From NCBI GenBank assembly GCA_017935065.1, contig JAGBIF010000027.1:1-57674 (forward strand): 57,674 nucleotides of DNA, read 5' to 3'. Within the stretch, counting starts at the first letter, position 1, and each line of letters begins with the position of its first letter. The translations under genes and the position numbers were made by a program. Positions 1-57,674 of this stretch are shown one piece after another. Source of the DNA: Clostridia bacterium (lineage in GTDB: Bacteria > Bacillota > Clostridia > Oscillospirales > CAG-272). The notes beneath the pieces are model-generated. The model did no database searches, was not told the DNA's origin, and saw only the letters and a program-made list of their open reading frames with translations.

Positions 1-111
1 AACTTGTTGCAACATCATTTACGCCACATGGCGTAACATCATTGATGCGAAGCATCACATCATTTGAGGCAAAGCCTCAACCTCAGCCTCAACCTCGTTC
101 ACCTCGTTCAT
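1..111. repeat. Hairpin array A (linker acatcat)
   Basis: Short perfect hairpins are separated by the linker acatcat: TACGCC-acat-GGCGTA, GATGC-gaa-GCATC and TGAGGC-aaa-GCCTCA. The array is probably cut by the window edge, because it starts within a hairpin-like stretch. It ends in a degenerate cctcaacctcgttc tract just before the promoter of the next gene. No coding potential is seen. The hairpin GATGCGAAGCATC recurs with a different linker near 20287. Confidence 0.8.
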
Positions 112-127
112 TTAAGAAAATAAACGC

Positions 128-157
128 TTGATTTTTTTGAGGGTCGTATGCTATAAT
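128..157 (+). promoter_or_regulatory. Sigma-A promoter of the methyltransferase-like gene
   Basis: TTGATT (128-133) and TATAAT (152-157) are 18 nt apart, with an extended -10 TGc before TATAAT. The start codon is 20 nt downstream of the -10, with GAGGTGAGGA in between as ribosome binding site. Confidence 0.7.
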
Positions 158-177
158 AGAGAGGTGAGGATTTTTCT

Positions 178-1176
178 ATGGAAAGAAATTATTATTTTGA
201 GAATATAAGAAAAATATTTGAGCGAAACTTCGAGATAACCCGCCTTTACGCGACCTATCTTGAGCGCTTTCCCGAGGTAATTACGGCAGAGCTTATTGAG
301 GATATCACCAAGGACGGCATAAGTCGGGAGGATGCCCTTCGCGCGGTGCTGTGCGAGCTTTTCGCCCTTGAGCTTGACAGGCCCTCTGATATGCGCCTTT
401 ACCGCGAATATCTTATACCGTCTGTAAGGATGATGGACACTCGGCGCTATACCGAAAACCCTTATTACAGGAACGTACCTCTTACCGATAAAAAAATCGG
501 GGATTGGGAGATACGCTCGGAGAGCTACCCCGCCTACCGAGGCGTTATCGCGCGGGATATGGATATAAGGGAGGATTTCACCGAGATACCGCCCCTCGGA
601 TTTTTCCCCGAGGAGTTCAGCTTTCCCGCGGTGCTTGAGGGCGGAAACGAGTGGATGACCTTAACCCCCGTCGACCTTGACACCTGCGAGGAGGCAATAG
701 AGGCGGCGTGGGGAGACGTCATCACCTTCGGCCTTGGCCTCGGCTACTACGCCTATATGGTCGCAAGAAAGCCCGAGGTGAGAAGCATTACGGTGGTAGA
801 GAGAAGCCCCGACGTAATAAGGCTCTTTCGCGAGTGCATACTCCCGCATTTTGAAAGCCCCGAGAAGCTTCGCATAATTGAGGCGGATGCCTTCGAGTAT
901 GCCGAGCATACTATGCCGAAGGAGCGCTATGACCTCGCCTTCGTTGACACCTGGCGCGATGCCTCGGACGGCGCGCCGATGTATAGAAGAATGAAAAGGC
1001 TTGAGAGGTACAGCCCGAATACCAAATTCCTTTATTGGATAGAGAATTTTCTTATATCAAGGCTCCGCGCGCTTCGCTTTGCCGAGCTTGCCGACCTCTA
1101 CGATAAGGGCGAGCTTAATATGTCAAGCGACGAAATACGCCGTGAGCTTACAGAAGTTGAAAGACTTATAAAATAG
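178..1176 (+). CDS. Class I SAM-methyltransferase-like protein, unknown substrate
   Basis: A 332-aa soluble protein. The C-terminal half has a Rossmann-like core: a glycine-rich strand-loop (ITFGLGLGYYAYMVA, about residues 181-195), then ITVVERSPDVI with an acidic residue at the end of strand 2, and FVDTWRD further on. This is the pattern of class I methyltransferases and spermidine-synthase-like folds. The N-terminal 170 residues are not recognised. The start is supported by GAGGTGAGGA and by a promoter immediately upstream. It stands alone between an array of small hairpins and a lipoprotein gene. The fold assignment is fairly secure from the motifs; activity and substrate are unknown. Confidence 0.7.
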   Translation: MERNYYFENIRKIFERNFEITRLYATYLERFPEVITAELIEDITKDGISREDALRAVLCELFALELDRPSDMRLYREYLIPSVRMMDTRRYTENPYYRNVPLTDKKIGDWEIRSESYPAYRGVIARDMDIREDFTEIPPLGFFPEEFSFPAVLEGGNEWMTLTPVDLDTCEEAIEAAWGDVITFGLGLGYYAYMVARKPEVRSITVVERSPDVIRLFRECILPHFESPEKLRIIEADAFEYAEHTMPKERYDLAFVDTWRDASDGAPMYRRMKRLERYSPNTKFLYWIENFLISRLRALRFAELADLYDKGELNMSSDEIRRELTEVERLIK

Positions 1177-1234
1177 GCTTTTTGCTAAGCTTTATTTGCA
1201 TATTGCAGCATTATATAATCTGGGAGGAAATGTT

Positions 1235-2224
1235 ATGAAAAGATTGTTATGCGTTATGGTACTTCTGTCGTTTTGCTTTACCCTTGTATCCTGCGGTATA
1301 GGCGGCGACGGCAAGGGGACTGAGGGTCTGTCCTATGCGATACGCACCGACGGCACCTACGAGGTTACGGGCATAGGCGCGGCGAGCGACCTTGATATCG
1401 TTATACCCTCAAGCTTTGAAGGCACGCCTGTTACTGCCATATCTTCGGGTGCGTTTTCGGGTAATTTCAATATTAAGAGCGTGAAGATAAACGACGGTAT
1501 TAAGTATATCGGAGAGTCGGCATTCTCGTCCTGTACCGCACTTGCCGACGTAACTCTTCCCGCGACGCTTGAAGAGCTTGGCATCAACGCCTTCCTCGGC
1601 TGCTCGGCTATTAAATATGCCGAGTACAGCGGCGCAAATTATCTCGGTACAGGGTCTAACCCATATTTTGTGCTTGCGTCGGCAACGAACACCGACGTAA
1701 CCTACTGCAAGGTGAATCCGAGGTGTGAATTTATTTCTGACCGTGCCTTTTTCCTCTGCGCATCGTTGCAGAGTGTCGAGATGTCGACTTCTGTCAGGTA
1801 TATCGGCTCGGGGGCGTTTCAGGGATGCTCCATGCTCAAAAATATCACTCTTTCCGAAAGTATAACCTCTATCGGTGACGAAACCTTCACGGGCTGCGCA
1901 TCTCTTGAAACGCTTGTTCTGCCCGATTCTGTCAAGAGGATAGGCAACAGTGCGTTTATGGGATGCGCTTCGCTAAAAGGAGTGACTCTGCCTGGGTCTC
2001 TTACCGAGATAGGTGTCACCGCTTTCTCAAATTGCACTTCGCTCGTCGAGATATATATTCCTACTACGGTTGAGTCGGTAGGAGCACATGCATTCACAGG
2101 CTGTTCCTCGCTCGTCAGAGTGGAATGCGGACTTACCTCACTGCACGACGGCTTTGCCGAGGACTTTCTCGGTGACAGCAAGGCGGAGGTTATCCTCGGG
2201 GTGCTATCTGTACCGCTGACCTAG
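1235..2224 (+). CDS. BspA-like leucine-rich-repeat lipoprotein
   Basis: A 329-aa predicted surface lipoprotein. The N-terminus MKRLLCVMVLLSFCFTLVSC is a type II signal peptide with lipobox LVSC, so Cys20 would be lipidated. The rest is a series of LRR_5/BspA-type repeats of about 23 residues with the pattern I-x-S-x-A-F-x-G-C-x-S-L-x-x-[IV]-x-[LI]-P. Such proteins are common on gut bacteria and are often proposed to bind host or microbial surfaces, but no ligand can be inferred. The ATG at 1235 is chosen because GGGAGG lies just upstream and the signal peptide starts there. A strong terminator follows. Confidence 0.88.
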   Translation: MKRLLCVMVLLSFCFTLVSCGIGGDGKGTEGLSYAIRTDGTYEVTGIGAASDLDIVIPSSFEGTPVTAISSGAFSGNFNIKSVKINDGIKYIGESAFSSCTALADVTLPATLEELGINAFLGCSAIKYAEYSGANYLGTGSNPYFVLASATNTDVTYCKVNPRCEFISDRAFFLCASLQSVEMSTSVRYIGSGAFQGCSMLKNITLSESITSIGDETFTGCASLETLVLPDSVKRIGNSAFMGCASLKGVTLPGSLTEIGVTAFSNCTSLVEIYIPTTVESVGAHAFTGCSSLVRVECGLTSLHDGFAEDFLGDSKAEVILGVLSVPLT

Positions 2225-2271
2225 ACCGAACGTATACCGCGTGACTTAATCGGCGGAAAAATGAAAAGCCA

Positions 2272-2315
2272 AAAGGCTATCTCTTGCAGGTGTCTGCTAG
2301 AGATAGCCTTTATTA
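2272..2315. terminator. Intrinsic terminator, probably bidirectional
   Basis: A 12-bp stem AAGGCTATCTCT / AGAGATAGCCTT with a 14-nt loop, A-rich on the left and followed by TTATTAT on the right. It lies between the lipoprotein gene and the convergent oxidoreductase gene. Confidence 0.85.
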
Positions 2316-2379
2316 TATAAACGGTGGATGATATGCAACACGGTGTGTTGATGATATACCACCTACGGGGGATGGGGGT

Positions 2380-2497
2380 TACACCCTTTCTCCGCGGGAC
2401 TTGCCGAATAAGCCTTCCCTTGCGAGGGAAGGGGGACCGCTTGCGGTGGATGAGTAGTTTTTCCGCCCTACACCCTTTCTCCGCGGGACTTGCCGAA
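2380..2497. repeat. 29-nt direct repeat, one copy inside a gene end
   Basis: The same 29 nt, starting tacaccctttctccgcggga, occurs at 2380-2408 and again at 2469-2497. The second copy forms the last codons of the minus-strand oxidoreductase gene, the first is intergenic. Between them lie hairpins CCTTCCCT-tgcg-AGGGAAGG and CCGC-tt-GCGG followed by tggatgagtag, resembling small intergenic repeats seen in gut Clostridia. Confidence 0.75.
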
Positions 2498-3766
2498 GAA
2501 GTTCTTTACCTCGCCGTCGCCCTCATCCTCGGGGCGGGGAAGCTCTATTACGTCACAGGGCGCTCTGTGAAGCCACTCGCCTCTTGTAAAGTCGGGAATT
2601 GCCTGCGGCATACCGCCGTGAGCTATCGACTGCTCGGAAAGGGGAGTGATGGACATCCAGGTTGCCATATCGTACACGTCAATAGGCATCGGCTTGTTAT
2701 TAAGCACGCAGTCAAAGAATACCTTGAACTCTATGTAATCCATACCGCCGTGGCCGAGCTTCTTTTCTTCCTCGGTCATATTGCGCCATACGTCGGGGAG
2801 GTAGTCCTGATATTCCTCTGCCGAATCAAGATACTTTCTCGTCGTCTTTTTTGCATCGAAGTATTCGTGCATTACGTTCTTTTCCTCAAGCATTACGTTG
2901 TTCGTATCCTGCTCGCAGAAACCCTTTGTGCCGCGCACTCTGAAGTCTCTTGAGTAGGTGTGAGGAAGCGTTGTATCAAGCACCATCGTAATGACCTCAC
3001 CGCCCGCGCATGTAAGTGTGGTAACCACGATATCGCTCTGATTGAATTCGGTACCCGCAAGGCTCTTGTCGGGGCTACGCTCGTCGTTTGAGTAAAGCGA
3101 AAGACCGACACCTGGCTTTGTCGCAACCGAGGTGAGCGAGATAAGCTTATTTCCTCTCGTAATATTGAGTATCTTAGCGATAGGTCCAAGCTCGTGAGTA
3201 GGATAGTTCTCACAGTTGCGCTTGATATAGTTTTCGAGCCTGTAATGGCGGTTTACGTTTCCGCCGAGGACCTCGTTGCGAAGCTCATGAGTGTACGCGC
3301 CGTGGCAGTAAAGCACGCGGCCGAGCTTGCCCGCGCGCACAAGCGAGGTGGTGAGAAGCTCAAAGCGGTCGAAGCAGCAGTTCTCGAGCATCATTATGGG
3401 CGTGCGCGTTTCCTCATAGGTGCGCACAAGCTGCCAGCAATCCTCAATATCGTATGCACCCGCAACCTCAACCGCGGTGTACTTGCCGACCTTCATGCTC
3501 TTGACGGCCATTCTCGTGTGCATATCCCAAGAGGATATAATAACTACCGCCTCAACCGCATCGCACTCGATAAGCTCGTTGTAGTCGGTAAAGCCGAGAG
3601 CATCGTTGCCCCTCTTGTCCTTGATTTTCTTTTGCGCGTATTCTATTCTGTCGGTGTAAAGATCGCAGACCGCGACTACCTCGCACTCGTCTATCGCGAG
3701 CATCGTGTTGAGCAGTGCCATTCCACGGCTTCCAAGACCTATTACGCCTACCTTGACCTGTTTCAT
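2468..3766 (-). CDS. Gfo/Idh/MocA-family NAD(P)-dependent oxidoreductase
   Basis: A 432-aa cytoplasmic oxidoreductase. It opens with VKVGVIGLGSRG, the GxGxxG dinucleotide-binding loop, and continues with VVAVCDLYTDR, a typical strand-2 acidic end. The family acts on sugars, inositols or their derivatives with NAD(P). A GGNVNRHYRLENYIKRNCENYPTHELGPIAKIL stretch-like region (about residues 185-215) carries His and Lys residues expected around the active site. The ATG at 3766 follows GAGGT on the minus strand; a GTG four codons earlier is less likely. The C-terminal residues (FFGKSRGERV) are encoded by a sequence repeated downstream of the gene, so the end may be repeat-derived. Substrate unknown. 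Confidence 0.87.
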   Translation of the reverse strand: MKQVKVGVIGLGSRGMALLNTMLAIDECEVVAVCDLYTDRIEYAQKKIKDKRGNDALGFTDYNELIECDAVEAVVIISSWDMHTRMAVKSMKVGKYTAVEVAGAYDIEDCWQLVRTYEETRTPIMMLENCCFDRFELLTTSLVRAGKLGRVLYCHGAYTHELRNEVLGGNVNRHYRLENYIKRNCENYPTHELGPIAKILNITRGNKLISLTSVATKPGVGLSLYSNDERSPDKSLAGTEFNQSDIVVTTLTCAGGEVITMVLDTTLPHTYSRDFRVRGTKGFCEQDTNNVMLEEKNVMHEYFDAKKTTRKYLDSAEEYQDYLPDVWRNMTEEEKKLGHGGMDYIEFKVFFDCVLNNKPMPIDVYDMATWMSITPLSEQSIAHGGMPQAIPDFTRGEWLHRAPCDVIELPRPEDEGDGEVKNFFGKSRGERV

Positions 3767-3801
3767 AAGAGACCTCACTCAAAAAATTTTTATTTGAATG
3801 T

Positions 3802-3830
3802 ATTTTAACACACGCGAGAGCTTAAGTCAA
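3802..3830 (-). promoter_or_regulatory. Sigma-A promoter of the oxidoreductase gene
   Basis: On the minus strand TTGACT (3830-3825) and TAAAAT (3807-3802) are separated by exactly 17 nt. The start codon is 35 nt downstream. Confidence 0.7.
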
Positions 3831-3860
3831 CAAATTTTGATCAAAAAGCTTGTAAAATAG

Positions 3861-3889
3861 TTGCAAAAGCTTAAAGGGTGGCATATAAT
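3861..3889 (+). promoter_or_regulatory. Upstream promoter of the XRE regulator gene
   Basis: TTGCAA (3861-3866), 17-nt spacer, TATAAT (3884-3889). A small inverted repeat GCAAC-tgacg-GTTGC follows at 3903-3917, between this and a second promoter. Confidence 0.65.
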
Positions 3890-3917
3890 AAAAGGGTAAG
3901 GTGCAACTGACGGTTGC

Positions 3918-3946
3918 TTGACCTGAAAATACCTGTATGATAAAAT
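3918..3946 (+). promoter_or_regulatory. Downstream promoter of the XRE regulator gene
   Basis: TTGACC (3918-3923), 17-nt spacer, TAAAAT (3941-3946), 23 nt before the TTG start codon. Two well-spaced promoters in tandem flank the GCAAC/GTTGC inverted repeat, which would suit autoregulation. Confidence 0.6.
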
Positions 3947-3969
3947 AAAATCACGAAGGAGGTGAGAGC

Positions 3970-4422
3970 TTGATAGATTTCGTCAAGGTAGGCGAGCGAA
4001 TTGCCACCCATAGAAAAAGACTTGGACTTAGTCAGGAGGAGCTTGCGTCAAGGCTTTACGTAACGCGCCAGGCGATATCCAAGTGGGAAAAGGGAATATC
4101 GGTTCCCTCTATTGATCTTCTCTCATCGCTATCAAGCCTCTTCTCAGTTTCCTTTGAGGAAATACTCGGACTTTTTGAGAGGGCTGATATGAGCATCGAC
4201 CCCGATAATATCTTTGAAGGACACGACAGAGGCTATATAATAAACGGCATTATAACGGGCAAAATAGAGGTATCGCTCCCCGACGTATTCTATCAGCTTT
4301 CCCCCGCCGAGCGTATGCTGGTGCTTCGCAAGCTTCGCGACGGTGAGATAAGCTGTGATATGGAGCTTCTTCTGCCGAGGCTCACCCCGCCCGAGAGGGA
4401 ATATCTTGCGCGTGGCGAGTAG
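3970..4422 (+). CDS. XRE-family HTH transcriptional regulator
   Basis: A 150-aa protein. Residues about 8-62 are a Cro/CI-type helix-turn-helix (IATHRKRLGLSQEELASRL, then VTRQAISKWEKGISVP). The C-terminal region has two short segments, VFYQLSPAERMLVLRKL and LLPRLTPPEREYL, that resemble repeats in the next protein. A TTG start is chosen: AAGGAGGTGAG lies 6-7 nt upstream and no ATG is in frame nearby. The next gene starts 39 nt downstream on the same strand, so the two are probably co-transcribed. DNA binding is secure from the HTH; target genes are unknown. Confidence 0.88.
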   Translation: MIDFVKVGERIATHRKRLGLSQEELASRLYVTRQAISKWEKGISVPSIDLLSSLSSLFSVSFEEILGLFERADMSIDPDNIFEGHDRGYIINGIITGKIEVSLPDVFYQLSPAERMLVLRKLRDGEISCDMELLLPRLTPPEREYLARGE

Positions 4423-4461
4423 CGTTTAATATGCCGAATTTGTAAAGGAGACAAGATTAGT

Positions 4462-5133
4462 ATGAAGTACAGAAAGGTAGTAATTGACGGCAAGGAATAC
4501 CTTGAGCCGATAGAGGAAAAGAGTGCCGACACCGAGGGCGAGACGGTTGAGTGCAAGGTTGAGGATAAGCAAGAGCTTTCGGGCGGTGAGAAATTTATGC
4601 GCGACACGCAGGAGTTTTTTGTCAAGGTAGGCGAGGGCGCGCGTGATGTCGGCGTGAAAATAGGCGAGGGCGCCAAAAGCTTCGGTGAGAAGGTTGTGCG
4701 CGATGTCAAGGACGCGGGTAAATGGATAAAAGAGGGTGCGGAGCGCCTCTTTGCCAAGGATAAGACCAAGGACCCAAACTCTAAAGAGGCAAGGCTTATA
4801 AAGCTTCTTCCCTATATGAGCAAGAGCGAAACGCACGAGGTCGCCTTGATGATACTCAAGGATGATGAGCTTGTCACAAAAATCGACCTCGCCTGTGTTC
4901 TGCCCTTCCTCTCAAGGGAGGACTGTGGTGAGATATTTATGCGCGCGGTGGAGCTTGGGCGCGACAATATGGACATCGGTATGATAGTTCAGTACATTGA
5001 TAAGGGGCTTCTGTCCGAGGTGGTAGACGGCTACCTCGAGGGCAAATACGCGAAGCTTTGCATAGACGCGCTCTATCCCTTCCTCTCCGATAAGGACATA
5101 AAGAGAATTTTCCTTCATATCGTAAAGAGCTGA
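4462..5133 (+). CDS. Unrecognised protein with LLPFLS-type helical repeats, XRE partner
   Basis: A 223-aa soluble protein with no family I recognise. Residues about 42-98 are rich in Gly, Lys and Glu with repeated VGEGARDVGVKIGEGAKSFG-like helices that could be amphipathic. The C-terminal half has three related segments: LLPYMSKSETHEVALMIL, VLPFLSREDCGEIFMRAV and LYPFLSDKDIKRIFLHIV. The same type of segment is present at the end of the upstream XRE regulator, which suggests the two proteins share a binding mode or interact. AAAGGAG precedes the start. Confidence 0.7.
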   Translation: MKYRKVVIDGKEYLEPIEEKSADTEGETVECKVEDKQELSGGEKFMRDTQEFFVKVGEGARDVGVKIGEGAKSFGEKVVRDVKDAGKWIKEGAERLFAKDKTKDPNSKEARLIKLLPYMSKSETHEVALMILKDDELVTKIDLACVLPFLSREDCGEIFMRAVELGRDNMDIGMIVQYIDKGLLSEVVDGYLEGKYAKLCIDALYPFLSDKDIKRIFLHIVKS

Positions 5134-5159
5134 GGGTAACGGCGACCTGCGATAAAGCA

Positions 5160-5345
5160 GGTGCGCCGAACGATGTTTGCCCTTGCGTGCAAGTGATGTC
5201 GGCTTCGCCTAATGATGTAGCCTTCGGCTGTGATGTAGTGCCTGCGGCACAATGGGCAAACATCACATCACTCGCGACCAACGGGCGCAACATCATTACG
5301 AACGAAGTGAGTAACATCACTTTTGCGTGAGCAAAAACATCACTT
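5160..5345. repeat. Hairpin array B with nested outer arms
   Basis: Small hairpins (GGC-ttc-GCC, GCC-ttc-GGC, TGCC-tgc-GGCA, TTTTGC-gtga-GCAAAA) are linked by atgatgt on the left and acatcat/acatcac on the right. Exact 11-nt outer arms GATGTTTGCCC (5172-5182) and GGGCAAACATC (5254-5264) enclose the left set, so the linker orientation inverts about the centre. No coding potential. Confidence 0.8.
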
Positions 5346-5406
5346 CTTTACCACCCGAAAACAAAATATGGTATAACACACTATATCTTGCAGGCAAGGC
5401 CGTGTG

Positions 5407-5442
5407 CAAAAGGGACGAGGTTTTCTCGTCCCTTTTGTGTTT
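5407..5442 (+). terminator. Intrinsic terminator
   Basis: A 12-bp stem AAAAGGGACGAG / CTCGTCCCTTTT with loop gttt or gtttt, followed by GTGTTTT. It ends transcription from the XRE gene pair. The gap 5134-5569 otherwise holds hairpin array B and AT-rich sequence with no clear gene. Confidence 0.8.
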
Positions 5443-5569
5443 TGATATAAAACTGCTTTACGGTAGGTACCCCAAGCTAGTCCTCTTTTTTGACTTTGGT
5501 ATAAATTTCGTGACTTTAGCAAATCCTATATTCAGTACGAGCCGTACAAACGAAAGAGAGGATATTAAA

Positions 5570-5788
5570 GTGAAGAAAAACCAAAGCACAGACGCATTCT
5601 CGCGCGATAACTCTGAAATGCGAAAGAAGCCTGATGTAACAGGCGCCGTACCTGGGGTAAACACCCCCGATATAGAGGTCCCCGCCTACAATCCCCCCGT
5701 GCCGAACAGAGCATGGACGGAGATGAAAAAGGACTATGAAAATTGCCCCTGTCCTAAAGGTGAGGGAAGCAAGAAGGAAAAGAAATAA
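5570..5788 (+). CDS. Small hypothetical protein ending in a Cys/Lys-rich tail
   Basis: A putative 72-aa hydrophilic protein. The GTG start at 5570 has AGAGAGGA 7-8 nt upstream. An open frame extends to 5327, but it crosses a terminator hairpin, so the short form is preferred. It contains a proline-rich middle (EVPAYNPPVPNRAW) and ends NCPCPKGEGSKKEKK. No signal peptide or membrane segment. I do not recognise a family. The possibility that it is not a gene is real. Confidence 0.4.
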   Translation: MKKNQSTDAFSRDNSEMRKKPDVTGAVPGVNTPDIEVPAYNPPVPNRAWTEMKKDYENCPCPKGEGSKKEKK

Positions 5789-5831
5789 ATAGAAAAAAGC
5801 ACCGTATATGTAAACAATGCATAGCATATGA

Positions 5832-5912
5832 AATGATGTTTGCCCTTACGGGCAAATGATGTTGCCTTCGGCAGTGATGTTACGCCTAACGGCGTAGTGG
5901 GTAAACATCACT
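5832..5912. repeat. Hairpin array C with nested outer arms
   Basis: Hairpins TTGCCC-ttac-GGGCAA, GCC-ttc-GGC and ACGCC-taa-CGGCGT separated by atgatgt-type linkers. Outer arms TGATGTTTGCCC (5834-5845) and GGGTAAACATCA (5899-5910) pair with one G-U, so the first hairpin and the outer stem compete for the same bases. Confidence 0.78.
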
Positions 5913-5914
5913 AA

Positions 5915-5966
5915 CAGAAAAGAGAGAACATTTCGGCTATAAAACCGATTTGTTCTCTCTTTCTGC
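5915..5966. terminator. Intrinsic terminator, probably bidirectional
   Basis: Arms AGAAAAGAGAGAACA and TGTTCTCTCTTTCT with an inner CGG/CCG pairing. Purine-rich left and pyrimidine-rich right sides make it usable on the plus strand. Confidence 0.7.
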
Positions 5967-6001
5967 TTGTTATAAGGGTTGTGGTTTAGCCCATATTGGC
6001 G

Positions 6002-6178
6002 TTTGACTAGTCAAATGCGATGCTTGCACTTTTGCACATCATTGCGAGTCTCGGCGAGCAACATCATTATGCGTAGCATAACATCATTATGCGTAGCATA
6101 ACATCATTATGCAAAGCATAACATCACTTTTGCGTGAGCAAAAACATCACTAGCGCAGTGCCCTTAAGGGCGCCAAGC
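6002..6178. repeat. Hairpin array D (linker acatcat)
   Basis: Starts with the perfect palindrome TTTGACTAGTCAAA (6002-6015). Units follow on the linker acatcat: ATGC-gta-GCAT twice, ATGC-aaa-GCAT, TTTTGC-gtga-GCAAAA and GCCC-ttaa-GGGC. It abuts the stop codon of the minus-strand niaR gene. The gap 5789-6180 contains only this array, array C and a terminator. Confidence 0.82.
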
Positions 6179-6180
6179 TA

Positions 6181-6699
6181 CTAGGTGTTATCTACAAGAA
6201 TACCAAGCTCGCGAAGCCTGTCGGTTACCCTGTCAAGAGCTTCCTCGTCCTTTGCCACGATGGTGTGAATATGTACGCCGTCGGTGAGGGTGGAGAGTTG
6301 CTTTGCGCCGTTTGCCTTTGATCTTTCGATGAACTTGTCGGCATCATAGCGCGAGGATATGTTAAGCTCGGCGCAAAGGGTGTTGTATATGGGATGCTCA
6401 ACTCTTACGTCAAGCACGGTGGCACCGTTATCAACCGCCGCGTAGAACTCATCGCGCGTGCCGTCAAAATCGTGCTTGCACATAACAACTCGCTTTACAC
6501 CCTCACCGCTTTTGTCAAGCACATAGCCCCTGTGAAGAGCGCGTATCTTCGTGCCCGAGGCGCGAAGAAGTGCTATATCCGCGACGATGATCTGTCTTGT
6601 AACCGAGAGCATCTCACCTATCCTGGTTGCGTTGATAGGCTCGCTTGTGCCCTCGAGAAGCGCTAGTATCTTCCTTCTTCTTTCATTTCCCTGTGTCAT
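6181..6699 (-). CDS. niaR: NiaR-like niacin-responsive transcriptional repressor (3H domain)
   Basis: A 172-aa protein: an N-terminal winged HTH (RRRKILALLEGTSEPINATRIGEMLSVTRQ-like, residues 8-60) and a C-terminal 3H domain with the conserved histidines in KHDF, EHPIYN and GVHIH. NiaR/YrxA proteins of Firmicutes repress NAD biosynthesis or niacin transport genes, with nicotinic acid as co-repressor and a bound metal. No nad genes or niacin transporter are visible here, so its targets lie elsewhere. It overlaps the upstream VanZ-like gene by 17 nt and would be translated from the same transcript. Confidence 0.87.
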   Translation of the reverse strand: MTQGNERRRKILALLEGTSEPINATRIGEMLSVTRQIIVADIALLRASGTKIRALHRGYVLDKSGEGVKRVVMCKHDFDGTRDEFYAAVDNGATVLDVRVEHPIYNTLCAELNISSRYDADKFIERSKANGAKQLSTLTDGVHIHTIVAKDEEALDRVTDRLRELGILVDNT

Positions 6700-8263
6700 T
6701 TTTTATACCTCTTTTCAGTAAATAATTAGCAAAATAAATAATTCCCGAGGCTATGGCAAGCCCCAGAGCAAACCCGACGGCATTTATGAGCATATCCGTA
6801 AGTGCGCACTTTCTTCCGACCGTGAGCTGTATCAGCTCGGTTATCACCGATACCAAAATAGCGTTAGATATGCAGGCTATAAGGTAGCCCCTCTTGCTGG
6901 CGACACCGAAGCCAAGCTTAAACAAAAATCCGAGCGCCGCACAGAAGGCGAGGTGTCCTACCGACTTCCTTACCACCGAATAAACCTCAAAAAACTCGAC
7001 ACGCCTCGGTGCCTCATCGACCGAAACGCGCACCTCGGCAAGCTTCACGCCGTGCGAGGGGTTTTTCGCGACGAGCAGATATTCTCCCGCCGAGCCTGCC
7101 TTTATCCTTACCGCGCCCGAGGTGCCATCCAGTATCTGTAGCCCCTCGCCCTCAAAATATATATCAAAAGGCAGCTGTGAGCCGTATTCCACCGTAAAGA
7201 GGTCGCCCTCTCTTATTCTGTCAGGTGAGAGCGTAAGCGCTTGCGCGGGCGCAAACTCACCCTCGGTCACCGTCAAATCAAGCGTCAGCGTCTGCATAAG
7301 AGCGCTTGACGAAACCGTAATTTGAGAGCCTCCGACACCGACCGCGACCGCCCTGAAGCCGTTTTCCGTCCTGTCTATCCTTATAGCCTCGCCCGTGGCG
7401 CTTACCGTAGCCTCGGTATCCCCGAGAAGCCTTATGTATGCGCACTCGCCGAGACCTCTTTGGCTATCGTAGGCAAGTGACGCGGGAATTTCACCTCCGT
7501 CCGCCCCCTCTATGGCAAGGTCGGTTTTTGCCGTGCTGTCAAGCACCGTGATCTCGCCCTCATAAAGAAGCTCGTCCTCGTAAAGCCGTCTTGCTCTTAT
7601 TTTCACAGAGCCCGCGCCCGTTGCCGTAAGCGTTGCCTCGGCACGCCCGTAGGACCAGGAGGTTACCTTGAGAATATCCTCGTCGGTAGAGGTCCATATT
7701 ACTGTTCCGTAATCATCGGGGGTGGCATCGCCTATCAGCCCGACGCTCAGCGTCTGCCCTACGTATAGCATATCGCTCGGCACGCTTGCCCCCGAAAAGC
7801 CGTCGCCTGTCGGTATATCGCCCGATTTGGTGCTTACCGTGACAGTTCTTTCTCTCGTGACCTCGCCCGATACGCCCGTCAGGGTAAGCCTCGTACTGCC
7901 GACGCCCGTTGCCCTGGCCAGATAAAATACGCCTTGCGTATCGGTTCTATACTCGGTAATATCAATCACGCCCTCTGTGTCGCACACGATGGAGGTGATT
8001 TTCTCGGCACCCTCGGGGGCGAGGCGAATTACCTCACCGACACCGCGCCTACTGTCAAAGGTGAGCGTGTGCCGACCGATGCCTTCACCGTCGTCGGCAA
8101 CAAGCTCGGGACGCATTTTTGCTTTCGTAAAAAGACCTGCAAGCGGTACTGTGTGCTTGAAGGACACCTCGGGCGGAAGTGCCGACTCTATGAGAAATAC
8201 GGCAAGAAGAGCTATATAGGCAATACGGCAAAGAAGCAGGCATATCTTACTTTTTTTCGACAT
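6683..8263 (-). CDS. VanZ-like membrane protein with Ig-like extracytoplasmic region
   Basis: A 526-aa protein. It has an N-terminal membrane segment (residues 8-27), then about 380 residues of beta-rich, Ser/Thr/Gly-rich sequence with several segments resembling bacterial Ig-like domains (repeated VTVS/LTVTGVS and GxGxxxI motifs). The C-terminal 110 residues hold three hydrophobic helices with the VanZ-like pattern VGHLAFCAALGFLF...TELIQLTVGR. VanZ-type proteins are linked to teicoplanin resistance or envelope functions, but this architecture is unusual and its role is unknown. The start follows GAAGGGGG. It overlaps niaR. Confidence 0.75.
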   Translation of the reverse strand: MSKKSKICLLLCRIAYIALLAVFLIESALPPEVSFKHTVPLAGLFTKAKMRPELVADDGEGIGRHTLTFDSRRGVGEVIRLAPEGAEKITSIVCDTEGVIDITEYRTDTQGVFYLARATGVGSTRLTLTGVSGEVTRERTVTVSTKSGDIPTGDGFSGASVPSDMLYVGQTLSVGLIGDATPDDYGTVIWTSTDEDILKVTSWSYGRAEATLTATGAGSVKIRARRLYEDELLYEGEITVLDSTAKTDLAIEGADGGEIPASLAYDSQRGLGECAYIRLLGDTEATVSATGEAIRIDRTENGFRAVAVGVGGSQITVSSSALMQTLTLDLTVTEGEFAPAQALTLSPDRIREGDLFTVEYGSQLPFDIYFEGEGLQILDGTSGAVRIKAGSAGEYLLVAKNPSHGVKLAEVRVSVDEAPRRVEFFEVYSVVRKSVGHLAFCAALGFLFKLGFGVASKRGYLIACISNAILVSVITELIQLTVGRKCALTDMLINAVGFALGLAIASGIIYFANYLLKRGIKNDTGK

Positions 8264-8305
8264 AACGCGCCCCCTTCACCCCAGGTTTTGTCTTTACAGT
8301 ATAAT

Positions 8306-8334
8306 ATCATAGCACATATTTTTTCTATTTTCAA
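8306..8334 (-). promoter_or_regulatory. Sigma-A promoter of the vanZ-like/niaR operon
   Basis: Minus strand TTGAAA (8334-8329), 17-nt spacer, TATGAT (8311-8306), with TGc before the -10. A divergent promoter lies only 32 bp away. Confidence 0.65.
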
Positions 8335-8365
8335 GTCCTCACGGAAGATTTAATCGTCCCACCCC

Positions 8366-8394
8366 TTGATTTTTCACGCGCGCTCGTGTATAAT
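8366..8394 (+). promoter_or_regulatory. Sigma-A promoter of the esterase gene
   Basis: TTGATT (8366-8371), 17-nt spacer, TATAAT (8389-8394). The start codon is 50 nt downstream; a small GTCGG/CCGAC inverted repeat lies in the leader near 8407-8422. Confidence 0.7.
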
Positions 8395-8444
8395 GAATAT
8401 GTATTTGTCGGATAGTGCCGACAGGGAAGTGAGAGTATAGAGCT

Positions 8445-9260
8445 ATGAGATGTGAAAGAATTTATTTAAACGAAAGTGACGTGCGCGTTTATATTGACAC
8501 CTACGTGTGCGATATACCGAAGCGCCGAGATGCCATTCTCGTTATACCTGGCGGTGCCTACCGAGAGGTCTGTGCCTCGCGTGAGGGTGAGCCTGTCGCG
8601 CTTGCCTTTGTCGCCCTCGGCTACAACGCCTTCGTGCTTAACTACCGAGTGGGCAGGGAGGGGGACGTATTCCCAAAACAGCTTATCGACGCGGGCAGTG
8701 CTATGCTCTATATCAGAGAGCACGCCGAGGAGTTTAATATAAACGCAAACCGCGTATTTGCCGTCGGCTTTTCGGCGGGCGGACACCTCTTGGCGTCGAT
8801 TTCCACGATGTACCGCTTTGATGAGGCGAGGGAGGCGTTTGGCGATAAGGCGGACAGAATTCGCCCGACGGGTGCGATACTTGCCTATCCCGTGACCTCG
8901 CTTTTAGAGAAAACCCACGAAAATTCCTTTAAAAATCTTCTCGGCAGACCGAGCGGTGAGTACACCGATGAGGAGAGGGAGCGCTACTCGGTTGAGTGCA
9001 ATCTCGGCGCGCACATACCGCCTCTCTTTATATGGCACACCGCCGAGGATAAGGCGGTACCGCCCGAGGGCTCAATGCGCCTTGGCTACGAGCTTGCGAA
9101 AAGGGGACTTCCCTATAAGCTTGCTATGTACCCCTACGGCCCCCACGGGATTTCCCTCGGCACCGCCCAAAGTGCGACAGCCCCCGAGCATATCCAGCCT
9201 CTTGCGTCAGGATGGGTCGCCGAAGCCGACGGATGGATGAAAACTCTTCCCGACTATTGA
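8445..9260 (+). CDS. Alpha/beta hydrolase (acetyl-esterase-like)
   Basis: A 271-aa cytoplasmic hydrolase without signal peptide. The oxyanion region reads VIPGGAYREVC, the nucleophile elbow is GFSAG with Ser110, and the later HTAEDKAVP and GPHGISLG segments supply the expected Asp and His. This is the layout of the BD-FAE/acetyl-xylan-esterase-like branch, which removes acyl groups from sugars or small esters. A single-gene unit with its own promoter. Confidence 0.87.
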   Translation: MRCERIYLNESDVRVYIDTYVCDIPKRRDAILVIPGGAYREVCASREGEPVALAFVALGYNAFVLNYRVGREGDVFPKQLIDAGSAMLYIREHAEEFNINANRVFAVGFSAGGHLLASISTMYRFDEAREAFGDKADRIRPTGAILAYPVTSLLEKTHENSFKNLLGRPSGEYTDEERERYSVECNLGAHIPPLFIWHTAEDKAVPPEGSMRLGYELAKRGLPYKLAMYPYGPHGISLGTAQSATAPEHIQPLASGWVAEADGWMKTLPDY

Positions 9261-9331
9261 CAAGAGGGAAAATATATTATATAATTTTATAAATAAATTT
9301 AACGAAAACAGGAAGGATAAGGTTTTTCAGA

Positions 9332-10618
9332 ATGGAAAGAACTTATATTAAGGATATTGCCCCCGGCCGCAAGCGCATTTCGGGCTTCGTTGAGAATTTC
9401 CGCAACAAGCGCACGATGGCGTTCATCGTAGTGCGCGACTATACGGGAAAGCTTCAGGTTACCATAGTCAAGGAGGAGCATCCCGAGCTTGCCGAGCTGC
9501 TTGATAAGCTCACGCTTCAGTCGGTCGTCACCTTCGAGGGCGAGGTTGTAGCTAACGAGTACGTAAAGCTCGGCGGAATAGAGATGCTGCCCGACACTAT
9601 GAAAATAGAATCTCTCGCCGACGCTATTCCGATTAAGGACGACTCGGATATCGACGTCAGAATGGACTACCGCTGGATAGACCTAAGGCGTGAGCGCAAC
9701 CTTCTTATGCTCAAGATGCAGACCACCCTCACCGCCGCTATGAGAGAGTTTCTCGCCAAGCGCGGCTTTATTGAAATTCACACCCCAAAGCTGATTGCCG
9801 CCGCAAGCGAGTCGGGCTCGGACGTATTCGAGGTCAAGTATTTCGACACCAACGCCTACCTCGCGCAGTCGCCTCAGTTCTATAAGCAGATGGCAATGGC
9901 ATCGGGCCTTGAGCGCATATTTGAGACAGGTCCCGTGTTCCGTGCCGAGAAGTCCTACACCTCAAAGCACGCGACCGAGTTCTCGGGCTTCGACCTTGAG
10001 TTTTCCTATATTGATTCCTACGATGACGTAATGAAGATGGAGGAGGAGCTTCTCGCCTACGCCTTCGAGAGGGTAAAGGCTAATCACGGCGAGGCTATCA
10101 AGGAGCTTTTTGACCTTGAGGTAATAGTTCCCACCCTGCCCTTCCCGAGAATGAAGCTCTCCGACGTCTACCGCGAGCTTGAAGAGAGATACGGCTACAC
10201 CGCCCCCGATGAGGTAAAGGGCGACCTTACCACCGATGCGGAAAGGCTTATAAAGAGGCTTTCGCTTGACAAGTACGGCCACGAGTTCCTCTTCGTCACC
10301 GACTACGATGCCAAGGAGCGCGCCTTCTATCATATGAGAGACGAAAACGGCGTGCCTCAGGGCTACGACCTCATCTGGCGCGGAGTTGAGATTACCACAG
10401 GCGCTCAGCGTGAGCACAGATACGATATCCTCAAGGCACAGGCAGAGGAGAAGGGACTTGCCGATGACGTGCAGTTCTATCTTCAGTTCTTCAAGTACGG
10501 CTGTCCGCCTCACGGAGGCTTCGGCCTCGGCATCGACCGTCTCACGATGCTCTTCCTCGGCATCACCATCAAGGAAGCCGAGTTCCTCTTCCGCGGTCCC
10601 AACCGCCTTACCCCCTAA
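9332..10618 (+). CDS. aspS: Aspartyl-tRNA synthetase, archaeal/eukaryal-like short form
   Basis: A 428-aa class IIb synthetase. An OB-fold anticodon-binding domain (residues about 1-100) is followed by the catalytic core: motif 2 (GPVFRAEKSYTSKHATEFSG region, about residues 195-215) and motif 3 (GFGLGIDRLTM near the C-terminus). It lacks the roughly 100-residue GAD insertion of the long bacterial AspRS, which places it with the archaeal-type enzymes. Such enzymes are often non-discriminating and also charge tRNA(Asn) for GatCAB; that is inferred, not shown. AAGG lies 9 nt upstream of the ATG. A hairpin terminator follows. Confidence 0.88.
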   Translation: MERTYIKDIAPGRKRISGFVENFRNKRTMAFIVVRDYTGKLQVTIVKEEHPELAELLDKLTLQSVVTFEGEVVANEYVKLGGIEMLPDTMKIESLADAIPIKDDSDIDVRMDYRWIDLRRERNLLMLKMQTTLTAAMREFLAKRGFIEIHTPKLIAAASESGSDVFEVKYFDTNAYLAQSPQFYKQMAMASGLERIFETGPVFRAEKSYTSKHATEFSGFDLEFSYIDSYDDVMKMEEELLAYAFERVKANHGEAIKELFDLEVIVPTLPFPRMKLSDVYRELEERYGYTAPDEVKGDLTTDAERLIKRLSLDKYGHEFLFVTDYDAKERAFYHMRDENGVPQGYDLIWRGVEITTGAQREHRYDILKAQAEEKGLADDVQFYLQFFKYGCPPHGGFGLGIDRLTMLFLGITIKEAEFLFRGPNRLTP

Positions 10619-10642
10619 AAATGATTGCCCACAATCATTTTT
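10617..10642. terminator. Intrinsic terminator after aspS
   Basis: AAAAATGATTG-ccca-CAATCATTTTT, an 11-bp stem that starts in the aspS stop codon and ends in five T. The next hairpin CCGAC-ttt-GTCGG follows at 10647. Confidence 0.75.
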
Positions 10643-10697
10643 AACCCGACTTTGTCGGATTGATTTTAAATTTTTACTTAAGAAAGGAATTTCAAAA

Positions 10698-11339
10698 ATG
10701 AAAATCGCACTTATTAACGAAAACAGCCAGGCGGCTAAGAACGAGCTTATCGAAAAGACCTTAAGGTCGGTAGTAGAGCCTCTCGGTCACGAGGTGTTCA
10801 ACTACGGAATGTACTCGGCAGAGGACGAGGCACAGCTTACCTACGTGCAGATAGGTATTCTCTCGGCTATCCTTCTCAACTCGGGTGCGTGCGACCTCGT
10901 TATCACGGGATGCGGCACGGGTGAGGGCGCAATGCTCGCCTGCAACAGCTTCCCCGGGGTTCTTTGCGGACACGTGGTAGACCCCACCGATGCATATCAG
11001 TTCACTCAGGTTAACAACGGCAACGCTATCGCTATGCCCTTCGCAAAGGGCTGGGGCTGGGGCTGTGAGCTTAACCTTCAGTACGTATTTGAAAAGCTCT
11101 TTGTTTCCGAGTGGGGACTTGGCTATCCCAGAGAGCGTGCCGTTCCCGAGCAGAGAAACAAGAAAATTCTCGACGAGGTCAAGAAGGTAACTCATACCGA
11201 CATCGTCTATATTCTCGAGAACCTTGACCGTGAGCTCGTTCTCGGTGCTATCGCAGGCAAGAACTTCAGAAAATTCTTCCTTGAGAACTGCAAGGACGAG
11301 AGAATAAAGAGCTGTGTGCTCTCACTTCTCGGCGAGTAA
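10698..11339 (+). CDS. RpiB/LacA/LacB-family sugar-phosphate isomerase
   Basis: A 213-aa protein. The start MKIALINENSQAAKNELI, the central CDLVITGCGTGEGAMLACN and the PTDAYQFTQVNNGNAIAMPF segment match the RpiB/LacAB fold, in which a Cys/Ser and a His act as acid-base pair in aldose-ketose isomerisation. It is longer than canonical RpiB (about 150 aa) by a C-terminal helical extension, as in a clostridial subgroup. GAAAGGAAT precedes the ATG. No other sugar genes adjoin, so the substrate (ribose 5-phosphate or another) is open. Confidence 0.82.
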   Translation: MKIALINENSQAAKNELIEKTLRSVVEPLGHEVFNYGMYSAEDEAQLTYVQIGILSAILLNSGACDLVITGCGTGEGAMLACNSFPGVLCGHVVDPTDAYQFTQVNNGNAIAMPFAKGWGWGCELNLQYVFEKLFVSEWGLGYPRERAVPEQRNKKILDEVKKVTHTDIVYILENLDRELVLGAIAGKNFRKFFLENCKDERIKSCVLSLLGE

Positions 11340-11349
11340 GATATAATAT

Positions 11350-11391
11350 TCGGTCAGCGGGGTGCAAAGGGTATTCCGCTGTCCGTTTTTA
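11350..11391 (+). terminator. Intrinsic terminator after the isomerase gene
   Basis: CGGTCAGCGG pairs with CCGCTGTCCG (one mismatch) and is followed by TTTTT. Confidence 0.75.
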
Positions 11392-11406
11392 ATCACAAAA
11401 GAGGCA

Positions 11407-11562
11407 TAGCGTGAAAGCTTTGTAACATCTATTCTTTTGGATAGCCTGTTTCACGCCCGAATTTTCGCGATTTGGAGCCTTAGTCCAAATCGTCACGCCA
11501 AGCGTGATACCGAAAATTCATCAACGATTTGTGCGGTCGCCTATGGCGACGGAATGGAGATT
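11407..11562 (+). ncRNA. Three-way-junction leader element, copy 1
   Basis: A 156-nt element with eight differences from a copy at 15118-15273. A hairpin GCGTGAAA/TTTCACGC encloses CTATTC-tttt-GGATAG. A junction follows: closing helix GAATTTTCG (11459-11467)/CGAAAATTC (11511-11519), inner helix CGATTTGGA/TCCAAATCG, and inner helix TCACGC-caa-GCGTGA. Last comes GTCGCC-tat-GGCGAC (11539-11550), directly before the GGAG of the next gene. Differences between the copies fall in loops or keep pairing by G-U. A cis-acting RNA leader is the leading reading; a MITE-like or REP-like repeat is the alternative. Confidence 0.65.
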
Positions 11563-11565
11563 AAA

Positions 11566-12561
11566 ATGGAATTCAGTGTGCCAACTCTGATATATCAGGT
11601 TGTATTACTGTTTATAATGATGGTCCCGGGCTACCTTATCAAGCGTCTGGGGCTGGTTGATGACGGCTTCGCCAAGGGCGTGTCAAATCTCGTGCTTTAT
11701 ATCGCCCAGCCCGCGCTGGTCGTGGTATCGTACGTCAGAGCGTTCAATCTTGACATTCTTATAAACTCGCTTTGGGTATTTCTCTTTTCGATAGTCGCTC
11801 ACGCGCTCTTTTGCGCGGTGGCAATTCTGGTCTTTAAGAGTGCCGAGGATGCCAAGCGAAGAATGCTCACCTTCGCGACAATATTCTCAAACGCCGCGTT
11901 TATGGGAATTCCCCTGGTCGCGAAGATGAACCCCGATTGGGCGCTTTACGCGTCTATCTACAACATTACCTTCAATCTCTTCCTCTGGTCGCTCGGTGTC
12001 AATATCTGCACCAAGGACAGAGAGTGCGAGTGCGTGTGCGGTGAGGGATGCGAGCCGCTTCCCGCGCCCAAAATGAAGGGCGGCTCGATAAAGAACGCGA
12101 TAATACACCCCGTGTTCATTGCCGCCGTGATAGGTCTTACGATTTTCGTAACCCCCGCCTCGGAATGGCTCACCGAGGGCAATCTCGTCTTTGACTCGCT
12201 GAAGATGCTCTCAAACCTCGTAGCGCCTCTTTCTATGACGGTAATAGGAATACGTATGGCAGGAATTAATTTCAAGGGCTTCTTTACGGATAAGCTTCTC
12301 TATGTCTTTATGCTTCTTCGTCATATCGTCCTTCCGCTTCTGGTGGTTGGAATAATGAGGCTCATAGCGCTTTTCGCACCGATATCCGACGAGGTTATCT
12401 GGGTGACGGCAATACTCGCCTCAACCCCCGCCGCAAGCTCGGCTACGATGTTTGCCGTCAAGTACGATTGCGATGCGGAATACGTAAGCAAGGTGGTCGC
12501 CGCATCAACTATAATTTCGGTGGGAACTATGCCACTCGTTATGTTAATAGCAACTCTCTAA
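11566..12561 (+). CDS. AEC-family transporter (auxin-efflux-carrier type permease)
   Basis: A 331-aa integral membrane protein with about ten hydrophobic helices. Two halves each start with an IYQVVLLFIMMVPGYLIKRLG-like and a LSMTVIGIRMAG-like segment, as in the AEC/BART fold. A short cytoplasmic loop between them carries clustered Cys residues (residues about 146-156: CTKDRECECVCGEGC), which is unusual. AEC transporters export or import organic acids such as malate; the substrate here is unknown. The ATG at 11566 is chosen because GGAG lies 6 nt upstream, at the end of the structured leader; upstream in-frame starts would read through that leader. Confidence 0.85.
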   Translation: MEFSVPTLIYQVVLLFIMMVPGYLIKRLGLVDDGFAKGVSNLVLYIAQPALVVVSYVRAFNLDILINSLWVFLFSIVAHALFCAVAILVFKSAEDAKRRMLTFATIFSNAAFMGIPLVAKMNPDWALYASIYNITFNLFLWSLGVNICTKDRECECVCGEGCEPLPAPKMKGGSIKNAIIHPVFIAAVIGLTIFVTPASEWLTEGNLVFDSLKMLSNLVAPLSMTVIGIRMAGINFKGFFTDKLLYVFMLLRHIVLPLLVVGIMRLIALFAPISDEVIWVTAILASTPAASSATMFAVKYDCDAEYVSKVVAASTIISVGTMPLVMLIATL

Positions 12562-12582
12562 ACCCAAGAATTGTAAATAATT

Positions 12583-13353
12583 ATGAACATTAAGCAGATA
12601 AAACAACAGTATAGGCTTGAAAGATGGCGCATAAAGCAAGAGCGGCGCCTCGCTCTTGAAAACGCAAAGGAAAGATATCTTCACGAGCTTGATGCCTACT
12701 ACCTTCAAAACGGAAGGCCCGCCCCCCAAAACCCGCCCAAGCGCCCGCTTCTTGAGGAGATAGGAAACTCGGTCACTCACGGCGCGGGAAGCGTATTTGC
12801 CATCGTCGCGTTTTTGCTTATGATGCTGGCCTCACAGAGCGTAAGGCAGACGCTCGGCGCGGTGTTCTACTTCGCGGGTGCCCTCATTATGTTTACTATG
12901 AGCGCGCTATATCACGCCTTTCCGCACGGCTCGCGTGTCAAGCGTATATTCAGGCGCTTTGATTATTCCTCAATCTATCTTCTCATCGGCGCGACCTTTG
13001 CCCCGATACTTCTAAACCTCGGGGGCACTCTCGGTCTCGTATTCTTTATCGTGCAGTGGGTTATCATCGCTACGGGAATTACCTTTGTCGGAGTATTCGG
13101 CCCGACGCGTCTCAAGTGGCTTCATATACCGCTTTACTTTATCCTCGGCTGGTCGGGGCTTATGCTCATCCCCGCAATGCTTGACGTGGGGCTCGGCTTT
13201 GTGCTGTATATCGTCGGAGGCGGTGTAATCTACTCGCTCGGTATTATACCCTTCCTTTTGCACAAGGGACCCTCGCACTTCATATGGCACTTCTTCGTGC
13301 TTCTCGGCGCGATTACGCAATGGCTCGGAATTTACCTCTATATCTATTTATAA
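12583..13353 (+). CDS. Hemolysin III / PAQR-family membrane protein
   Basis: A 256-aa protein: a basic cytoplasmic N-terminus of about 60 residues, then seven hydrophobic helices. Conserved PAQR motifs are present: EEIGNSVTHGAG before helix 1, SALYHAFPHGSRVKRIFRRFDYSSIYLLI in the middle (as separate Ser/His/Asp signature residues), and HFIWHFFVLLGA near the end. The His/Asp residues form a metal site in relatives. Bacterial Hly-III function is poorly defined. No clear Shine-Dalgarno precedes the ATG. It lies 21 nt after the AEC gene. Confidence 0.88.
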   Translation: MNIKQIKQQYRLERWRIKQERRLALENAKERYLHELDAYYLQNGRPAPQNPPKRPLLEEIGNSVTHGAGSVFAIVAFLLMMLASQSVRQTLGAVFYFAGALIMFTMSALYHAFPHGSRVKRIFRRFDYSSIYLLIGATFAPILLNLGGTLGLVFFIVQWVIIATGITFVGVFGPTRLKWLHIPLYFILGWSGLMLIPAMLDVGLGFVLYIVGGGVIYSLGIIPFLLHKGPSHFIWHFFVLLGAITQWLGIYLYIYL

Positions 13354-13366
13354 AGGGAGAGACAGT

Positions 13367-14371
13367 ATGCAGCTTCTTTATCTATTTGAAAAAATCAGAA
13401 ATCCCGTATTCGATGCCTTCTTCAGCTTTATCACTCTTTTCGGTGAGGAGACGGCGTTCCTGGTCGTGGCAATAGCCTTTTTCTGGTGCGTCAGTAAACG
13501 GCAGGGCTACTTCATTCTTATCTCGGGCTTCTTCGGCACGCTTATAAATCAGTTTATGAAGCTTCTCTTTAAGGTGCCCCGCCCCTGGGTGATAGACAAA
13601 AACTTCACGATAGTTGAATCCGCACGCGAGGCGGCGACGGGCTATTCCTTCCCGTCAGGACACACGCAGTCGGCGGTCAGCACCTTTGGCGCGGTATTTA
13701 TGAAGGCTAAAAATCAGTGGGTGAAATATCTCGCACTCGCCGTAGCGATACTCGTTCCGATATCAAGAATGTACCTCGGTGTGCATACCCCCTGGGACGT
13801 GCTTGCGGCAATAGCAACCGCGGTGATAATTCTCGTTCTGCTTGACCCCCTGTTCTCGGACGAGAAGCTCTTCCGTCGCTCTATGCCCTTTATAATTCTT
13901 GCGGTAATGGCGCTTGCTGTCGGCTTCTACGTCTATGCCGTAGTGATAAACGGTGACAATACCGACCCCAACTACGTCAGCGCCGCAAAGAACGCAAGGA
14001 CCTTTATGGGCTGTACCCTGGCGCTTGCCCCGATATACGCGCTTGACCGCTTCGTTATTCACTTCAAGACGGATGCAAAATGGTATGCGCAGATACTGAA
14101 GCTTGCCATAGGTCTTGGTATCGTGCTTCTTATCAAGTCGGTGCTGAAGTCGCCCCTTGAGGCACTTCTCGGTGTTAACGAGCGAATAGTAAGATACTTC
14201 CTTATCGTAATATTCGCGGGCGGTGTGTGGCCGCTTACCTTCGGTCTTTTCTCAAAAATGAGAATAGCCCCGCTTGATAAATTCTGGGATTTTCTCGTGT
14301 CAAAGCTCTCGTCTCGCAATAATCAGTCGCCCGAGGAAAGCACCGAAAAAGAGACTAATTCTGAAAACTAA
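13367..14371 (+). CDS. PAP2-family membrane phosphatase
   Basis: A 334-aa membrane protein. The three acid-phosphatase signature motifs are visible: KVPRPW (motif 1, K-x6-RP type), YSFPSGHTQSA (motif 2, PSGH) and SRMYLGVHTPWDV (motif 3, SRxxxxxHxxxD). It therefore likely dephosphorylates a lipid phosphate or pyrophosphate, such as undecaprenyl pyrophosphate, on the outer face. About eight transmembrane segments are seen; the C-terminal half is longer than in minimal BcrC-type enzymes. GGGAGAG precedes the ATG and it lies 13 nt after the Hly-III gene. A terminator follows. Confidence 0.88.
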   Translation: MQLLYLFEKIRNPVFDAFFSFITLFGEETAFLVVAIAFFWCVSKRQGYFILISGFFGTLINQFMKLLFKVPRPWVIDKNFTIVESAREAATGYSFPSGHTQSAVSTFGAVFMKAKNQWVKYLALAVAILVPISRMYLGVHTPWDVLAAIATAVIILVLLDPLFSDEKLFRRSMPFIILAVMALAVGFYVYAVVINGDNTDPNYVSAAKNARTFMGCTLALAPIYALDRFVIHFKTDAKWYAQILKLAIGLGIVLLIKSVLKSPLEALLGVNERIVRYFLIVIFAGGVWPLTFGLFSKMRIAPLDKFWDFLVSKLSSRNNQSPEESTEKETNSEN

Positions 14372-14392
14372 TATTTACAAAATATCCTATTT

Positions 14393-14441
14393 GCGCACCG
14401 CGAAGGCATATCTACGCTTTTGCGGTGCGCCTCGTTTTTTT
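14393..14441 (+). terminator. Intrinsic terminator after the PAP2 gene
   Basis: A 9-bp stem GCGCACCGC (14393-14401) / GCGGTGCGC (14422-14430) followed by CTCG and eight T with one interruption-free run. Confidence 0.85.
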
Positions 14442-14555
14442 GAGAAGCACCGCTGGTAAATGCCAAGACGCGTGCGTTAGTACGCTACTGTAGCTTCCAC
14501 CGAAAGCGGTAGAGGAGACAGCGCCCCCATTTCAGCGCTTGCCCTCGCACGCATA
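14442..14555 (+). other. GC-rich structured intergenic segment before nrdR
   Basis: About 110 nt with nested complementarity. GCGTGCG (near 14470) pairs with CGCACGC (near 14547). Inside, CTGT...ACAG encloses ACCG-aaag-CGGT, and AGCGC...GCGCT forms another hairpin. It lies between a terminator and the nrdR promoter and has no convincing ORF. I compared it by eye with the main riboswitch classes, 6S, SRP and RNase P and saw no match. It may be a small RNA or a repeat remnant. Confidence 0.35.
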
Positions 14556-14572
14556 AAAATTTTAAATATCTC

Positions 14573-14601
14573 TTTACTTTTTAAAAAAACTATGCTAAAA
14601 T
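14573..14601 (+). promoter_or_regulatory. Promoter of nrdR
   Basis: TTTACT (14573-14578), 17-nt spacer, TAAAAT (14596-14601) with extended TGc. The ATG lies 30 nt after the -10 and GAGG in between. Confidence 0.55.
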
Positions 14602-14630
14602 ATATAAAGATAAATTTTGAGGTAAACCTT

Positions 14631-15107
14631 ATGAAATGTCCCATTTGCAATTTTCAGGATTCAAGAGTGCTTGATTCAAGACCGCAGGATGACGGCGCCA
14701 GCATCAAGAGGCGCAGAGAATGTCCCTCGTGCGGAAAGCGCTTCACCACCTACGAGGTAGTAGACACCGTGCCGATTACGGTAGTCAAGCGCAGCGGAAA
14801 GCGCGAATTCTTTGATAAGCATAAGCTAAAGCTCGGTATTGAGCGCGCCTGTCAGAAGCGCCCCGTCGACGCCGAAGAGATAGCAAGCTCGGTTGAGGCG
14901 GAGCTTCGCGATTCCATTGCCTCGGAGATAAGCTCGGTGGATATCGGCGAGATGGTGCTTGAGAGACTTCGCGGTGTGGATATCGTATCCTATATCCGCT
15001 TTGCCAGCGTTTACAGAGAGTTCAGCGACGTCGATTCCTTTATGGCGGAGATAAAGAGCCTTTCGCGCAAAAAAGCAAGGCGCAAGCGTGACGGCTCGGG
15101 AGAATAA
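14631..15107 (+). CDS. nrdR: Transcriptional repressor NrdR
   Basis: A 158-aa regulator of ribonucleotide reductase genes. Cys3, Cys6, Cys31 and Cys34 form the N-terminal zinc ribbon. RVLDSRPQDDGASIKRRREC is the usual NrdR signature, and residues about 46-135 form the ATP-cone that senses ATP/dATP. The ATG at 14631 is chosen because the zinc ribbon begins at residue 3 and GAGG lies upstream. The C-terminus is basic (KKARRKRDG). No nrd genes are in the window. Confidence 0.96.
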   Translation: MKCPICNFQDSRVLDSRPQDDGASIKRRRECPSCGKRFTTYEVVDTVPITVVKRSGKREFFDKHKLKLGIERACQKRPVDAEEIASSVEAELRDSIASEISSVDIGEMVLERLRGVDIVSYIRFASVYREFSDVDSFMAEIKSLSRKKARRKRDGSGE

Positions 15108-15117
15108 GAGCCGACCG

Positions 15118-15273
15118 TAGCGTGAAAGTTATGTAACATCTATTCTTTCGGATAGTCGGTTTCACGCCCGAATTTTCGCGATTTGGAGCCTTAGTCCAAA
15201 TCGTCACGCCAAGCGTGATACCGAAAATTCATCAACGATTTGTGCGGTCGCCTACGGCGGCAGAATGGAGATT
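15118..15273 (+). ncRNA. Three-way-junction leader element, copy 2
   Basis: Same length (156 nt) and about 95% identical to the copy at 11407. Closing helix GAATTTTCG/CGAAAATTC and both inner helices are identical. The last hairpin is GTCGCC-tac-GGCGGC: one A-to-G change that keeps pairing as U-G. The first hairpin keeps GCGTGAAA/TTTCACGC while its interior varies. It fills the gap between nrdR and yicC and ends at the yicC GGAG. The copies share nothing in their downstream coding sequences. Confidence 0.65.
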
Positions 15274-15276
15274 GAT

Positions 15277-16164
15277 ATGATAAACAGTATGACCGCCTTC
15301 GGCAGAGGCCGCGCCGTAAGCGATACGCTTTCGGTGACGGTTGAGGTGAAGAGCGTTAACTCGCGCTTCTTTGACTGCACCGTAAAGGTGCCCCGCATGT
15401 ACGGTGAGCTTGAGGAGAGAATAAAGGGAATACTTCAGGATGAGTATATCTCGCGCGGAAAGCTTGACGTTTTCATTACCGTCGAGGAGCTTCGTGACAC
15501 GGGCTCTGAGGTCTACGTTGACCTTCCGCTTGCCGAGAAGTATATTTCGGCGCTTCGCACGCTTCGCGACAGCCTTGATATTCGCGACGATATAAGCGTT
15601 ATGAGCGTTGTAAGAAACCCCGACATCATTAAGACGCGCAGAGCCGAGTGTGACGTTGAGGCCGATTTTGCCACCATACGCGAGGCGCTCTGTCAGGCGG
15701 CACAGGGGCACCTTGAGATGAGGCGTGCCGAGGGTAGGCGAATACGCGCCGACATTATGGCAAAGCTTGATTTTCTCAAGAAAATGAGCCTTGAGATAGA
15801 GGAAATATCAAAGCGCGATACGGTAGGCTACCGCGATAAGCTCTATGCGAGAATAAAGAAGCTTCTCTCGGAAAACGAGGTCACGGTTGATGAAAACCGC
15901 CTTCTTACCGAGTGCGCAATATTTCAGGACAAGATAGCGATTGACGAGGAGCTTGTAAGACTTCGCGCCCACTTTGATGCCTTCGTTGAGATAGCCGAGC
16001 TTGACGAGCCGTCAGGCAGAAAGCTTGACTTCATAGTTCAGGAAATGAACAGGGAGACAAACACCATAGGCTCGAAATGCAACAATTCCGCTATCGCCCG
16101 CATAGTAGTGGATATGAAGGGCGAGATAGAAAAGATACGCGAGCAGATACAGAACGTGGAATGA
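15277..16164 (+). CDS. yicC: YicC-family endoribonuclease
   Basis: A 295-aa protein of the YicC/YloC family: N-terminal INSMTAFGRGRA and TVEVKSVNSRFFDC, C-terminal DUF1732-type segment ending EPSGRKLDFIVQEMNRETNTIGSK...IVVDMKGEIEKIREQIQNVE. E. coli YicC and B. subtilis YloC have reported RNase activity. In Firmicutes the gene commonly starts the series yicC-remA-gmk-rpoZ. The start at 15277 is preferred: GGAG is 6 nt upstream and family members begin near M-x-x-S-M-T-x-F-G. Its leader is the three-way-junction element. Confidence 0.92.
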   Translation: MINSMTAFGRGRAVSDTLSVTVEVKSVNSRFFDCTVKVPRMYGELEERIKGILQDEYISRGKLDVFITVEELRDTGSEVYVDLPLAEKYISALRTLRDSLDIRDDISVMSVVRNPDIIKTRRAECDVEADFATIREALCQAAQGHLEMRRAEGRRIRADIMAKLDFLKKMSLEIEEISKRDTVGYRDKLYARIKKLLSENEVTVDENRLLTECAIFQDKIAIDEELVRLRAHFDAFVEIAELDEPSGRKLDFIVQEMNRETNTIGSKCNNSAIARIVVDMKGEIEKIREQIQNVE

Positions 16165-16183
16165 TTAGGCGTTGCGGGGCATC

Positions 16184-16490
16184 GCAGTGAATAATGAATA
16201 ATGAATAATGGACTGTAGGGCGGGGGAATGTCATCCTGAGCCAACAAGCAATTGCTTGTTGCCCTGAGCGAAGCCGAAGGGGGTGTCGAACCCGTAGGGC
16301 GACGCTAAGCGTCGGGATCTCTCCCGCCGTGTACGCTACGCACACAGCAGGCGGTTGCACCGTAGGGCGGGGGTTCTACTCCCGCCGTGTACGCTACGCA
16401 CACAGCAAGCGGTTGCACCGTAGGGCGACGCGAAGCGTCGGGATCTCTCCCGCCGTGTAGGCAAAGCACACAGCAGATATTTGAGAGGAA
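16184..16490. repeat. Composite intergenic repeat K1 (cgtagggcgacgc...family)
   Basis: Starts with gaataat heptamers, then a scaffold with hairpins: tgtagggcgggggaatgtcatcctgagc split by CAACAAGC-AA-TTGC..-type palindrome (CAACAAGCAATTGCTTGTTG), GACGC-taa-GCGTC, gggatctctcccgccgtgta, and cacacagc. The block gtagggcg...cacacagc repeats three times with small changes (cgctacg versus ggcaaag in the same slot). It fills the yicC-remA gap of 330 nt, where no gene is seen. A closely related copy is at 20005-20248. Confidence 0.75.
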
Positions 16491-16494
16491 AAAT

Positions 16495-16764
16495 ATGAAA
16501 TTTATCAACATAGGCTTTGGAAATATGGTGTCGGCGGGGAGGATAATTACTATTGCAAGCCCTGATTCGGCACCTATAAAGAGACTTGTTCAGGATGCCA
16601 AGGAGGACGGACGCGTTATTGACGTTTCCTGTGGAAGGCGCACGCGCTCGGTGATCGTCACCGATTCCGACCACGTGATACTCTCGGCAATTCAGGCAGA
16701 GACGGTCGCGGGCAGGCTTTCGTTTGACGGCGATGATGAAGAGACCGATCCTGACGACGAATAG
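16495..16764 (+). CDS. remA: RemA-like (DUF370) regulator
   Basis: An 89-aa protein matching the RemA/YlzA family: [28 protein letters not shown] and [19 protein letters not shown]. In B. subtilis RemA is an oligomeric DNA-binding activator of matrix and osmoprotection genes; in Clostridia the family is widespread. An acidic tail ([10 protein letters not shown]) is present. GAGAGG precedes the ATG. The gene normally sits between yicC and gmk; here rpoZ follows directly, so gmk is missing. Confidence 0.92.
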
Positions 16765-16811
16765 CAAATGCTTAAGAATAATTTTGAATATATTTTATTA
16801 GGAGAAAAGAT

Positions 16812-17081
16812 ATGATTTACCCAACCATTGATCAACTCACAAAGAAGAGCGGTATCAACCGCTACGAGCTTGTTATCGGCGTTGCGAAGTGCGCGAGAAT
16901 AGTTACCGACGAGTACGTTGCGATGAGACAGAAGGCGCAGAAGCTGATAGACAACAAGCAGACCGACAGACCTCTTTCGGCTCTTATTGATCCCGAGTAC
17001 AAGGATCAGAAGGCAGTAAAGATTGCAATAGGCAAGCTCGTTTCGGGAAGATTTGAGCTTTCTCGCTACGAGGAAGAATAA
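16812..17081 (+). CDS. rpoZ: RNA polymerase omega subunit
   Basis: An 89-aa protein: MIYPTIDQLTKK at the start, SRYELVIGVAKCARIV-like (here NRYELVIGVAKCARIV) as the conserved omega core, then KAVKIAIGKLVSGRFEL. Omega aids assembly of RNA polymerase by binding the beta-prime subunit. TTAGGAGAAAAG precedes the ATG. It is co-directional with remA (47 nt) and priA (60 nt). Confidence 0.92.
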   Translation: MIYPTIDQLTKKSGINRYELVIGVAKCARIVTDEYVAMRQKAQKLIDNKQTDRPLSALIDPEYKDQKAVKIAIGKLVSGRFELSRYEEE

Positions 17082-17141
17082 TTTCGGCAGTATATCGCTC
17101 TGCCGAGGAGTAGGCTATAACTTTAAGGGGAGGTGATACGG

Positions 17142-19388
17142 ATGTTTTGCGAGGTATATTTTTTCGATCTGCCGTATCATCTTGACCGCGCATTTGACTA
17201 TCTTGCGATCGACGGAGTTAAGCTCGGCTCGCTCGTCTTTGTCCCCTTTGGCAGAGGAAATATAAAAAGGCTCGGTGTGGTAATGGGCATAAAGGAAACA
17301 AGCGACACCGACCAAAGCAAAATAAAGCCTGTGCATTCGGTGGTGCTTTCGGATTTCGCCCTCACCGAGAATATGCACGGGCTATGCCTGTTTTTAAAGG
17401 AGCACACGCTCTGTACGGTAGGCGAGGCGGTAAAGGCAATTCTTCCGCCTGGGGCGCTTCACGGTGAGAATATGAGGCTTCGCACGCTTCTGTCCCTTGC
17501 CATATCCGACACCGAGGCAAGAGAGCTTCTTTCAAAGGAGGGCAGAGGTGGCATACGGAGTAAAGGACAGCGCGAGGTGCTTAACTTCCTTATCGGAAAG
17601 GGTGAGTGCGACAGAGACACGATACGCGCCCTGCCGAACGTAAGCTCGGCAAATATCACGGCCCTTGTTGAAAAGGGGCTCGTCAAGGTCGGGTATGCCG
17701 AGAATATAAGAAACCCCTACCTTGCATACGGTGCCGAGCGTGATACGTCAGAGATAATCCTCTCTACCGCACAGCTTAAGGCTTTTTCAAAAGTTGAGGA
17801 GCTTTACCGAAGCGAGAGGGCGGAATGCGCTCTGCTTCACGGAGTGACGGGAAGCGGTAAGACCAAGGTAATAATGCGGGCAATCGACCTTGCGCACAGC
17901 GAGGGCAGACGCGTTATTATGATGGTGCCCGAGATAGCGCTTACACCGCAGACGCTCGGCATCTTCTGTAAGAGATACGGCGAGGGCGTTGCGGTAATCC
18001 ACTCGGGACTGTCCCAGGGTGAGAGACAGGATGCCTATCGCAGAATAAGGCGAGGCGAGGTAAACCTTGTCATCGGCACTCGCTCGGCGGTGCTTTGCCC
18101 TATCGACAACGTCGGTCTTATCGTAATTGACGAGGAGCACGAGCATACCTATAAATCCGAAAGCGACCCCAAGTACCACGCAAGAGAGGTCGCGTCATAT
18201 ATATGCGGAAGAGAGCGCGGACTGCTTCTTCTCGCATCGGCAACCCCCTCGCTTGAAAGCTATCGCAAGGCGAAGGAGGGCAGATATACCTATATCCCCC
18301 TTAACGAGCGCTACGGAGGCGTGTCGCTTCCCGATGCGGTTATAGTTGATATGCGTGAGGAGCTGAGGCTAGGCAATACATCCCCCATAAGCGCAAGGCT
18401 TCTTGAGTCGCTCGAGGGCGTGTATGACAGAGAGGAGCAGGCAATTCTCTTCTTAAACCGCAGGGGCTATAACAGCACGGTTATCTGCAAGAGTTGCGGT
18501 GAGGTGTTGAGCTGTAAAAGATGCTCGGTCTCGCTCACCCATCACGTGAGTGCCGAGGGCGGTAAGCTTATGTGCCATATGTGCGGCTACACCTCGCCCG
18601 TTGTGAAGAAATGCCCTGTATGCGGTGAGGAAAAGCTATCCTTCCTCGGCTTCGGCACACAGAAGCTTGAGAGCGAGGTGGGAAAATATCTGCCGCGCGT
18701 CAGGCTTATGCGAATGGATGCCGACACCACGCAGGGAAAGCTTGCCTACGATAGGCTTCTCGAGGGCTTCAGGCGTGGCGAGGCGGACGTGCTTCTCGGC
18801 ACGCAGATGGTCGCGAAGGGGCACGATTTCCCAAAGGTCACCCTTGTCGGTGTCGCGCTTGCGGACAGCTCGCTTCACACGGGTGACTTCCGCGCCAACG
18901 AGCGCACCTTCGCGCTTCTCACTCAGGTTATCGGCAGAGCGGGAAGGGCGGCGTCGGGCGGTCTTGCGGTCATACAGACCTACTCGCCGAAGCACGAGAT
19001 AATAAGGCTCGCCTGCCTTCAGGACTACAACACCTTCGCCGACGGTGAGCTTAAGCTTCGCCGCGAGCTTGCGCTTCCGCCCTTTTGCGACATAGTAACT
19101 CTGACGCAGACGTCAGAGAGCGAGGGCGAGCTTCTCTCCGAGGCGGGACGCCTCTGCACAAGGCTTAAGGAGCTTCTCTCGGGCGAGATCGGCAAATATC
19201 CCTTTACCGTCTTTGGCCCCTTTGAGGCAAGCGTCTATCGCGTAAACGAGAAATATCGGATGAAAACGCTGATCAAGTGCAGGCTGAACCGTGAGGTGCG
19301 GGCTATGCTCTCATCACTTCTCTTTGAGTTTTCGAGGACGTCTGACCGTGTGACGCTCTCGGTTGATATAAACCCTAACGGTGTGTAG
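17142..19388 (+). CDS. priA: Primosomal replication restart helicase PriA
   Basis: A 748-aa superfamily 2 helicase. The N-terminal 3'-DNA-end-binding domain starts CEVYFFDLPYHLDRAFDYL. Walker A is HGVTGSGKT, Walker B is VIDEEHEHTYK. The zinc-binding cysteines lie in CKSCGEVLSCKRC, CHMCGY and CPVCGEE, and the helicase C-lobe has GTQMVAKGHDFP and IGRAGRA. PriA reloads DnaB at stalled forks. The ATG at 17142 has AGGGGAGGTG 6 nt upstream; a GTG three codons earlier overlaps that site and is rejected. coaBC, often upstream of priA, is absent. Confidence 0.96.
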   Translation: MFCEVYFFDLPYHLDRAFDYLAIDGVKLGSLVFVPFGRGNIKRLGVVMGIKETSDTDQSKIKPVHSVVLSDFALTENMHGLCLFLKEHTLCTVGEAVKAILPPGALHGENMRLRTLLSLAISDTEARELLSKEGRGGIRSKGQREVLNFLIGKGECDRDTIRALPNVSSANITALVEKGLVKVGYAENIRNPYLAYGAERDTSEIILSTAQLKAFSKVEELYRSERAECALLHGVTGSGKTKVIMRAIDLAHSEGRRVIMMVPEIALTPQTLGIFCKRYGEGVAVIHSGLSQGERQDAYRRIRRGEVNLVIGTRSAVLCPIDNVGLIVIDEEHEHTYKSESDPKYHAREVASYICGRERGLLLLASATPSLESYRKAKEGRYTYIPLNERYGGVSLPDAVIVDMREELRLGNTSPISARLLESLEGVYDREEQAILFLNRRGYNSTVICKSCGEVLSCKRCSVSLTHHVSAEGGKLMCHMCGYTSPVVKKCPVCGEEKLSFLGFGTQKLESEVGKYLPRVRLMRMDADTTQGKLAYDRLLEGFRRGEADVLLGTQMVAKGHDFPKVTLVGVALADSSLHTGDFRANERTFALLTQVIGRAGRAASGGLAVIQTYSPKHEIIRLACLQDYNTFADGELKLRRELALPPFCDIVTLTQTSESEGELLSEAGRLCTRLKELLSGEIGKYPFTVFGPFEASVYRVNEKYRMKTLIKCRLNREVRAMLSSLLFEFSRTSDRVTLSVDINPNGV

Positions 19389-19447
19389 GCAGTATAATAT
19401 TACCGTACCTTATAATATCACCGCACCTTATATGAAAGGAAATAAAA

Positions 19448-19906
19448 ATGGCAATACTGAATATAGTAAAGTTCGGTGACGACCTGCTACGCAAGCGTTG
19501 CCGTCCAATAGATGAAATAACCCCCAAGATCAAAACCCTGATCGACGATATGATAGACACTATGCGTAAGGCGGACGGTTGCGGTCTTGCCGCGCCCCAG
19601 GTAGGAATTCTCAGGCGCCTTGCCGTTATCGAGGCAGAGGAGGGAGTAGTCCATGTGCTGATAAACCCCGAGATAGTAAAGCGAGAGGGTGAGGAGGAGG
19701 AAGTTGAGGGTTGTCTTTCCAACCCTGGTAAGTGGGGATATGTAAAGCGCCCCGCAAAGGTAACCCTTCGCGCCCTTGACAGAGACGGCGTGCCCTACGA
19801 AATAGAGGCAGAGGGACTTCTCTGCCGTGCAATCTGCCACGAGTGCGATCACCTCGACGGCAAGCTCTACACCGACTTCCAGACAAAACCATATATCCCC
19901 GATTGA
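19448..19906 (+). CDS. def: Peptide deformylase
   Basis: A 152-aa type 1 deformylase that removes the formyl group from nascent Met. All three motifs are present: GCGLAAPQVG (44-53), EGCLSNPG (87-94, with Asn where Val or Ile is usual; Cys89 is the metal ligand) and HECDH (131-135, with Cys133 in place of the common Ile/Phe), supplying His131, Glu132 and His135. GAAAGGAA precedes the ATG. It lies 59 nt after priA, and fmt follows after a 485-nt repeat block. Confidence 0.94.
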   Translation: MAILNIVKFGDDLLRKRCRPIDEITPKIKTLIDDMIDTMRKADGCGLAAPQVGILRRLAVIEAEEGVVHVLINPEIVKREGEEEEVEGCLSNPGKWGYVKRPAKVTLRALDRDGVPYEIEAEGLLCRAICHECDHLDGKLYTDFQTKPYIPD

Positions 19907-20004
19907 CGCTTCGCTATATCGGGGGTGAAATCCGACTTCGTCGGGCGAAATCCACTTTGTGGATTAAATCGCTTTGCGATGAAATCCGACTTCGTCGGGT
20001 TAAT
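19907..20004. repeat. Hairpin array E (linker gaaatc/ttaaatc)
   Basis: Hairpins CCGAC-ttc-GTCGG (twice), CCAC-ttt-GTGG and CGC-ttt-GCG are separated by gaaat or ttaaat. The CCGACTTCGTCGG unit also occurs in the array at 29990 and, inverted, near 33270. Confidence 0.8.
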
Positions 20005-20248
20005 TGTAGGGCGGGGGAATGTCATCCTGAGCGGAGGGCAAAGCCCGCAGTCGAACCCGTAGGGCGACGCGAAGCGTCGGGATCTCTCCCGCCGTGTAGG
20101 CAAAGCACACAGCGGGTGGTTGCACCGTAGGACGAGGGGAATGTCATCCTGAGCCAACAAGCAATTGCTTGTTGCCCTGAGCGAAGCCGAAGGGGGTGTC
20201 GAACCCGTAGGGCGACGCAAAGCGTCGGGATCTCTCCCGCCGTTTAGG
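20005..20248. repeat. Composite intergenic repeats K2 and K3
   Basis: Two tandem copies of the scaffold seen at 16212. Copy K2 has GGGC-aaa-GCCC after gtcatcctgagc, whereas K3 and K1 have the palindrome CAACAAGCAATTGCTTGTTG plus ccctgagcgaagccgaagg in the same slot. The next hairpin is GACGC-gaa-GCGTC in K2, GACGC-aaa-GCGTC in K3 and GACGC-taa-GCGTC in K1. No gene is seen. Confidence 0.78.
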
Positions 20249-20345
20249 GAATCATATCATAACGTCTGCCTTTGGCAGATTCATAACGATGCGAAGCATC
20301 TTATAACTTTTGCCTTTGGCAAAATCATAACTCTAAACTAAATTC
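20249..20345. repeat. Hairpin array F (linker tcataac)
   Basis: TCTGCC-ttt-GGCAGA, GATGC-gaa-GCATC and TTTTGCC-ttt-GGCAAAA separated by tcataac/ttataac. The linker differs from neighbouring arrays although the GATGCGAAGCATC hairpin is identical to one at position 48. Confidence 0.8.
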
Positions 20346-20391
20346 ATTTCCATTGCCCCCTCACGCTTTCAAGCATACAAAAGGAGTTATT

Positions 20392-21324
20392 ATGAAAATT
20401 ATGTATATGGGTACGCCCGACATATCGGCTACCGTTTTAAAAAGGCTCTATGACGACGGGCTGAATATCGTCTGTGTCGTTACGGGCGAGGATAAGCCGA
20501 GGCGTCGCGGTGGGGCAGTGCTTCCCACACCGACAAAGGCTATGGCACAGAGCCTCGGTATTGAGGTGCTGACACCCGCCACGCTTTCGGATGAGAGCTT
20601 CCTTTCTGCACTCGACGCACTCGCGCCCGAGCTTATCGTGGTGGTTGCGTTTGGTAAGATACTGAAGCCGAGAGTGCTGAATACCCCAAAATACGGCTGT
20701 ATCAATCTTCACGTGTCGCTATTGCCCAAATACCGCGGTGCCGCGCCTATGCAGAGGGCTATCATTGACGGGGAGAGCGAGACGGGCGTTTGCATTATGT
20801 ATATGGACGAGGGGCTTGACACGGGTGATATCATAGCGCAGGAAAAATTCCCGATATCCGATACCGATGACTTTGAGACGGTACACGACAGATCTGCCGA
20901 CATAGGTGGTGAGCTTCTCTGCCGAGTAATACGCGATATCGAGGCAGGCACCGCTACGAGGACACCGCAAAACGGCGAGCTTGCCACCTACGCCAAAAAG
21001 ATAGAGAAGGAAGACTGCAAAATAGACTTCACCTACGATGCGAAAACGGTAAGCGCTAAAATACGCGGTGTCACCCCCATCCCAGGTGCCTTCTGCTTTC
21101 ACAGAGATAAAATGCTCAAGCTCTTCGGCGTATGTGCGACAGTCGGCAAGGGTGCCCCTGGTGAGGTTATCTCTCTTGACGGAAAGGGAGAGGGCTCAAT
21201 TACGGTTGCGTGCGGTGAGGGCGCTATCAGGGTGCTTGGCGTAATTCCCGAGGGACGGGGCAGAATGAGCGCGGGTGACTTCATCCGCGGAAGAAAAATT
21301 GAAGTAGGAGATATTCTTAAATGA
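20392..21324 (+). CDS. fmt: Methionyl-tRNA formyltransferase
   Basis: A 310-aa enzyme that formylates initiator Met-tRNA. N-terminal KIMYMGTPDISATVLKRL, the catalytic core NLHVSLLPKYRGAAPMQRAI with Asn and His of the SLLPKYRG motif region, and GLDTGDII are all present. The C-terminal tRNA-binding OB-like domain follows. The ATG at 20392 has GGAG 6 nt upstream. Its stop overlaps the start of the next gene (ATGA). It acts with def, which lies just upstream beyond the repeats. Confidence 0.95.
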   Translation: MKIMYMGTPDISATVLKRLYDDGLNIVCVVTGEDKPRRRGGAVLPTPTKAMAQSLGIEVLTPATLSDESFLSALDALAPELIVVVAFGKILKPRVLNTPKYGCINLHVSLLPKYRGAAPMQRAIIDGESETGVCIMYMDEGLDTGDIIAQEKFPISDTDDFETVHDRSADIGGELLCRVIRDIEAGTATRTPQNGELATYAKKIEKEDCKIDFTYDAKTVSAKIRGVTPIPGAFCFHRDKMLKLFGVCATVGKGAPGEVISLDGKGEGSITVACGEGAIRVLGVIPEGRGRMSAGDFIRGRKIEVGDILK

Positions 21325-22061
21325 GCGCGATAACCGATTTTCTTTATATGGTAGAGCCATATCTCTATATTCTCTTCATTTTGACAATATTACTTTCCAT
21401 TTATGCACAGTTTAAGGTGTCAAGCACCTTCAGACGCGAATCGCGAAATATCACAAGAGCAGGCAGAAATGCCACCGATGTCGCAAGGATGATTCTTTTT
21501 TCTAACGGCATAAATTATGTAAATATAGGCAGAGTGGCGGGCAACCTTACCGACCACTTCAACCCGAGGACGAATACCTTGGCGCTCTCGGATACCGTAG
21601 CTCTTTCCACGTCCGCCGCGGCAATCGGCGTTGCGGCTCACGAGGCAGGACACGCGGTACAGCACGACGTCGGCTATCTGCCCATCAAGCTTCGCGGATG
21701 GCTGGTTCCCATAACCAACTTTGCCTCGCGTATGTCCTGGATATTCATACTCGTAGGCTCGCTTTTCTATGCCTTTTCCTACCTCGGTGAAATAGGCAAA
21801 GTAATCCTTCTTGCGGGCGTTTTGCTCTTCTCGGTGACGACCCTCTTTCAGCTTGTCACCCTGCCCTGTGAGTTCAATGCCTCAAGACGCGCGATGAAGG
21901 CGCTTCGCGCCTCGGGCTGGTATGACGGTGACGAGCTTCGCTCGGCAAAGCGCGTGCTTTCCGCGGCGGCGCTCACCTATGTTGCGGCAACGCTTACCTC
22001 GATAGTACAGCTTCTTCGCCTTCTCGTTATGCTTCTCGGACGAGGCAGAGACAGACGATGA
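21321..22061 (+). CDS. YugP-like neutral zinc metallopeptidase
   Basis: A 246-aa membrane protein of the Zn_peptidase_2 family. It has an N-terminal transmembrane segment (residues 10-30), HEAGH at 107-111 as zinc-binding catalytic motif, and two or three more hydrophobic helices (about 133-180 and near the C-terminus). EFNASRRAMKALR after the helices is typical. Family members are common between fmt and rsmB in Firmicutes; the substrate is unknown. It overlaps fmt and rsmB by 4 nt each, showing translational coupling. Confidence 0.9.
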   Translation: MSAITDFLYMVEPYLYILFILTILLSIYAQFKVSSTFRRESRNITRAGRNATDVARMILFSNGINYVNIGRVAGNLTDHFNPRTNTLALSDTVALSTSAAAIGVAAHEAGHAVQHDVGYLPIKLRGWLVPITNFASRMSWIFILVGSLFYAFSYLGEIGKVILLAGVLLFSVTTLFQLVTLPCEFNASRRAMKALRASGWYDGDELRSAKRVLSAAALTYVAATLTSIVQLLRLLVMLLGRGRDRR

Positions 22062-23374
22062 GCGTTGCGAATACCAACGTAAGAGAGCTTGCCCTTCGTC
22101 TGCTCACGGGTGCGTGGCGCGAGGGAAGATATGTAAATCTTCTTTTGAACACCCCCGAGGCAAAGCGCCTTTCCAAAAAGGACCGAAGCTTTCTGACACT
22201 GCTTCTTTATACCGCCACCGAGCGCTCGCTTGCGTATGACTATGCTATATGCGCGCTCTCGGGAAGGTCGCTTGATAAAATATCCGAGGATGCGCTCTTT
22301 GTCCTTCGTCTGGGGCTTTGCCAGATATACGATATAAAATCGGTTCCCCCTCACGCGGCGGTAAACGAGACGGTCAAGCTCGTAAAATCGGGTAGCATAA
22401 GAAGCTTCGTAAATGCTATCCTTCGCGAGGCGGTGCGCAGAGGCGAGGCACCCCTGCCGCCAAAAGAAAAGAATTTTCTTCGCTATCTCTCGGTTAAGCA
22501 TTCGCTTCCTCTTCCGCTCGTGCGCCACTACCGCGACAGCTACGGCGAGGAGGGGCTTGAGGCGCTTGTCACAGCCCTCACCGAGAAAAAGCCGCTCTCG
22601 CTTACCGTAAATACGAAAAAGACCTCTCGCATCTCTCTGCTTCGTGAGCTTTCCGACTGCTCAGCCACCCCCTCGCCCATATCCGAAAACGGGATTACGG
22701 TGAGCGCCCCCACATCCCCGACCGAGCTTCCTCACTTTAGTGAGGGACACTTCTTCGTTCAGGATGAAGCCAGCCGTCTTGCGGTTGAGGCGCTATCCCT
22801 CAGGGCGGGCGAGAGCTGTGTCGATGTATGCGCCGCCCCTGGCGGTAAGAGCTTCCTTGCCGCAATGCAGGTGGGAGATGCTGGAAGGGTGCTATCGCTT
22901 GAGCTTCACGAAAGCAAGCTCTCGCTGATAAGAGACGGTGCTATGCGCCTTTCGCTTGACAATATCACGGTAGGGTGCAGAGATGCTACCGCGCCCGATA
23001 CCGCCCTTGCCTCATCCTTTGACGCGCTTATCTGCGACGTGCCCTGCTCGGGGCTTGGCGTTATAGGCAAGAAGCCCGACCTTCGCTACAAGGACCTCTC
23101 TGGAATAGGCAAGCTTCCGCCTCTGCAGTACGAAATATTAGAAAAGAGCGTCGGCTACCTCAGGGCGGGAGGCAGGCTGGTCTATTCCACCTGTACCTTA
23201 AATCCCGAGGAAAACGAGAGCGTGACAGACCGCTTTATTACAGAGCATCCCGACTTTGCGTATGAGAGCTTCACACTCGGTGGCATATATGCAAAGGATG
23301 GCAGACTGACGCTTCTTCCTCACATACATAACACCGACGGCTTTTACATAGCCCTTATAAGGAAAAAGAAATGA
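22058..23374 (+). CDS. rsmB: 16S rRNA (cytosine-967-C5)-methyltransferase RsmB
   Basis: A 438-aa protein. The N-terminal NusB-like helical domain (residues 1-135, with VNAILREAVRRG) is followed by the class I methyltransferase: DVCAAPGGKSFLAA for SAM binding, DVPCSGLGVIGKKPDLRYK with the PC catalytic cysteine of motif IV, and STCTLNPEENE with the second cysteine of motif VI. It methylates C967 of 16S rRNA. Overlaps both neighbours by 4 nt. Confidence 0.94.
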   Translation: MSVANTNVRELALRLLTGAWREGRYVNLLLNTPEAKRLSKKDRSFLTLLLYTATERSLAYDYAICALSGRSLDKISEDALFVLRLGLCQIYDIKSVPPHAAVNETVKLVKSGSIRSFVNAILREAVRRGEAPLPPKEKNFLRYLSVKHSLPLPLVRHYRDSYGEEGLEALVTALTEKKPLSLTVNTKKTSRISLLRELSDCSATPSPISENGITVSAPTSPTELPHFSEGHFFVQDEASRLAVEALSLRAGESCVDVCAAPGGKSFLAAMQVGDAGRVLSLELHESKLSLIRDGAMRLSLDNITVGCRDATAPDTALASSFDALICDVPCSGLGVIGKKPDLRYKDLSGIGKLPPLQYEILEKSVGYLRAGGRLVYSTCTLNPEENESVTDRFITEHPDFAYESFTLGGIYAKDGRLTLLPHIHNTDGFYIALIRKKK

Positions 23375-24414
23375 CAGAAAAGAAGGACATCCTCTCGTTT
23401 AGCCTTGATGAGCTTACGGAGTGGCTTGCCGATATGGGACAGCCAAAATTCCGCGCGGCACAGATATACGGCTGGCTGAACCTCGGCACACCGCCCGAGG
23501 ATATGACGAATATCCCCAAAGCCCTGCGCGATACACTAAAGGAAGCGATGCTCGACACGCTGCCCCGTGTCAGAAAAAAGCTCGTCTCAAAAATAGACGG
23601 AACGGTAAAATACCTATTCTCGCTTCACGACGGCTCTTGCATTGAGAGCGTCTTTATGCGGTACAAGCACGGCAACACCCTCTGCATATCAAGCCAGGTC
23701 GGCTGCCGAATGGGCTGTAAATTCTGTGCCTCTACCATAGGCGGTAAGCTTCGCGACCTTCTGCCGAGTGAGCTTCTCGGGCAGATAATAACTGCTCAGC
23801 GGGATACAGGTGAGCGCGTGTCAAATATCGTAATGATGGGCATAGGCGAGCCGCTTGACAACTACGATAACGTTATTAAATTCTTAAGGCTCGTCGGGGA
23901 CGAGAGAGGATTGAATATCGGCTACCGCCACATATCGCTCTCAACCTGCGGTGTGGTAGAGGGAATAGATAAGCTCGCAAGGGAGAACTTCCCGATAACC
24001 CTCTCAATCTCGCTTCACGCGGTGACGGATGAGGCGCGCTCTGCTATAATGCCTATAAACCACAAATGGGGAATTGACGCGCTTCTTCGCGCCTGTCGGG
24101 CTTACTACGAGACTACCTCGCGCAGAATATCCTTTGAATACACCCTTCTCTCGGGCAAAAACGATAGCGAGGAGGATGCAAGGGCACTCGCGAGGCTCTT
24201 GAAAAATGCCTTCTCGGGTACGGGTGCCCCGCTTCACGTAAACCTCATCCGCGTAAACGAGGTTGAGGAAACCGACTTCAGGCGTGGCAGTCGCGAAAGC
24301 ATTGAGAGGTTCAGGGCGACACTTGAGAAGGAGGGCGTAGTAGCCACCCTTCGCCGCCGTCTCGGCGCCGACATAAACGGTGCCTGCGGCCAGCTTCGCC
24401 GCTCGTCAAAATAA
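23371..24414 (+). CDS. rlmN: Dual-specificity 23S rRNA/tRNA methyltransferase RlmN
   Basis: A 347-aa radical SAM enzyme. The cluster-binding CxxxCxxC is Cys112-Cys116-Cys119 within QVGCRMGCKFCAS. MMGIGEPLDNYD and the later cysteine near the C-terminus (GACGQLRR) match RlmN, which makes m2A2503 in 23S rRNA and m2A37 in some tRNAs. It overlaps rsmB by 4 nt. In many relatives prpC and prkC follow; here a 156-nt gap with a hairpin array leads to rsgA. Confidence 0.95.
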   Translation: MTEKKDILSFSLDELTEWLADMGQPKFRAAQIYGWLNLGTPPEDMTNIPKALRDTLKEAMLDTLPRVRKKLVSKIDGTVKYLFSLHDGSCIESVFMRYKHGNTLCISSQVGCRMGCKFCASTIGGKLRDLLPSELLGQIITAQRDTGERVSNIVMMGIGEPLDNYDNVIKFLRLVGDERGLNIGYRHISLSTCGVVEGIDKLARENFPITLSISLHAVTDEARSAIMPINHKWGIDALLRACRAYYETTSRRISFEYTLLSGKNDSEEDARALARLLKNAFSGTGAPLHVNLIRVNEVEETDFRRGSRESIERFRATLEKEGVVATLRRRLGADINGACGQLRRSSK

Positions 24415-24439
24415 TAAAAGTTGAAGGTTGCACCCGCAC

Positions 24440-24548
24440 CTATTCTATCTTAAATCCGCGAAAGCGGTATATCATCGGGCCGTCAGGTTGCATATCATCA
24501 AGGCATAAGCCTTGCATATCATCACGTCTCTGACGTGTATATCAAAAC
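24440..24548. repeat. Hairpin array G (linker atatcatc)
   Basis: CCGC-gaaa-GCGG, AAGGC-ataa-GCCTT and ACGTC-tct-GACGT separated by atatcatc. It occupies the rlmN-rsgA gap, where prpC-prkC are often found. Confidence 0.75.
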
Positions 24549-24570
24549 TTACATTCGGACAGGTACAATA

Positions 24571-25506
24571 ATGATAATTAAAAAAACAGGAAGGGTAATA
24601 AAGGGCCTTGGCGGGCTATACAGTATTCTCGTCGGTGAGGGCGAGAGCAGAGAGTGTGTCAGCTGTCGCGCCAAGGGTGTGCTTCATAAGGATGAAAACA
24701 AGCTTCTCATCGGTGACAGGGTAACAGTTACCTATGATACCGAGCTTCCCGACAGCGTGGTTGTATCGGAAATACTGACGAGAAAAAACGCCCTTATAAG
24801 ACCGCCTATTGCTAACCTTGATTTACTTTTTATCACAATTGCGGCAAAAAAGCCTACCCCCGCGCTTGACGTCGTTGACAAGCTTATAGCAATTTCAATA
24901 CATAATAACATTACCCCTGTGCTGATAATCACAAAGCAGGACCTCTCGGATAAGGATGCCAATACCTATGCCGAAATATACCGCACCCTCGGCATTGATA
25001 CCTTTATCACCTCTGCCGAGCGAGGCGAGGGTGTCCCCGAGCTTCGAGACTTCGTTGCCTCGCATATTAAGGACGGCATCACCGCTGCCTTCGCGGGCGC
25101 GTCGGGAGTAGGGAAGTCCACTCTTATGAACGCCCTTTTCCCAAGCCTCTCACTCTCGGTCGGAAGCATTTCCGCAAAGATTGAAAGGGGTAGGCACACC
25201 ACCCGCCACGTTGAGCTTTTTGAGATAGGTGAGGGCGGCGGCTTCCTTGCCGATACCCCAGGCTTTTCTCTTATTGACTTTGCGCGCTTTGACTTCTTCG
25301 CCCTTGAGGACCTCGAGGCAACCTTCCCCGATATTATGAGGTATAAGGGCGCGTGCAGATATGCCGATTGCACCCACTCGGGCGAGAGCGCCTGCGACTG
25401 CGCCGTGGCAAAAGCCGCCTTGGCGGGCGAAATTTCCCAAACCCGCCTCACATCCTACCGCGAGCTATATAAAATCCTCAAGCAAAAGAAAAACGCCTGG
25501 AGTTAA
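24571..25506 (+). CDS. rsgA: Ribosome small subunit GTPase RsgA
   Basis: A 311-aa circularly permuted GTPase involved in late 30S maturation. An N-terminal OB domain is followed by TKQDL (G4), GASGVGKSTLMN (G1), TTRHVEL (G2 region) and DTPGF (G3), in permuted order. The C-terminal zinc-binding part reads CRYADCTHSGESACD. The ATG at 24571 is preferred over one at 24535, which lies inside a hairpin of the intergenic array; a weak AGG lies 7 nt upstream. Confidence 0.94.
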   Translation: MIIKKTGRVIKGLGGLYSILVGEGESRECVSCRAKGVLHKDENKLLIGDRVTVTYDTELPDSVVVSEILTRKNALIRPPIANLDLLFITIAAKKPTPALDVVDKLIAISIHNNITPVLIITKQDLSDKDANTYAEIYRTLGIDTFITSAERGEGVPELRDFVASHIKDGITAAFAGASGVGKSTLMNALFPSLSLSVGSISAKIERGRHTTRHVELFEIGEGGGFLADTPGFSLIDFARFDFFALEDLEATFPDIMRYKGACRYADCTHSGESACDCAVAKAALAGEISQTRLTSYRELYKILKQKKNAWS

Positions 25507-25513
25507 AAAAACG

Positions 25514-25555
25514 GCCGATAGTGCCCGTCGGGGTATGCTATCGGCTCGTTTTATT
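25514..25555 (+). terminator. Intrinsic terminator after rsgA
   Basis: GCCGATAG...CTATCGGC stem followed by TCGTTTTATTTT. It ends the long housekeeping series and marks the edge of the AT-rich island. Confidence 0.8.
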
Positions 25556-25591
25556 TTATAATATTGGAAGTCTTTTTCCGCAAGCTCCGCC

Positions 25592-26080
25592 TTAATCGTA
25601 AAGCTCATCTAATGCGTCACTGTCAAATAGCCCTTCTTCAATTACGTTACAGCTGTTAAATTTGAAGACAATAAGAGCTATGTTTGTCTCGGAAGCCTCA
25701 AAGCATGCCGTGAATTCACCATGCTCGGAGTTATCCTCGCAGTCAATAGTCAATGAAGCAAGGTCTGCTTCCCAATCGAATTCGTCAAGAGCACATTGAT
25801 TTATGTCCTCGGTGAGTGTCTTCTGTGAAATTCCTTTTTCGCCCTTAAGCTCTTTTTTACAGGTTACAATATCCGAGCAATCGCAAAATCTTATTACGGC
25901 TACTAAAGCAAGGTCGCGGTTGTCATAAGCTTCTTTGCTGTATTTATTCTTCAAAGAGGGATATTGCAAATGCTTTGCAAGGAGGATTTTCACAGTGAAA
26001 TCGTCTTCGTTTCTAGTAATCTTCGGAATGATGTCACAGTCGTGAAAGTTGTATGTAAGAAGTAGCTCGTTTGCATTCAT
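25592..26080 (-). CDS. Putative immunity protein of a small toxin pair
   Basis: A 162-aa acidic soluble protein, no signal peptide. It begins ELLLTYNFHDCDIIPKI; an N-terminal FHD segment of this type is seen in some small immunity-like proteins, but I cannot name a family. It contains several Cys and is rich in Asp/Glu, complementing the strongly basic product of the upstream gene. It overlaps that gene by 4 nt (ATGA). The toxin-immunity reading rests on charge, coupling and the AT-rich setting only. Confidence 0.5.
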   Translation of the reverse strand: MNANELLLTYNFHDCDIIPKITRNEDDFTVKILLAKHLQYPSLKNKYSKEAYDNRDLALVAVIRFCDCSDIVTCKKELKGEKGISQKTLTEDINQCALDEFDWEADLASLTIDCEDNSEHGEFTACFEASETNIALIVFKFNSCNVIEEGLFDSDALDELYD

Positions 26081-26559
26081 TTTTTAGTTTTCCTTTTCTT
26101 TTTTGGTTTTAGATGAGACTCTTCACTACCTCTTGGGCATGTATTACCATATTTATCAAAATAGTAAACATTCTGATGTTGTTTTTTTGACAATTTAGGA
26201 TCTTTTTTGTTTTTCCAATGATAGTGCGTCGGTTCGATTTCGCCGTTTTTGTTGATGTGTCGGCCGTGGCGTAAAACATGCTGACCCGTGCTTCTTCTTA
26301 CAAGCTCGGTTTCATATTTGTTTTTGCTCAAGCTTTTTTCGTCCCAACCATTATTGATCAGGTCTTTTGCTTGATAAGGGAGATAAGAACCGCTAAATAC
26401 CTGATGCCTTCTGCTCCACTCATTATATTGTACTTGTCTGGCATCTTGTGGTCGGCTGAGCTTCTCACTAACAGTTTTTGGTGGATTCTTAACCTCGATA
26501 TAGTGGTTGGGTTTCTTCGTTATTGCATAGATAACTCTATCAATAAGGCTTCTTTTCAT
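26077..26559 (-). CDS. Putative His-rich nuclease-type toxin domain, no export signal
   Basis: A 160-aa very basic protein. The central part RSTGQHVLRHGRHINKNGEIEP and THYHWKNKKDP has the cluster of His, Arg and aromatic residues seen at the C-terminus of polymorphic toxins; the family is not recognised. The tail is Lys-rich (KPKKKRKTKK). No trafficking domain, so it may be an orphan toxin module or a remnant. AAAGGAG lies 8-9 nt upstream of ATG. A consensus promoter (TTGACA, 17 nt, TATAAT; 26590-26562) ends only 2 nt before the start codon, which would begin transcription inside the gene and may be fortuitous. Confidence 0.5.
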   Translation of the reverse strand: MKRSLIDRVIYAITKKPNHYIEVKNPPKTVSEKLSRPQDARQVQYNEWSRRHQVFSGSYLPYQAKDLINNGWDEKSLSKNKYETELVRRSTGQHVLRHGRHINKNGEIEPTHYHWKNKKDPKLSKKQHQNVYYFDKYGNTCPRGSEESHLKPKKKRKTKK

Positions 26560-26706
26560 AAATTATACTCCTTTGTTTTTATTTTGTCAAGACCATTGCC
26601 TTGCAACTATATTATATCATGTCGTTATAAATAAAAAAATAGCAAGTTTTTATCAAATATCAATATACAAAACTATTTAAAAAATGCCTTATACATCATA
26701 AAACTC

Positions 26707-26735
26707 TTGACAAACTGATATACAAGTTGTATAAT
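26707..26735 (+). promoter_or_regulatory. Consensus promoter with palindromic operator, leaderless gene
   Basis: TTGACA (26707-26712), 17-nt spacer, TATAAT (26730-26735). The start codon is at 26742, exactly where transcription should begin, so the mRNA is probably leaderless. The perfect 15-nt palindrome TATACAA-g-TTGTATA (26719-26733) overlaps the spacer and the -10 and would block polymerase if bound. Confidence 0.75.
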
Positions 26736-26741
26736 TGATAT

Positions 26742-27530
26742 ATGAGAACAAGTAGATTAACATTTAATTCCTCAATGAATATCAGGGTACCCACAAGAAT
26801 TTATGATATTCTTTATTGCGATGCAAGGTATTTTGGATTTGCTAAAGGGAAAAGAGTAAATTTGAGTGGATTTCTCAATCACATAATACCGCTACTTTCA
26901 AATTATCAGGATGACCTTCATCAGCAACTGCTGAAATACAATGGGGGTAATGCGGAGATTACCCGCGCGATTGAGCAAAACATTCATAATGTATATCTTG
27001 ATTCATTTGACTTTCATGATGATACCATGTCAAATATACCTTTTAGAATAAGTTATAAGTACTACGATGAGTTTATAAATATACACGATTCCAAGCTTGA
27101 ATATTACGATTCAAACTTTACAAGCTTTATAAGAAATTTACTGATAGAATATGCAACAAAAAAGATTGAGCATAGAGAGTGGTTTTATGCGTACGGCTTC
27201 ATCGAAACCTTAAAACAAGCGATAAATAATAGTGATTTGTGTTATTTTTATACTAAAGAAGATAAATGTAGCTTTGTGCCAGTGGCGATTGAGGTATCAC
27301 CCCATACGAGCCATACTTTCGTAGTCGGCTTTGGTTTTGACAAGAACGGTGAAAAAAACTTTAGGTGCATTATGCTATCTTCTTTAAAAAATGTGATTAA
27401 CCGTCATAAAAAATACAATATCGGCAATTATGAATGCGAACTTCTATATGATGGTTTGCAAGAGGTATTTGAGGAAGAATATATTGATTATATCAATTTT
27501 GAAAGGTTTTTTAGCGGATGTTTGGATTAA
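26742..27530 (+). CDS. Unrecognised protein, possible DNA-binding autoregulator
   Basis: A 262-aa protein of unknown family. The N-terminal stretch MNIRVPTRIYDILYCDARYFGF...NLSGFLNHIIPLL (residues 13-55) resembles a ribbon-helix-helix arrangement. A later segment, HTFVVGFGFDKNGEKNFRCIMLSSLKNVINRH, recalls the ligand-binding strand-turn of WYL-like domains, but this is weak. Codon use is AT-rich, unlike the housekeeping genes, which suggests horizontal acquisition. The promoter palindrome directly upstream fits autoregulation by this protein. Confidence 0.65.
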   Translation: MRTSRLTFNSSMNIRVPTRIYDILYCDARYFGFAKGKRVNLSGFLNHIIPLLSNYQDDLHQQLLKYNGGNAEITRAIEQNIHNVYLDSFDFHDDTMSNIPFRISYKYYDEFINIHDSKLEYYDSNFTSFIRNLLIEYATKKIEHREWFYAYGFIETLKQAINNSDLCYFYTKEDKCSFVPVAIEVSPHTSHTFVVGFGFDKNGEKNFRCIMLSSLKNVINRHKKYNIGNYECELLYDGLQEVFEEEYIDYINFERFFSGCLD

Positions 27531-27664
27531 AAAAATATAAAGATGCCAAAAAGAAAAAAATAGCATCGGATAAAGATAGAAGACGGTATTTTGCCATAGT
27601 AGATTATTACAAAAAAAGAAAAATGGAAGAAACTAAAAAAGATATTGCAAAAAATAAAAAGTAG
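27518..27664 (+). CDS. Possible small Lys-rich protein
   Basis: A 48-aa frame overlapping the end of the previous gene by 13 nt. It begins MFGLKKYKDAKKKK and ends DIAKNKK; charge is strongly positive, with one central YFAIVDYY segment. Position and overlap suggest coupling to the upstream gene. AT-rich sequence can yield Lys-rich frames by chance and no good ribosome binding site is seen, so the call is tentative. Confidence 0.35.
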   Translation: MFGLKKYKDAKKKKIASDKDRRRYFAIVDYYKKRKMEETKKDIAKNKK

Positions 27665-28194
27665 CATTAAGAAATTGAGCACAGGTGTTAGTGAAATACA
27701 ATTAACACTTTTAATGTGCACCACCGCCACACACCTCACAGCACCCGAAAATCGCCTACAGTCGAGCTTTGCTCAAAAAGCGAGGGGGTAATGCCTCGCA
27801 AGCAGAAGAAAACGCAATACAGGCAAAATTCAGCCCTCTGAGCGCATTCGCATGGGTGAGCCGTTATCATAAGATAACGATTTGCCGTAGGTGGCCTTTT
27901 TGTTGACACCTACCCCTCTATTAACCCCAACATATTAGCCTCGTTGCCTGCCTCAGTATGAAACGTGGCAGAAGCTACACCTCACCGTATTCCCTGAAAA
28001 GAATAATCCTTCTTCGCGCTCTTTTAGAAAGAGATAGAGAGATTGCCGTCAGGCAAAGCCCATTTGCGAAAGCAAATGCTTTTACGCGCGTAACGTATTT
28101 ATTCTTATATATCTCTCTTTCTTATATAGAGTGCTCTGTTATATTCTTTTCTTTTCTGTTCTGTTCTGTTCTTATATTTTATATTATATTAGGG
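27665..28194. other. Non-coding region of the island
   Basis: No convincing gene in about 530 nt. Weak hairpins are GTGTTA/TAACAC (27685-27708), CGTTATC-ataa-GATAACG (about 27870) and GTAGGTG/CACCTAC enclosing a T-run (about 27889-27916). A pyrimidine tract with repeated TTCTG lies near 28155. The sequence could be decayed mobile DNA. Confidence 0.4.
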
Positions 28195-28436
28195 ATGTAA
28201 CGCTGTTACGCATTATGTAACGCTCGATGTAACGCTAATGTAATGCTCGATGTAATGCTAATGTAATGCTCGATGTAATGCTAATGTAATGTGTCAAAAA
28301 AGGCTTAAATAAGCCTTTGCTTGAAAAATCTTGCGCCCCTGTAATGCTGACTGTAATGCTTGCGTTACGCTATTGTTACGCACTATGTTACGCTACTGTT
28401 ACGCATTATGTTACGCTACTGTTACGCACTGTTCTG
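28195..28436. repeat. Iteron-like array of TGTWAYGC repeats
   Basis: About 17 direct repeats with core TGTAACGC, TGTAATGC or GTTACGC, spaced alternately 11 and 12 nt, so that a 23-nt composite unit repeats. The left block uses TGTAAYGCT, the right block GTTACGCW. The blocks are separated by the inverted repeat AAAGGCTTA-aa-TAAGCCTTT (28299-28318). The array ends about 50 nt before the -35 of the rplJ promoter. The spacing near one helical turn suggests a protein-binding array. Confidence 0.75.
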
Positions 28437-28488
28437 TTGATTTTTATACCGCCACGAAAAAGATTTTTAAAAAAATCCGAAAAACCCC

Positions 28489-28517
28489 TTGACAAAAGCG
28501 AATAGGGGTGATATAAT
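28489..28517 (+). promoter_or_regulatory. Promoter of rplJ-rplL
   Basis: Consensus TTGACA (28489-28494), 17-nt spacer, TATAAT (28512-28517). Transcription should start near 28524, at the 5' end of the L10 leader. Confidence 0.85.
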
Positions 28518-28527
28518 CTTCAAGGTA

Positions 28528-28658
28528 TCCTAAGACAGCAGGTTACGGTAAAAGCGCTGAGCTTTCCTGCCGAGGTGAACGAATTTAAAAATCTATATGC
28601 TTTTTACTTTTGTCCTGTCTCGGCTCTTGCTATGCGTCTTGCCGTGATAGGATTTTTT
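28528..28658 (+). ncRNA. L10 leader (ribosomal protein autoregulatory RNA)
   Basis: The 5' side cctaagacagcagg and the paired side CCTGCCGAGG (28566-28575) match the L10(L12)4-binding leader of Firmicutes. It ends in an attenuator: TCCTGTCTCGGC (28613-28624) with GCCGTGATAGGA (28641-28652), followed by six T. Excess L10 complex would favour termination or block expression of rplJL. Confidence 0.85.
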
Positions 28659-28685
28659 GTTTTAAATTTTTATGGAGGTAGAATA

Positions 28686-29210
28686 ATGCCAAGCAACAAG
28701 ATTCTTGAAGAAAAGAAATTAGTCGTTGAACAGCTTGCACAGAAGCTTAGCGCTGCTAAGGCAGGCGTGCTTGTAAAGTACGAAGGCATTAAGGTATCTG
28801 AGGACACCGAGCTCCGTACCGCACTGCGTAAGGCAGGTGTTGAGTACACCGTAATGAAGAATACTCTTACGGGCAGAGCTTGTGATATCGCTGGCTACGG
28901 TGATATGAAGCAGTACCTTAGCGGAATGACGGCTATCGCATTTAGCGCGGACGATCCTATTGCTCCCGCTAAAATTATGAAGGAATACGCTGACAAGATT
29001 GACTGCTTTGAGATCAAGGCAGGATTTGTTGACGGTGGTGTTCTTGATCTTGCAGGCGTTGAGGCTCTCGCAGCAACACCCAGCAAGGAGGTTCTCATCG
29101 CAAAGATGATGGGCAGCCTTATGTCCTCTCTTTACGGCTTTGCTCGTGTACTTCAGGGCAAAATCGACAAGGAAAACGGCGAAGGCGCCGAGGCTCCCGC
29201 AGAGGCTTAA
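28686..29210 (+). CDS. rplJ: Ribosomal protein L10 (uL10)
   Basis: A 174-aa protein anchoring the L7/L12 stalk. MPSNKILEEKKLVVEQLAQKL and GVLVKYEGIKVSEDTELR are typical of uL10, as is the KNTLTGRA segment. The ATG at 28686 follows TATGGAGGT; an upstream GTG in frame is inside the leader RNA. rplK and rplA, which often precede rplJ, are not here. Confidence 0.97.
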   Translation: MPSNKILEEKKLVVEQLAQKLSAAKAGVLVKYEGIKVSEDTELRTALRKAGVEYTVMKNTLTGRACDIAGYGDMKQYLSGMTAIAFSADDPIAPAKIMKEYADKIDCFEIKAGFVDGGVLDLAGVEALAATPSKEVLIAKMMGSLMSSLYGFARVLQGKIDKENGEGAEAPAEA

Positions 29211-29258
29211 TTTCTGCTAACACTTTAATAAATTATTGAATATTTGGAGGAAACCAAA

Positions 29259-29633
29259 ATGAACGAAAAGACTACTCAGATCCTTGATCTTGTAAAAGGA
29301 CTTACTATTCTTGAACTCGCTGACCTCGTTAAGGCACTTGAAGAGGAGTTCGGCGTATCCGCTGCTCCCGTAGCAGTAGCAGCAGCTCCTGGTGCAGCTG
29401 CAGCAGCTCCCGTTGAGGAGAAGACCGAGTTTGACGTTGTACTTGTACACGACGGTGGCAAGAAGCTTCCCGTTATCAAGGTTGTTCGTGAGATCACCGG
29501 CCTTGGACTTAAGGAGGCTAAGGACCTTGTTGAGGCTGCTCCCAAGGCAGTTAAGGAAGGCATCTCCAAGGAAGATGCAGACAAGATCGCAGCACAGCTC
29601 AAGGAGGCTGGCGCTGAGGTTGAGGTTAAGTAA
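29259..29633 (+). CDS. rplL: Ribosomal protein L7/L12 (bL12)
   Basis: A 124-aa stalk protein. An N-terminal dimerisation helix region ([20 protein letters not shown]), an Ala-rich hinge (residues about 34-54) and the C-terminal domain with [23 protein letters not shown] are present. The ATG has TTGGAGGAA upstream. It recruits translation GTPases. A strong terminator follows 18 nt after the stop. Confidence 0.97.
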
Positions 29634-29651
29634 TTCTACCTTAAAAAACTC

Positions 29652-29690
29652 AGAGGATGGGTGCAACCTGCTGCCCCATCCTCTTTTTTT
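29652..29690 (+). terminator. Intrinsic terminator after rplL
   Basis: A 10-bp stem AGAGGATGGG (29652-29661) / CCCATCCTCT (29675-29684) with seven T. Confidence 0.9.
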
Positions 29691-29989
29691 CGGCAAGCGA
29701 CTTTTGGCGCATACCGTCCGTTTCCTCGCTTGCCGTAGGTAACTACGGCTGGCGCTCGTCATCCGTCGGTCTCCACCTAAAATTCGCTTGCCGAAACTGT
29801 GCGAGATTATGGCGACCGTCCGTTTCTCGCTCGGTAGGGCGTATGCAAGGCTCTAACTATGGCAAATGTTGGGCTTTCGGTTTGCCTTGCTATAATTTTC
29901 GCAAAACGCAATTCAGCGCGCGTTTTGTCGCCAAAAGGCGATACCGAAAATTCGGTCGGGCTTTGGCGGTTGATTGTAGGACGGGAGAA
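29691..29989 (+). repeat. Complex repeat block with a third three-way junction
   Basis: The first part has GGCAAGCGA...TCGCTTGCC and GTAG-gtaa-CTAC helices and two accgtccgttt motifs. The second part (29845-29952) parallels the leaders at 11407 and 15118: GCAAGGC...GCCTTGC, closing helix AATTTTCG (29894-29901)/CGAAAATT (29945-29952), inner helices CAAAACGC/GCGTTTTG and CGCC-aaaa-GGCG, and the same gataccgaaaattc strand. Inner helices differ fully in sequence but not in layout. No gene follows directly. The gap 29634-30296 contains only this block and arrays H and I. Confidence 0.55.
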
Positions 29990-30063
29990 TGAAATCCGAC
30001 CCTGTCGGATGAAATCACTCTGTGATGAAATCGCTACGCGATGAAATCCGACTTCGTCGGGTT
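29990..30063. repeat. Hairpin array H (linker gaaatc)
   Basis: CCGAC-cct-GTCGG, CAC-tct-GTG, CGC-tac-GCG and CCGAC-ttc-GTCGG separated by atgaaatc. The linker and one hairpin are shared with array E. Confidence 0.8.
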
Positions 30064-30215
30064 AGATATGCCTCGCATTGCGAGGCTCGATATATTTGCT
30101 TTGTGGACAAAGCAAATTCGATATGCGCTTCGCGCTCGATATGCACACCTTGCGGTGTGTCGATATGCCTTGCAAGCAAGGCGTGATATTTGCCCACCTT
30201 GTACGCCACGCAAAA
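30064..30215. repeat. Hairpin array I (linker tcgatatg)
   Basis: GCCTCGC-att-GCGAGGC, TTTGCTTTG-tgga-CAAAGCAAA, GCGC-ttc-GCGC, CACACC-ttgc-GGTGTG and GCCTTGC-aa-GCAAGGC separated by tcgatatg. The stems are longer than in other arrays (up to 9 bp). Confidence 0.82.
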
Positions 30216-30246
30216 GGTTGGTGGATGTACTCGTTGATAGATAAAG

Positions 30247-30276
30247 AGGCACCGCATCAAATTTGATGCGGTGCCT
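30247..30276. terminator. Perfect 30-nt palindrome, terminator of the lipoprotein gene
   Basis: AGGCACCGCATCAAA and its exact reverse complement. On the minus strand it lies 20 nt after the stop of the lipoprotein gene and is followed by a short T-rich tract. Confidence 0.65.
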
Positions 30277-30296
30277 TACTTGCGTTAGCTTATTAA

Positions 30297-30599
30297 TTAA
30301 AAGGGCATAATGGGAAGAGCGTTATCGTCGTTTGACTCCTCACCGCCGTTTATTGTGGGGGTAGAAGGAGTGCTGGGCTCAGAAGGTTCGCTGGGCTCAG
30401 AAGGTTCGCTGGGATTAGAAGGATCGCTGGGATCGGAAGGATCGCTGGGATCAGAAGGATCGCTGGGATCACTGGGATCGTCGGGAGTATCGGGGATATC
30501 GGGCTCGTCGGGGGTTTCCTCCTCGTTACATGCCGTAAACGCAAATGCAAAGGTGAAGCAAAGTGCTATACAAAGCAAAAGGCTGAGTAGCTTTTTCAT
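30297..30599 (-). CDS. Small lipoprotein with Asp/Glu-Pro-Ser repeat tail
   Basis: A 100-aa protein. MKKLLSLLLCIALCFTFAFA followed by FTAC gives a signal peptide and a TAC lipobox; Cys24 would carry lipid. The rest is low complexity: CNEEETPDEPDIPDTPDD, then seven DPS and five EPS triplets, ending INGGEESNDDNALPIMPF. On the DNA this is an 18-nt minisatellite (30366-30473). The tail is acidic and likely extended, like a spacer, but no folded domain follows. AAGGAG precedes the ATG. Confidence 0.75.
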   Translation of the reverse strand: MKKLLSLLLCIALCFTFAFAFTACNEEETPDEPDIPDTPDDPSDPSDPSDPSDPSDPSDPSNPSEPSEPSEPSEPSTPSTPTINGGEESNDDNALPIMPF

Positions 30600-30704
30600 A
30601 ACATTCTCCTTGAATAAGACTTTTTCTTTATTTTATCATTTAATTTTTGTAAAGTCAATAGCGCTCGGCTAAATTTAAAGAAAATTAAAAAAATAGGGAT
30701 TTCT

Positions 30705-30775
30705 GTCATCAAAATGCACCCCGTTTGTCATAATTATGTGCGTGATCTGACACAACGGGGGTATTTTAATAAAAA
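30705..30775. other. Imperfect inverted repeat upstream of the glycosidase-like gene
   Basis: ACCCCGTTTGTCA and TGACACAACGGGGGT (13 bp with a bulge), followed by ATTTTAAT. It may be a terminator for plus-strand readthrough or an operator; neither can be decided. Confidence 0.4.
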
Positions 30776-30790
30776 GAATGCTCGGTGCGG

Positions 30791-30819
30791 TTGCATTTTT
30801 TCTTCTTCGGTGCTATAAT
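30791..30819 (+). promoter_or_regulatory. Promoter of the glycoside-hydrolase-like gene
   Basis: TTGCAT (30791-30796), 17-nt spacer, TATAAT (30814-30819) with extended TGc. Confidence 0.7.
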
Positions 30820-30847
30820 AGAAGCATCCCCGAAAAGGAGAAGCCGT

Positions 30848-33124
30848 ATGATTAAAATTGATATTAAGGATTTTACTCTTGTCAGAGATGGAATGGAGGA
30901 CGTGCCCTGCACGGTGCCCTGCTCGCTTTATCGGATAATGAGAGACCGAGGCGAGCTTTCCGACCTATACAAAAAGGATAATATAAGGCACACCGAGGTC
31001 GGAGCTTCCCCCGTCTCGTTTGTCGCGAGGATAAGGCTTGACGAGGCGACAAAGACGATGAGGCACGTATATCTTACCTTCACGCGCATTTTTGCCGATG
31101 CCGAGGTGTATCTCAACGGCAAGTGCTACCGTCGCGTACATAACTACAACAGAATATATACAGTAGAGGTCTCGGACTCAATTCAGGCAGGCGAAAACCT
31201 GCTTGAGATAAGATGCACAAGGCCGCTTCCCGAGCGCAAAGTGCTTGACACGGGTATGGGCGGTTATATGGAATACGACCTTTGCCCCTATCTTCCCGAC
31301 GTCGGCATTATAGGCGACTGCTCGCTTATCGCGACAAACAATGCCATGATTGATAAAATATCGGTAAAGCAAAGGCACGAGGATGACAGAGTTACCCTTG
31401 AGGTAGCGCTCGATACTATCGGTGAGTGCGCCGATATGCGCGCGGTTATAACCCTCACCTCACCTGCGGGCAGAATGTTTTTCGGCAGCATCGTAGACGG
31501 TGTCGGCACCGTAACCGTCACTAATCCCGAGCTGTGGTGGCCGAGAGGTCTTGGCTCGCCCACGCTATACAAGCTCACCGTTTCGCTCTACTGCAACGGC
31601 AGTCTTGACGATATGCGCTCTATTATGATAGGACTTCGCCATATAGAGCTTGTCACGGGCGAGGACGGTAAGTATATGACGGTAAACGGCGCCCGCTTCT
31701 ATCCTATGGGTGCCACCTACGTAAGAGAGGACCCGATTATTCCCGACATTACAAGAGAGCGCCTCACAAGGCTGATATCCTCTGCCGCGGATGCGAATAT
31801 GAACACCCTTCGCCTCATAGGAAACGGTCTTTACCCCGATGATAGCTTTTATGATATATGTGACGAGTACGGAATTATGGTATGGCAGGACGTTTCGCTC
31901 TATTATGTAAAGCCCCCCGTGGCACAGACCTTTGCGGCGGGCGTATACAACGAGCTTTGCGATATTCTCTCGCGCATATCCCACCACGCCTGTGTAGCTC
32001 TCGCCTATCTTTGCATTACCGAAAGGGCGGGAGGGGATACGCCCGCAAATTCTGCCTCGCTTCGTGAGTTTGCCGACGTCTGCTATCACATTGCCGAGCC
32101 TCTTGCCTCGCGCTTTGTATGCGATGTGCCCTTTGTTCAGGCAAGAGAGAGCCTTGAGGAGTCGGATGAGAGCAGCTTATACGAGGGAAATATACTGAAG
32201 GATACCTGCTTCGTCTCGCTTCCCCCAAGGGCGAGCGTGCTTGAGTTTGCCGACGGTGAGGACCTTAACATTCTCTCGCCTGTGATGGAGACCCATACCG
32301 CGGGCAGGGATGCGGTTGCAAAGATGCTTGTCAATATGGCATCCTGTGTAAGATACCCTTACGATTTTGACAGTCTCATATACGCAACACAGCTCACCGC
32401 GGGCTACAGCGTCTATCGCTCGGTTAGCCGAGCAAGACTTGACGGAAGCGGTACCTCGTTTGCCGTGTGCAGACAGCTTAACGATTCCTGGCCGAGCGTT
32501 TGCGCATCCTCGGTTGACTTCTTCGGCAGAAGAAAGGCGCTTCATTATTATTCAAAGCGCGCCTTCAGCCCTATCTTCGTGGCATCGGATGTGAAGGACG
32601 GTAAGGTTACCCTCGGTGTATCAAACGAAACGCAAAGGACACTCGATGCCACCCTCACCTATGCGCTTTACAGCATAGACGGTGTCTGCCACTTCGAGGC
32701 GAGCCTTGACGCAAGCGTTCCGCCCCATGGAAAAAGCGCAAATATAGAGGAGGATTTCTCAGCAAGAATAGACGGGCGCCCCTCCGACTTTTATCTTGTG
32801 CTTACTCTGCACGGTAAGGGAAGGCGGCTTTTCCGCTCGGTGCTTCTCTTTGAAAGACCGAAGCACGTGAGCCTCAGTCGTCCTATCGTCTGTGCCGATA
32901 TTACAGGCGAGGGGAGAGAGTATGAGATGCTTCTTCGCGCGGATACCCTCGCACTTGGCACCGAGGTATCCTTCGACGGTATTGACGCCGACTTCTCGGA
33001 TAACTATGTTACCCTGTCTCAGGACCTCTACGAGAAGATAACCGTAACCACATCAAAACCCACAACGGCAGAGGAGCTTAATGAAAAGCTTGTTATAAGA
33101 ACTGTCTACGATATAGGCAGATAA
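30848..33124 (+). CDS. GH2 beta-mannosidase-like protein, possibly inactive
   Basis: A 758-aa cytoplasmic protein with the GH2 plan: sugar-binding sandwich (DAEVYLNGKCYRRVHNYNRI), Ig-like domain (NPELWWPRGLGSPTLYKL), TIM barrel (VNGARFYPMGATYVRED; GIMVWQDVSLYY) and C-terminal beta domain. QLNDSWPSVCASSVDFFGR and KALHYYSKRAF are typical of beta-mannosidases. The acid/base region reads LAYLCITERAG, where relatives have WSGNNE, so a Glu is kept. The nucleophile region reads FVSLPPRASVLEF, where relatives have FVSEFG, so the Glu seems replaced by Leu. It may be a non-hydrolytic carbohydrate-binding protein. AAGGAG precedes the ATG. Confidence 0.8.
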   Translation: MIKIDIKDFTLVRDGMEDVPCTVPCSLYRIMRDRGELSDLYKKDNIRHTEVGASPVSFVARIRLDEATKTMRHVYLTFTRIFADAEVYLNGKCYRRVHNYNRIYTVEVSDSIQAGENLLEIRCTRPLPERKVLDTGMGGYMEYDLCPYLPDVGIIGDCSLIATNNAMIDKISVKQRHEDDRVTLEVALDTIGECADMRAVITLTSPAGRMFFGSIVDGVGTVTVTNPELWWPRGLGSPTLYKLTVSLYCNGSLDDMRSIMIGLRHIELVTGEDGKYMTVNGARFYPMGATYVREDPIIPDITRERLTRLISSAADANMNTLRLIGNGLYPDDSFYDICDEYGIMVWQDVSLYYVKPPVAQTFAAGVYNELCDILSRISHHACVALAYLCITERAGGDTPANSASLREFADVCYHIAEPLASRFVCDVPFVQARESLEESDESSLYEGNILKDTCFVSLPPRASVLEFADGEDLNILSPVMETHTAGRDAVAKMLVNMASCVRYPYDFDSLIYATQLTAGYSVYRSVSRARLDGSGTSFAVCRQLNDSWPSVCASSVDFFGRRKALHYYSKRAFSPIFVASDVKDGKVTLGVSNETQRTLDATLTYALYSIDGVCHFEASLDASVPPHGKSANIEEDFSARIDGRPSDFYLVLTLHGKGRRLFRSVLLFERPKHVSLSRPIVCADITGEGREYEMLLRADTLALGTEVSFDGIDADFSDNYVTLSQDLYEKITVTTSKPTTAEELNEKLVIRTVYDIGR

Positions 33125-33157
33125 GCAAATAATTATTTACATATATTGCAAATAATA

Positions 33158-33190
33158 GCAGGAGCAGACAGCCGTCTGCTCCTGCTTATT
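33158..33190 (+). terminator. Intrinsic terminator
   Basis: A 12-bp stem GCAGGAGCAGAC-agcc-GTCTGCTCCTGC followed by TTATTTC. Confidence 0.75.
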
Positions 33191-33282
33191 TCATCCGCGA
33201 AGCGGACTTCATCCGACAAGGTCGGATTTCATCACGCAGTGATTTAACCCGTGAAACGGATTTCACCCGACGAAGTCGGAGC
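33187..33282. repeat. Hairpin array J (linker atttcatc/atttcacc)
   Basis: CCGC-gaa-GCGG, CCGAC-aag-GTCGG, TCAC-gca-GTGA, CCG-tgaaa-CGG and CCGAC-gaa-GTCGG separated by atttcat or atttcac. It reaches the stop codon of the minus-strand DUF11 gene. Confidence 0.8.
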
Positions 33283-34137
33283 CTATATTCTTCCCGTTAC
33301 GGTCAGCACCGCGACACCGGGTGTGGTTACTGTGTTGCCGAGCGCGTCCTGAGTATAGCTTGCGGCGGGTACCGTGAGAATTCCGCCTTCGGTTCTGAAC
33401 TCGCCCGTCGCGCCGTCGTAGGTGTAGCCCGTGCCCTCGGCAAGCGCCACGCCGTCAAGGGTGACCTCGATATCCGAGAGTGGAGGCGTGAAGCTATCCT
33501 GAATTACCGCACCGTCGGTAGCGGTGATAGGCAGGTTGCCCGTATTCTGCACGATAAAGGTGTAGGTTATTATCCCGTCGGGGCCTACCGTCACGGGCGA
33601 GAGCGCCTTTGCTATGGTTACCGCCGCCGTGCTCTGTGCCGTAATAACCGCCGACGCGCTCTCGGTGTCAAGCCCCGCGCCCGTTACCTGTGCGGTATTT
33701 ACTATGCTGTCACCCGTACCCAGCGGGGCGGCGGCACCTACTCTTGCCGAATAGAGAATGTCTATTACACTCCCCGCGCCTGCCTCAAGACCGCTAACTG
33801 TCAGCGGAGGTCCCGCGATTACGGTAGGCGCAGGCTGCTCGATACCGTCTACAAGATAAATAAGGCTTCCGTCAATATACTCAAGAGGCACGACGGGAGC
33901 CGTAGCCCCTACGGGAGTGTACTCACCGAGGTTGTCTGTAAGCGTAAGCCCCGAAAGCGCCCCGCCGCTTGCCGAGCTCACGGTAACGATATAGCTCACC
34001 GTATCGCCCGCGCGGTAAGTGCCTGTAAGAGCCCTTTTTGTAATGTTAATACCCGTAACGACCTCGCCCTCTGTGATATTTGAGTTGGTTACGCTATCGC
34101 CTATGATAAGCGACGCCTGATTTGTGAAAATTGCCAT
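33283..34137 (-). CDS. DUF11-type repeat protein without secretion signal
   Basis: A 284-aa protein with two DUF11/TIGR01451-type beta domains. The first spans about residues 30-155 (GINITKRALTGTYRAGDTVSYIVTVSS...LTLTDNLGEYTP), the second about 158-284 (VTIAKALSPVTVGPDGIITYTFIVQNTGNLPI...VIQDSF). Such domains usually form surface stalks. Here there is no signal peptide, sortase motif or membrane segment; the N-terminus MAIFTNQASLIIGDSVTNSN starts directly with the fold. Similar proteins starting MAIFTNQA are known to me from other Clostridia, where the role is also unclear. The ATG at 34137 has AAGGAAG upstream; an earlier in-frame start at 34194 is less likely. Confidence 0.8.
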   Translation of the reverse strand: MAIFTNQASLIIGDSVTNSNITEGEVVTGINITKRALTGTYRAGDTVSYIVTVSSASGGALSGLTLTDNLGEYTPVGATAPVVPLEYIDGSLIYLVDGIEQPAPTVIAGPPLTVSGLEAGAGSVIDILYSARVGAAAPLGTGDSIVNTAQVTGAGLDTESASAVITAQSTAAVTIAKALSPVTVGPDGIITYTFIVQNTGNLPITATDGAVIQDSFTPPLSDIEVTLDGVALAEGTGYTYDGATGEFRTEGGILTVPAASYTQDALGNTVTTPGVAVLTVTGRI

Positions 34138-34252
34138 TTTAAATACTTCCTTCTTTGCTTTGGCTTCATTATGGAATACACCTGCTCGGTGCATCCCTTA
34201 TCATTATATGAGGAAGCTCGCATTACCGTCCTTGAAGCTTTTTTTCGCGCTA

Positions 34253-34281
34253 TTGACAAAGTCCCTCTTTTGTGCTAAAAT
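34253..34281 (+). promoter_or_regulatory. Promoter of the MATE gene
   Basis: TTGACA (34253-34258), 17-nt spacer, TAAAAT (34276-34281) with extended TGc. Confidence 0.72.
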
Positions 34282-34308
34282 GCCAAAAGCAAAACAGGGG
34301 ATGGATAT

Positions 34309-35637
34309 ATGAAAATAGAGCTAAGCGAGAGCTTTGACACAAAAAAGCTTCTCAGATTTACACTTCCGTCGATTGTAATGATGATTTTCACCTCAATATA
34401 CGGTGTTGTCGACGGACTTTTCGTTTCGCACTTTGCGGGAAAGAGCGCCTTTGCCGCACTGAATTTTATAATGCCCTTTCTCTGCATACTCGGAACACCG
34501 GGATTTATGATAGGCGCGGGCGGCTCGGCAATTATCGCAAGGCAGCTCGGTGAGGGGGACAGGAAGCGCGCAAACCGCACCTTCTCGCTTCTCGTTTACG
34601 CCTCGCTCGTAATAGGTGCTCTGCTCGCGGCGGTGGGACTGCTTACTGTGCGGCCGATAGCAGAGCTGCTCGGTGCCACGGGGGATATGCTTGACGGCTG
34701 TGTGCGCTACGGGCGGATAATTGTTATAGCGGTGCCGTTTTTCATTCTTCAGATGGAGTTCCAGACCTTCTTCTCACTTGCCGAACGCCCCACTCACGGG
34801 CTTCTGGTTACAGTCGGCTCGGGAGTTACGAATATGGTGCTTGACGCGCTGTTCATAGGTGTCCTTTCTTGGGGACTTGAGGGTGCCGCGCTTGCCACCG
34901 CGATAAGCCAGGCCGTCGGCGGAATTGTTCCGCTTATCTACTTCGGCAGGGAAAACACCACGCCGCTTAAAATCGGCAGGTGCGGGCTTGATATTAAGGC
35001 GCTTCTCAACACCGCCACAAACGGCTCGTCTGAGCTTCTCAGCAATATCTCGATGTCACTTGTCGGTATGCTCTACAATGTTCAGCTTATGCGCTACGCG
35101 GGCGAGGACGGTGTGTCCGCATACGGCGTTATGATGTATATCACGATGATTTTTATTGCGCTCTTTATCGGATTTTCAATGGGTACTGCACCTATCGTCG
35201 GCTACCACTTCGGCGCGGGAAATACCGACGAGCTTAAAAATCTTCGCAGAAGGTGTATCCGTCTTATAATTATCTTCTCACTCGCAATGCTCGCCTTTGC
35301 CGAGGCTATGGCGTATCCGCTGTCCTTGCTTTTTGTCGGCTATGACGAGGCGCTTATGTCGCTTACCGCGAGGGGCTTTATGATATACTCGGTAAACTTC
35401 CTCTTTGCGGGGCTCGGTATCTTCGGCTCATCCTTCTTTACAGCCCTCTCAAACGGACTTATCTCGGCGGTGATATCCTTCTTCCGTACTGTAGTAAGCC
35501 AGGTTGCGCTGGTGCTTCTTTTGCCCCTACTTCTCGGCGTTGACGGAATATGGCTCTCAATTACTTTATCAGAACTGCTTTCGATGTCACTCACGGTATT
35601 CTTCCTCTTTAAGTACAAAAAGAGATATAACTACTAA
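34309..35637 (+). CDS. MATE-family efflux transporter
   Basis: A 442-aa membrane protein with twelve hydrophobic helices in two related halves. Family features are LLRFTLPSIVMMIFTSIYGVVDGLFVS at the start, GAGGSAIIARQLGEGD in the first half and MGTAPIVGYHFGAGN in the second. MATE transporters extrude cationic compounds or metabolites with Na+ or H+. It is a single-gene unit with its own promoter and terminator. Substrate unknown. Confidence 0.93.
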   Translation: MKIELSESFDTKKLLRFTLPSIVMMIFTSIYGVVDGLFVSHFAGKSAFAALNFIMPFLCILGTPGFMIGAGGSAIIARQLGEGDRKRANRTFSLLVYASLVIGALLAAVGLLTVRPIAELLGATGDMLDGCVRYGRIIVIAVPFFILQMEFQTFFSLAERPTHGLLVTVGSGVTNMVLDALFIGVLSWGLEGAALATAISQAVGGIVPLIYFGRENTTPLKIGRCGLDIKALLNTATNGSSELLSNISMSLVGMLYNVQLMRYAGEDGVSAYGVMMYITMIFIALFIGFSMGTAPIVGYHFGAGNTDELKNLRRRCIRLIIIFSLAMLAFAEAMAYPLSLLFVGYDEALMSLTARGFMIYSVNFLFAGLGIFGSSFFTALSNGLISAVISFFRTVVSQVALVLLLPLLLGVDGIWLSITLSELLSMSLTVFFLFKYKKRYNY

Positions 35638-35686
35638 AAAAATGCACACTATAGCTTACATCTGTATGCCATAGTGTGCTATTTTT
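35634..35686. terminator. Bidirectional intrinsic terminator
   Basis: A 9-bp stem GCACACTAT (35644-35652)/ATAGTGTGC (35671-35679), with an A-run on the left and TATTTTTG on the right. It serves the MATE gene and the convergent lnt operon. Confidence 0.85.
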
Positions 35687-35717
35687 GTTAAAGTTACTAA
35701 AGAGAAGTGTCGGAAAA

Positions 35718-35921
35718 CTATATCTGCCTATGCACGCTTTTATACTCATCGTAGAATTTATAGTAGTGGCATCCCTTCGTATTGAAGCCGAGAAAATCAC
35801 TCATCTCATCCTCGTCAAGCGAGAGCGAGCAGCCGTAGGTGTCGGTGTACTCATCGTATTCGTAATATTCACAGCTCTCACAGCTTGGCGCGTGCTTTAC
35901 GCCGTATTTAGAAAAGTCCAT
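35718..35921 (-). CDS. Small Cys-rich protein (DUF6472-like)
   Basis: A 67-aa acidic protein with four cysteines in the order CESCEYYEYDEYTDTYGC...GCHYYKF, plus LDEDEMSDFL. This resembles a small clostridial family that I recall as DUF6472; the name is from memory. The Cys arrangement could bind a metal. It is the last gene of the minus-strand operon, 10 nt after the previous one, with GAGGT before the ATG. Confidence 0.75.
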   Translation of the reverse strand: MDFSKYGVKHAPSCESCEYYEYDEYTDTYGCSLSLDEDEMSDFLGFNTKGCHYYKFYDEYKSVHRQI

Positions 35922-35931
35922 AGTCTCGACC

Positions 35932-36465
35932 TCAAAGAAGTATAATGAGAAGCAGTACGACTACCGCCACAAGCAGAGCACCGCCGATAATAAAGGGCAG
36001 GGTGTGTTTTTTGCGAAGCTCTCTGTCTCTTTCACGGACATCGCGAAGTAGTGAGTTAAATTCTGCCTCATCAAATTTCTTTTCATCAAATTCGCTCTCA
36101 TCCTCACCGTCCCCCTCAGGCGCATCAAGCGCCTCAAAAAGCTTGTCCCTGCCGACTGCTTGGCAAAGCTCGGCAATTCTTTTTGCCTCGGCACGGAGTG
36201 AGGCTATTTCCGAGAGCATTTCCTCGTCGGATACCTCGCCCTCGTATACGCTTACCGCGCACTCAAGCGCCGCCGCGTTATCGCCGAGAGAGAAGATGAT
36301 CTCACCCCAAAGACCTGTGGCTCTCGGTGAGTCCTCGCTCTGGTCGGCAAGCTCTATATCCGAAAAGGCGCATTTTGTTTTCGTATCAAGTCCCGCCTCA
36401 TCAAGTATTTTGGCAATATCGAGAAGCGTCGGTGAGAGTGCCTCAATGGCAGACCTTGCGTTCAT
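35932..36465 (-). CDS. Tail-anchored protein 3 of the Mrr-like operon
   Basis: A 177-aa protein: an N-terminal domain with GLWGEIIFSLGDNAAALECAVSVYEG (residues about 51-76), an acidic linker (GDGEDESEFDEKKFDE) and one C-terminal transmembrane helix FIIGGALLVAVVVLLLIILL that ends the protein. No signal peptide, so it would be tail-anchored with the soluble part in the cytoplasm. It shares layout and the WGEI-x-F strand with the protein two genes upstream. Family not recognised. Confidence 0.75.
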   Translation of the reverse strand: MNARSAIEALSPTLLDIAKILDEAGLDTKTKCAFSDIELADQSEDSPRATGLWGEIIFSLGDNAAALECAVSVYEGEVSDEEMLSEIASLRAEAKRIAELCQAVGRDKLFEALDAPEGDGEDESEFDEKKFDEAEFNSLLRDVRERDRELRKKHTLPFIIGGALLVAVVVLLLIILL

Positions 36466-36501
36466 AGGTGTTCCCCCTTAAATTAAAAGTGAATATTTAA
36501 G

Positions 36502-37026
36502 CTATAAAAGTTTCGGTAAAATATCGTTTATCACAAAAAGCATAAGTATAAGAGCAGCGCACACAACACTCGCCCCGATAAAGAAGCGCTTGTAGTCAAA
36601 GGGCGATTGGGTAGTCTCGGGATATCTGTCACAGTAGCGCTCGCTCGCGAGGGCGCGGAGATATTCTCTGTGACTTACCCCCTCAAGAGACGGCAGAAAT
36701 TTTTGCACCGCCACCTTAAGCTCGGCAAGCTCATCCTCATACTCGCTTACCGAAAAGCTACCGTCCTCAAGTGAAAGATGCAAGGAGAAGCAATGCTCAA
36801 GGTCCTCATCCCCAAAGCCGAGGACAAGGTCAAAATAAAAGTCGCCCGCATCATTTGGCGCATCGACCGTATCCCCGTCGCCGTTTACAAGGCTGTGCCT
36901 CGCATAGATGTCGCACATTACACCGTCGGTTGAGACGGGAAGCTTACCCGAGTATTCCTCTGTGAGCGAAAGAAGCTCTGAAATCACCCCGTCCGTAAGC
37001 GGGCGTCTTTGTTGCATATCACTCAT
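36502..37026 (-). CDS. Tail-anchored protein 2 of the Mrr-like operon
   Basis: A 174-aa protein built like its neighbours: an N-terminal domain with DFYFDLVLGFGDEDLEHCFSLHLSLEDG (about residues 62-90), a helical stretch, then a transmembrane segment FFIGASVVCAALILMLFVI near the end (about 149-167). The strand pattern lines up with WGEISF in the first and WGEIIF in the third protein, but the sequence has diverged. It starts 2 nt after the upstream gene. Family not recognised. Confidence 0.75.
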   Translation of the reverse strand: MSDMQQRRPLTDGVISELLSLTEEYSGKLPVSTDGVMCDIYARHSLVNGDGDTVDAPNDAGDFYFDLVLGFGDEDLEHCFSLHLSLEDGSFSVSEYEDELAELKVAVQKFLPSLEGVSHREYLRALASERYCDRYPETTQSPFDYKRFFIGASVVCAALILMLFVINDILPKLL

Positions 37027-37028
37027 AG

Positions 37029-37589
37029 CTACACCCCAAGTCCTGCAAGATATATAAGAAGCGGAACTACGATGACAAGCGCGATAATGGCAATAATAAG
37101 CGCCTTTCTGTAAATCTTTTTTGTCATCTGCTCAAATTCATCTATTATTTTCTGTGCTTCCTCATCCTGTCTTTTTTTGATAAGCGCAACAAGCTCGTCT
37201 ACATTCTCGCACGCTCTGGCGGGTGTGTAGAGGGTGTCCCTTATATCGCTTAAAAATCTCGCGGTCTCATCAGCTAAGACGGTGTGCCTTTCAAGAAGCA
37301 TGCCCGACTTGTCAAGGTCAAGCGCCAGAGAGAAGCAGAGCGACTCGTCGTTGATCTCGCCTCCCTTAGCCTCAAAGGAGATCTCGCCCCACACGGTTGA
37401 GGTATCACGGCCAATATACCCGTCGCTTTCCTCAAGCTTATCGTTTGAAAAGTAAACTCTCGTCTGATAGGTGAAAAGAGGCTCGCCGTCAGAGCCCCTC
37501 GGCATATCCGAAAGCGCCTCCCCAATGACTTGCGCGATTTTTTCATACACCTCGGTGTAGGTCATTTTCACAGTCGCCTTGTTTTTCAT
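37029..37589 (-). CDS. Tail-anchored protein 1 of the Mrr-like operon
   Basis: A 186-aa protein. The soluble part holds STVWGEISFEAKGGEIND and ESLCFSLALDLDKSG (about residues 64-96), then a helical, charged stretch (KKRQDEEAQKIIDEFEQ) and a C-terminal transmembrane helix ALIIAIIALVIVVPLLIYLAG. AAAGGAT lies 8 nt before the ATG, and the start follows the stop of the nuclease gene by 1 nt, so translation is coupled to it. Family not recognised. Confidence 0.75.
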   Translation of the reverse strand: MKNKATVKMTYTEVYEKIAQVIGEALSDMPRGSDGEPLFTYQTRVYFSNDKLEESDGYIGRDTSTVWGEISFEAKGGEINDESLCFSLALDLDKSGMLLERHTVLADETARFLSDIRDTLYTPARACENVDELVALIKKRQDEEAQKIIDEFEQMTKKIYRKALIIAIIALVIVVPLLIYLAGLGV

Positions 37590-37590
37590 A

Positions 37591-38583
37591 CTAGATTATC
37601 CTTTCGTCAACCGAGTACGCGCTACCCGATTTCTTTATACCGTAGAGCGTCTTTATTGCCATTTTGAATATCATATCGCCGTCGACACCCACACAGCTGT
37701 CTATTGTCTCAAGGAGTGCGGCCGCGCTCGGATGAAAGCCTGAGGTGGTCGCGAATATTCCGCGCGAGCCCTGCCTTGCGCAGACCGCGCCCCAAAAACC
37801 GCGCACCTCGGTCTCACTCGCGGGGGACAGTCGGTTTTTGGTCTGAACCATTACCGTCTCGCGAAAGCCAAGGCAGTCGCGGGTACGCATAATTCCGTCA
37901 ATGCCGCCGTCATCCGCGCCGCCTGTGGTGGTGTTTTCGATTACCGTTTTACCGTTAAGCGTGACGTATTTTTCAAGAAGCGTCATAAAGAAGCTCTCAA
38001 AGAACTCACCGCCCCTCTTGTGTATGCCGAGCAGGAAGCTTTCCTTGAGCGTAAGCAGTCCGTCAATATCGTCAAGCCGCGCTTCAATCCTTTTTTGAAG
38101 CGAATAGACCTTGCCGTTAAGGACTGCAATGCCCTCGCGCACGAGGCGACGGAGAATTTCGCCGAGTGTGGCAAAGAGCTTTTTGTCGTCTGTGTCGGTG
38201 AGTGTCTTATCGGTGCCAAACGCACGCACAAGCTCATCTCTTATTCCGTTTTTCGTCATAGGTGATTTTTTAAGAAGCTTCAGCACCAGCCTCTCACACC
38301 TCTCGTTGCGTATAACGACAGGCTTCTGCTCGCTTGCCGAATACATACCGTCAGCCGAGCGGTGAATAATACCCTTGCGGAGCATTTCGTTTATTGCCGT
38401 GCCGACCTCGGAGCGGTACTGATTTACCTTGCCCGAGGTGCTTCGGTCGAGCATCACCTCGCGTGAAAGACCGAGCGACAGGATATAGCCGTCAATAAGC
38501 TCGCGCCTTGTTTTTGCGCCACCCTCAAGGATGTCTATTATCTTAAAGCAGATATTTTTTTCGGTTTTACAAGCTTGCTTCAT
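37591..38583 (-). CDS. Mrr-like restriction endonuclease domain protein
   Basis: A 330-aa protein. Residues about 1-165 contain winged-helix-like segments (KTRRELIDGYILSLG; EVGTAINEMLRKGIIHRS; MTKNGIRDELVRAFG). The C-terminal part has the Mrr-type PD-(D/E)xK core: TTTGGADDGGIDGIM supplies the Asp and VMVQTKN the Q-x-K of the Mrr subfamily; GIFATTSGF follows. Mrr proteins cut modified or foreign DNA. No methyltransferase is next to it. It overlaps the end of lnt by 17 nt and leads directly into three tail-anchored proteins. Confidence 0.85.
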   Translation of the reverse strand: MKQACKTEKNICFKIIDILEGGAKTRRELIDGYILSLGLSREVMLDRSTSGKVNQYRSEVGTAINEMLRKGIIHRSADGMYSASEQKPVVIRNERCERLVLKLLKKSPMTKNGIRDELVRAFGTDKTLTDTDDKKLFATLGEILRRLVREGIAVLNGKVYSLQKRIEARLDDIDGLLTLKESFLLGIHKRGGEFFESFFMTLLEKYVTLNGKTVIENTTTGGADDGGIDGIMRTRDCLGFRETVMVQTKNRLSPASETEVRGFWGAVCARQGSRGIFATTSGFHPSAAALLETIDSCVGVDGDMIFKMAIKTLYGIKKSGSAYSVDERII

Positions 38584-40225
38584 CGTCAGCTCTGCCCCCT
38601 TCGTCTATTGTCTTTGCCACAGCTTCAGCCGTTTTTCTTTCGTAAATGCCAAAGGCAAGCACACCGATAAAGAAAAGGGCACAGACAAGGACAAGCGTAT
38701 TTCCTATATATGAATAGAGCGTTCTGTCCGAGCGAGGCGATACCCCGCAGGTCGCATAGTCCTCGGTGAGAAGCTCGGTTTCGGCAAGAACCCTACCGCT
38801 TGGGGAAATGACGGTGCTGACACCCGTAACCGCCGAGCGCGCTATATATCTTCCCGTCTCAACCGCGCGAAGCCTTGCCTGATTGTTGTGAATATATATC
38901 GCCACCGAGTCGGAAAACCAGGAATCGTTCGTACCAAGCACGATAAGCTCGGCACCGTCGCGAACCGTGTCAAGCGAGAGGTCCTCGTATATCGAGTCAA
39001 AGCAGATAAGCGAGCCAACCTTACCGATGCCCTCAACATCGAACAGCTTCGTGCCATAGCCTGGCGTCATATCCGACGAGAGCATTGATATTTCTTCCAT
39101 AAATGGAAGTATCAGAGTAAGTATCGAGCGCATCGGCATATATTCGCCAAAGGGAACTAAATGCCTCTTTTCGTAAACAGTTGTATCCATTTCGCCATCG
39201 GAATGTGTGTAGAAGAAGCAATTTGCGTAGGTGTTAATATCATGGCGAAGCCCACCCCAGATGATAGGCACACCGCATTCCTTCGCAATCTGCCTCACCT
39301 CGTTTTCAAGCGAGCCGTTCGGATTGACGGTGCAGGGAAGGGCGGTTTCGGGCCATACGACAAGGTCGACCTCGCCCCCCTCACAGACCTGCTTCGTGAG
39401 GTCCTGATAGACGGCTACGATGTCAAACGGGTCGGCATCGTAGGATGACTTTGACGAGAAGTTGCCCTGAAGCACCGCGACGGTGAGCTTTTCCTCGCTC
39501 TCGCACCTGCTGTCGGTGATACAGGTGGTAATAATACCCAGCGTGAGGTTGAGCAGGAACACCGAAAGCGCCACACTGCCCCAAAGCCGAAGATTTTTTA
39601 TAAGCGAGCGCGCGCCGCCCTGCTTCAGCCCTATGAGAGAATATGCGATACAGGCGTTGACCGCGCACACGCAAAGGGTGATGAAATAGGAGCCGAAGAG
39701 CGATGCCGAGCCGAAGAAATAGCTTCCTATGGTTTGTGAGAGCGAGAGCCTCGCAAACGGCACGCCCCACCAGCCAACCGTCTGGAACCACTCGAGCATA
39801 ACGAAGCCGACGGCAAGCGTCGGCACCTCAAGCGCCCTCACCCGTCTGAAGGCACCGAGCCTTGCGCACAGCCCGAAAAGAAGAATAAACACCGCGCTGA
39901 TAGAGCCCTGTAAAAGCGGAAGCGCCACCCAGCAAAAGATGACCACCAGCACCGATGCAAATCCGTATATGCCCGTAAAGTCAAGCGGATGCATATAGAG
40001 AAAGAAATGAAAGGCGCAGGCGTAAAATACCGTGAAGAAAAGAAGTCCCGTTCGGTAATACTTTCCGAGCGAGGCGCCCTCGCCCACAAAGGCGAGCAGA
40101 AGATAGAAGAAGCCGACGATACCGCCCCAGGCAAGCCAACCAAGCTGAGAGGGCAGAATAACCGAAAGCCCCGTGACAATACCGCTCAGGGCGGCGATAA
40201 GAGAATTTTTATATTTAGCTTTCAT
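38567..40225 (-). CDS. lnt: Apolipoprotein N-acyltransferase-like protein
   Basis: A 552-aa protein: about six N-terminal membrane helices (residues 1-215), a nitrilase-type domain (about 240-500) and a last membrane helix. The catalytic triad is visible as Glu in VVWPETALP, Lys in EKRHLVPFGEY and Cys in LICFDSIYED (usual family form ICYE). Lnt adds a third acyl chain to lipoproteins in diderms; Lnt-like proteins also occur in some Firmicutes, where the role is less certain. It opens the six-gene operon. AAGG lies about 9 nt before the ATG. Confidence 0.88.
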   Translation of the reverse strand: MKAKYKNSLIAALSGIVTGLSVILPSQLGWLAWGGIVGFFYLLLAFVGEGASLGKYYRTGLLFFTVFYACAFHFFLYMHPLDFTGIYGFASVLVVIFCWVALPLLQGSISAVFILLFGLCARLGAFRRVRALEVPTLAVGFVMLEWFQTVGWWGVPFARLSLSQTIGSYFFGSASLFGSYFITLCVCAVNACIAYSLIGLKQGGARSLIKNLRLWGSVALSVFLLNLTLGIITTCITDSRCESEEKLTVAVLQGNFSSKSSYDADPFDIVAVYQDLTKQVCEGGEVDLVVWPETALPCTVNPNGSLENEVRQIAKECGVPIIWGGLRHDINTYANCFFYTHSDGEMDTTVYEKRHLVPFGEYMPMRSILTLILPFMEEISMLSSDMTPGYGTKLFDVEGIGKVGSLICFDSIYEDLSLDTVRDGAELIVLGTNDSWFSDSVAIYIHNNQARLRAVETGRYIARSAVTGVSTVISPSGRVLAETELLTEDYATCGVSPRSDRTLYSYIGNTLVLVCALFFIGVLAFGIYERKTAEAVAKTIDEGGRADDEASL

Positions 40226-40261
40226 ATATGACCGCCTTCAAATTTTCACTTTCCACCTCCA

Positions 40262-40290
40262 ATTATATCCCACGAGTCCGTTTTTGTCAA
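40262..40290 (-). promoter_or_regulatory. Promoter of the lnt-mrr operon
   Basis: Minus strand TTGACA (40290-40285), 17-nt spacer, TATAAT (40267-40262). A divergent promoter at 40324 serves the plus-strand genes. Confidence 0.78.
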
Positions 40291-40323
40291 TAATAATTAT
40301 TATAGATATCTTAAAGAAAAATA

Positions 40324-40352
40324 TTGCATTTTGTAAATTTTTATGCTAGAAT
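40324..40352 (+). promoter_or_regulatory. Promoter of the DUF512-der-obgE series
   Basis: TTGCAT (40324-40329), 17-nt spacer, TAGAAT (40347-40352) with extended TGc. Confidence 0.65.
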
Positions 40353-40385
40353 AAAGAGAAATCATCGAAGGAAAGAGGGGATAAT

Positions 40386-41696
40386 GTGGTTAAGATAGTA
40401 TCGGTCGGCAGACGCTCGCTTGCCGAGAGGGCAGGTGTTTTGCGCGGTGATATGCTTGTCAGCATTAACGGAAACGCTATCCGCGACGTGCTTGACTACC
40501 GCTTTTACCTTGCCGAGAGCAGTGTCCGACTTTGCATTTTACGAGACGGCAGGGAGATGTGCCTTGACATAGAAAAGGACGAGTACGACGATATAGGTCT
40601 TACCTTTGAGACACCCCTTATGGATAAAAAGCATGCCTGCAAAAACGGCTGTATCTTCTGCTTTATCGACCAGAACCCCGAGGGTATGCGCGAGCCGATT
40701 TACTTCAAGGACGACGATTCGAGGCTATCCTTCATACACGGTAATTATGTTACTCTTACCAATATGACGGCCGATGACGTCGAGCGCATCGTTAAGATGC
40801 GTATGTCGCCTATCAACATCTCGGTGCATACGACAAACCCCGACCTTCGCGTTCTTATGATGAAGAATAAGCACGCGGGGGAGGTGCTGTCCTATCTTGA
40901 TGATTTCAAATCGGCAGGCCTCACCATGGCAGGGCAGATAGTCCTGTGCCGCGGCATAAATGACGGTGAGGAGCTTCTTCGCACGATGCGCGATCTTTCG
41001 CACTACCTGCCCGAGCTTTCGTCTGTATCGGTGGTCCCTGCAGGGCTTACCGCGCACAGAGGCGGGCTTTATCCGCTGTCGCAGTACACACCCGAGGAGG
41101 CGGGTGAGGTCATTGACGCGGTTGTGGGCTTCGGTGATACGCTTTTAAAGCAGTACGGCACGAGGGTATTCTTTCCCGCCGACGAGCTTTACCTCAAGGC
41201 GAAAAGAGAGCTTCCCCCCGAGGAGTTCTACGAGGGCTATCCTCAGATTGAAAACGGTGTCGGAATGCTTCGCTCGTTCATAGAGGAATTCTCGCTTGCC
41301 GAAAGCGATGTCAGCGATATGAGGCGCCTGCTTAAGAGAAGGAGAAATATATCGGTTGCGACAGGAGAAGCATCCTACGGTATGATTTCTTCGCTATGCG
41401 ATAGGGTAATGCAAATTTGCCCTAATATGAAAATTAAGGTTTACAAAATAGTCAATAATTTCTTCGGACATTCAATCACAGTATCAGGACTTCTTACAGG
41501 AAAGGATATTCTTGAACAGCTGAAGGGTGAGGCACTCGGTCAGGAGCTTCTGATACCCGAAAACGCCCTTCGCCGTGATGATGACGATTTCCTCTGCGGA
41601 ATGACGAGAAAAGAGCTGTCACGCGCCCTTTCGGTGAGGGTCACACCCGTTCCTTCTGACGGGTACGAGCTTTTGCGCAGGCTTCTTCGCGCATAG
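40386..41696 (+). CDS. DUF512 protein (PDZ plus radical-SAM-like)
   Basis: A 436-aa protein. Residues 1-60 form a PDZ-like domain (SLAERAGVLRGDMLVSINGNAI). Cys85, Cys89 and Cys92 in HACKNGCIFCFIDQ form the CxxxCxxC of a radical SAM cluster, followed by FKDDDSRLSFIHGNYVTLTN and the DUF512 domain. The family is found next to der in many Clostridia, and a function is not established. Translation starts at GTG 40386; the overlapping ATG at 40384 runs into a stop after four codons. Confidence 0.9.
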   Translation: MVKIVSVGRRSLAERAGVLRGDMLVSINGNAIRDVLDYRFYLAESSVRLCILRDGREMCLDIEKDEYDDIGLTFETPLMDKKHACKNGCIFCFIDQNPEGMREPIYFKDDDSRLSFIHGNYVTLTNMTADDVERIVKMRMSPINISVHTTNPDLRVLMMKNKHAGEVLSYLDDFKSAGLTMAGQIVLCRGINDGEELLRTMRDLSHYLPELSSVSVVPAGLTAHRGGLYPLSQYTPEEAGEVIDAVVGFGDTLLKQYGTRVFFPADELYLKAKRELPPEEFYEGYPQIENGVGMLRSFIEEFSLAESDVSDMRRLLKRRRNISVATGEASYGMISSLCDRVMQICPNMKIKVYKIVNNFFGHSITVSGLLTGKDILEQLKGEALGQELLIPENALRRDDDDFLCGMTRKELSRALSVRVTPVPSDGYELLRRLLRA

Positions 41697-41732
41697 GATT
41701 GACTTTTTGTATTTTGGAGAAAGGAGCTTGTT

Positions 41733-43064
41733 ATGGCAAAACCTATTGTTGCAATAGTCGGCAGACCGAATGTTGGAAAGAGCACTCTTTTTAATAAGCT
41801 TATAGGCGAGAGGCGCTCGATAGTCGAGGACACCCCAGGTGTCACAAGAGACAGAATATACGCCGATGCCGAGTGGAATAACAAAAAATTTACGGTAATT
41901 GATACGGGCGGTATCGAGCCAAAGAGCGACGATACCATTCTTAAGCAGATGCGCACGCAGGCAGAGCTTGCGATTGCCACTGCCGACGTTATCGTTTTTA
42001 TGTGCGACGTGAGGGCGGGGCTTCTTGCGGATGACCGCGATATCGCGGTTATGCTGAAGCGCTCGGGCAAGCCCGTTATACTCTGTGTCAACAAGGTCGA
42101 CAGGGTGGGCGAGCTTCCGCTTGAGTTTTACGAGTTTTACGAGCTTGGCTTTGAGGATGAGCCTATCGCGCTGTCCTCGCTTCACGGCACGGGCTCGGGA
42201 GATCTGCTTGACGCTATCGTCGGGGCCTGCAGCTTCGAGGATGACGGGGATGAGGAGAGCGATGTTATCAGCGTTGCCGTTATCGGAAAGCCAAACGCGG
42301 GAAAGTCATCTATTATCAACCGTATGTGCAGCGAGGAGCGAATGATAGTTTCGGATATCGCGGGCACGACGAGAGACGCGGTGGATACGCTGGTTGAAAA
42401 CGAGTTCGGCAGATACAACTTCATCGACACCGCGGGCATCAGGCGCAAGTCCAAGGTTGAGGACAGAATAGAGAAGTACAGCGTGCTTCGCGCCAATATG
42501 GCGGTGGAGCGTGCCGACGTCTGTCTCATTATGATAGACGGTAAGGACGGTATAGTTGAGCAGGATGAGAAGATAGCGGGAATTGCTCACGAGGCAGGCA
42601 AGGCGTCTATTATCGTGGTCAACAAGTGGGATGCGGTCGATAAGGATAATTCCACCGTAAACGAGTACACCAAGCGCATCAGGAACGCCCTCGGCTATAT
42701 GCCCTACGCACCGATAATCTTCGTCTCGGCGCTCTCTGGACAGAGGGTTATGAATATCTATGAAATGATAAATGCGGTTTACAACGAGAGCTGTCACCGA
42801 GTATCTACGGGTATGCTGAACGATGTGCTGAACGATGCGATGAACCGCGTACAGCCCCCCTCGGACAAGGGCAAGCGTCTCAAGATATACTATATGACGC
42901 AAATCTCGGTGCGCCCGCCCACATTCGTAATCTTCTGCAACTCGGAGGAGCTGTTCCACTTCTCTTACAGAAGATATATAGAGAACTGTCTACGCGATAC
43001 CTTCGGCTTTGAGGGTACACCGATAAGACTTGTTATCAGGCAAAAGGGCGACAAGGAGGACTAG
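41733..43064 (+). CDS. der: Ribosome biogenesis GTPase Der (EngA)
   Basis: A 443-aa protein with two tandem GTPase domains and a C-terminal KH-like domain. Domain 1 has GRPNVGKSTLFN, DTGG and NKVD; domain 2 has GKPNAGKSSIIN, DTAGIRRK and NKWD. The KH-like part holds KIYYMTQISVRPPTFVIFCN. It is required for 50S assembly in bacteria. GGAGAAAGGAG precedes the ATG. In many Clostridia plsY and gpsA follow; here obgE does. Confidence 0.96.
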   Translation: MAKPIVAIVGRPNVGKSTLFNKLIGERRSIVEDTPGVTRDRIYADAEWNNKKFTVIDTGGIEPKSDDTILKQMRTQAELAIATADVIVFMCDVRAGLLADDRDIAVMLKRSGKPVILCVNKVDRVGELPLEFYEFYELGFEDEPIALSSLHGTGSGDLLDAIVGACSFEDDGDEESDVISVAVIGKPNAGKSSIINRMCSEERMIVSDIAGTTRDAVDTLVENEFGRYNFIDTAGIRRKSKVEDRIEKYSVLRANMAVERADVCLIMIDGKDGIVEQDEKIAGIAHEAGKASIIVVNKWDAVDKDNSTVNEYTKRIRNALGYMPYAPIIFVSALSGQRVMNIYEMINAVYNESCHRVSTGMLNDVLNDAMNRVQPPSDKGKRLKIYYMTQISVRPPTFVIFCNSEELFHFSYRRYIENCLRDTFGFEGTPIRLVIRQKGDKED

Positions 43065-43097
43065 CTCGCCGAGTAGCTCTTCAGAAAGGAGAGGCTT

Positions 43098-44375
43098 ATG
43101 TTTATTGACAACATTAAAATTTATATCAAGGCAGGCGACGGCGGAAACGGAGCTATCGCCTTCCACAGAGAAAAATATGTATCCGAGGGCGGTCCCGACG
43201 GCGGTGACGGCGGTCACGGAGGTAATATAATATTTAAGGTAGACGAGGGTGCGAATACCCTTCTTGCCTTCCGCTACAAGCGAAAGTTCGTTGCCGAAAA
43301 CGGTGAGAACGGTATGGGGGGCAAGAAGCACGGCAAAAGCGGTAAGGATACGGTCATTCTCGTGCCGAGGGGAACTCTTATCAGAAATGCCTCTGACGGA
43401 AGAATTATCTTCGATATGGCATCGGCAGATGAGTTCGTCGTATGCAAGGGCGGCAGAGGCGGCTTCGGAAACCGTCACTTCGCAACCCCCACGCGGCAGA
43501 TACCCCGCTTCGCGAAAAACGGAACCAAGGGGGAGGAGCGCGAGGTCCTGCTGGAGCTTAAGATGCTTGCCGAGGTAGGTCTTGTCGGCTTTCCCAATGT
43601 AGGAAAATCCTCAATTCTCTCGCGCATATCCGCGGCAAAGCCAAAGATTGCGAACTACCACTTCACCACGCTCTCACCAAACCTCGGTATGGTGTCGGTC
43701 GCGGGCGGGCGAGGCTTCCTCGCCGCGGATATCCCCGGGCTTATCGAGGGCGCATCTATGGGACTTGGTCTCGGTCACGCCTTCCTTCGCCATGTTGACA
43801 GATGCAGACTTCTTCTGCACGTGGTGGATATCTCGTCACAGGACGGGCGCTCGCCTATAGAGGATATCACCGCAATCGATGCCGAGCTTCGCGGCTATTC
43901 CGAGGAGCTGTCAAAGAGACCTCAGATAGTGGTTGCGAATAAGGTGGATTGCGCCTATCGTGAGAGTGATGAAATAAAGGCCTTTTGTGAGCATGTGAAA
44001 TCACTTGGCCGCGAGCTTGTTTTTGTCAGCGCCGTAACGGGCGAGGGGCTTGATGAGCTTGTAAGGCTCACCTCTCGCGCTCTGTCCGAGCTTCCGCCCA
44101 TCACCGTTTGGGAGCCCGAGGTATCCGAGGATGAAAATCTTCTTCTCGTCGGTGACACCGAGGTTACCGTCACAAGGAAAAACGGCGTCTATGAGGTTGA
44201 GGGCGAGTGGCTCTACAACTTTATGGGAAGAATTAATTTCTCCGACCGCGAATCTCTCGCCTACTTCCAGCGCTCGCTTATCAAATTCGGTGTTATAGAC
44301 CGACTTAAGGAGGCAGGAGTTAAAGAGGGAGACACCGTAAGCATTTTCGGACTTGAGTTTGATTTTGTGTTCTGA
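43098..44375 (+). CDS. obgE: GTPase ObgE/CgtA
   Basis: A 425-aa protein with all three domains. The Gly-rich Obg fold at the N-terminus includes KAGDGGNGAIAFHREKY and PDGGDGGHGG. The G domain has GFPNVGKSSILS, DIPGLIEGAS and NKVD. A C-terminal OCT domain (about residues 345-425) follows. Obg GTPases act in ribosome assembly and stress control. AGAAAGGAGAGG precedes the ATG. It is usually near rplU-rpmA; here it follows der by 33 nt. Confidence 0.96.
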   Translation: MFIDNIKIYIKAGDGGNGAIAFHREKYVSEGGPDGGDGGHGGNIIFKVDEGANTLLAFRYKRKFVAENGENGMGGKKHGKSGKDTVILVPRGTLIRNASDGRIIFDMASADEFVVCKGGRGGFGNRHFATPTRQIPRFAKNGTKGEEREVLLELKMLAEVGLVGFPNVGKSSILSRISAAKPKIANYHFTTLSPNLGMVSVAGGRGFLAADIPGLIEGASMGLGLGHAFLRHVDRCRLLLHVVDISSQDGRSPIEDITAIDAELRGYSEELSKRPQIVVANKVDCAYRESDEIKAFCEHVKSLGRELVFVSAVTGEGLDELVRLTSRALSELPPITVWEPEVSEDENLLLVGDTEVTVTRKNGVYEVEGEWLYNFMGRINFSDRESLAYFQRSLIKFGVIDRLKEAGVKEGDTVSIFGLEFDFVF

Positions 44376-44431
44376 TGCTTTTTGTAAAAATACCTATATT
44401 GTAAACAATTATTTTCAAAGAGGTGAATATT

Positions 44432-45013
44432 ATGGATATGAAGCAATTTGACGGACTTCGCTCGCTTGCCACGATGTGCAGGACGGTAAGACGCTACAAA
44501 ACCGATAGCGCCCCCACACGCGAGGAGCTTTTGTCCTTCGTCGATATCGCTAGAATAAGCCCGAGCGCCGCAAACAGGCAGAGGCTTCTTTATAAGATAA
44601 TTTCAGGTGAGGAGGCAGAGAGGGTATTCTCAATGATATCCCTCGGAGGCTATCTTCCCGAGGACGAGCGCCCCACCCGCGATATGCGCCCGACGGGCTA
44701 TATAGTTATTCTTGCGAAGGAGACCGAGCCCGATACCAACCTTGCTATCGACATAGGAATTGCCGCCGAGAGCATCGTGCTTGCCGCCTGCGAGGCGGGC
44801 TATGGCTCGTGTATGATAAGAAGCTTCAAGCGAGAGGGAATTCTTTCGCTCATCAAGGCAGAGGGGCTTACCCCTCATCTCGTTATCGCCCTCGGCAAAG
44901 CATCCGAGTGCGCGAGAATAATCCCGATGAAGGACGGGGATGTGAGATACTACCGCGACGGCGGCTGTAACCTCGTTCCCAAGCGCGACCTTTGCGACGT
45001 AGTGGTTGAGTAA
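44432..45013 (+). CDS. Nitroreductase-family protein
   Basis: A 193-aa flavoprotein-like enzyme: CRTVRRYKTDSAPTREELL and ARISPSAANRQ are the phosphate- and flavin-binding segments of nitroreductases, and IDIGIAAESIVLAACEAGYGSCMI is the conserved central helix. The family uses FMN and NAD(P)H. GAGG lies 8-9 nt before the chosen ATG; a GTG three codons upstream overlaps that site. Substrate unknown. Confidence 0.87.
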   Translation: MDMKQFDGLRSLATMCRTVRRYKTDSAPTREELLSFVDIARISPSAANRQRLLYKIISGEEAERVFSMISLGGYLPEDERPTRDMRPTGYIVILAKETEPDTNLAIDIGIAAESIVLAACEAGYGSCMIRSFKREGILSLIKAEGLTPHLVIALGKASECARIIPMKDGDVRYYRDGGCNLVPKRDLCDVVVE

Positions 45014-45021
45014 TATAAGAC

Positions 45022-45059
45022 AGGGGCTGTCCGTTTGCGACAGCCCCTTACTGCTTTTG
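45022..45059. terminator. Terminator between convergent genes
   Basis: A 10-bp stem AGGGGCTGTC (45022-45031)/GACAGCCCCT (45039-45048) followed by TACTGCTTTT. The gpr stop is adjacent at 45060. Confidence 0.72.
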
Positions 45060-45863
45060 TTATAGCCCGAAGGCAAGATTTATCCCGCTTGCGATAAGCT
45101 CTGCCGCGCTGTCGGTTATCGCGTCCGTGTGCCTGTCGCATACCAGCATTTCCTCGAGGCTGTCACCGTCCTCGGAAAGCACCTCGGCGCGAAGCAAGGT
45201 CGGTGCGCCTATCGCGATAACGGGAATACCTACGGTTTCTCTGTTGATAGGAAAGCATCCCTCGCCGACACCGCTTCCAGGAATAATACCCGTGTCGGAA
45301 ATCTGTATACAGGAGCCGAGCCTCTTTTCCGAGGTGCAGGCAAGCGCGTCTATCGCAAGGCAAAGCCCTATTCCCGCAGCACCGCCCACCCCAACGATGA
45401 TATCCCTTAGGGAAAGTCCTGTTCTTGCGGCAGTCCCGGGGGCTATCACCGCCACCTCGCACCCGAGGCGCCCCGTATCGGTGCCCGCCGTGGCTACTAT
45501 CCTGTCGGCGGCTTTTGGCCCTAGCGTGTCGGGTGTCAGCTCGCGCGCGCCAAGTCCTACGGCTAGTATTTTCAGCCCGTCGCGCCGTCCCGCAAGCGCC
45601 CAAAGCTCGTCCGCTATTATCCTCACAGCCTCGCCAAAGTCGCTCCCGTTCATTCTGTCAAGTCGCCCTGTGTGAAGGGTAAAATAGCTTCCGATAGGTC
45701 TTGCGAGGCTATTCTCGCCGTTCTTGTCCTTCACCCTCACGCGCTCGGCGGTAAGCGAGCCCGCCTCTCGCCTTTCAAATTCCACCCCCGCAAGCTTTGT
45801 ATCCGCGCGCGCTCGCTCACAGGCGAGGTCGGAGGTATATTTTCCGTAAGGGCTTTTCCTCAT
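45060..45863 (-). CDS. gpr: GPR germination protease
   Basis: A 267-aa protease that degrades small acid-soluble spore proteins during germination. Family motifs are LAVGLGARELTPDTLGPKAAD, GCEVAVIAPGT, IDALA and ISDTGIIPGSGVG. It is shorter than the roughly 370-aa Bacillus enzyme, mainly by internal loops. The ATG at 45863 has AGAGG 8 nt upstream; a GTG three codons earlier overlaps it. A sigma-G-type promoter lies just upstream. Its presence indicates endospore formation. Confidence 0.92.
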   Translation of the reverse strand: MRKSPYGKYTSDLACERARADTKLAGVEFERREAGSLTAERVRVKDKNGENSLARPIGSYFTLHTGRLDRMNGSDFGEAVRIIADELWALAGRRDGLKILAVGLGARELTPDTLGPKAADRIVATAGTDTGRLGCEVAVIAPGTAARTGLSLRDIIVGVGGAAGIGLCLAIDALACTSEKRLGSCIQISDTGIIPGSGVGEGCFPINRETVGIPVIAIGAPTLLRAEVLSEDGDSLEEMLVCDRHTDAITDSAAELIASGINLAFGL

Positions 45864-45883
45864 AAGCGTCACCTCTTTTAAAT

Positions 45884-45913
45884 TATATTGCGCGTGCGAT
45901 GTTGTCTTTATTC
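45884..45913 (-). promoter_or_regulatory. Sigma-G-type promoter of gpr
   Basis: Minus strand GAATA (45913-45909), 18-nt spacer, CAATATA (45890-45884). This fits the forespore sigma-G consensus (gHATR, 18 nt, CATWHTA) with one mismatch. Expected transcription start is about 45877, just before the ribosome binding site. Confidence 0.65.
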
Positions 45914-45994
45914 CTAAATTTGTTAAAGACCTACAAACAAAAAAGCTTCTCTTTGTGCAACTGCACGAAAAAGAGGGGCGAGGGAAATTACTTA

Positions 45995-46023
45995 TTGAAA
46001 ATATTTTGTTTTTGTGATAAAAT
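45995..46023 (+). promoter_or_regulatory. Promoter of the solute-binding-protein gene
   Basis: TTGAAA (45995-46000), 17-nt spacer, TAAAAT (46018-46023), 35 nt before the ATG. Confidence 0.68.
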
Positions 46024-46058
46024 GTTACAGTAAGAATATATATGTTCGGGAGGACAGT

Positions 46059-47798
46059 ATGAAAAAGATTATTTCCATTATACTTACCCTTGCCGCGTTG
46101 CTTGGCTGTATGACGGCACTTTCGTCGTGCGGCGCGCCTAAGAATGCGGGCGCTGAAATAAGCGTGTACCTCGGCGAGGAGATTTATGATTTCGACCCCA
46201 CGGATTACTATGTGGACGCTAATCAGGAGGCGGTAATGAGCCTTCTCTTTGAGCCGCTTTTCAACCTTTCTGAGGACGGTGATCTTGAGAAGGACGCTAT
46301 GGCAAAGGGCTATCGCGTTGACAAGGAGCTTCGTCAGATAGTTATCGAGCTTCGCGAGTCCTACTGGTCTGATGAAAAGCAGGTTGCGGCAGAGGATTTC
46401 GTTTACGCGTGGCGTAACGTGCTTCTTGACCCTACCAGAGCAAACGCATCCGCGGCGCTTCTTTACGATATTGAGAATGCCGCCGATATCAAGCGCGGTG
46501 AGAAGTCGGTTTACGAGCTTGGCGCTGTCGCATCCGCAACCGATGAGATAACCATCACCTACCGCGAGGGCGCGGACGTGCAGAGGCTTCTTAAAAATCT
46601 CGCGTCGGTTGCTACCTCACCTATCCGTCAGGATATCTACGATACCGCAAGCGGATACTTTACGAAGGTAATCAACTACGCGGTGACGAACGGACCTTTC
46701 AAAATCGCTACCGTTGACTACGCACAGGGAAGCTTCACCGTTGCAAGAAACGTAGGCTACCATCAGCCCACCACCGAAAAGAACTTTACCAAGCAGGTAA
46801 AGCCCGCGGAGCTTATCTCTTCCTTCAATATTGCGGGCAATACCGCACCCGTTACCGTCAAGGACCTTGAGGAGAAGGTTGTGTTCTATATGAGCGATGC
46901 AACCCTTGCCGACAGGAAGGAGAACGAGCGTGATGCAAAGCGTGCTGACGCGCTTTCCACCTATACCTATGTATTCAATGTTGAAAATCCTCTTTTCGCT
47001 ATCAAGGAGGTAAGGGCGGCGCTCTCTATGGCGCTCGACCGCGAGGCTATCGTATCGGCTATCACCTTTGGCAAGGCGGCTACGGGCTTCCTTACCGAGA
47101 GCTATAAGGATATAAGAAAGAACAACGCGCTGATAAGCACCACCGCAAAGACCTCTGAGGCACAGGAGCTGCTTGCGGGCGTTGACTTTACGGGCATTGA
47201 CAGGAGCTTTACTCTTACCGTTAACGGTGACGAGGAGTCGGTTGCTATTGCAAATCTTGCAAAGAGCGCGTGGGGCGCTCTCGGCTTTACCGTAACGGTT
47301 GAGACCGTAAACGAGGTTACGACCAATATCGTTGACTTCAAGAACGGTGAAAAGACCGCCATCAAGGATTCGGCGCTTCAGCTTCTGGCAAAGTCGGCAG
47401 CCTCGGGCAAGCGTGACTTTGACGTTATCGGAATTGACTGGATGCTTTATTCAAGCGATGCTTTCGTTCCGCTTACCGCCTTCTCGACAGGCTTTAACGG
47501 AAACGGCACCAAGTTCGGCCCCGAGGGCTTCTTCGGCAGCATCGGCGGATGGAGATCCGAGGCATACGATGCGCTTATCAAGGAGGCATATGAGGCTACC
47601 GATAAGTCGGTAAGAAATGAAAAGCTTCGCGCGGCAGAAAAGCTTATGCTTGATGAGGCTGCGGTTGCCCCCGTGGTATTCAACCAGAGCTTCTACTTCA
47701 CCTCGCGCGACCTTTCGGGAGTTGAATTTGACGGCTTCGGCAACGCGGTATTCACCGACGTCAGCCAGAAGAACTACGAGAAGTATCTTAACGATTAA
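46059..47798 (+). CDS. Peptide/oligopeptide ABC transporter solute-binding lipoprotein (SBP family 5)
   Basis: A 579-aa lipoprotein. The signal peptide ends LSSC and Cys24 is the lipidated residue. The mature part has DPTDYYVDANQEAVMSLLFEPLF, AEDFVYAWRNVLLDPTR and REAIVSAITFGKA, typical of OppA-like family 5 proteins that capture peptides or similar ligands. No permease or ATPase genes adjoin, so it is an orphan receptor. GGGAGG precedes the ATG. A hairpin follows the stop. Confidence 0.9.
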   Translation: MKKIISIILTLAALLGCMTALSSCGAPKNAGAEISVYLGEEIYDFDPTDYYVDANQEAVMSLLFEPLFNLSEDGDLEKDAMAKGYRVDKELRQIVIELRESYWSDEKQVAAEDFVYAWRNVLLDPTRANASAALLYDIENAADIKRGEKSVYELGAVASATDEITITYREGADVQRLLKNLASVATSPIRQDIYDTASGYFTKVINYAVTNGPFKIATVDYAQGSFTVARNVGYHQPTTEKNFTKQVKPAELISSFNIAGNTAPVTVKDLEEKVVFYMSDATLADRKENERDAKRADALSTYTYVFNVENPLFAIKEVRAALSMALDREAIVSAITFGKAATGFLTESYKDIRKNNALISTTAKTSEAQELLAGVDFTGIDRSFTLTVNGDEESVAIANLAKSAWGALGFTVTVETVNEVTTNIVDFKNGEKTAIKDSALQLLAKSAASGKRDFDVIGIDWMLYSSDAFVPLTAFSTGFNGNGTKFGPEGFFGSIGGWRSEAYDALIKEAYEATDKSVRNEKLRAAEKLMLDEAAVAPVVFNQSFYFTSRDLSGVEFDGFGNAVFTDVSQKNYEKYLND

Positions 47799-47809
47799 GC
47801 AAATGAAAT

Positions 47810-47850
47810 AGACACTGCAGGGTGCGTATTCTCTGCAGTGTCTGCAATTT
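47810..47850 (+). terminator. Hairpin between the SBP and DUF4364 genes
   Basis: A 10-bp stem GACACTGCAG (47811-47820)/CTGCAGTGTC (47833-47842) followed by TGCAATTT. The T-run is weak, so termination may be partial. Confidence 0.55.
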
Positions 47851-47861
47851 ATGAGGAAAAT

Positions 47862-48407
47862 ATGGCAAGCTATTATCCAAGTGACATAACCGAAATTAAA
47901 ATTTTCATCCTGTTTCTGCTCGATAGCGTGCGAGGCCCGATCGAGTCGGCGGACCTCGACAGAATTATCAGCGAGAATATTGCCGACGTCACACTCGCCT
48001 ATTCCGAGGCGCTGACCGAGCTTACCGACAGGGGACACGTTATTTATGATGAAATTGACCGTCACCGCTATTATATGATAAGCGACACGGGGCGCGCCGT
48101 CTCGCGCGAGCTTTATACCACCCTTCCCGAGCTTCTTCGCGACGACGTGACCGAAAGCGTCTCAAGATACGTCGCGCTTACAAACGATAGCATTACGCTT
48201 TCGTCTCGGATAGCAGAGCGCGAGGGAGGCGACTTTTCGGTAGAGCTTATCGCCTCGGATGAGCGCGGCGAGTTTCTTCGTGTCAACATAGCCGTTCCCA
48301 GCCGTGACGAGGCCGCCCGTATGGTAGAGAATTTTAAGCGGAACCCGAGCGGAGTATACCGCGGATTTCTGTTTTCTCTGACGGGAAGGCTGGAGTATTT
48401 ACACTGA
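47862..48407 (+). CDS. DUF4364-family protein
   Basis: A 181-aa protein with the clostridial DUF4364 plan: an N-terminal winged-helix-like part (EIKIFILFLLDSVRGPIESADLDRI...LTELTDRGHVIYDEIDRHRYYMISDTGR) and a C-terminal alpha/beta part. It is likely a DNA-binding regulator, but no target is known to me. GAGGAAAAT precedes the ATG at 47862. It lies just after a weak terminator and may be co-transcribed with the SBP. Confidence 0.85.
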   Translation: MASYYPSDITEIKIFILFLLDSVRGPIESADLDRIISENIADVTLAYSEALTELTDRGHVIYDEIDRHRYYMISDTGRAVSRELYTTLPELLRDDVTESVSRYVALTNDSITLSSRIAEREGGDFSVELIASDERGEFLRVNIAVPSRDEAARMVENFKRNPSGVYRGFLFSLTGRLEYLH

Positions 48408-48518
48408 GGTGCATACTCTTTTAGCTATGTTAGTCTCTTTTTTATGAAAAAGCACTAGCATATTTGCCTAAAATTGTATAAATTTTTAACAAATTTGAAT
48501 TTTTTTTAAATTTTAGTA

Positions 48519-48547
48519 TTGACAAGTGTCAAAATACTATATATAAT
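48519..48547 (+). promoter_or_regulatory. Promoter of sigH with overlapping palindrome
   Basis: TTGACA (48519-48524), 17-nt spacer, TATAAT (48542-48547). TTGACA-ag-TGTCAA (48519-48532) forms an inverted repeat that covers the -35, flanked by AGTAT on the left and ATACT on the right. Confidence 0.75.
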
Positions 48548-48574
48548 GAATTCATACCTATTAAAAGTATTCAA

Positions 48575-49177
48575 ATGAAAGAAAGCAAGTTTTTCGTGGT
48601 TGATAAATCTTTAAGTGACCTTTTATGTATGATAAGAGGCGCAGAGTGTCAGGACGATGCGTTTTCCGAGCTTGTGTCCCGCTATACCCCGCTTATTATG
48701 AAAAAGGTAAGGTCGTTTTCCTTTGATGAGTGCGACGAGGCGGAGGCAATACAGGAGGCAAGGATAGCGCTTCACAGCGCCGCCGTTACCTATGACCGCG
48801 CTATGGAGGATGCGGTGACCTTCGGTCTTTACGCAAACGTCTGTATCACAAACCGCCTTAAGTCGCTTCTTCGCGCAAGGACGAGACAGGGCGCTGTATG
48901 TGACAGTCTCCCCGCGGAGAGAGTAGCTGTTGTGAGCGATATTGACGGAAGGCTTGCGGGCAGAGAGCTTTGCGAGAGGGTAATGTCGATTGCGAAAAGC
49001 GTTCTTTCAGAGTTTGAGTATGAGGTATTCGGACTTATTCTTAAGGGACTTAAGACCCGCGAGATAGCCGAGAGGCTTTCAAGAAGCGCTAAGTCGGTAG
49101 ACAATGCCAAGGCACGTCTGTCGCGCACACTGAAGGCCAACCGCGAGATATGCGATGTGCTTGCGGGAATTATTTAA
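48575..49177 (+). CDS. sigH: SigH-like RNA polymerase sigma factor
   Basis: A 200-aa sigma-70-family protein. Region 2 covers about residues 30-95 (FSELVSRYTPLIMKKVRSFSFDECDEAEAIQEARIAL; FGLYANVCITNRLKS). Region 4 is the C-terminal HTH (LSEFEYEVFGLILKGLKTREIAERLSRSAKSVDNAKARL). SigH controls the transition to sporulation in Firmicutes, and its gene commonly lies near rlmB, as here. No Shine-Dalgarno is visible before the ATG at 48575, so the start is less certain. Confidence 0.88.
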   Translation: MKESKFFVVDKSLSDLLCMIRGAECQDDAFSELVSRYTPLIMKKVRSFSFDECDEAEAIQEARIALHSAAVTYDRAMEDAVTFGLYANVCITNRLKSLLRARTRQGAVCDSLPAERVAVVSDIDGRLAGRELCERVMSIAKSVLSEFEYEVFGLILKGLKTREIAERLSRSAKSVDNAKARLSRTLKANREICDVLAGII

Positions 49178-49285
49178 TTTTGTTTATATGCCCGAGTAGC
49201 CTAAGGGAGAGAGTTGTTTTCAAAGGCGTCGGTTGGAATCCGTCTTAGGGCAAATAAAAACCCATTATTAAGAGAGGAAAAGAAA
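49178..49285 (+). other. Structured leader before the zinc-ribbon gene
   Basis: About 108 nt without a gene. It has GCCTAAGG (near 49199) and CTTAGGGC (near 49245) as complementary sides and a GGTTGGAATCC segment that recalls a tRNA T-arm. The region from gcccgag to gggca is 63 nt, too short for a tRNA. It may be a regulatory 5' UTR. Confidence 0.3.
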
Positions 49286-49567
49286 ATGTTCGAGGACAAG
49301 ACATTGAAGTGCAAGGACTGCGGTGCCGACTTCGTGTTCACTGCTGGCGAGCAGGAGTTCTACGCATCCAAGGGCTTTGAGAATGAGCCTACCAGATGCA
49401 AGGATTGCCGTACTGCCAGAAAGAACGCACAGAAGGGCTCAAGAGAAATGTTCGATGCTGTATGCTCTGCATGCGGCGCCGACTGCAAGGTACCCTTCCA
49501 GCCCACCGAGGGCAAGCCTGTATACTGCAGCGCATGCTTTGCGGCAAAGAGAGAATCAAACAACTGA
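49286..49567 (+). CDS. Small zinc-ribbon protein
   Basis: A 93-aa protein with two zinc ribbons: CKDCGADFVF...RCKDC (about residues 9-41) and CSACGADCKVP...YCSAC. This matches the probable zinc-ribbon family (zf-trcl) common in Clostridia and sometimes linked to cold or stress response. GAGAGGAAAAG precedes the ATG. It is flanked by a strong terminator. Confidence 0.88.
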   Translation: MFEDKTLKCKDCGADFVFTAGEQEFYASKGFENEPTRCKDCRTARKNAQKGSREMFDAVCSACGADCKVPFQPTEGKPVYCSACFAAKRESNN

Positions 49568-49580
49568 TTTCTGAAGGCAA

Positions 49581-49621
49581 AACAAAAGAGCGTTGGTCCT
49601 GTGACCGACGCTCTTTTGTTA
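49581..49621 (+). terminator. Strong intrinsic terminator
   Basis: Arms AACAAAAGAGCGTTGGTC and GACCGACGCTCTTTTGTT (18 bp with one G-U) around ctgt. Confidence 0.9.
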
Positions 49622-49779
49622 TATAGTATAAAAAATATTTCGCGCGTGTGCGATTTTCTACTGTACAAATATTAAAAACTGTGGTATAATGGTTTGTAGT
49701 ATACCTGAATATTTGATATAATGCATCAGCTTGCAAAGGCAAAGGGCTGTTTTGAATATTGCGCCAAAGAGGAAGGGTT

Positions 49780-50601
49780 ATGAAAAAGACAGGAATGAGA
49801 CGGGACTTAAGCACGGACAGAGAAGGTGTGCGTATGGGGGGCACGGAGCAGCGCCCCGCGCCTATTGATACCGAGGGACTTACACTTGGCAGAAACGCGG
49901 TAAGAGAGCTTCTCAAGACAGGTGCCGATATTGAAAAAATATATGTATCAAAGGGTGAGCGCGACGGCTCGATAAGCGTGCTTGTCGCGACGGCGCTTGA
50001 GGCGAGGATACCCGTTGTAGAGGTGGAGAGGAGCAAGCTTGACAAAATGTCAGGCGGTGTGCGCCACCAGGGAATTATCGCGGTATCAAGCGGAGTGGAG
50101 TACTCGACTGTTGACGATATTTTGTCTCTTGCCGAGCAGCGCGGCGAGAAGCCTCTCGTTATTCTGCTTGACGGTGTTGAGGACCCTCATAACCTCGGTG
50201 CGATAATACGAAATGCCGAGTGCCTCGGCGCGCACGGCATAATTATTCCCAAGCGTCGCGCGGTCGGTGTTACCGCTACTGTCGCAAGGGCGTCTGCGGG
50301 GGCTGTCAGCCATGTGAAAATCGCCAAGGTCACGAATATTCAAAGGACGGTTGAAGATCTCAAGGAAAGAGGGCTCTGGATATATGCCGCGGATATGGAC
50401 GGCGAGAGTATTTACAAAACCGATATGAAGGGGGCCTGTGCCCTTGTTCTTGGAAGCGAGGGGGACGGAATATCCCGCCTTACCAAGCAGAGCTGTGACT
50501 TTTGCGTATCTATCCCAATGTTTGGTGAGGTGAATTCAATGAATGTCTCCTGCGCCTCGGCGGTAATGCTTGCCGAGATTGCAAGACAGCGCAAAGGATA
50601 A
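49780..50601 (+). CDS. rlmB: 23S rRNA (guanosine-2'-O)-methyltransferase RlmB
   Basis: A 273-aa SPOUT methyltransferase. Residues about 28-105 are the substrate-binding domain (LTLGRNAVRELLKTG; GGVRHQGIIAVSS). The catalytic trefoil knot has LDGVEDPHNLGAIIRNAE (Asn/Arg of motif 1), LVLGSEGDGIS (motif 2) and IPMFGEVNSMNVSCASAVML (motif 3). It methylates G2251 in the 23S rRNA peptidyl-transferase loop. AGGAAGGG precedes the ATG. Confidence 0.93.
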   Translation: MKKTGMRRDLSTDREGVRMGGTEQRPAPIDTEGLTLGRNAVRELLKTGADIEKIYVSKGERDGSISVLVATALEARIPVVEVERSKLDKMSGGVRHQGIIAVSSGVEYSTVDDILSLAEQRGEKPLVILLDGVEDPHNLGAIIRNAECLGAHGIIIPKRRAVGVTATVARASAGAVSHVKIAKVTNIQRTVEDLKERGLWIYAADMDGESIYKTDMKGACALVLGSEGDGISRLTKQSCDFCVSIPMFGEVNSMNVSCASAVMLAEIARQRKG

Positions 50602-50649
50602 CCCGTGCTGATTGATACGGACACGAGTATTTAAGAAAGGAATGCTTAA

Positions 50650-53343
50650 ATGTCGCAAAACGAATACGATATTTCTAAAATAAAAGAGATGGCAGAGCGC
50701 GCGAAGCGAAATGCCCCTCACGATAAAGAGCGCCCCACCGACGGCGGGGTGGAATACAGCTTCACCGAGGGACTTCCAAAGACCTCAATGGTTTTCCTTG
50801 AGGGTGACGAGGAGGAGGTGCTGAGTGATATTACGAATACCCCGACAGCACCTGATAAGACCGAGCTGACAGCGCCCACCTTGGAAAACACCTCCGACAC
50901 ACCAACACCGATAAGACCTCGCACGCCCGACGAGGAGGAGTTCGATATCCCCGACACCTTCGTTGTCAGCGAGGAGTATTCGCAGGTGGTAAAGGACGGA
51001 ATGATGCCGAGTGTCTGGCGCACCTATGTGCCGAGGTTTACCGAGATCACCGAGCGCCCGATAAGGATGCGAAGCGATACAGCGCCCGTCAAAAACGCAG
51101 CCGCGGAGCCTAATGAGCCGACACCCGAGGTGCGCATAGACCGAGTGAGTGTCGGAGACGTAAGCGACCCCGCGCTTAAGGAGACCGACACCGCGGAGGG
51201 CGCGATAGTTGTCAACGTGGATACAAAGGATACGGTGAGGATGGGCGAGGATAAGCTCAACCTCTATAAATTCGGCGGTGAAAAGAGACCGCCTGCCGTT
51301 GTACTCAGCGAGGAGGAAATGGCGCGCCGTGAGGTAAGCGAGCTTACAGGCCACGTGTTTACCGAGGAGGAGATAAATCCCACCCCGAAGCCATCACCCG
51401 TCAAGGAGCCGTCAGCCGAGGTACCGCACACCGACGAGCCGAGCGCCGTCTCACAGGCGGAAAGGACGGATCATACACCTGCCGAAAAGAGCGTTGACGC
51501 TCTGCCTAACGAGACCGTCACCTTTACCGACGGTGATGAGCTTCCGCCCGAGCAAAGACCGCTTGGCTGGGATACCGACCTCTCACAGGTTGACGTCAAG
51601 CGCAGGCAGGATTATCACACCCACTCGCAAAGAGAACAGTTCAAGGACAGATTTCTTGATGCGGTGCTTTCAACTAAAATAAGGCTTGCGATATCAGCCC
51701 TGCTTACCCTGATTGCGCTCGTATTTGAGGGTATATCCTTCTTCGGTATAGATCCCCTTGAGCATATCACCCCTGGGGCAAGCCCCGCTATGTTCCCGCT
51801 GATTGACGCGCTTTTCGTAGTCGCTCTGCTTTTTGTCGCGCTTCCCGAGACGCTCCGCGCTCTGCGCGCGCTTGCGCACGGCCGCATTCTTCCCGAGCTT
51901 AATCTTCCAATTCTCGCGATAGTGCTTGTTGCCTACAACACAGTAATTGCGAAAAGCCTGCCCGTGGACTACCCCACGCTGGCATTTGCCTACGGTATTT
52001 TTGCGGTAAGCGCTATATATGCTACCTATTGTTTACATAAGTCAGGCTTTGAGGCGTTCAAGATTGTATCAACGCGCGGTAATAAGACCACTGTTGATAT
52101 AAGGCTTACAAGGTCCTTTGAGCTTGAGAACATAACCCTCGACGGACGGGTTGACGAATTCAAATCAAGAATAGGGCGCCCCTTCAAGTGCGCCTTCGCA
52201 CAGGATTTTGATAAGAGAAGCGAGAGGGTAAACGAGGGGCACTCGGGCAACCTTACCGTGCTTCTTCTGACACTTGGAATAGCCCTTGTGTCGGGTATAG
52301 TTATGTACTTTATTGCCGACGGCACCGTATCGCTTCTTGCGACCTTCTCGCTTGTATCTATGATAGGTCTGCCCGCCTTTTCCTCGCTTTCGCATAAGCT
52401 ACCCTATTACGATGCACAGCGCGAGGCGACCTCATCTGACTTTGCCGTAATAGGCGAGGGCTCTATGAGCGAGCTTTCGTCGGTGGACTGCTTTACCTTT
52501 AGTGACAGCGAGGTTTTCTCGGGTGATGACGTAAGCTTCAAGGAAATCAGCGTCAGCGGAATAGAGGGTGAGCTTCGCTCGGCTATGCGCCTGCTCGCGG
52601 GAATTTTCGCCGCCCTCGGCGGACCTATTGAGGAGATACTCTACCGTTCGCTCGGCAAGCGCTTTGCGCCCGCTGTCGGTACGGTTATCGAGACCGATGG
52701 AGTTAAGGGCACCGTCCTTGGTGCTACCGTACTTGTCGGCACGCGTGATTACCTGCAGAGACAGGGTGTCTACGTCGCGCCCGAGCGTGAGGCATTCCTC
52801 GGCTCAACCCGATTTATGTATGCGGCGAAGGACGGTATGCTCTTCGCGAAAATACTTGTGGAATATAAATTCTCGGAGGAATTCGCGCGCGCGCTTTCTT
52901 ATATGAAGGCTCACGGCATTACGCCTCTCGTCTATTCAAGAGACCCCAACCTTGATAATGACCTGCTTCGCTTCCTGACGGGCGGTGTTGATATCATAAG
53001 AGTAATGAAGCGCACCACCCCGGCGCCCGAGCGTGAGACGGTTTACAGAAGGCTTTCCTCACCCGCCGTATCAAGAGGCGGACGAGGCGATATGCTCGAT
53101 GCCGTAATTCTTGCAAAGCGCTATCAGACGCTTCAGGCCCAGCTTTCCTTAACCGAGCTTTCCGCCGCCGCCATTGGCTCGGCGCTTGCCGCTATTATCG
53201 CGGTGTCGGGACTTACGGCAGGGCTTCCGACGGTTCTTGTCGGAGTATGGCAGACGGTATTCTGCATTGCGCTTTCGGTAATGAGCAGAAGAAGCTTCAG
53301 AATTCCGAGAGCAAAAAAGAAAAGAGGAAGGGCCTCTAAATGA
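50650..53343 (+). CDS. Degenerate P-type-ATPase-like membrane protein with disordered N-terminus
   Basis: An 897-aa protein. Residues 1-340 are Pro/Glu/Thr-rich and likely disordered. Two membrane pairs follow (about 346-450), then PAFSSLSHKLP after a third pair, VDCFTFSDSEVFS (612-624), a nucleotide-domain-like part (TVLGATVLVGTRDYLQRQGV; GMLFAKILVEYKFSEEFARAL; MKAHGITPLVYSRDPNLD) and a last membrane pair. The order matches P1-type ATPases, with Ser618 where the phosphorylated Asp of DKTGTLT should be; no TGE loop or TGD is seen. It is therefore probably not a pump. It lies 48 nt after rlmB. Confidence 0.75.
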   Translation: MSQNEYDISKIKEMAERAKRNAPHDKERPTDGGVEYSFTEGLPKTSMVFLEGDEEEVLSDITNTPTAPDKTELTAPTLENTSDTPTPIRPRTPDEEEFDIPDTFVVSEEYSQVVKDGMMPSVWRTYVPRFTEITERPIRMRSDTAPVKNAAAEPNEPTPEVRIDRVSVGDVSDPALKETDTAEGAIVVNVDTKDTVRMGEDKLNLYKFGGEKRPPAVVLSEEEMARREVSELTGHVFTEEEINPTPKPSPVKEPSAEVPHTDEPSAVSQAERTDHTPAEKSVDALPNETVTFTDGDELPPEQRPLGWDTDLSQVDVKRRQDYHTHSQREQFKDRFLDAVLSTKIRLAISALLTLIALVFEGISFFGIDPLEHITPGASPAMFPLIDALFVVALLFVALPETLRALRALAHGRILPELNLPILAIVLVAYNTVIAKSLPVDYPTLAFAYGIFAVSAIYATYCLHKSGFEAFKIVSTRGNKTTVDIRLTRSFELENITLDGRVDEFKSRIGRPFKCAFAQDFDKRSERVNEGHSGNLTVLLLTLGIALVSGIVMYFIADGTVSLLATFSLVSMIGLPAFSSLSHKLPYYDAQREATSSDFAVIGEGSMSELSSVDCFTFSDSEVFSGDDVSFKEISVSGIEGELRSAMRLLAGIFAALGGPIEEILYRSLGKRFAPAVGTVIETDGVKGTVLGATVLVGTRDYLQRQGVYVAPEREAFLGSTRFMYAAKDGMLFAKILVEYKFSEEFARALSYMKAHGITPLVYSRDPNLDNDLLRFLTGGVDIIRVMKRTTPAPERETVYRRLSSPAVSRGGRGDMLDAVILAKRYQTLQAQLSLTELSAAAIGSALAAIIAVSGLTAGLPTVLVGVWQTVFCIALSVMSRRSFRIPRAKKKRGRASK

Positions 53344-53405
53344 TAAGAGCTGTCCTTGGGTAGCATCCCTCTGACAGATTAACAACGAGCAAAGGAAATT
53401 TTTAA

Positions 53406-55259
53406 ATGACAAACATCAAGCATATTGACAGCGTGCTGAAATCGGTAGAGAAGCCGGGACGGTACATAGGCGGAGAGTTTGGCGCGGTTATAAAGGATAA
53501 GGAGAGCGTAGCCTGTCGCTTCGCCTTCCTCTTTCCCGACACCTACGAGATAGGAATGTCAAACCTCGGTGTGCGCATCCTCTACGATGTGCTAAACCGC
53601 GAGCAGGACATCTGGTGCGAGCGTGCCTACGCGCCGTGGGTGGATATGAAGGAAAAAATGGAGAGGTACGGTATTCCTCTTTACGCGCTTGAAAGCGGAG
53701 ACCCTGTAAGCGAGTTTGATCTCGTCGGCTTTTCGCTTCAGTACGAAATGTGCTACACCACGGCACTCTCTATGATGAAGCTTGCGGGTATTCCCATATA
53801 CTCACGCGACCGCGGTGAGGAGGTTCCCATCATTATCGCGGGCGGACCCTGTGTCTACAACCCCGAGCCTGTTGCCGACTTCTTTGACCTTATCAATATA
53901 GGTGAGGGCGAGGAGGTGCTGCTTGAGATTTCAAGGCTCTATATTCAGATGAAAAAGGACGGAAGCTATACCCGTTCTGCCTTCCTTCGCCGTGCCGCCG
54001 ATATTGAGGGCGTGTATATCCCCTCGCTCTATGAGGTAAGCTATAACGCCGACGGCACCATCCGCGCCTTTACACCGAGGGAGGCGGGTGTTCCTGCCAA
54101 AATCAAAAAGCGCATCGTAGCCGACCTTGATAAGGCGCCCTATCCCGAGGGGCTGGTTATGCCCTACATACAGACGGTGCACGACAGGGTAGTGCTTGAG
54201 GTTTACCGAGGATGCATCCGAGGCTGTCGCTTCTGTCAGGCGGGAATGGTTTACCGCCCAATAAGAGAAAAATCCCCCGAGACGCTTTGCAGACAGGCAA
54301 AATGCCTATACGAAAGCTCGGGGTATGATGAGATTTCATTAATATCGCTTTCCATCAGCGATTACTCAAGGCTTCGCGAGCTTACCGACGGGCTTCTTGA
54401 GTGGACGGATGACGAGAGGGTAAGCCTCTCATTGCCCTCGCTTCGCCTTGACAGCTTTTCAGAGGAGCTTATGCAGAGAATATCCTCGGTAAGACAGGGC
54501 GGGCTTACCTTCGCGCCCGAAGCTGGAACTCAAAGGCTTCGTGACGTAATCAATAAGAATGTGACCGAGGATGACCTTGTACGCGCGGTTGATATAGCCT
54601 TCCGCGGCGGAAAGAACAGCGTTAAGCTCTACTTTATGAACGGACTTCCTACCGAAACGCTCCTGGATATTGAGGGAATTGCCGCTACCGCAAAGCGCGT
54701 TGTGGATTGCTACTTCGCCCTTCCCAAGCCCGAGCGCCCCAAGGGCGGTGTCAGCGTTACCGTCAGCGTATCCTGCTTTATTCCCAAGCCCTTCACTCCC
54801 TTCCAATGGGAGGCGCAGGACTCGCTCGCGTCGCTTCGTATGAAGCAGCAGCACCTCAAGGAGGCTATCACCGACAGGCGTGTAAGATACACCTATCACG
54901 ATGCCGAGGTTTCGGTAATCGAGGCGATCCTCGCAAGAGGAGACCGCCGTATCGCGCCTGCCATTGCGCTTGCAGTCGAGAGAGGCGCCAACCTTGATGC
55001 GTGGGATGAGTTCTTCGACTACGACAGATGGATGAGTGCCTTCCGCGATACGGGTGTGGATACCGACTTCTATACCACCCGAGGCTTCGGCACCGACGAG
55101 ATACTTCCTTGGGATATGATAGATATCGGCGTTACCAAGTCCTTCCTTCTTCGTGAGCGTGAGCGCGCCTATGCCGAAAAGACCACGCCCTCGTGTCAGG
55201 AAAGTTGCTCGGGTTGCGGAGCAAATAAGCTTGGAGGTAAGAACAGATGGTGCAAATAA
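53406..55259 (+). CDS. TIGR03960-family B12-binding-like radical SAM protein
   Basis: A 617-aa protein. The N-terminal part (FLFPDTYEIGMSNLGVRILYDVLN; FDLVGFSLQYEMCYTTAL) is like a cobalamin-binding Rossmann domain. Cys270, Cys274 and Cys277 in YRGCIRGCRFCQAG form the radical SAM cluster site. The C-terminus adds another Cys group (CQESCSGCG). The family occurs in Clostridia upstream of the TIGR03936 protein and is thought to modify RNA or a ribosomal target; this is not shown. It overlaps the next gene by 13 nt. Confidence 0.92.
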   Translation: MTNIKHIDSVLKSVEKPGRYIGGEFGAVIKDKESVACRFAFLFPDTYEIGMSNLGVRILYDVLNREQDIWCERAYAPWVDMKEKMERYGIPLYALESGDPVSEFDLVGFSLQYEMCYTTALSMMKLAGIPIYSRDRGEEVPIIIAGGPCVYNPEPVADFFDLINIGEGEEVLLEISRLYIQMKKDGSYTRSAFLRRAADIEGVYIPSLYEVSYNADGTIRAFTPREAGVPAKIKKRIVADLDKAPYPEGLVMPYIQTVHDRVVLEVYRGCIRGCRFCQAGMVYRPIREKSPETLCRQAKCLYESSGYDEISLISLSISDYSRLRELTDGLLEWTDDERVSLSLPSLRLDSFSEELMQRISSVRQGGLTFAPEAGTQRLRDVINKNVTEDDLVRAVDIAFRGGKNSVKLYFMNGLPTETLLDIEGIAATAKRVVDCYFALPKPERPKGGVSVTVSVSCFIPKPFTPFQWEAQDSLASLRMKQQHLKEAITDRRVRYTYHDAEVSVIEAILARGDRRIAPAIALAVERGANLDAWDEFFDYDRWMSAFRDTGVDTDFYTTRGFGTDEILPWDMIDIGVTKSFLLRERERAYAEKTTPSCQESCSGCGANKLGGKNRWCK

Positions 55260-55936
55260 ACGAGCCGTGCACGGTGCGTGTCAAGTTTAAAAAGGTCGGC
55301 AGATTAAAATTCGTCTCGCATCTTGACCTTGTGCGTACGGTGATGAAGGTTATCGTAAGAGCAGGACTTCCGCTTCGCTTCAGTGAGGGCTTCAACCCAA
55401 AGCCAAAGCTTTCCTTTGCCGCGCCGCTTTCCACGGGTGTTGAGAGTGTATGCGAGTATATGGACATAAAGCTTTACAAAAGAGTGCCCGAGGATGAGGT
55501 TGTAGCTATGCTTAATAAAAACCTCACCGACGAGCTTTGCGCACTTTTGGCATACTATCCCGAGAGTAAGTTCACCGAGCTTGGCTTTATTGACTACCGC
55601 ATTGAGCTTGACTTGCTCAGTGCGACCGAGGCGCTCTGCCTCGATATAGAAAAGGCTCTTACCTCACCGCTTGTCATAGTTAAAAAGGGCAAGGGCGGTG
55701 AGAGAGAGGTAGACATATCCCCTATGATAAGGAATGTCAGCTGTAAGCTTGAGGGGGGCAAAATTCTTCTTGAATGTTGTCTTTCATCATCCCCCGCCGA
55801 GTTCTTAAGCCCCGAGCTTATGATAAAGGCGCTAAAGGATAAGCTTGGCATACTGAAGGAGGAAAATCTCACCGAGGAAGGCTATACCGTAATGCGTACC
55901 GAGGCCTACTTCGCTGATATGAGACCGTTCAGGTAA
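55247..55936 (+). CDS. TIGR03936-family (DUF2344) radical-SAM-associated protein
   Basis: A 229-aa protein: RVKFKKVGRLKFVSHLDLVR and RFSEGFNPKPKLSFAAPLSTGVES are the DUF2344 signature. It is always linked to the TIGR03960 protein in these genomes, sometimes as a fusion, and probably acts with it. The start lies inside the end of the upstream gene (TTGGAGGTAAG precedes), so translation is coupled. Confidence 0.92.
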   Translation: MVQINEPCTVRVKFKKVGRLKFVSHLDLVRTVMKVIVRAGLPLRFSEGFNPKPKLSFAAPLSTGVESVCEYMDIKLYKRVPEDEVVAMLNKNLTDELCALLAYYPESKFTELGFIDYRIELDLLSATEALCLDIEKALTSPLVIVKKGKGGEREVDISPMIRNVSCKLEGGKILLECCLSSSPAEFLSPELMIKALKDKLGILKEENLTEEGYTVMRTEAYFADMRPFR

Positions 55937-55981
55937 AGCTGAAACCTAGGGTTGAGCTAGGCCATACCGCCTGTCAAGCCC

Positions 55982-56026
55982 TTCTTCATTATTCATTATT
56001 CATTATTCATTCTTCATTATTCATCA
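55982..56026. repeat. TTCATTA heptamer tandem repeat
   Basis: About six copies of ttcatta, one variant (ttcattc). A related gaataat run starts the composite repeat at 16184. The tract is a likely slippage site, next to the DUF4363 stop. Confidence 0.75.
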
Positions 56027-56386
56027 CAATATACTATCAGGGTTCACCCCCGAGAGCCGTCTCAGATGCGTAAGCGTCATAACGAGACGGCTCTTTGCTA
56101 TTATAAGCGTGTCCTTGTCACCTATTCTTGCCGATGCGAGAATTTCGGCAAAGTCGCTTTCAATATTGCTCATATCCTCGTGTGAGACGGTAAGGGCGAT
56201 AAACCTCTGCCACCGACAAAAGCTTTCGTATAATGCTTCCCACCTCTCAATTTCCTCAGGGGCCTCGGGGATGGCCTCGCACTCGTCAATAAGGACGGAG
56301 AGGGAAATGTCGAGAAATACCGAGTTCAGCACCACGGCAAGGATAACGAGAAGCGCTGTAATCAGGGCTATGATAAATGCCTTCAT
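56024..56386 (-). CDS. DUF4363-family protein
   Basis: A 120-aa protein with an N-terminal membrane helix (AFIIALITALLVILAVVLNSVF) and a helical, probably extracytoplasmic remainder (WEALYESFCRWQRFIALTVSHEDMSNIE). This is the DUF4363 layout. The ATG at 56386 overlaps the stop of the DUF421 gene (ATGA). The pair DUF421-DUF4363 recurs in spore-forming Clostridia; its function is not known. Confidence 0.85.
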   Translation of the reverse strand: MKAFIIALITALLVILAVVLNSVFLDISLSVLIDECEAIPEAPEEIERWEALYESFCRWQRFIALTVSHEDMSNIESDFAEILASARIGDKDTLIIAKSRLVMTLTHLRRLSGVNPDSIL

Positions 56387-57018
56387 TTTTTGTTTATCTC
56401 TCCTTTTTTTACGATATAGCACACCCCGTCGTCGTTTACGGAGAAAATGAACACCTCGCGAGTATCACACCCGCCAAGCTTTCGCCCGAGCCACCTCTCG
56501 TCATATCCGAGAATGCGCAGATTATCTCTCTGCACCTCACCGTCGGCAATAAGAAGATGCCCAAGACCGCCGCTCTCGCCGCGCTTCAGCATAGATATCT
56601 TGTCGTTTGCCTCAATTATACAGTACTCTATCTCGTCAATGCTTCCGATGCCGTTTTGCCTCATCTGCGTAAAAAACTCGTTTACCGAGATGCGGTTTTT
56701 CAGCAGTGCCTCGGGCTTAAAGCTTCCTTTATATATTATATAAGAGGGAGTGCCGTCGATTATACGCCCAGCCCCCGAGGACCTGCTCTTGATAAATGAG
56801 ATAATTACCTCAAGCGAGACTATAAACAGCACGGGTATCAGCGCGTTCATAAGCGGTATATCGGGGTTGTCTATCGGAATTGAGCATATCTCTGAAAGCA
56901 AAAGCGAGGTAACAAGCTCGCCGACCTCAAGCTCGCCAAGCTCTCGCTTTCCCATAAAGCGCATTGACAGAGTGAGGGTTATATATATAATTAATGTTCT
57001 GAAAAAGATTGATGCCAT
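56383..57018 (-). CDS. DUF421 (YetF-like) membrane protein
   Basis: A 211-aa protein. Three N-terminal hydrophobic segments (residues about 5-20, 30-50, 55-75) include MRFMGKRELGELEVGELVTSLLLSEI, the family signature. The cytoplasmic C-terminal part has PSYIIYKGSFKPEALLKNRISVNEFFTQMRQNGI and EYCIIEANDKISMLK. In Bacillus relatives are linked to spore properties. It is followed by the coupled DUF4363 gene. Confidence 0.9.
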   Translation of the reverse strand: MASIFFRTLIIYITLTLSMRFMGKRELGELEVGELVTSLLLSEICSIPIDNPDIPLMNALIPVLFIVSLEVIISFIKSRSSGAGRIIDGTPSYIIYKGSFKPEALLKNRISVNEFFTQMRQNGIGSIDEIEYCIIEANDKISMLKRGESGGLGHLLIADGEVQRDNLRILGYDERWLGRKLGGCDTREVFIFSVNDDGVCYIVKKGEINKK

Positions 57019-57125
57019 AAATCCACCTTTTTTGTCAATTTGCCCATATCGAGGGTGAATAATTCGTTGGCTTTTGACAAAACAGAAAAATGAATTAAAT
57101 TGAAATAAAAAATTTTAAAAAGTGC

Positions 57126-57154
57126 TTGACTTTTGTTTTTCCTTGTAGTATAAT
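57126..57154 (+). promoter_or_regulatory. rRNA operon promoter
   Basis: TTGACT (57126-57131), 17-nt spacer, TATAAT (57149-57154), preceded by A/T-rich sequence that could act as UP element. Transcription would start near 57161. Confidence 0.8.
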
Positions 57155-57160
57155 CTTACA

Positions 57161-57349
57161 AGCGGCCAAAAAACGGCTGCACTTGCTCCTTGAAAATTGA
57201 ACAACAAAAGAAATTTCTGAACGAGCACTGAAAAGTGCGAATGGAAATCTCGACAATAACTTTGAAACTCAAACAAAGTAAAGAAAGTCAAGAGAAAAGC
57301 TCTAAAGATATTAGTGGGTGAGGGAGACCTTGCCTGTTAAGATACAAAT
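57161..57349 (+). other. rRNA leader with boxA-like antitermination site
   Basis: TGCTCCTTGAAAATTGAACAAC (split here as TGCTCCTTGAAAA and TTGAACAAC) near 57184 is the usual Firmicute leader motif, with a boxA-like part. The rest should form the left half of the 16S processing stem. No gene is seen from 57019 to 57349. Confidence 0.7.
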
Positions 57350-57674
57350 TTTTTAGAGAGTTTGATCCTGGCTCAGGATTAACGCTGGCGGCGTGCATAA
57401 CACATTCAAGTCGAACGGAGTATAGAAATATACTTAGTGGCGGACGGGTGAGTAACGCGTGAGCAATCTACCTTCGGGTGAGGGATAACAACCGGAAACA
57501 GTTGCTAATACCTCATGAAATGGCAGTACCGCATGGTACAACCATCAAAGGCTTGCTGCCCGAAGATGAGCTTGCGTCTGATTAGGTAGTTGGTGAGGTA
57601 GCGGCTCACCAAGCCGACGATCAGTAGCCGGACTGAGAGGTTGAACGGCCACATTGGAACTGAGATACGGTCCA
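57350..57674 (+). rRNA. rrs: 16S ribosomal RNA, 5' part (cut by the window end)
   Basis: AGAGTTTGATCCTGGCTCAG begins at 57357, which corresponds to position 8 of the E. coli gene, so the 5' end is near 57350. GGCGGACGGGTGAGTAACGC and TGATTAGGTAGTTGGTGAGG-type conserved segments follow, and the window stops within helix 15-18 territory at gatacggtcca. V1-V2 are complete enough for a taxonomic search. Confidence 0.98.

Follow-up and report, generated by a model that had tools for sequence, protein, structure and literature searches.

A small structured repeat that probably moves as a unit into the Shine-Dalgarno to start codon spacer and brings a candidate replacement ribosome binding site

The window analyzed here is a 57,674-nt stretch of DNA from a Clostridia bacterium of the order Oscillospirales. 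Two segments of 156 nt each, one directly 5' of a gene for an AEC transporter and the other directly 5' of yicC, differ by 8 substitutions without gaps (95% identity), in line with the roughly eight differences given in the first-pass annotation. Both contain a hairpin at the 5' end (P1), a three-way junction, a terminal hairpin and a Shine-Dalgarno (SD) sequence. A relative with a similar core lies elsewhere in the window, away from any start codon. All of the following features are on the + strand.

11400 to 11404, +: AGAGG, the probable native SD, stranded upstream of copy 1 (from sequence)
11407 to 11562, +: full element, copy 1, 5' of the AEC transporter gene (ATG at 11566); covariance model score 170.5 bits
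11409 to 11416, +: 5' strand of P1, GCGTGAAA, the 5' end hairpin of copy 1 (fold and covariation)
11449 to 11456, +: 3' strand of P1, TTTCACGC, copy 1 (fold and covariation)
11459 to 11519, +: three-way junction, copy 1 (fold and covariation)
11459 to 11467 and 11511 to 11519, +: closing helix of the junction, copy 1, GAATTTTCG / CGAAAATTC
11468 to 11492 and 11493 to 11507, +: inner helices of the junction, copy 1
11536 to 11550, +: terminal hairpin GTCGCC-TAT-GGCGAC, copy 1, its foot 15 nt from the ATG
11556 to 11562, +: GGAGATT, the element's own SD and 3' end, copy 1
15118 to 15273, +: full element, copy 2, 5' of yicC (ATG at 15277); covariance model score 168.1 bits
15120 to 15127, +: 5' strand of P1, copy 2 (fold and covariation)
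15160 to 15167, +: 3' strand of P1, copy 2 (fold and covariation)
15170 to 15230, +: three-way junction, copy 2 (fold and covariation)
15247 to 15261, +: terminal hairpin GTCGCC-TAC-GGCGGC, copy 2
15267 to 15273, +: GGAGATT, the own SD of copy 2
29843 to 29990, +: family B relative, a core without the ribosome binding site (RBS) module, away from a start codon

The predicted folding energies are -52.0 kcal/mol for copy 1 (z -3.53) and -51.6 kcal/mol for copy 2 (z -3.36), and none of 200 dinucleotide shuffles of either copy folds as well. The layout originally drawn for these segments is right: a capped hairpin comes first, then a three-way junction whose closing helix is GAATTTTCG/CGAAAATTC, then a last hairpin, in which one substitution does change a U-A pair to U-G. 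The GGAG had been taken for the RBS of the downstream gene. This assignment is wrong: GGAG is a component of the element, and 13 of 15 copies have GGAGATT at this point.

Those 15 full copies (90-100% identity) come from the 1.74-Mb assembly, which is 75% complete and also has two short remnants of the 3' end; the other full copies are 90-96% identical to copy 1. When the 15 are aligned with their flanks, full copies of 154-156 nt start with TAGCGTGAA and finish with GAATGGAGATT, apart from L014 (GAAGGTT, GAATGAAGGTT) and L013 (GGAGAT, GAATGGAGAT). Exactly three bases and then an ATG follow 13 of them. The remaining two each form the first half of a tandem pair, with the junction GGAGAT/TAGCGTG. 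By eye, the upstream flanks have nothing in common save an SD-like run shortly before the left end in most (GAGGTAT/TAG, GAGGTGG/TAG and GGAGGCGG/TAG). A comparison by eye of the 5' end, TAGCGTGAAA, with the reverse complement of the 3' end, GAATGGAGATT, gave no terminal inverted repeat in these copies, and their 5' and 3' flanks show no general match. A target-site duplication of the SD, hinted at by the L041 copy, is not general.

The placement of the element relative to genes was scored for 49 full copies, defined as matches with a covariance score of 78 bits or higher that come from nine genomes of the genus and lie outside an array on G056:C66, one unit of which also exceeds 78 bits. Directly 3' of 46 of these copies is an ATG with an open reading frame of at least 60 codons; the same start test is passed by 14% of random positions in the same stretches (2238/15696, with in-frame intragenic codons included). 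Two of the other three are first tandem halves, and the third (L026) faces ATG-ATT-TAA, the apparent remains of a lost gene. A leader with ATA where the start codon is expected (L371) likewise seems to precede a decayed gene. The offset of +3 to the start codon is partly built in, since 37 copies were trimmed relative to the downstream ATG. The distance from the foot of the terminal hairpin to the start codon is free of this trimming, and it is 13-17 nt in 43 of 46 copies and exactly 15 nt in 33. The three outlying distances (6, 9 and 11) arise where the hairpin was misplaced or where an in-frame start codon occurs earlier.

The same placement is seen outside the genus, where 28 of 29 copies have an ATG within 5 bases of the model end and an open reading frame of at least 40 codons. 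Units were also read in two genomes of other genera, in stretches that cover part of the pattern-matched places. Pattern searches of G351 gave 79 + 74 matches (none in the reversed control); these totals count many hairpins twice, once per strand, as at 29 of 52 forward sites of the stretches examined. With mirror-strand matches removed (10 in G351, 1 in G433), the 68 units of G351 comprise 39 leaders, 18 units followed by another unit, 10 without a start and 1 at an edge, and the 14 units of G433 comprise 12 leaders and 2 followed by another unit.

A DNA search recovered the element from 9 of 98 genomes including its own, all of one genus, and full-length relatives in the other genomes have at most 82% identity. 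A covariance model was built from 26 diverse copies (alignment A2). In this alignment 93.5% of cells are paired, and pairing collapses when the partner strand is slid. Both sides of a pair have changed in 64 cells, compared with 19.6 in shuffles, and 0 of 500 shuffles reach 64. Within the genus the model finds 18 of 69 genomes positive including its own, with full copies in nine; its 122 matches include many weak, truncated or family B ones. Across the order it finds 13 of 394 genomes, which represent 10 of 168 genera (again including its own) and three families.

Copies from the other genera differ completely in inner sequence and keep the ends: TAGCGTGAAA...TTTCACGC on the left and the hairpin plus GGAATGGAGATT on the right. 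The elements there span 113-195 nt by covariance-model bounds. The 29 copies considered are a subset of 43 out-of-genus rows, and two further G351 copies are counted with the G351 units. In their alignment (A3), which was fitted to the covariance model and hence leans toward its structure, 144 cells have changed on both sides (49 in shuffles), and such changes occur in 27 of 37 pairs (17.8 in shuffles). P1 is almost invariant in sequence, and inner helices 3 and 4 of the junction are missing in at least half of the rows. The first-pass annotation had called for a model, a search and a covariation test, and it held that random placement with respect to genes and strand, or changes that break the helices, would count against a cis-regulatory RNA spread as a unit. 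Helices are kept by their changes and placement on the gene strand at a near-fixed distance is nonrandom, so the part of its proposal that concerns a structured leader spread as a unit stands.

The terminal hairpin can be followed separately. A perfect GC-rich stem of 6 bp is present in 117 of 145 modules and in 1 of 145 after shuffling, a count in which a few wrong picks are scored as failures. These modules were chosen for having an ATG (one without an open reading frame was kept apart), so they are uninformative on placement. The second pair is TA in 67, CG in 45 and GC in 12, and covariant versions of the stem include GTCGCC/GGCGAC, GCCGCC/GGCGGC, GCTGCC/GGCAGC and GCCGTC/GACGGC. The hairpin plus GGAG pattern matches 49 times in 12 of 69 genomes of the genus, with 0 matches in the reversed control. 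Searched in one genome per species (84,980 species), it matched 53 stretches. Thirty-nine are from metagenome-assembled genomes named 'Clostridia bacterium' with titles that mention deer, goat or sheep gut, six lie in unrelated GC-rich taxa without a correctly placed ATG and look like chance matches, and the remaining eight are mixed.

The element does not correspond to a known RNA family. Neither window copy was matched by Rfam even at E <= 1, and for the loci of seven relatives the matches listed are tRNAs or fall below cut-off. The lone near match, to Gut-1, lies in neighboring repeats of another kind. These are short palindromic repeats at 29987-30052 of the window (GATGAAATC...) and at 1688-1767 of L081 (GATATGCGCTTCGCGC...), which score 39-40 bits against a cut-off of 50. 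Gut-1 is a noncoding RNA known, according to the accessible text of its description, from human gut sequences only (PMC2864571); the matches here are interspersed genomic repeats. The window also contains mosaic repeats of 89-111 nt at 16223-16499 and 20050-20286 (CGTAGGGCG...ATCTCTCCCGCCGTG), of which the best pairs are 91% and 98% alike, and a ribosomal protein L10 leader at 28511-28668 (RF00557, 56.4 bits).

Seven element sites were sought in relatives that lack the element, which gave four usable counterparts, three of them clean. (The names ruvC, methyltransferase, prfA, pyrH and murG used here are read from sequence without a database search.) At the ruvC-methyltransferase site, G031 has AATCAGAGGTGAA-element-AATATGTGG and G051 has the empty site AATCAGAGGTAATAAAAATGTGG, with five more genomes also lacking the element. 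The G031 locus L041 reads TTTTTCGGGAGGA-element-ATTATGAGC against TTTTTCGGAGGAAGATTATATGAGC in G051, and the prfA site of G041 reads TAATTTACTGAGAA-element-AATATGTTTTTAG against TAATTTAAAGGTAACGTATGTTTTTAG in G058. At all three the element separates the ATG from the native SD-like run, which is kept upstream, and no target-site duplication is seen. The fourth (L028) has lost about 25 nt, the native SD among them, so insertion there was not clean. As read from these alignments, the comparison shows that insertion of about 155 nt parts the presumptive native SD from its ATG.

A preference for this position extends to the full set. Of the 49 full copies, 39 have an SD-like core within 14 nt upstream of the left end, compared with 20% of random positions (1624/8067), as do 26 of 29 copies from other genera. 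Copy 2, which has no clear native SD upstream, is among the 10 full copies that lack one. Immediately upstream of 19 of the 68 G351 units is an older hairpin and SD module, as if the element had entered again behind its own RBS.

The genes downstream of the element have little in common. Those in this genome (13, three without a Pfam match) are unrelated and include an AEC transporter, DegV, YicC, a Mur ligase, Fic, cytidine deaminase, MORN, a penicillinase-repressor family protein, DUF3737 and LysM. The 46 target genes of the nine genomes include a single orthologous pair (prfA, shared by G023 and G041), and several (prfA, pyrH and murG) look like housekeeping genes. Vertical inheritance at the two window genes can be rejected. 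Matching loci, own included, were examined for yicC in 30 of 64 genomes and for AEC in 30 of about 66, a few of them truncated at a contig end or aligned within the gene, and P1 or the module is absent within 400 nt 5' of the start at 29 of 29 yicC and 29 of 29 AEC loci of other genomes of the genus.

Many matches retain the hairpin and GGAG before an ATG but no longer have the core. In L276 and L284 a stub of the left end is joined to the right module, L105, L129 and L134 retain the right module together with a P1-like hairpin, and other derivatives consist of the right module alone. The gene apparently does not need the core and keeps the RBS.

The converse arrangement is found in family B, which has the same core plan (P1 GCAAGGC/GCCTTGC and a junction closed by AATTTTCG/CGAAAATT). 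The assembly gives 29 family B matches of 35-54 bits, and the 15 whose sequences were examined are all of this type, without the RBS module. They are intergenic and sometimes tandem; among 25 copies read, none stands before a start codon and 4 are followed by another unit. Core units also form arrays. On G056:C66 (L038), 12 units spaced 90-126 nt apart lie between two genes, with an inner hairpin in four and missing in eight, and the next gene has an ordinary SD. In G351, core units at L365, L366 and L379 follow one another with junctions that read GTTATATGCAAGAC/AGCGTG or nearly so, and L366 and L379 have one RBS module, only at the end of the row before the gene.

We consider it probable that these sequences are a small, nonautonomous mobile leader that prefers the spacer between SD and ATG and supplies a replacement RBS. 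The native promoter would transcribe the element as part of the 5' untranslated region, and the displaced native SD would no longer serve the gene. Its place would be taken by the GGAG of the element. The terminal hairpin has its foot about 15 nt 5' of the AUG, which we take to be near the edge of the 30S footprint, and it may keep the RBS open. A functioning GGAG, an idle native SD and a hairpin that guards the site are each suggested by sequence. The conserved P1 end and 3' end might be recognized by an enzyme acting in trans, and the supplied RBS would make insertion before housekeeping genes tolerable.

The first-pass annotation favored a cis-regulatory RNA spread as a unit. Such a class, either riboswitch-like or bound by a protein, would control the translation of many genes and owe its copying to the usefulness of that control. 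The features shared with such classes are a conserved, covarying structure maintained over an order and a 5' position on the gene strand (46/49 and 28/29). Some G351 leaders also have several cores before one RBS, like tandem regulators. A coherent set of targets kept at orthologues is not found among the 46 genes, which have no common function and yield a single orthologous pair. The core is deleted from many copies that retain the RBS module, at least half of the 29 rows from other genera lack inner helices 3 and 4, cores and an array occur away from start codons, and Rfam offers no match. Together with the insertion between SD and ATG, which that annotation had left out of account, the unrelated genes, core-less derivatives and cores away from starts leave the cis-regulatory claim unsupported, and we regard a dedicated regulatory class as unlikely. 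Some regulation by the leader is possible.

An ordinary repeat of the MITE or REP type could also have inserted at random, with the survivors being those insertions that left a working RBS. Related cores without the RBS module are indeed scattered between genes, and the module is kept in deletion derivatives, so selection does act. However, 48 of 49 copies lie in the sense direction before a gene or a further copy, the exception being L026 with its lost gene, although intergenic sites such as those used by family B exist in the same genome. The recurrent presence immediately behind an existing SD also speaks against purely random entry, and we judge this explanation quite improbable.

Movement without transposition, by homologous recombination or gene conversion that copies 5' untranslated regions within a genome, would fit the 90-96% identity of copies within the genome as compared with at most 82% for full-length relatives elsewhere. 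However, the flanks of the 15 copies have no similarity visible by eye, and the empty sites indicate a bare insertion with native flanks kept. There is therefore little homology to recombine, which makes this route very unlikely. A leader peptide gene, in which a short reading frame coupled to the gene would be translated from the native SD and a conserved GUG (AGC-GUG-AAA), is the least credible reading and can be set aside, since the start-like SD-to-GUG spacing and the conservation of the GUG (46/49, because it pairs in P1) are accompanied by reading frames of 1 to 54 codons and one long read-through, with neither sequence nor frame kept among copies and a stop inside the element in 44 of 46.

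For a mobile leader, as we prefer, the machinery might be sought in the carrier genomes. Neither a Y1 transposase nor a reverse transcriptase is clearly associated with carriers, and both are rejected as the driver. Y1 transposases above cut-off occur in 5 of 18 covariance-positive genomes and in 10 of 51 others of the genus, and are absent from six of the nine genomes with full copies (G000, which is 75% complete, G014, G041, G042, G052 and G055). RVT_1 occurs in 4 of 21 carriers and in 2 of 10 genomes without a match, and is missing from G000, G351, G433 and G337. Given this distribution and the lack of an Rfam intron match, a retro-element or group II intron derivative is not supported either. 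No conserved open reading frame is present within the element in the 49 copies.

Spread on phages or plasmids is likewise not indicated. The 156-nt copy was unmatched in a phage and plasmid search, and scans of viral sequences gave 0 matches for the genus core, 1 for the RBS module and 0 for a GC variant of the module. The P1 pattern matched 111 viral stretches; the 84 matches read in 80 of these have no RBS hairpin behind them by regular expression (0/84), so they look like chance. One viral contig (IMGVR_UViG_3300032330_001199; L085 6465-6488) carries a lone hairpin and GGAG directly before an ATG, perhaps captured from a host.

A promoter-like pair with at least 10 of 12 matching positions occurs within 110 nt upstream of 12 of 49 copies, a count for which the chance level was not computed, and inside the element in 0 of 49. 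An internal promoter is thus rejected at this threshold, and the leader probably lies inside the transcript.

Several known repeats share features with this element. BOX elements are modular (boxA-boxB-boxC), with a variable number of inner boxB units, and the arrays of G351 and G056 resemble this organization. In the accessible text of their description, the BOX, RUP and SPRITE repeats of Streptococcus pneumoniae are likewise small, interspersed, structured and cotranscribed, without a clear link to gene function (PMC3049150). They are over-represented between convergent genes, according to the same text, and the terminal inverted repeats of BOX resemble those of a resident insertion sequence (PMC3049150). 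In contrast to these repeats as described there, the present element is found 5' of start codons at a nearly fixed distance, finishes with an RBS and lacks terminal inverted repeats, an absence that argues against a BOX element, from which it is set apart by description. Prokaryotic MITEs are likewise short, nonautonomous and strongly structured, and in the accessible text of a review of them the terms 'ribosome', 'Shine-Dalgarno', 'RBS' and 'start codon' occur 0 times (PMC10969869). Unlike MITEs, the element is without terminal inverted repeats, and no target-site duplication was seen.

The REPIN and IS200-IS605-type elements moved by Y1 (HUH) transposases have strand-specific end hairpins, make no duplication, and show an end-to-start junction in tandem copies and a short target beside the 5' end. 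The element resembles them in its hairpins near both ends, its lack of a duplication, its end-to-start tandem junction and a short target adjoining its 5' end. It differs from them in having no clear link to Y1 in the genus and a target that is SD-like, not a fixed tetranucleotide. Putative mobile promoters are short mobile sequences that give a gene an expression signal. The signal of this element, unlike theirs, is an RBS.

Genes are known to acquire promoters, terminators or nuclease sites from mobile elements. Among the best-ranked results from the open-access literature, which leaves out most subscription papers and in which absence is not proof, none describes in its title or opening lines a repeat that enters between an SD and a start codon or has an RBS of its own. 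We see an about even chance that these sequences represent a new class of mobile element with a translational target, one that recognizes the spacer between SD and start codon, swaps in a hairpin-guarded RBS, occurs across an order of gut Clostridia and leaves the RBS behind. At least one genome has tens of copies of the element. If this interpretation is true, it can sit before essential genes, and the RBS that it leaves would over time become the host's own. This would be a new route for the evolution of translation signals, and it would account for the start region that unrelated genes of these bacteria have in common. It would also make testable the question of how an insertion apparatus finds start regions, for which natural copies, empty sites and variants exist.
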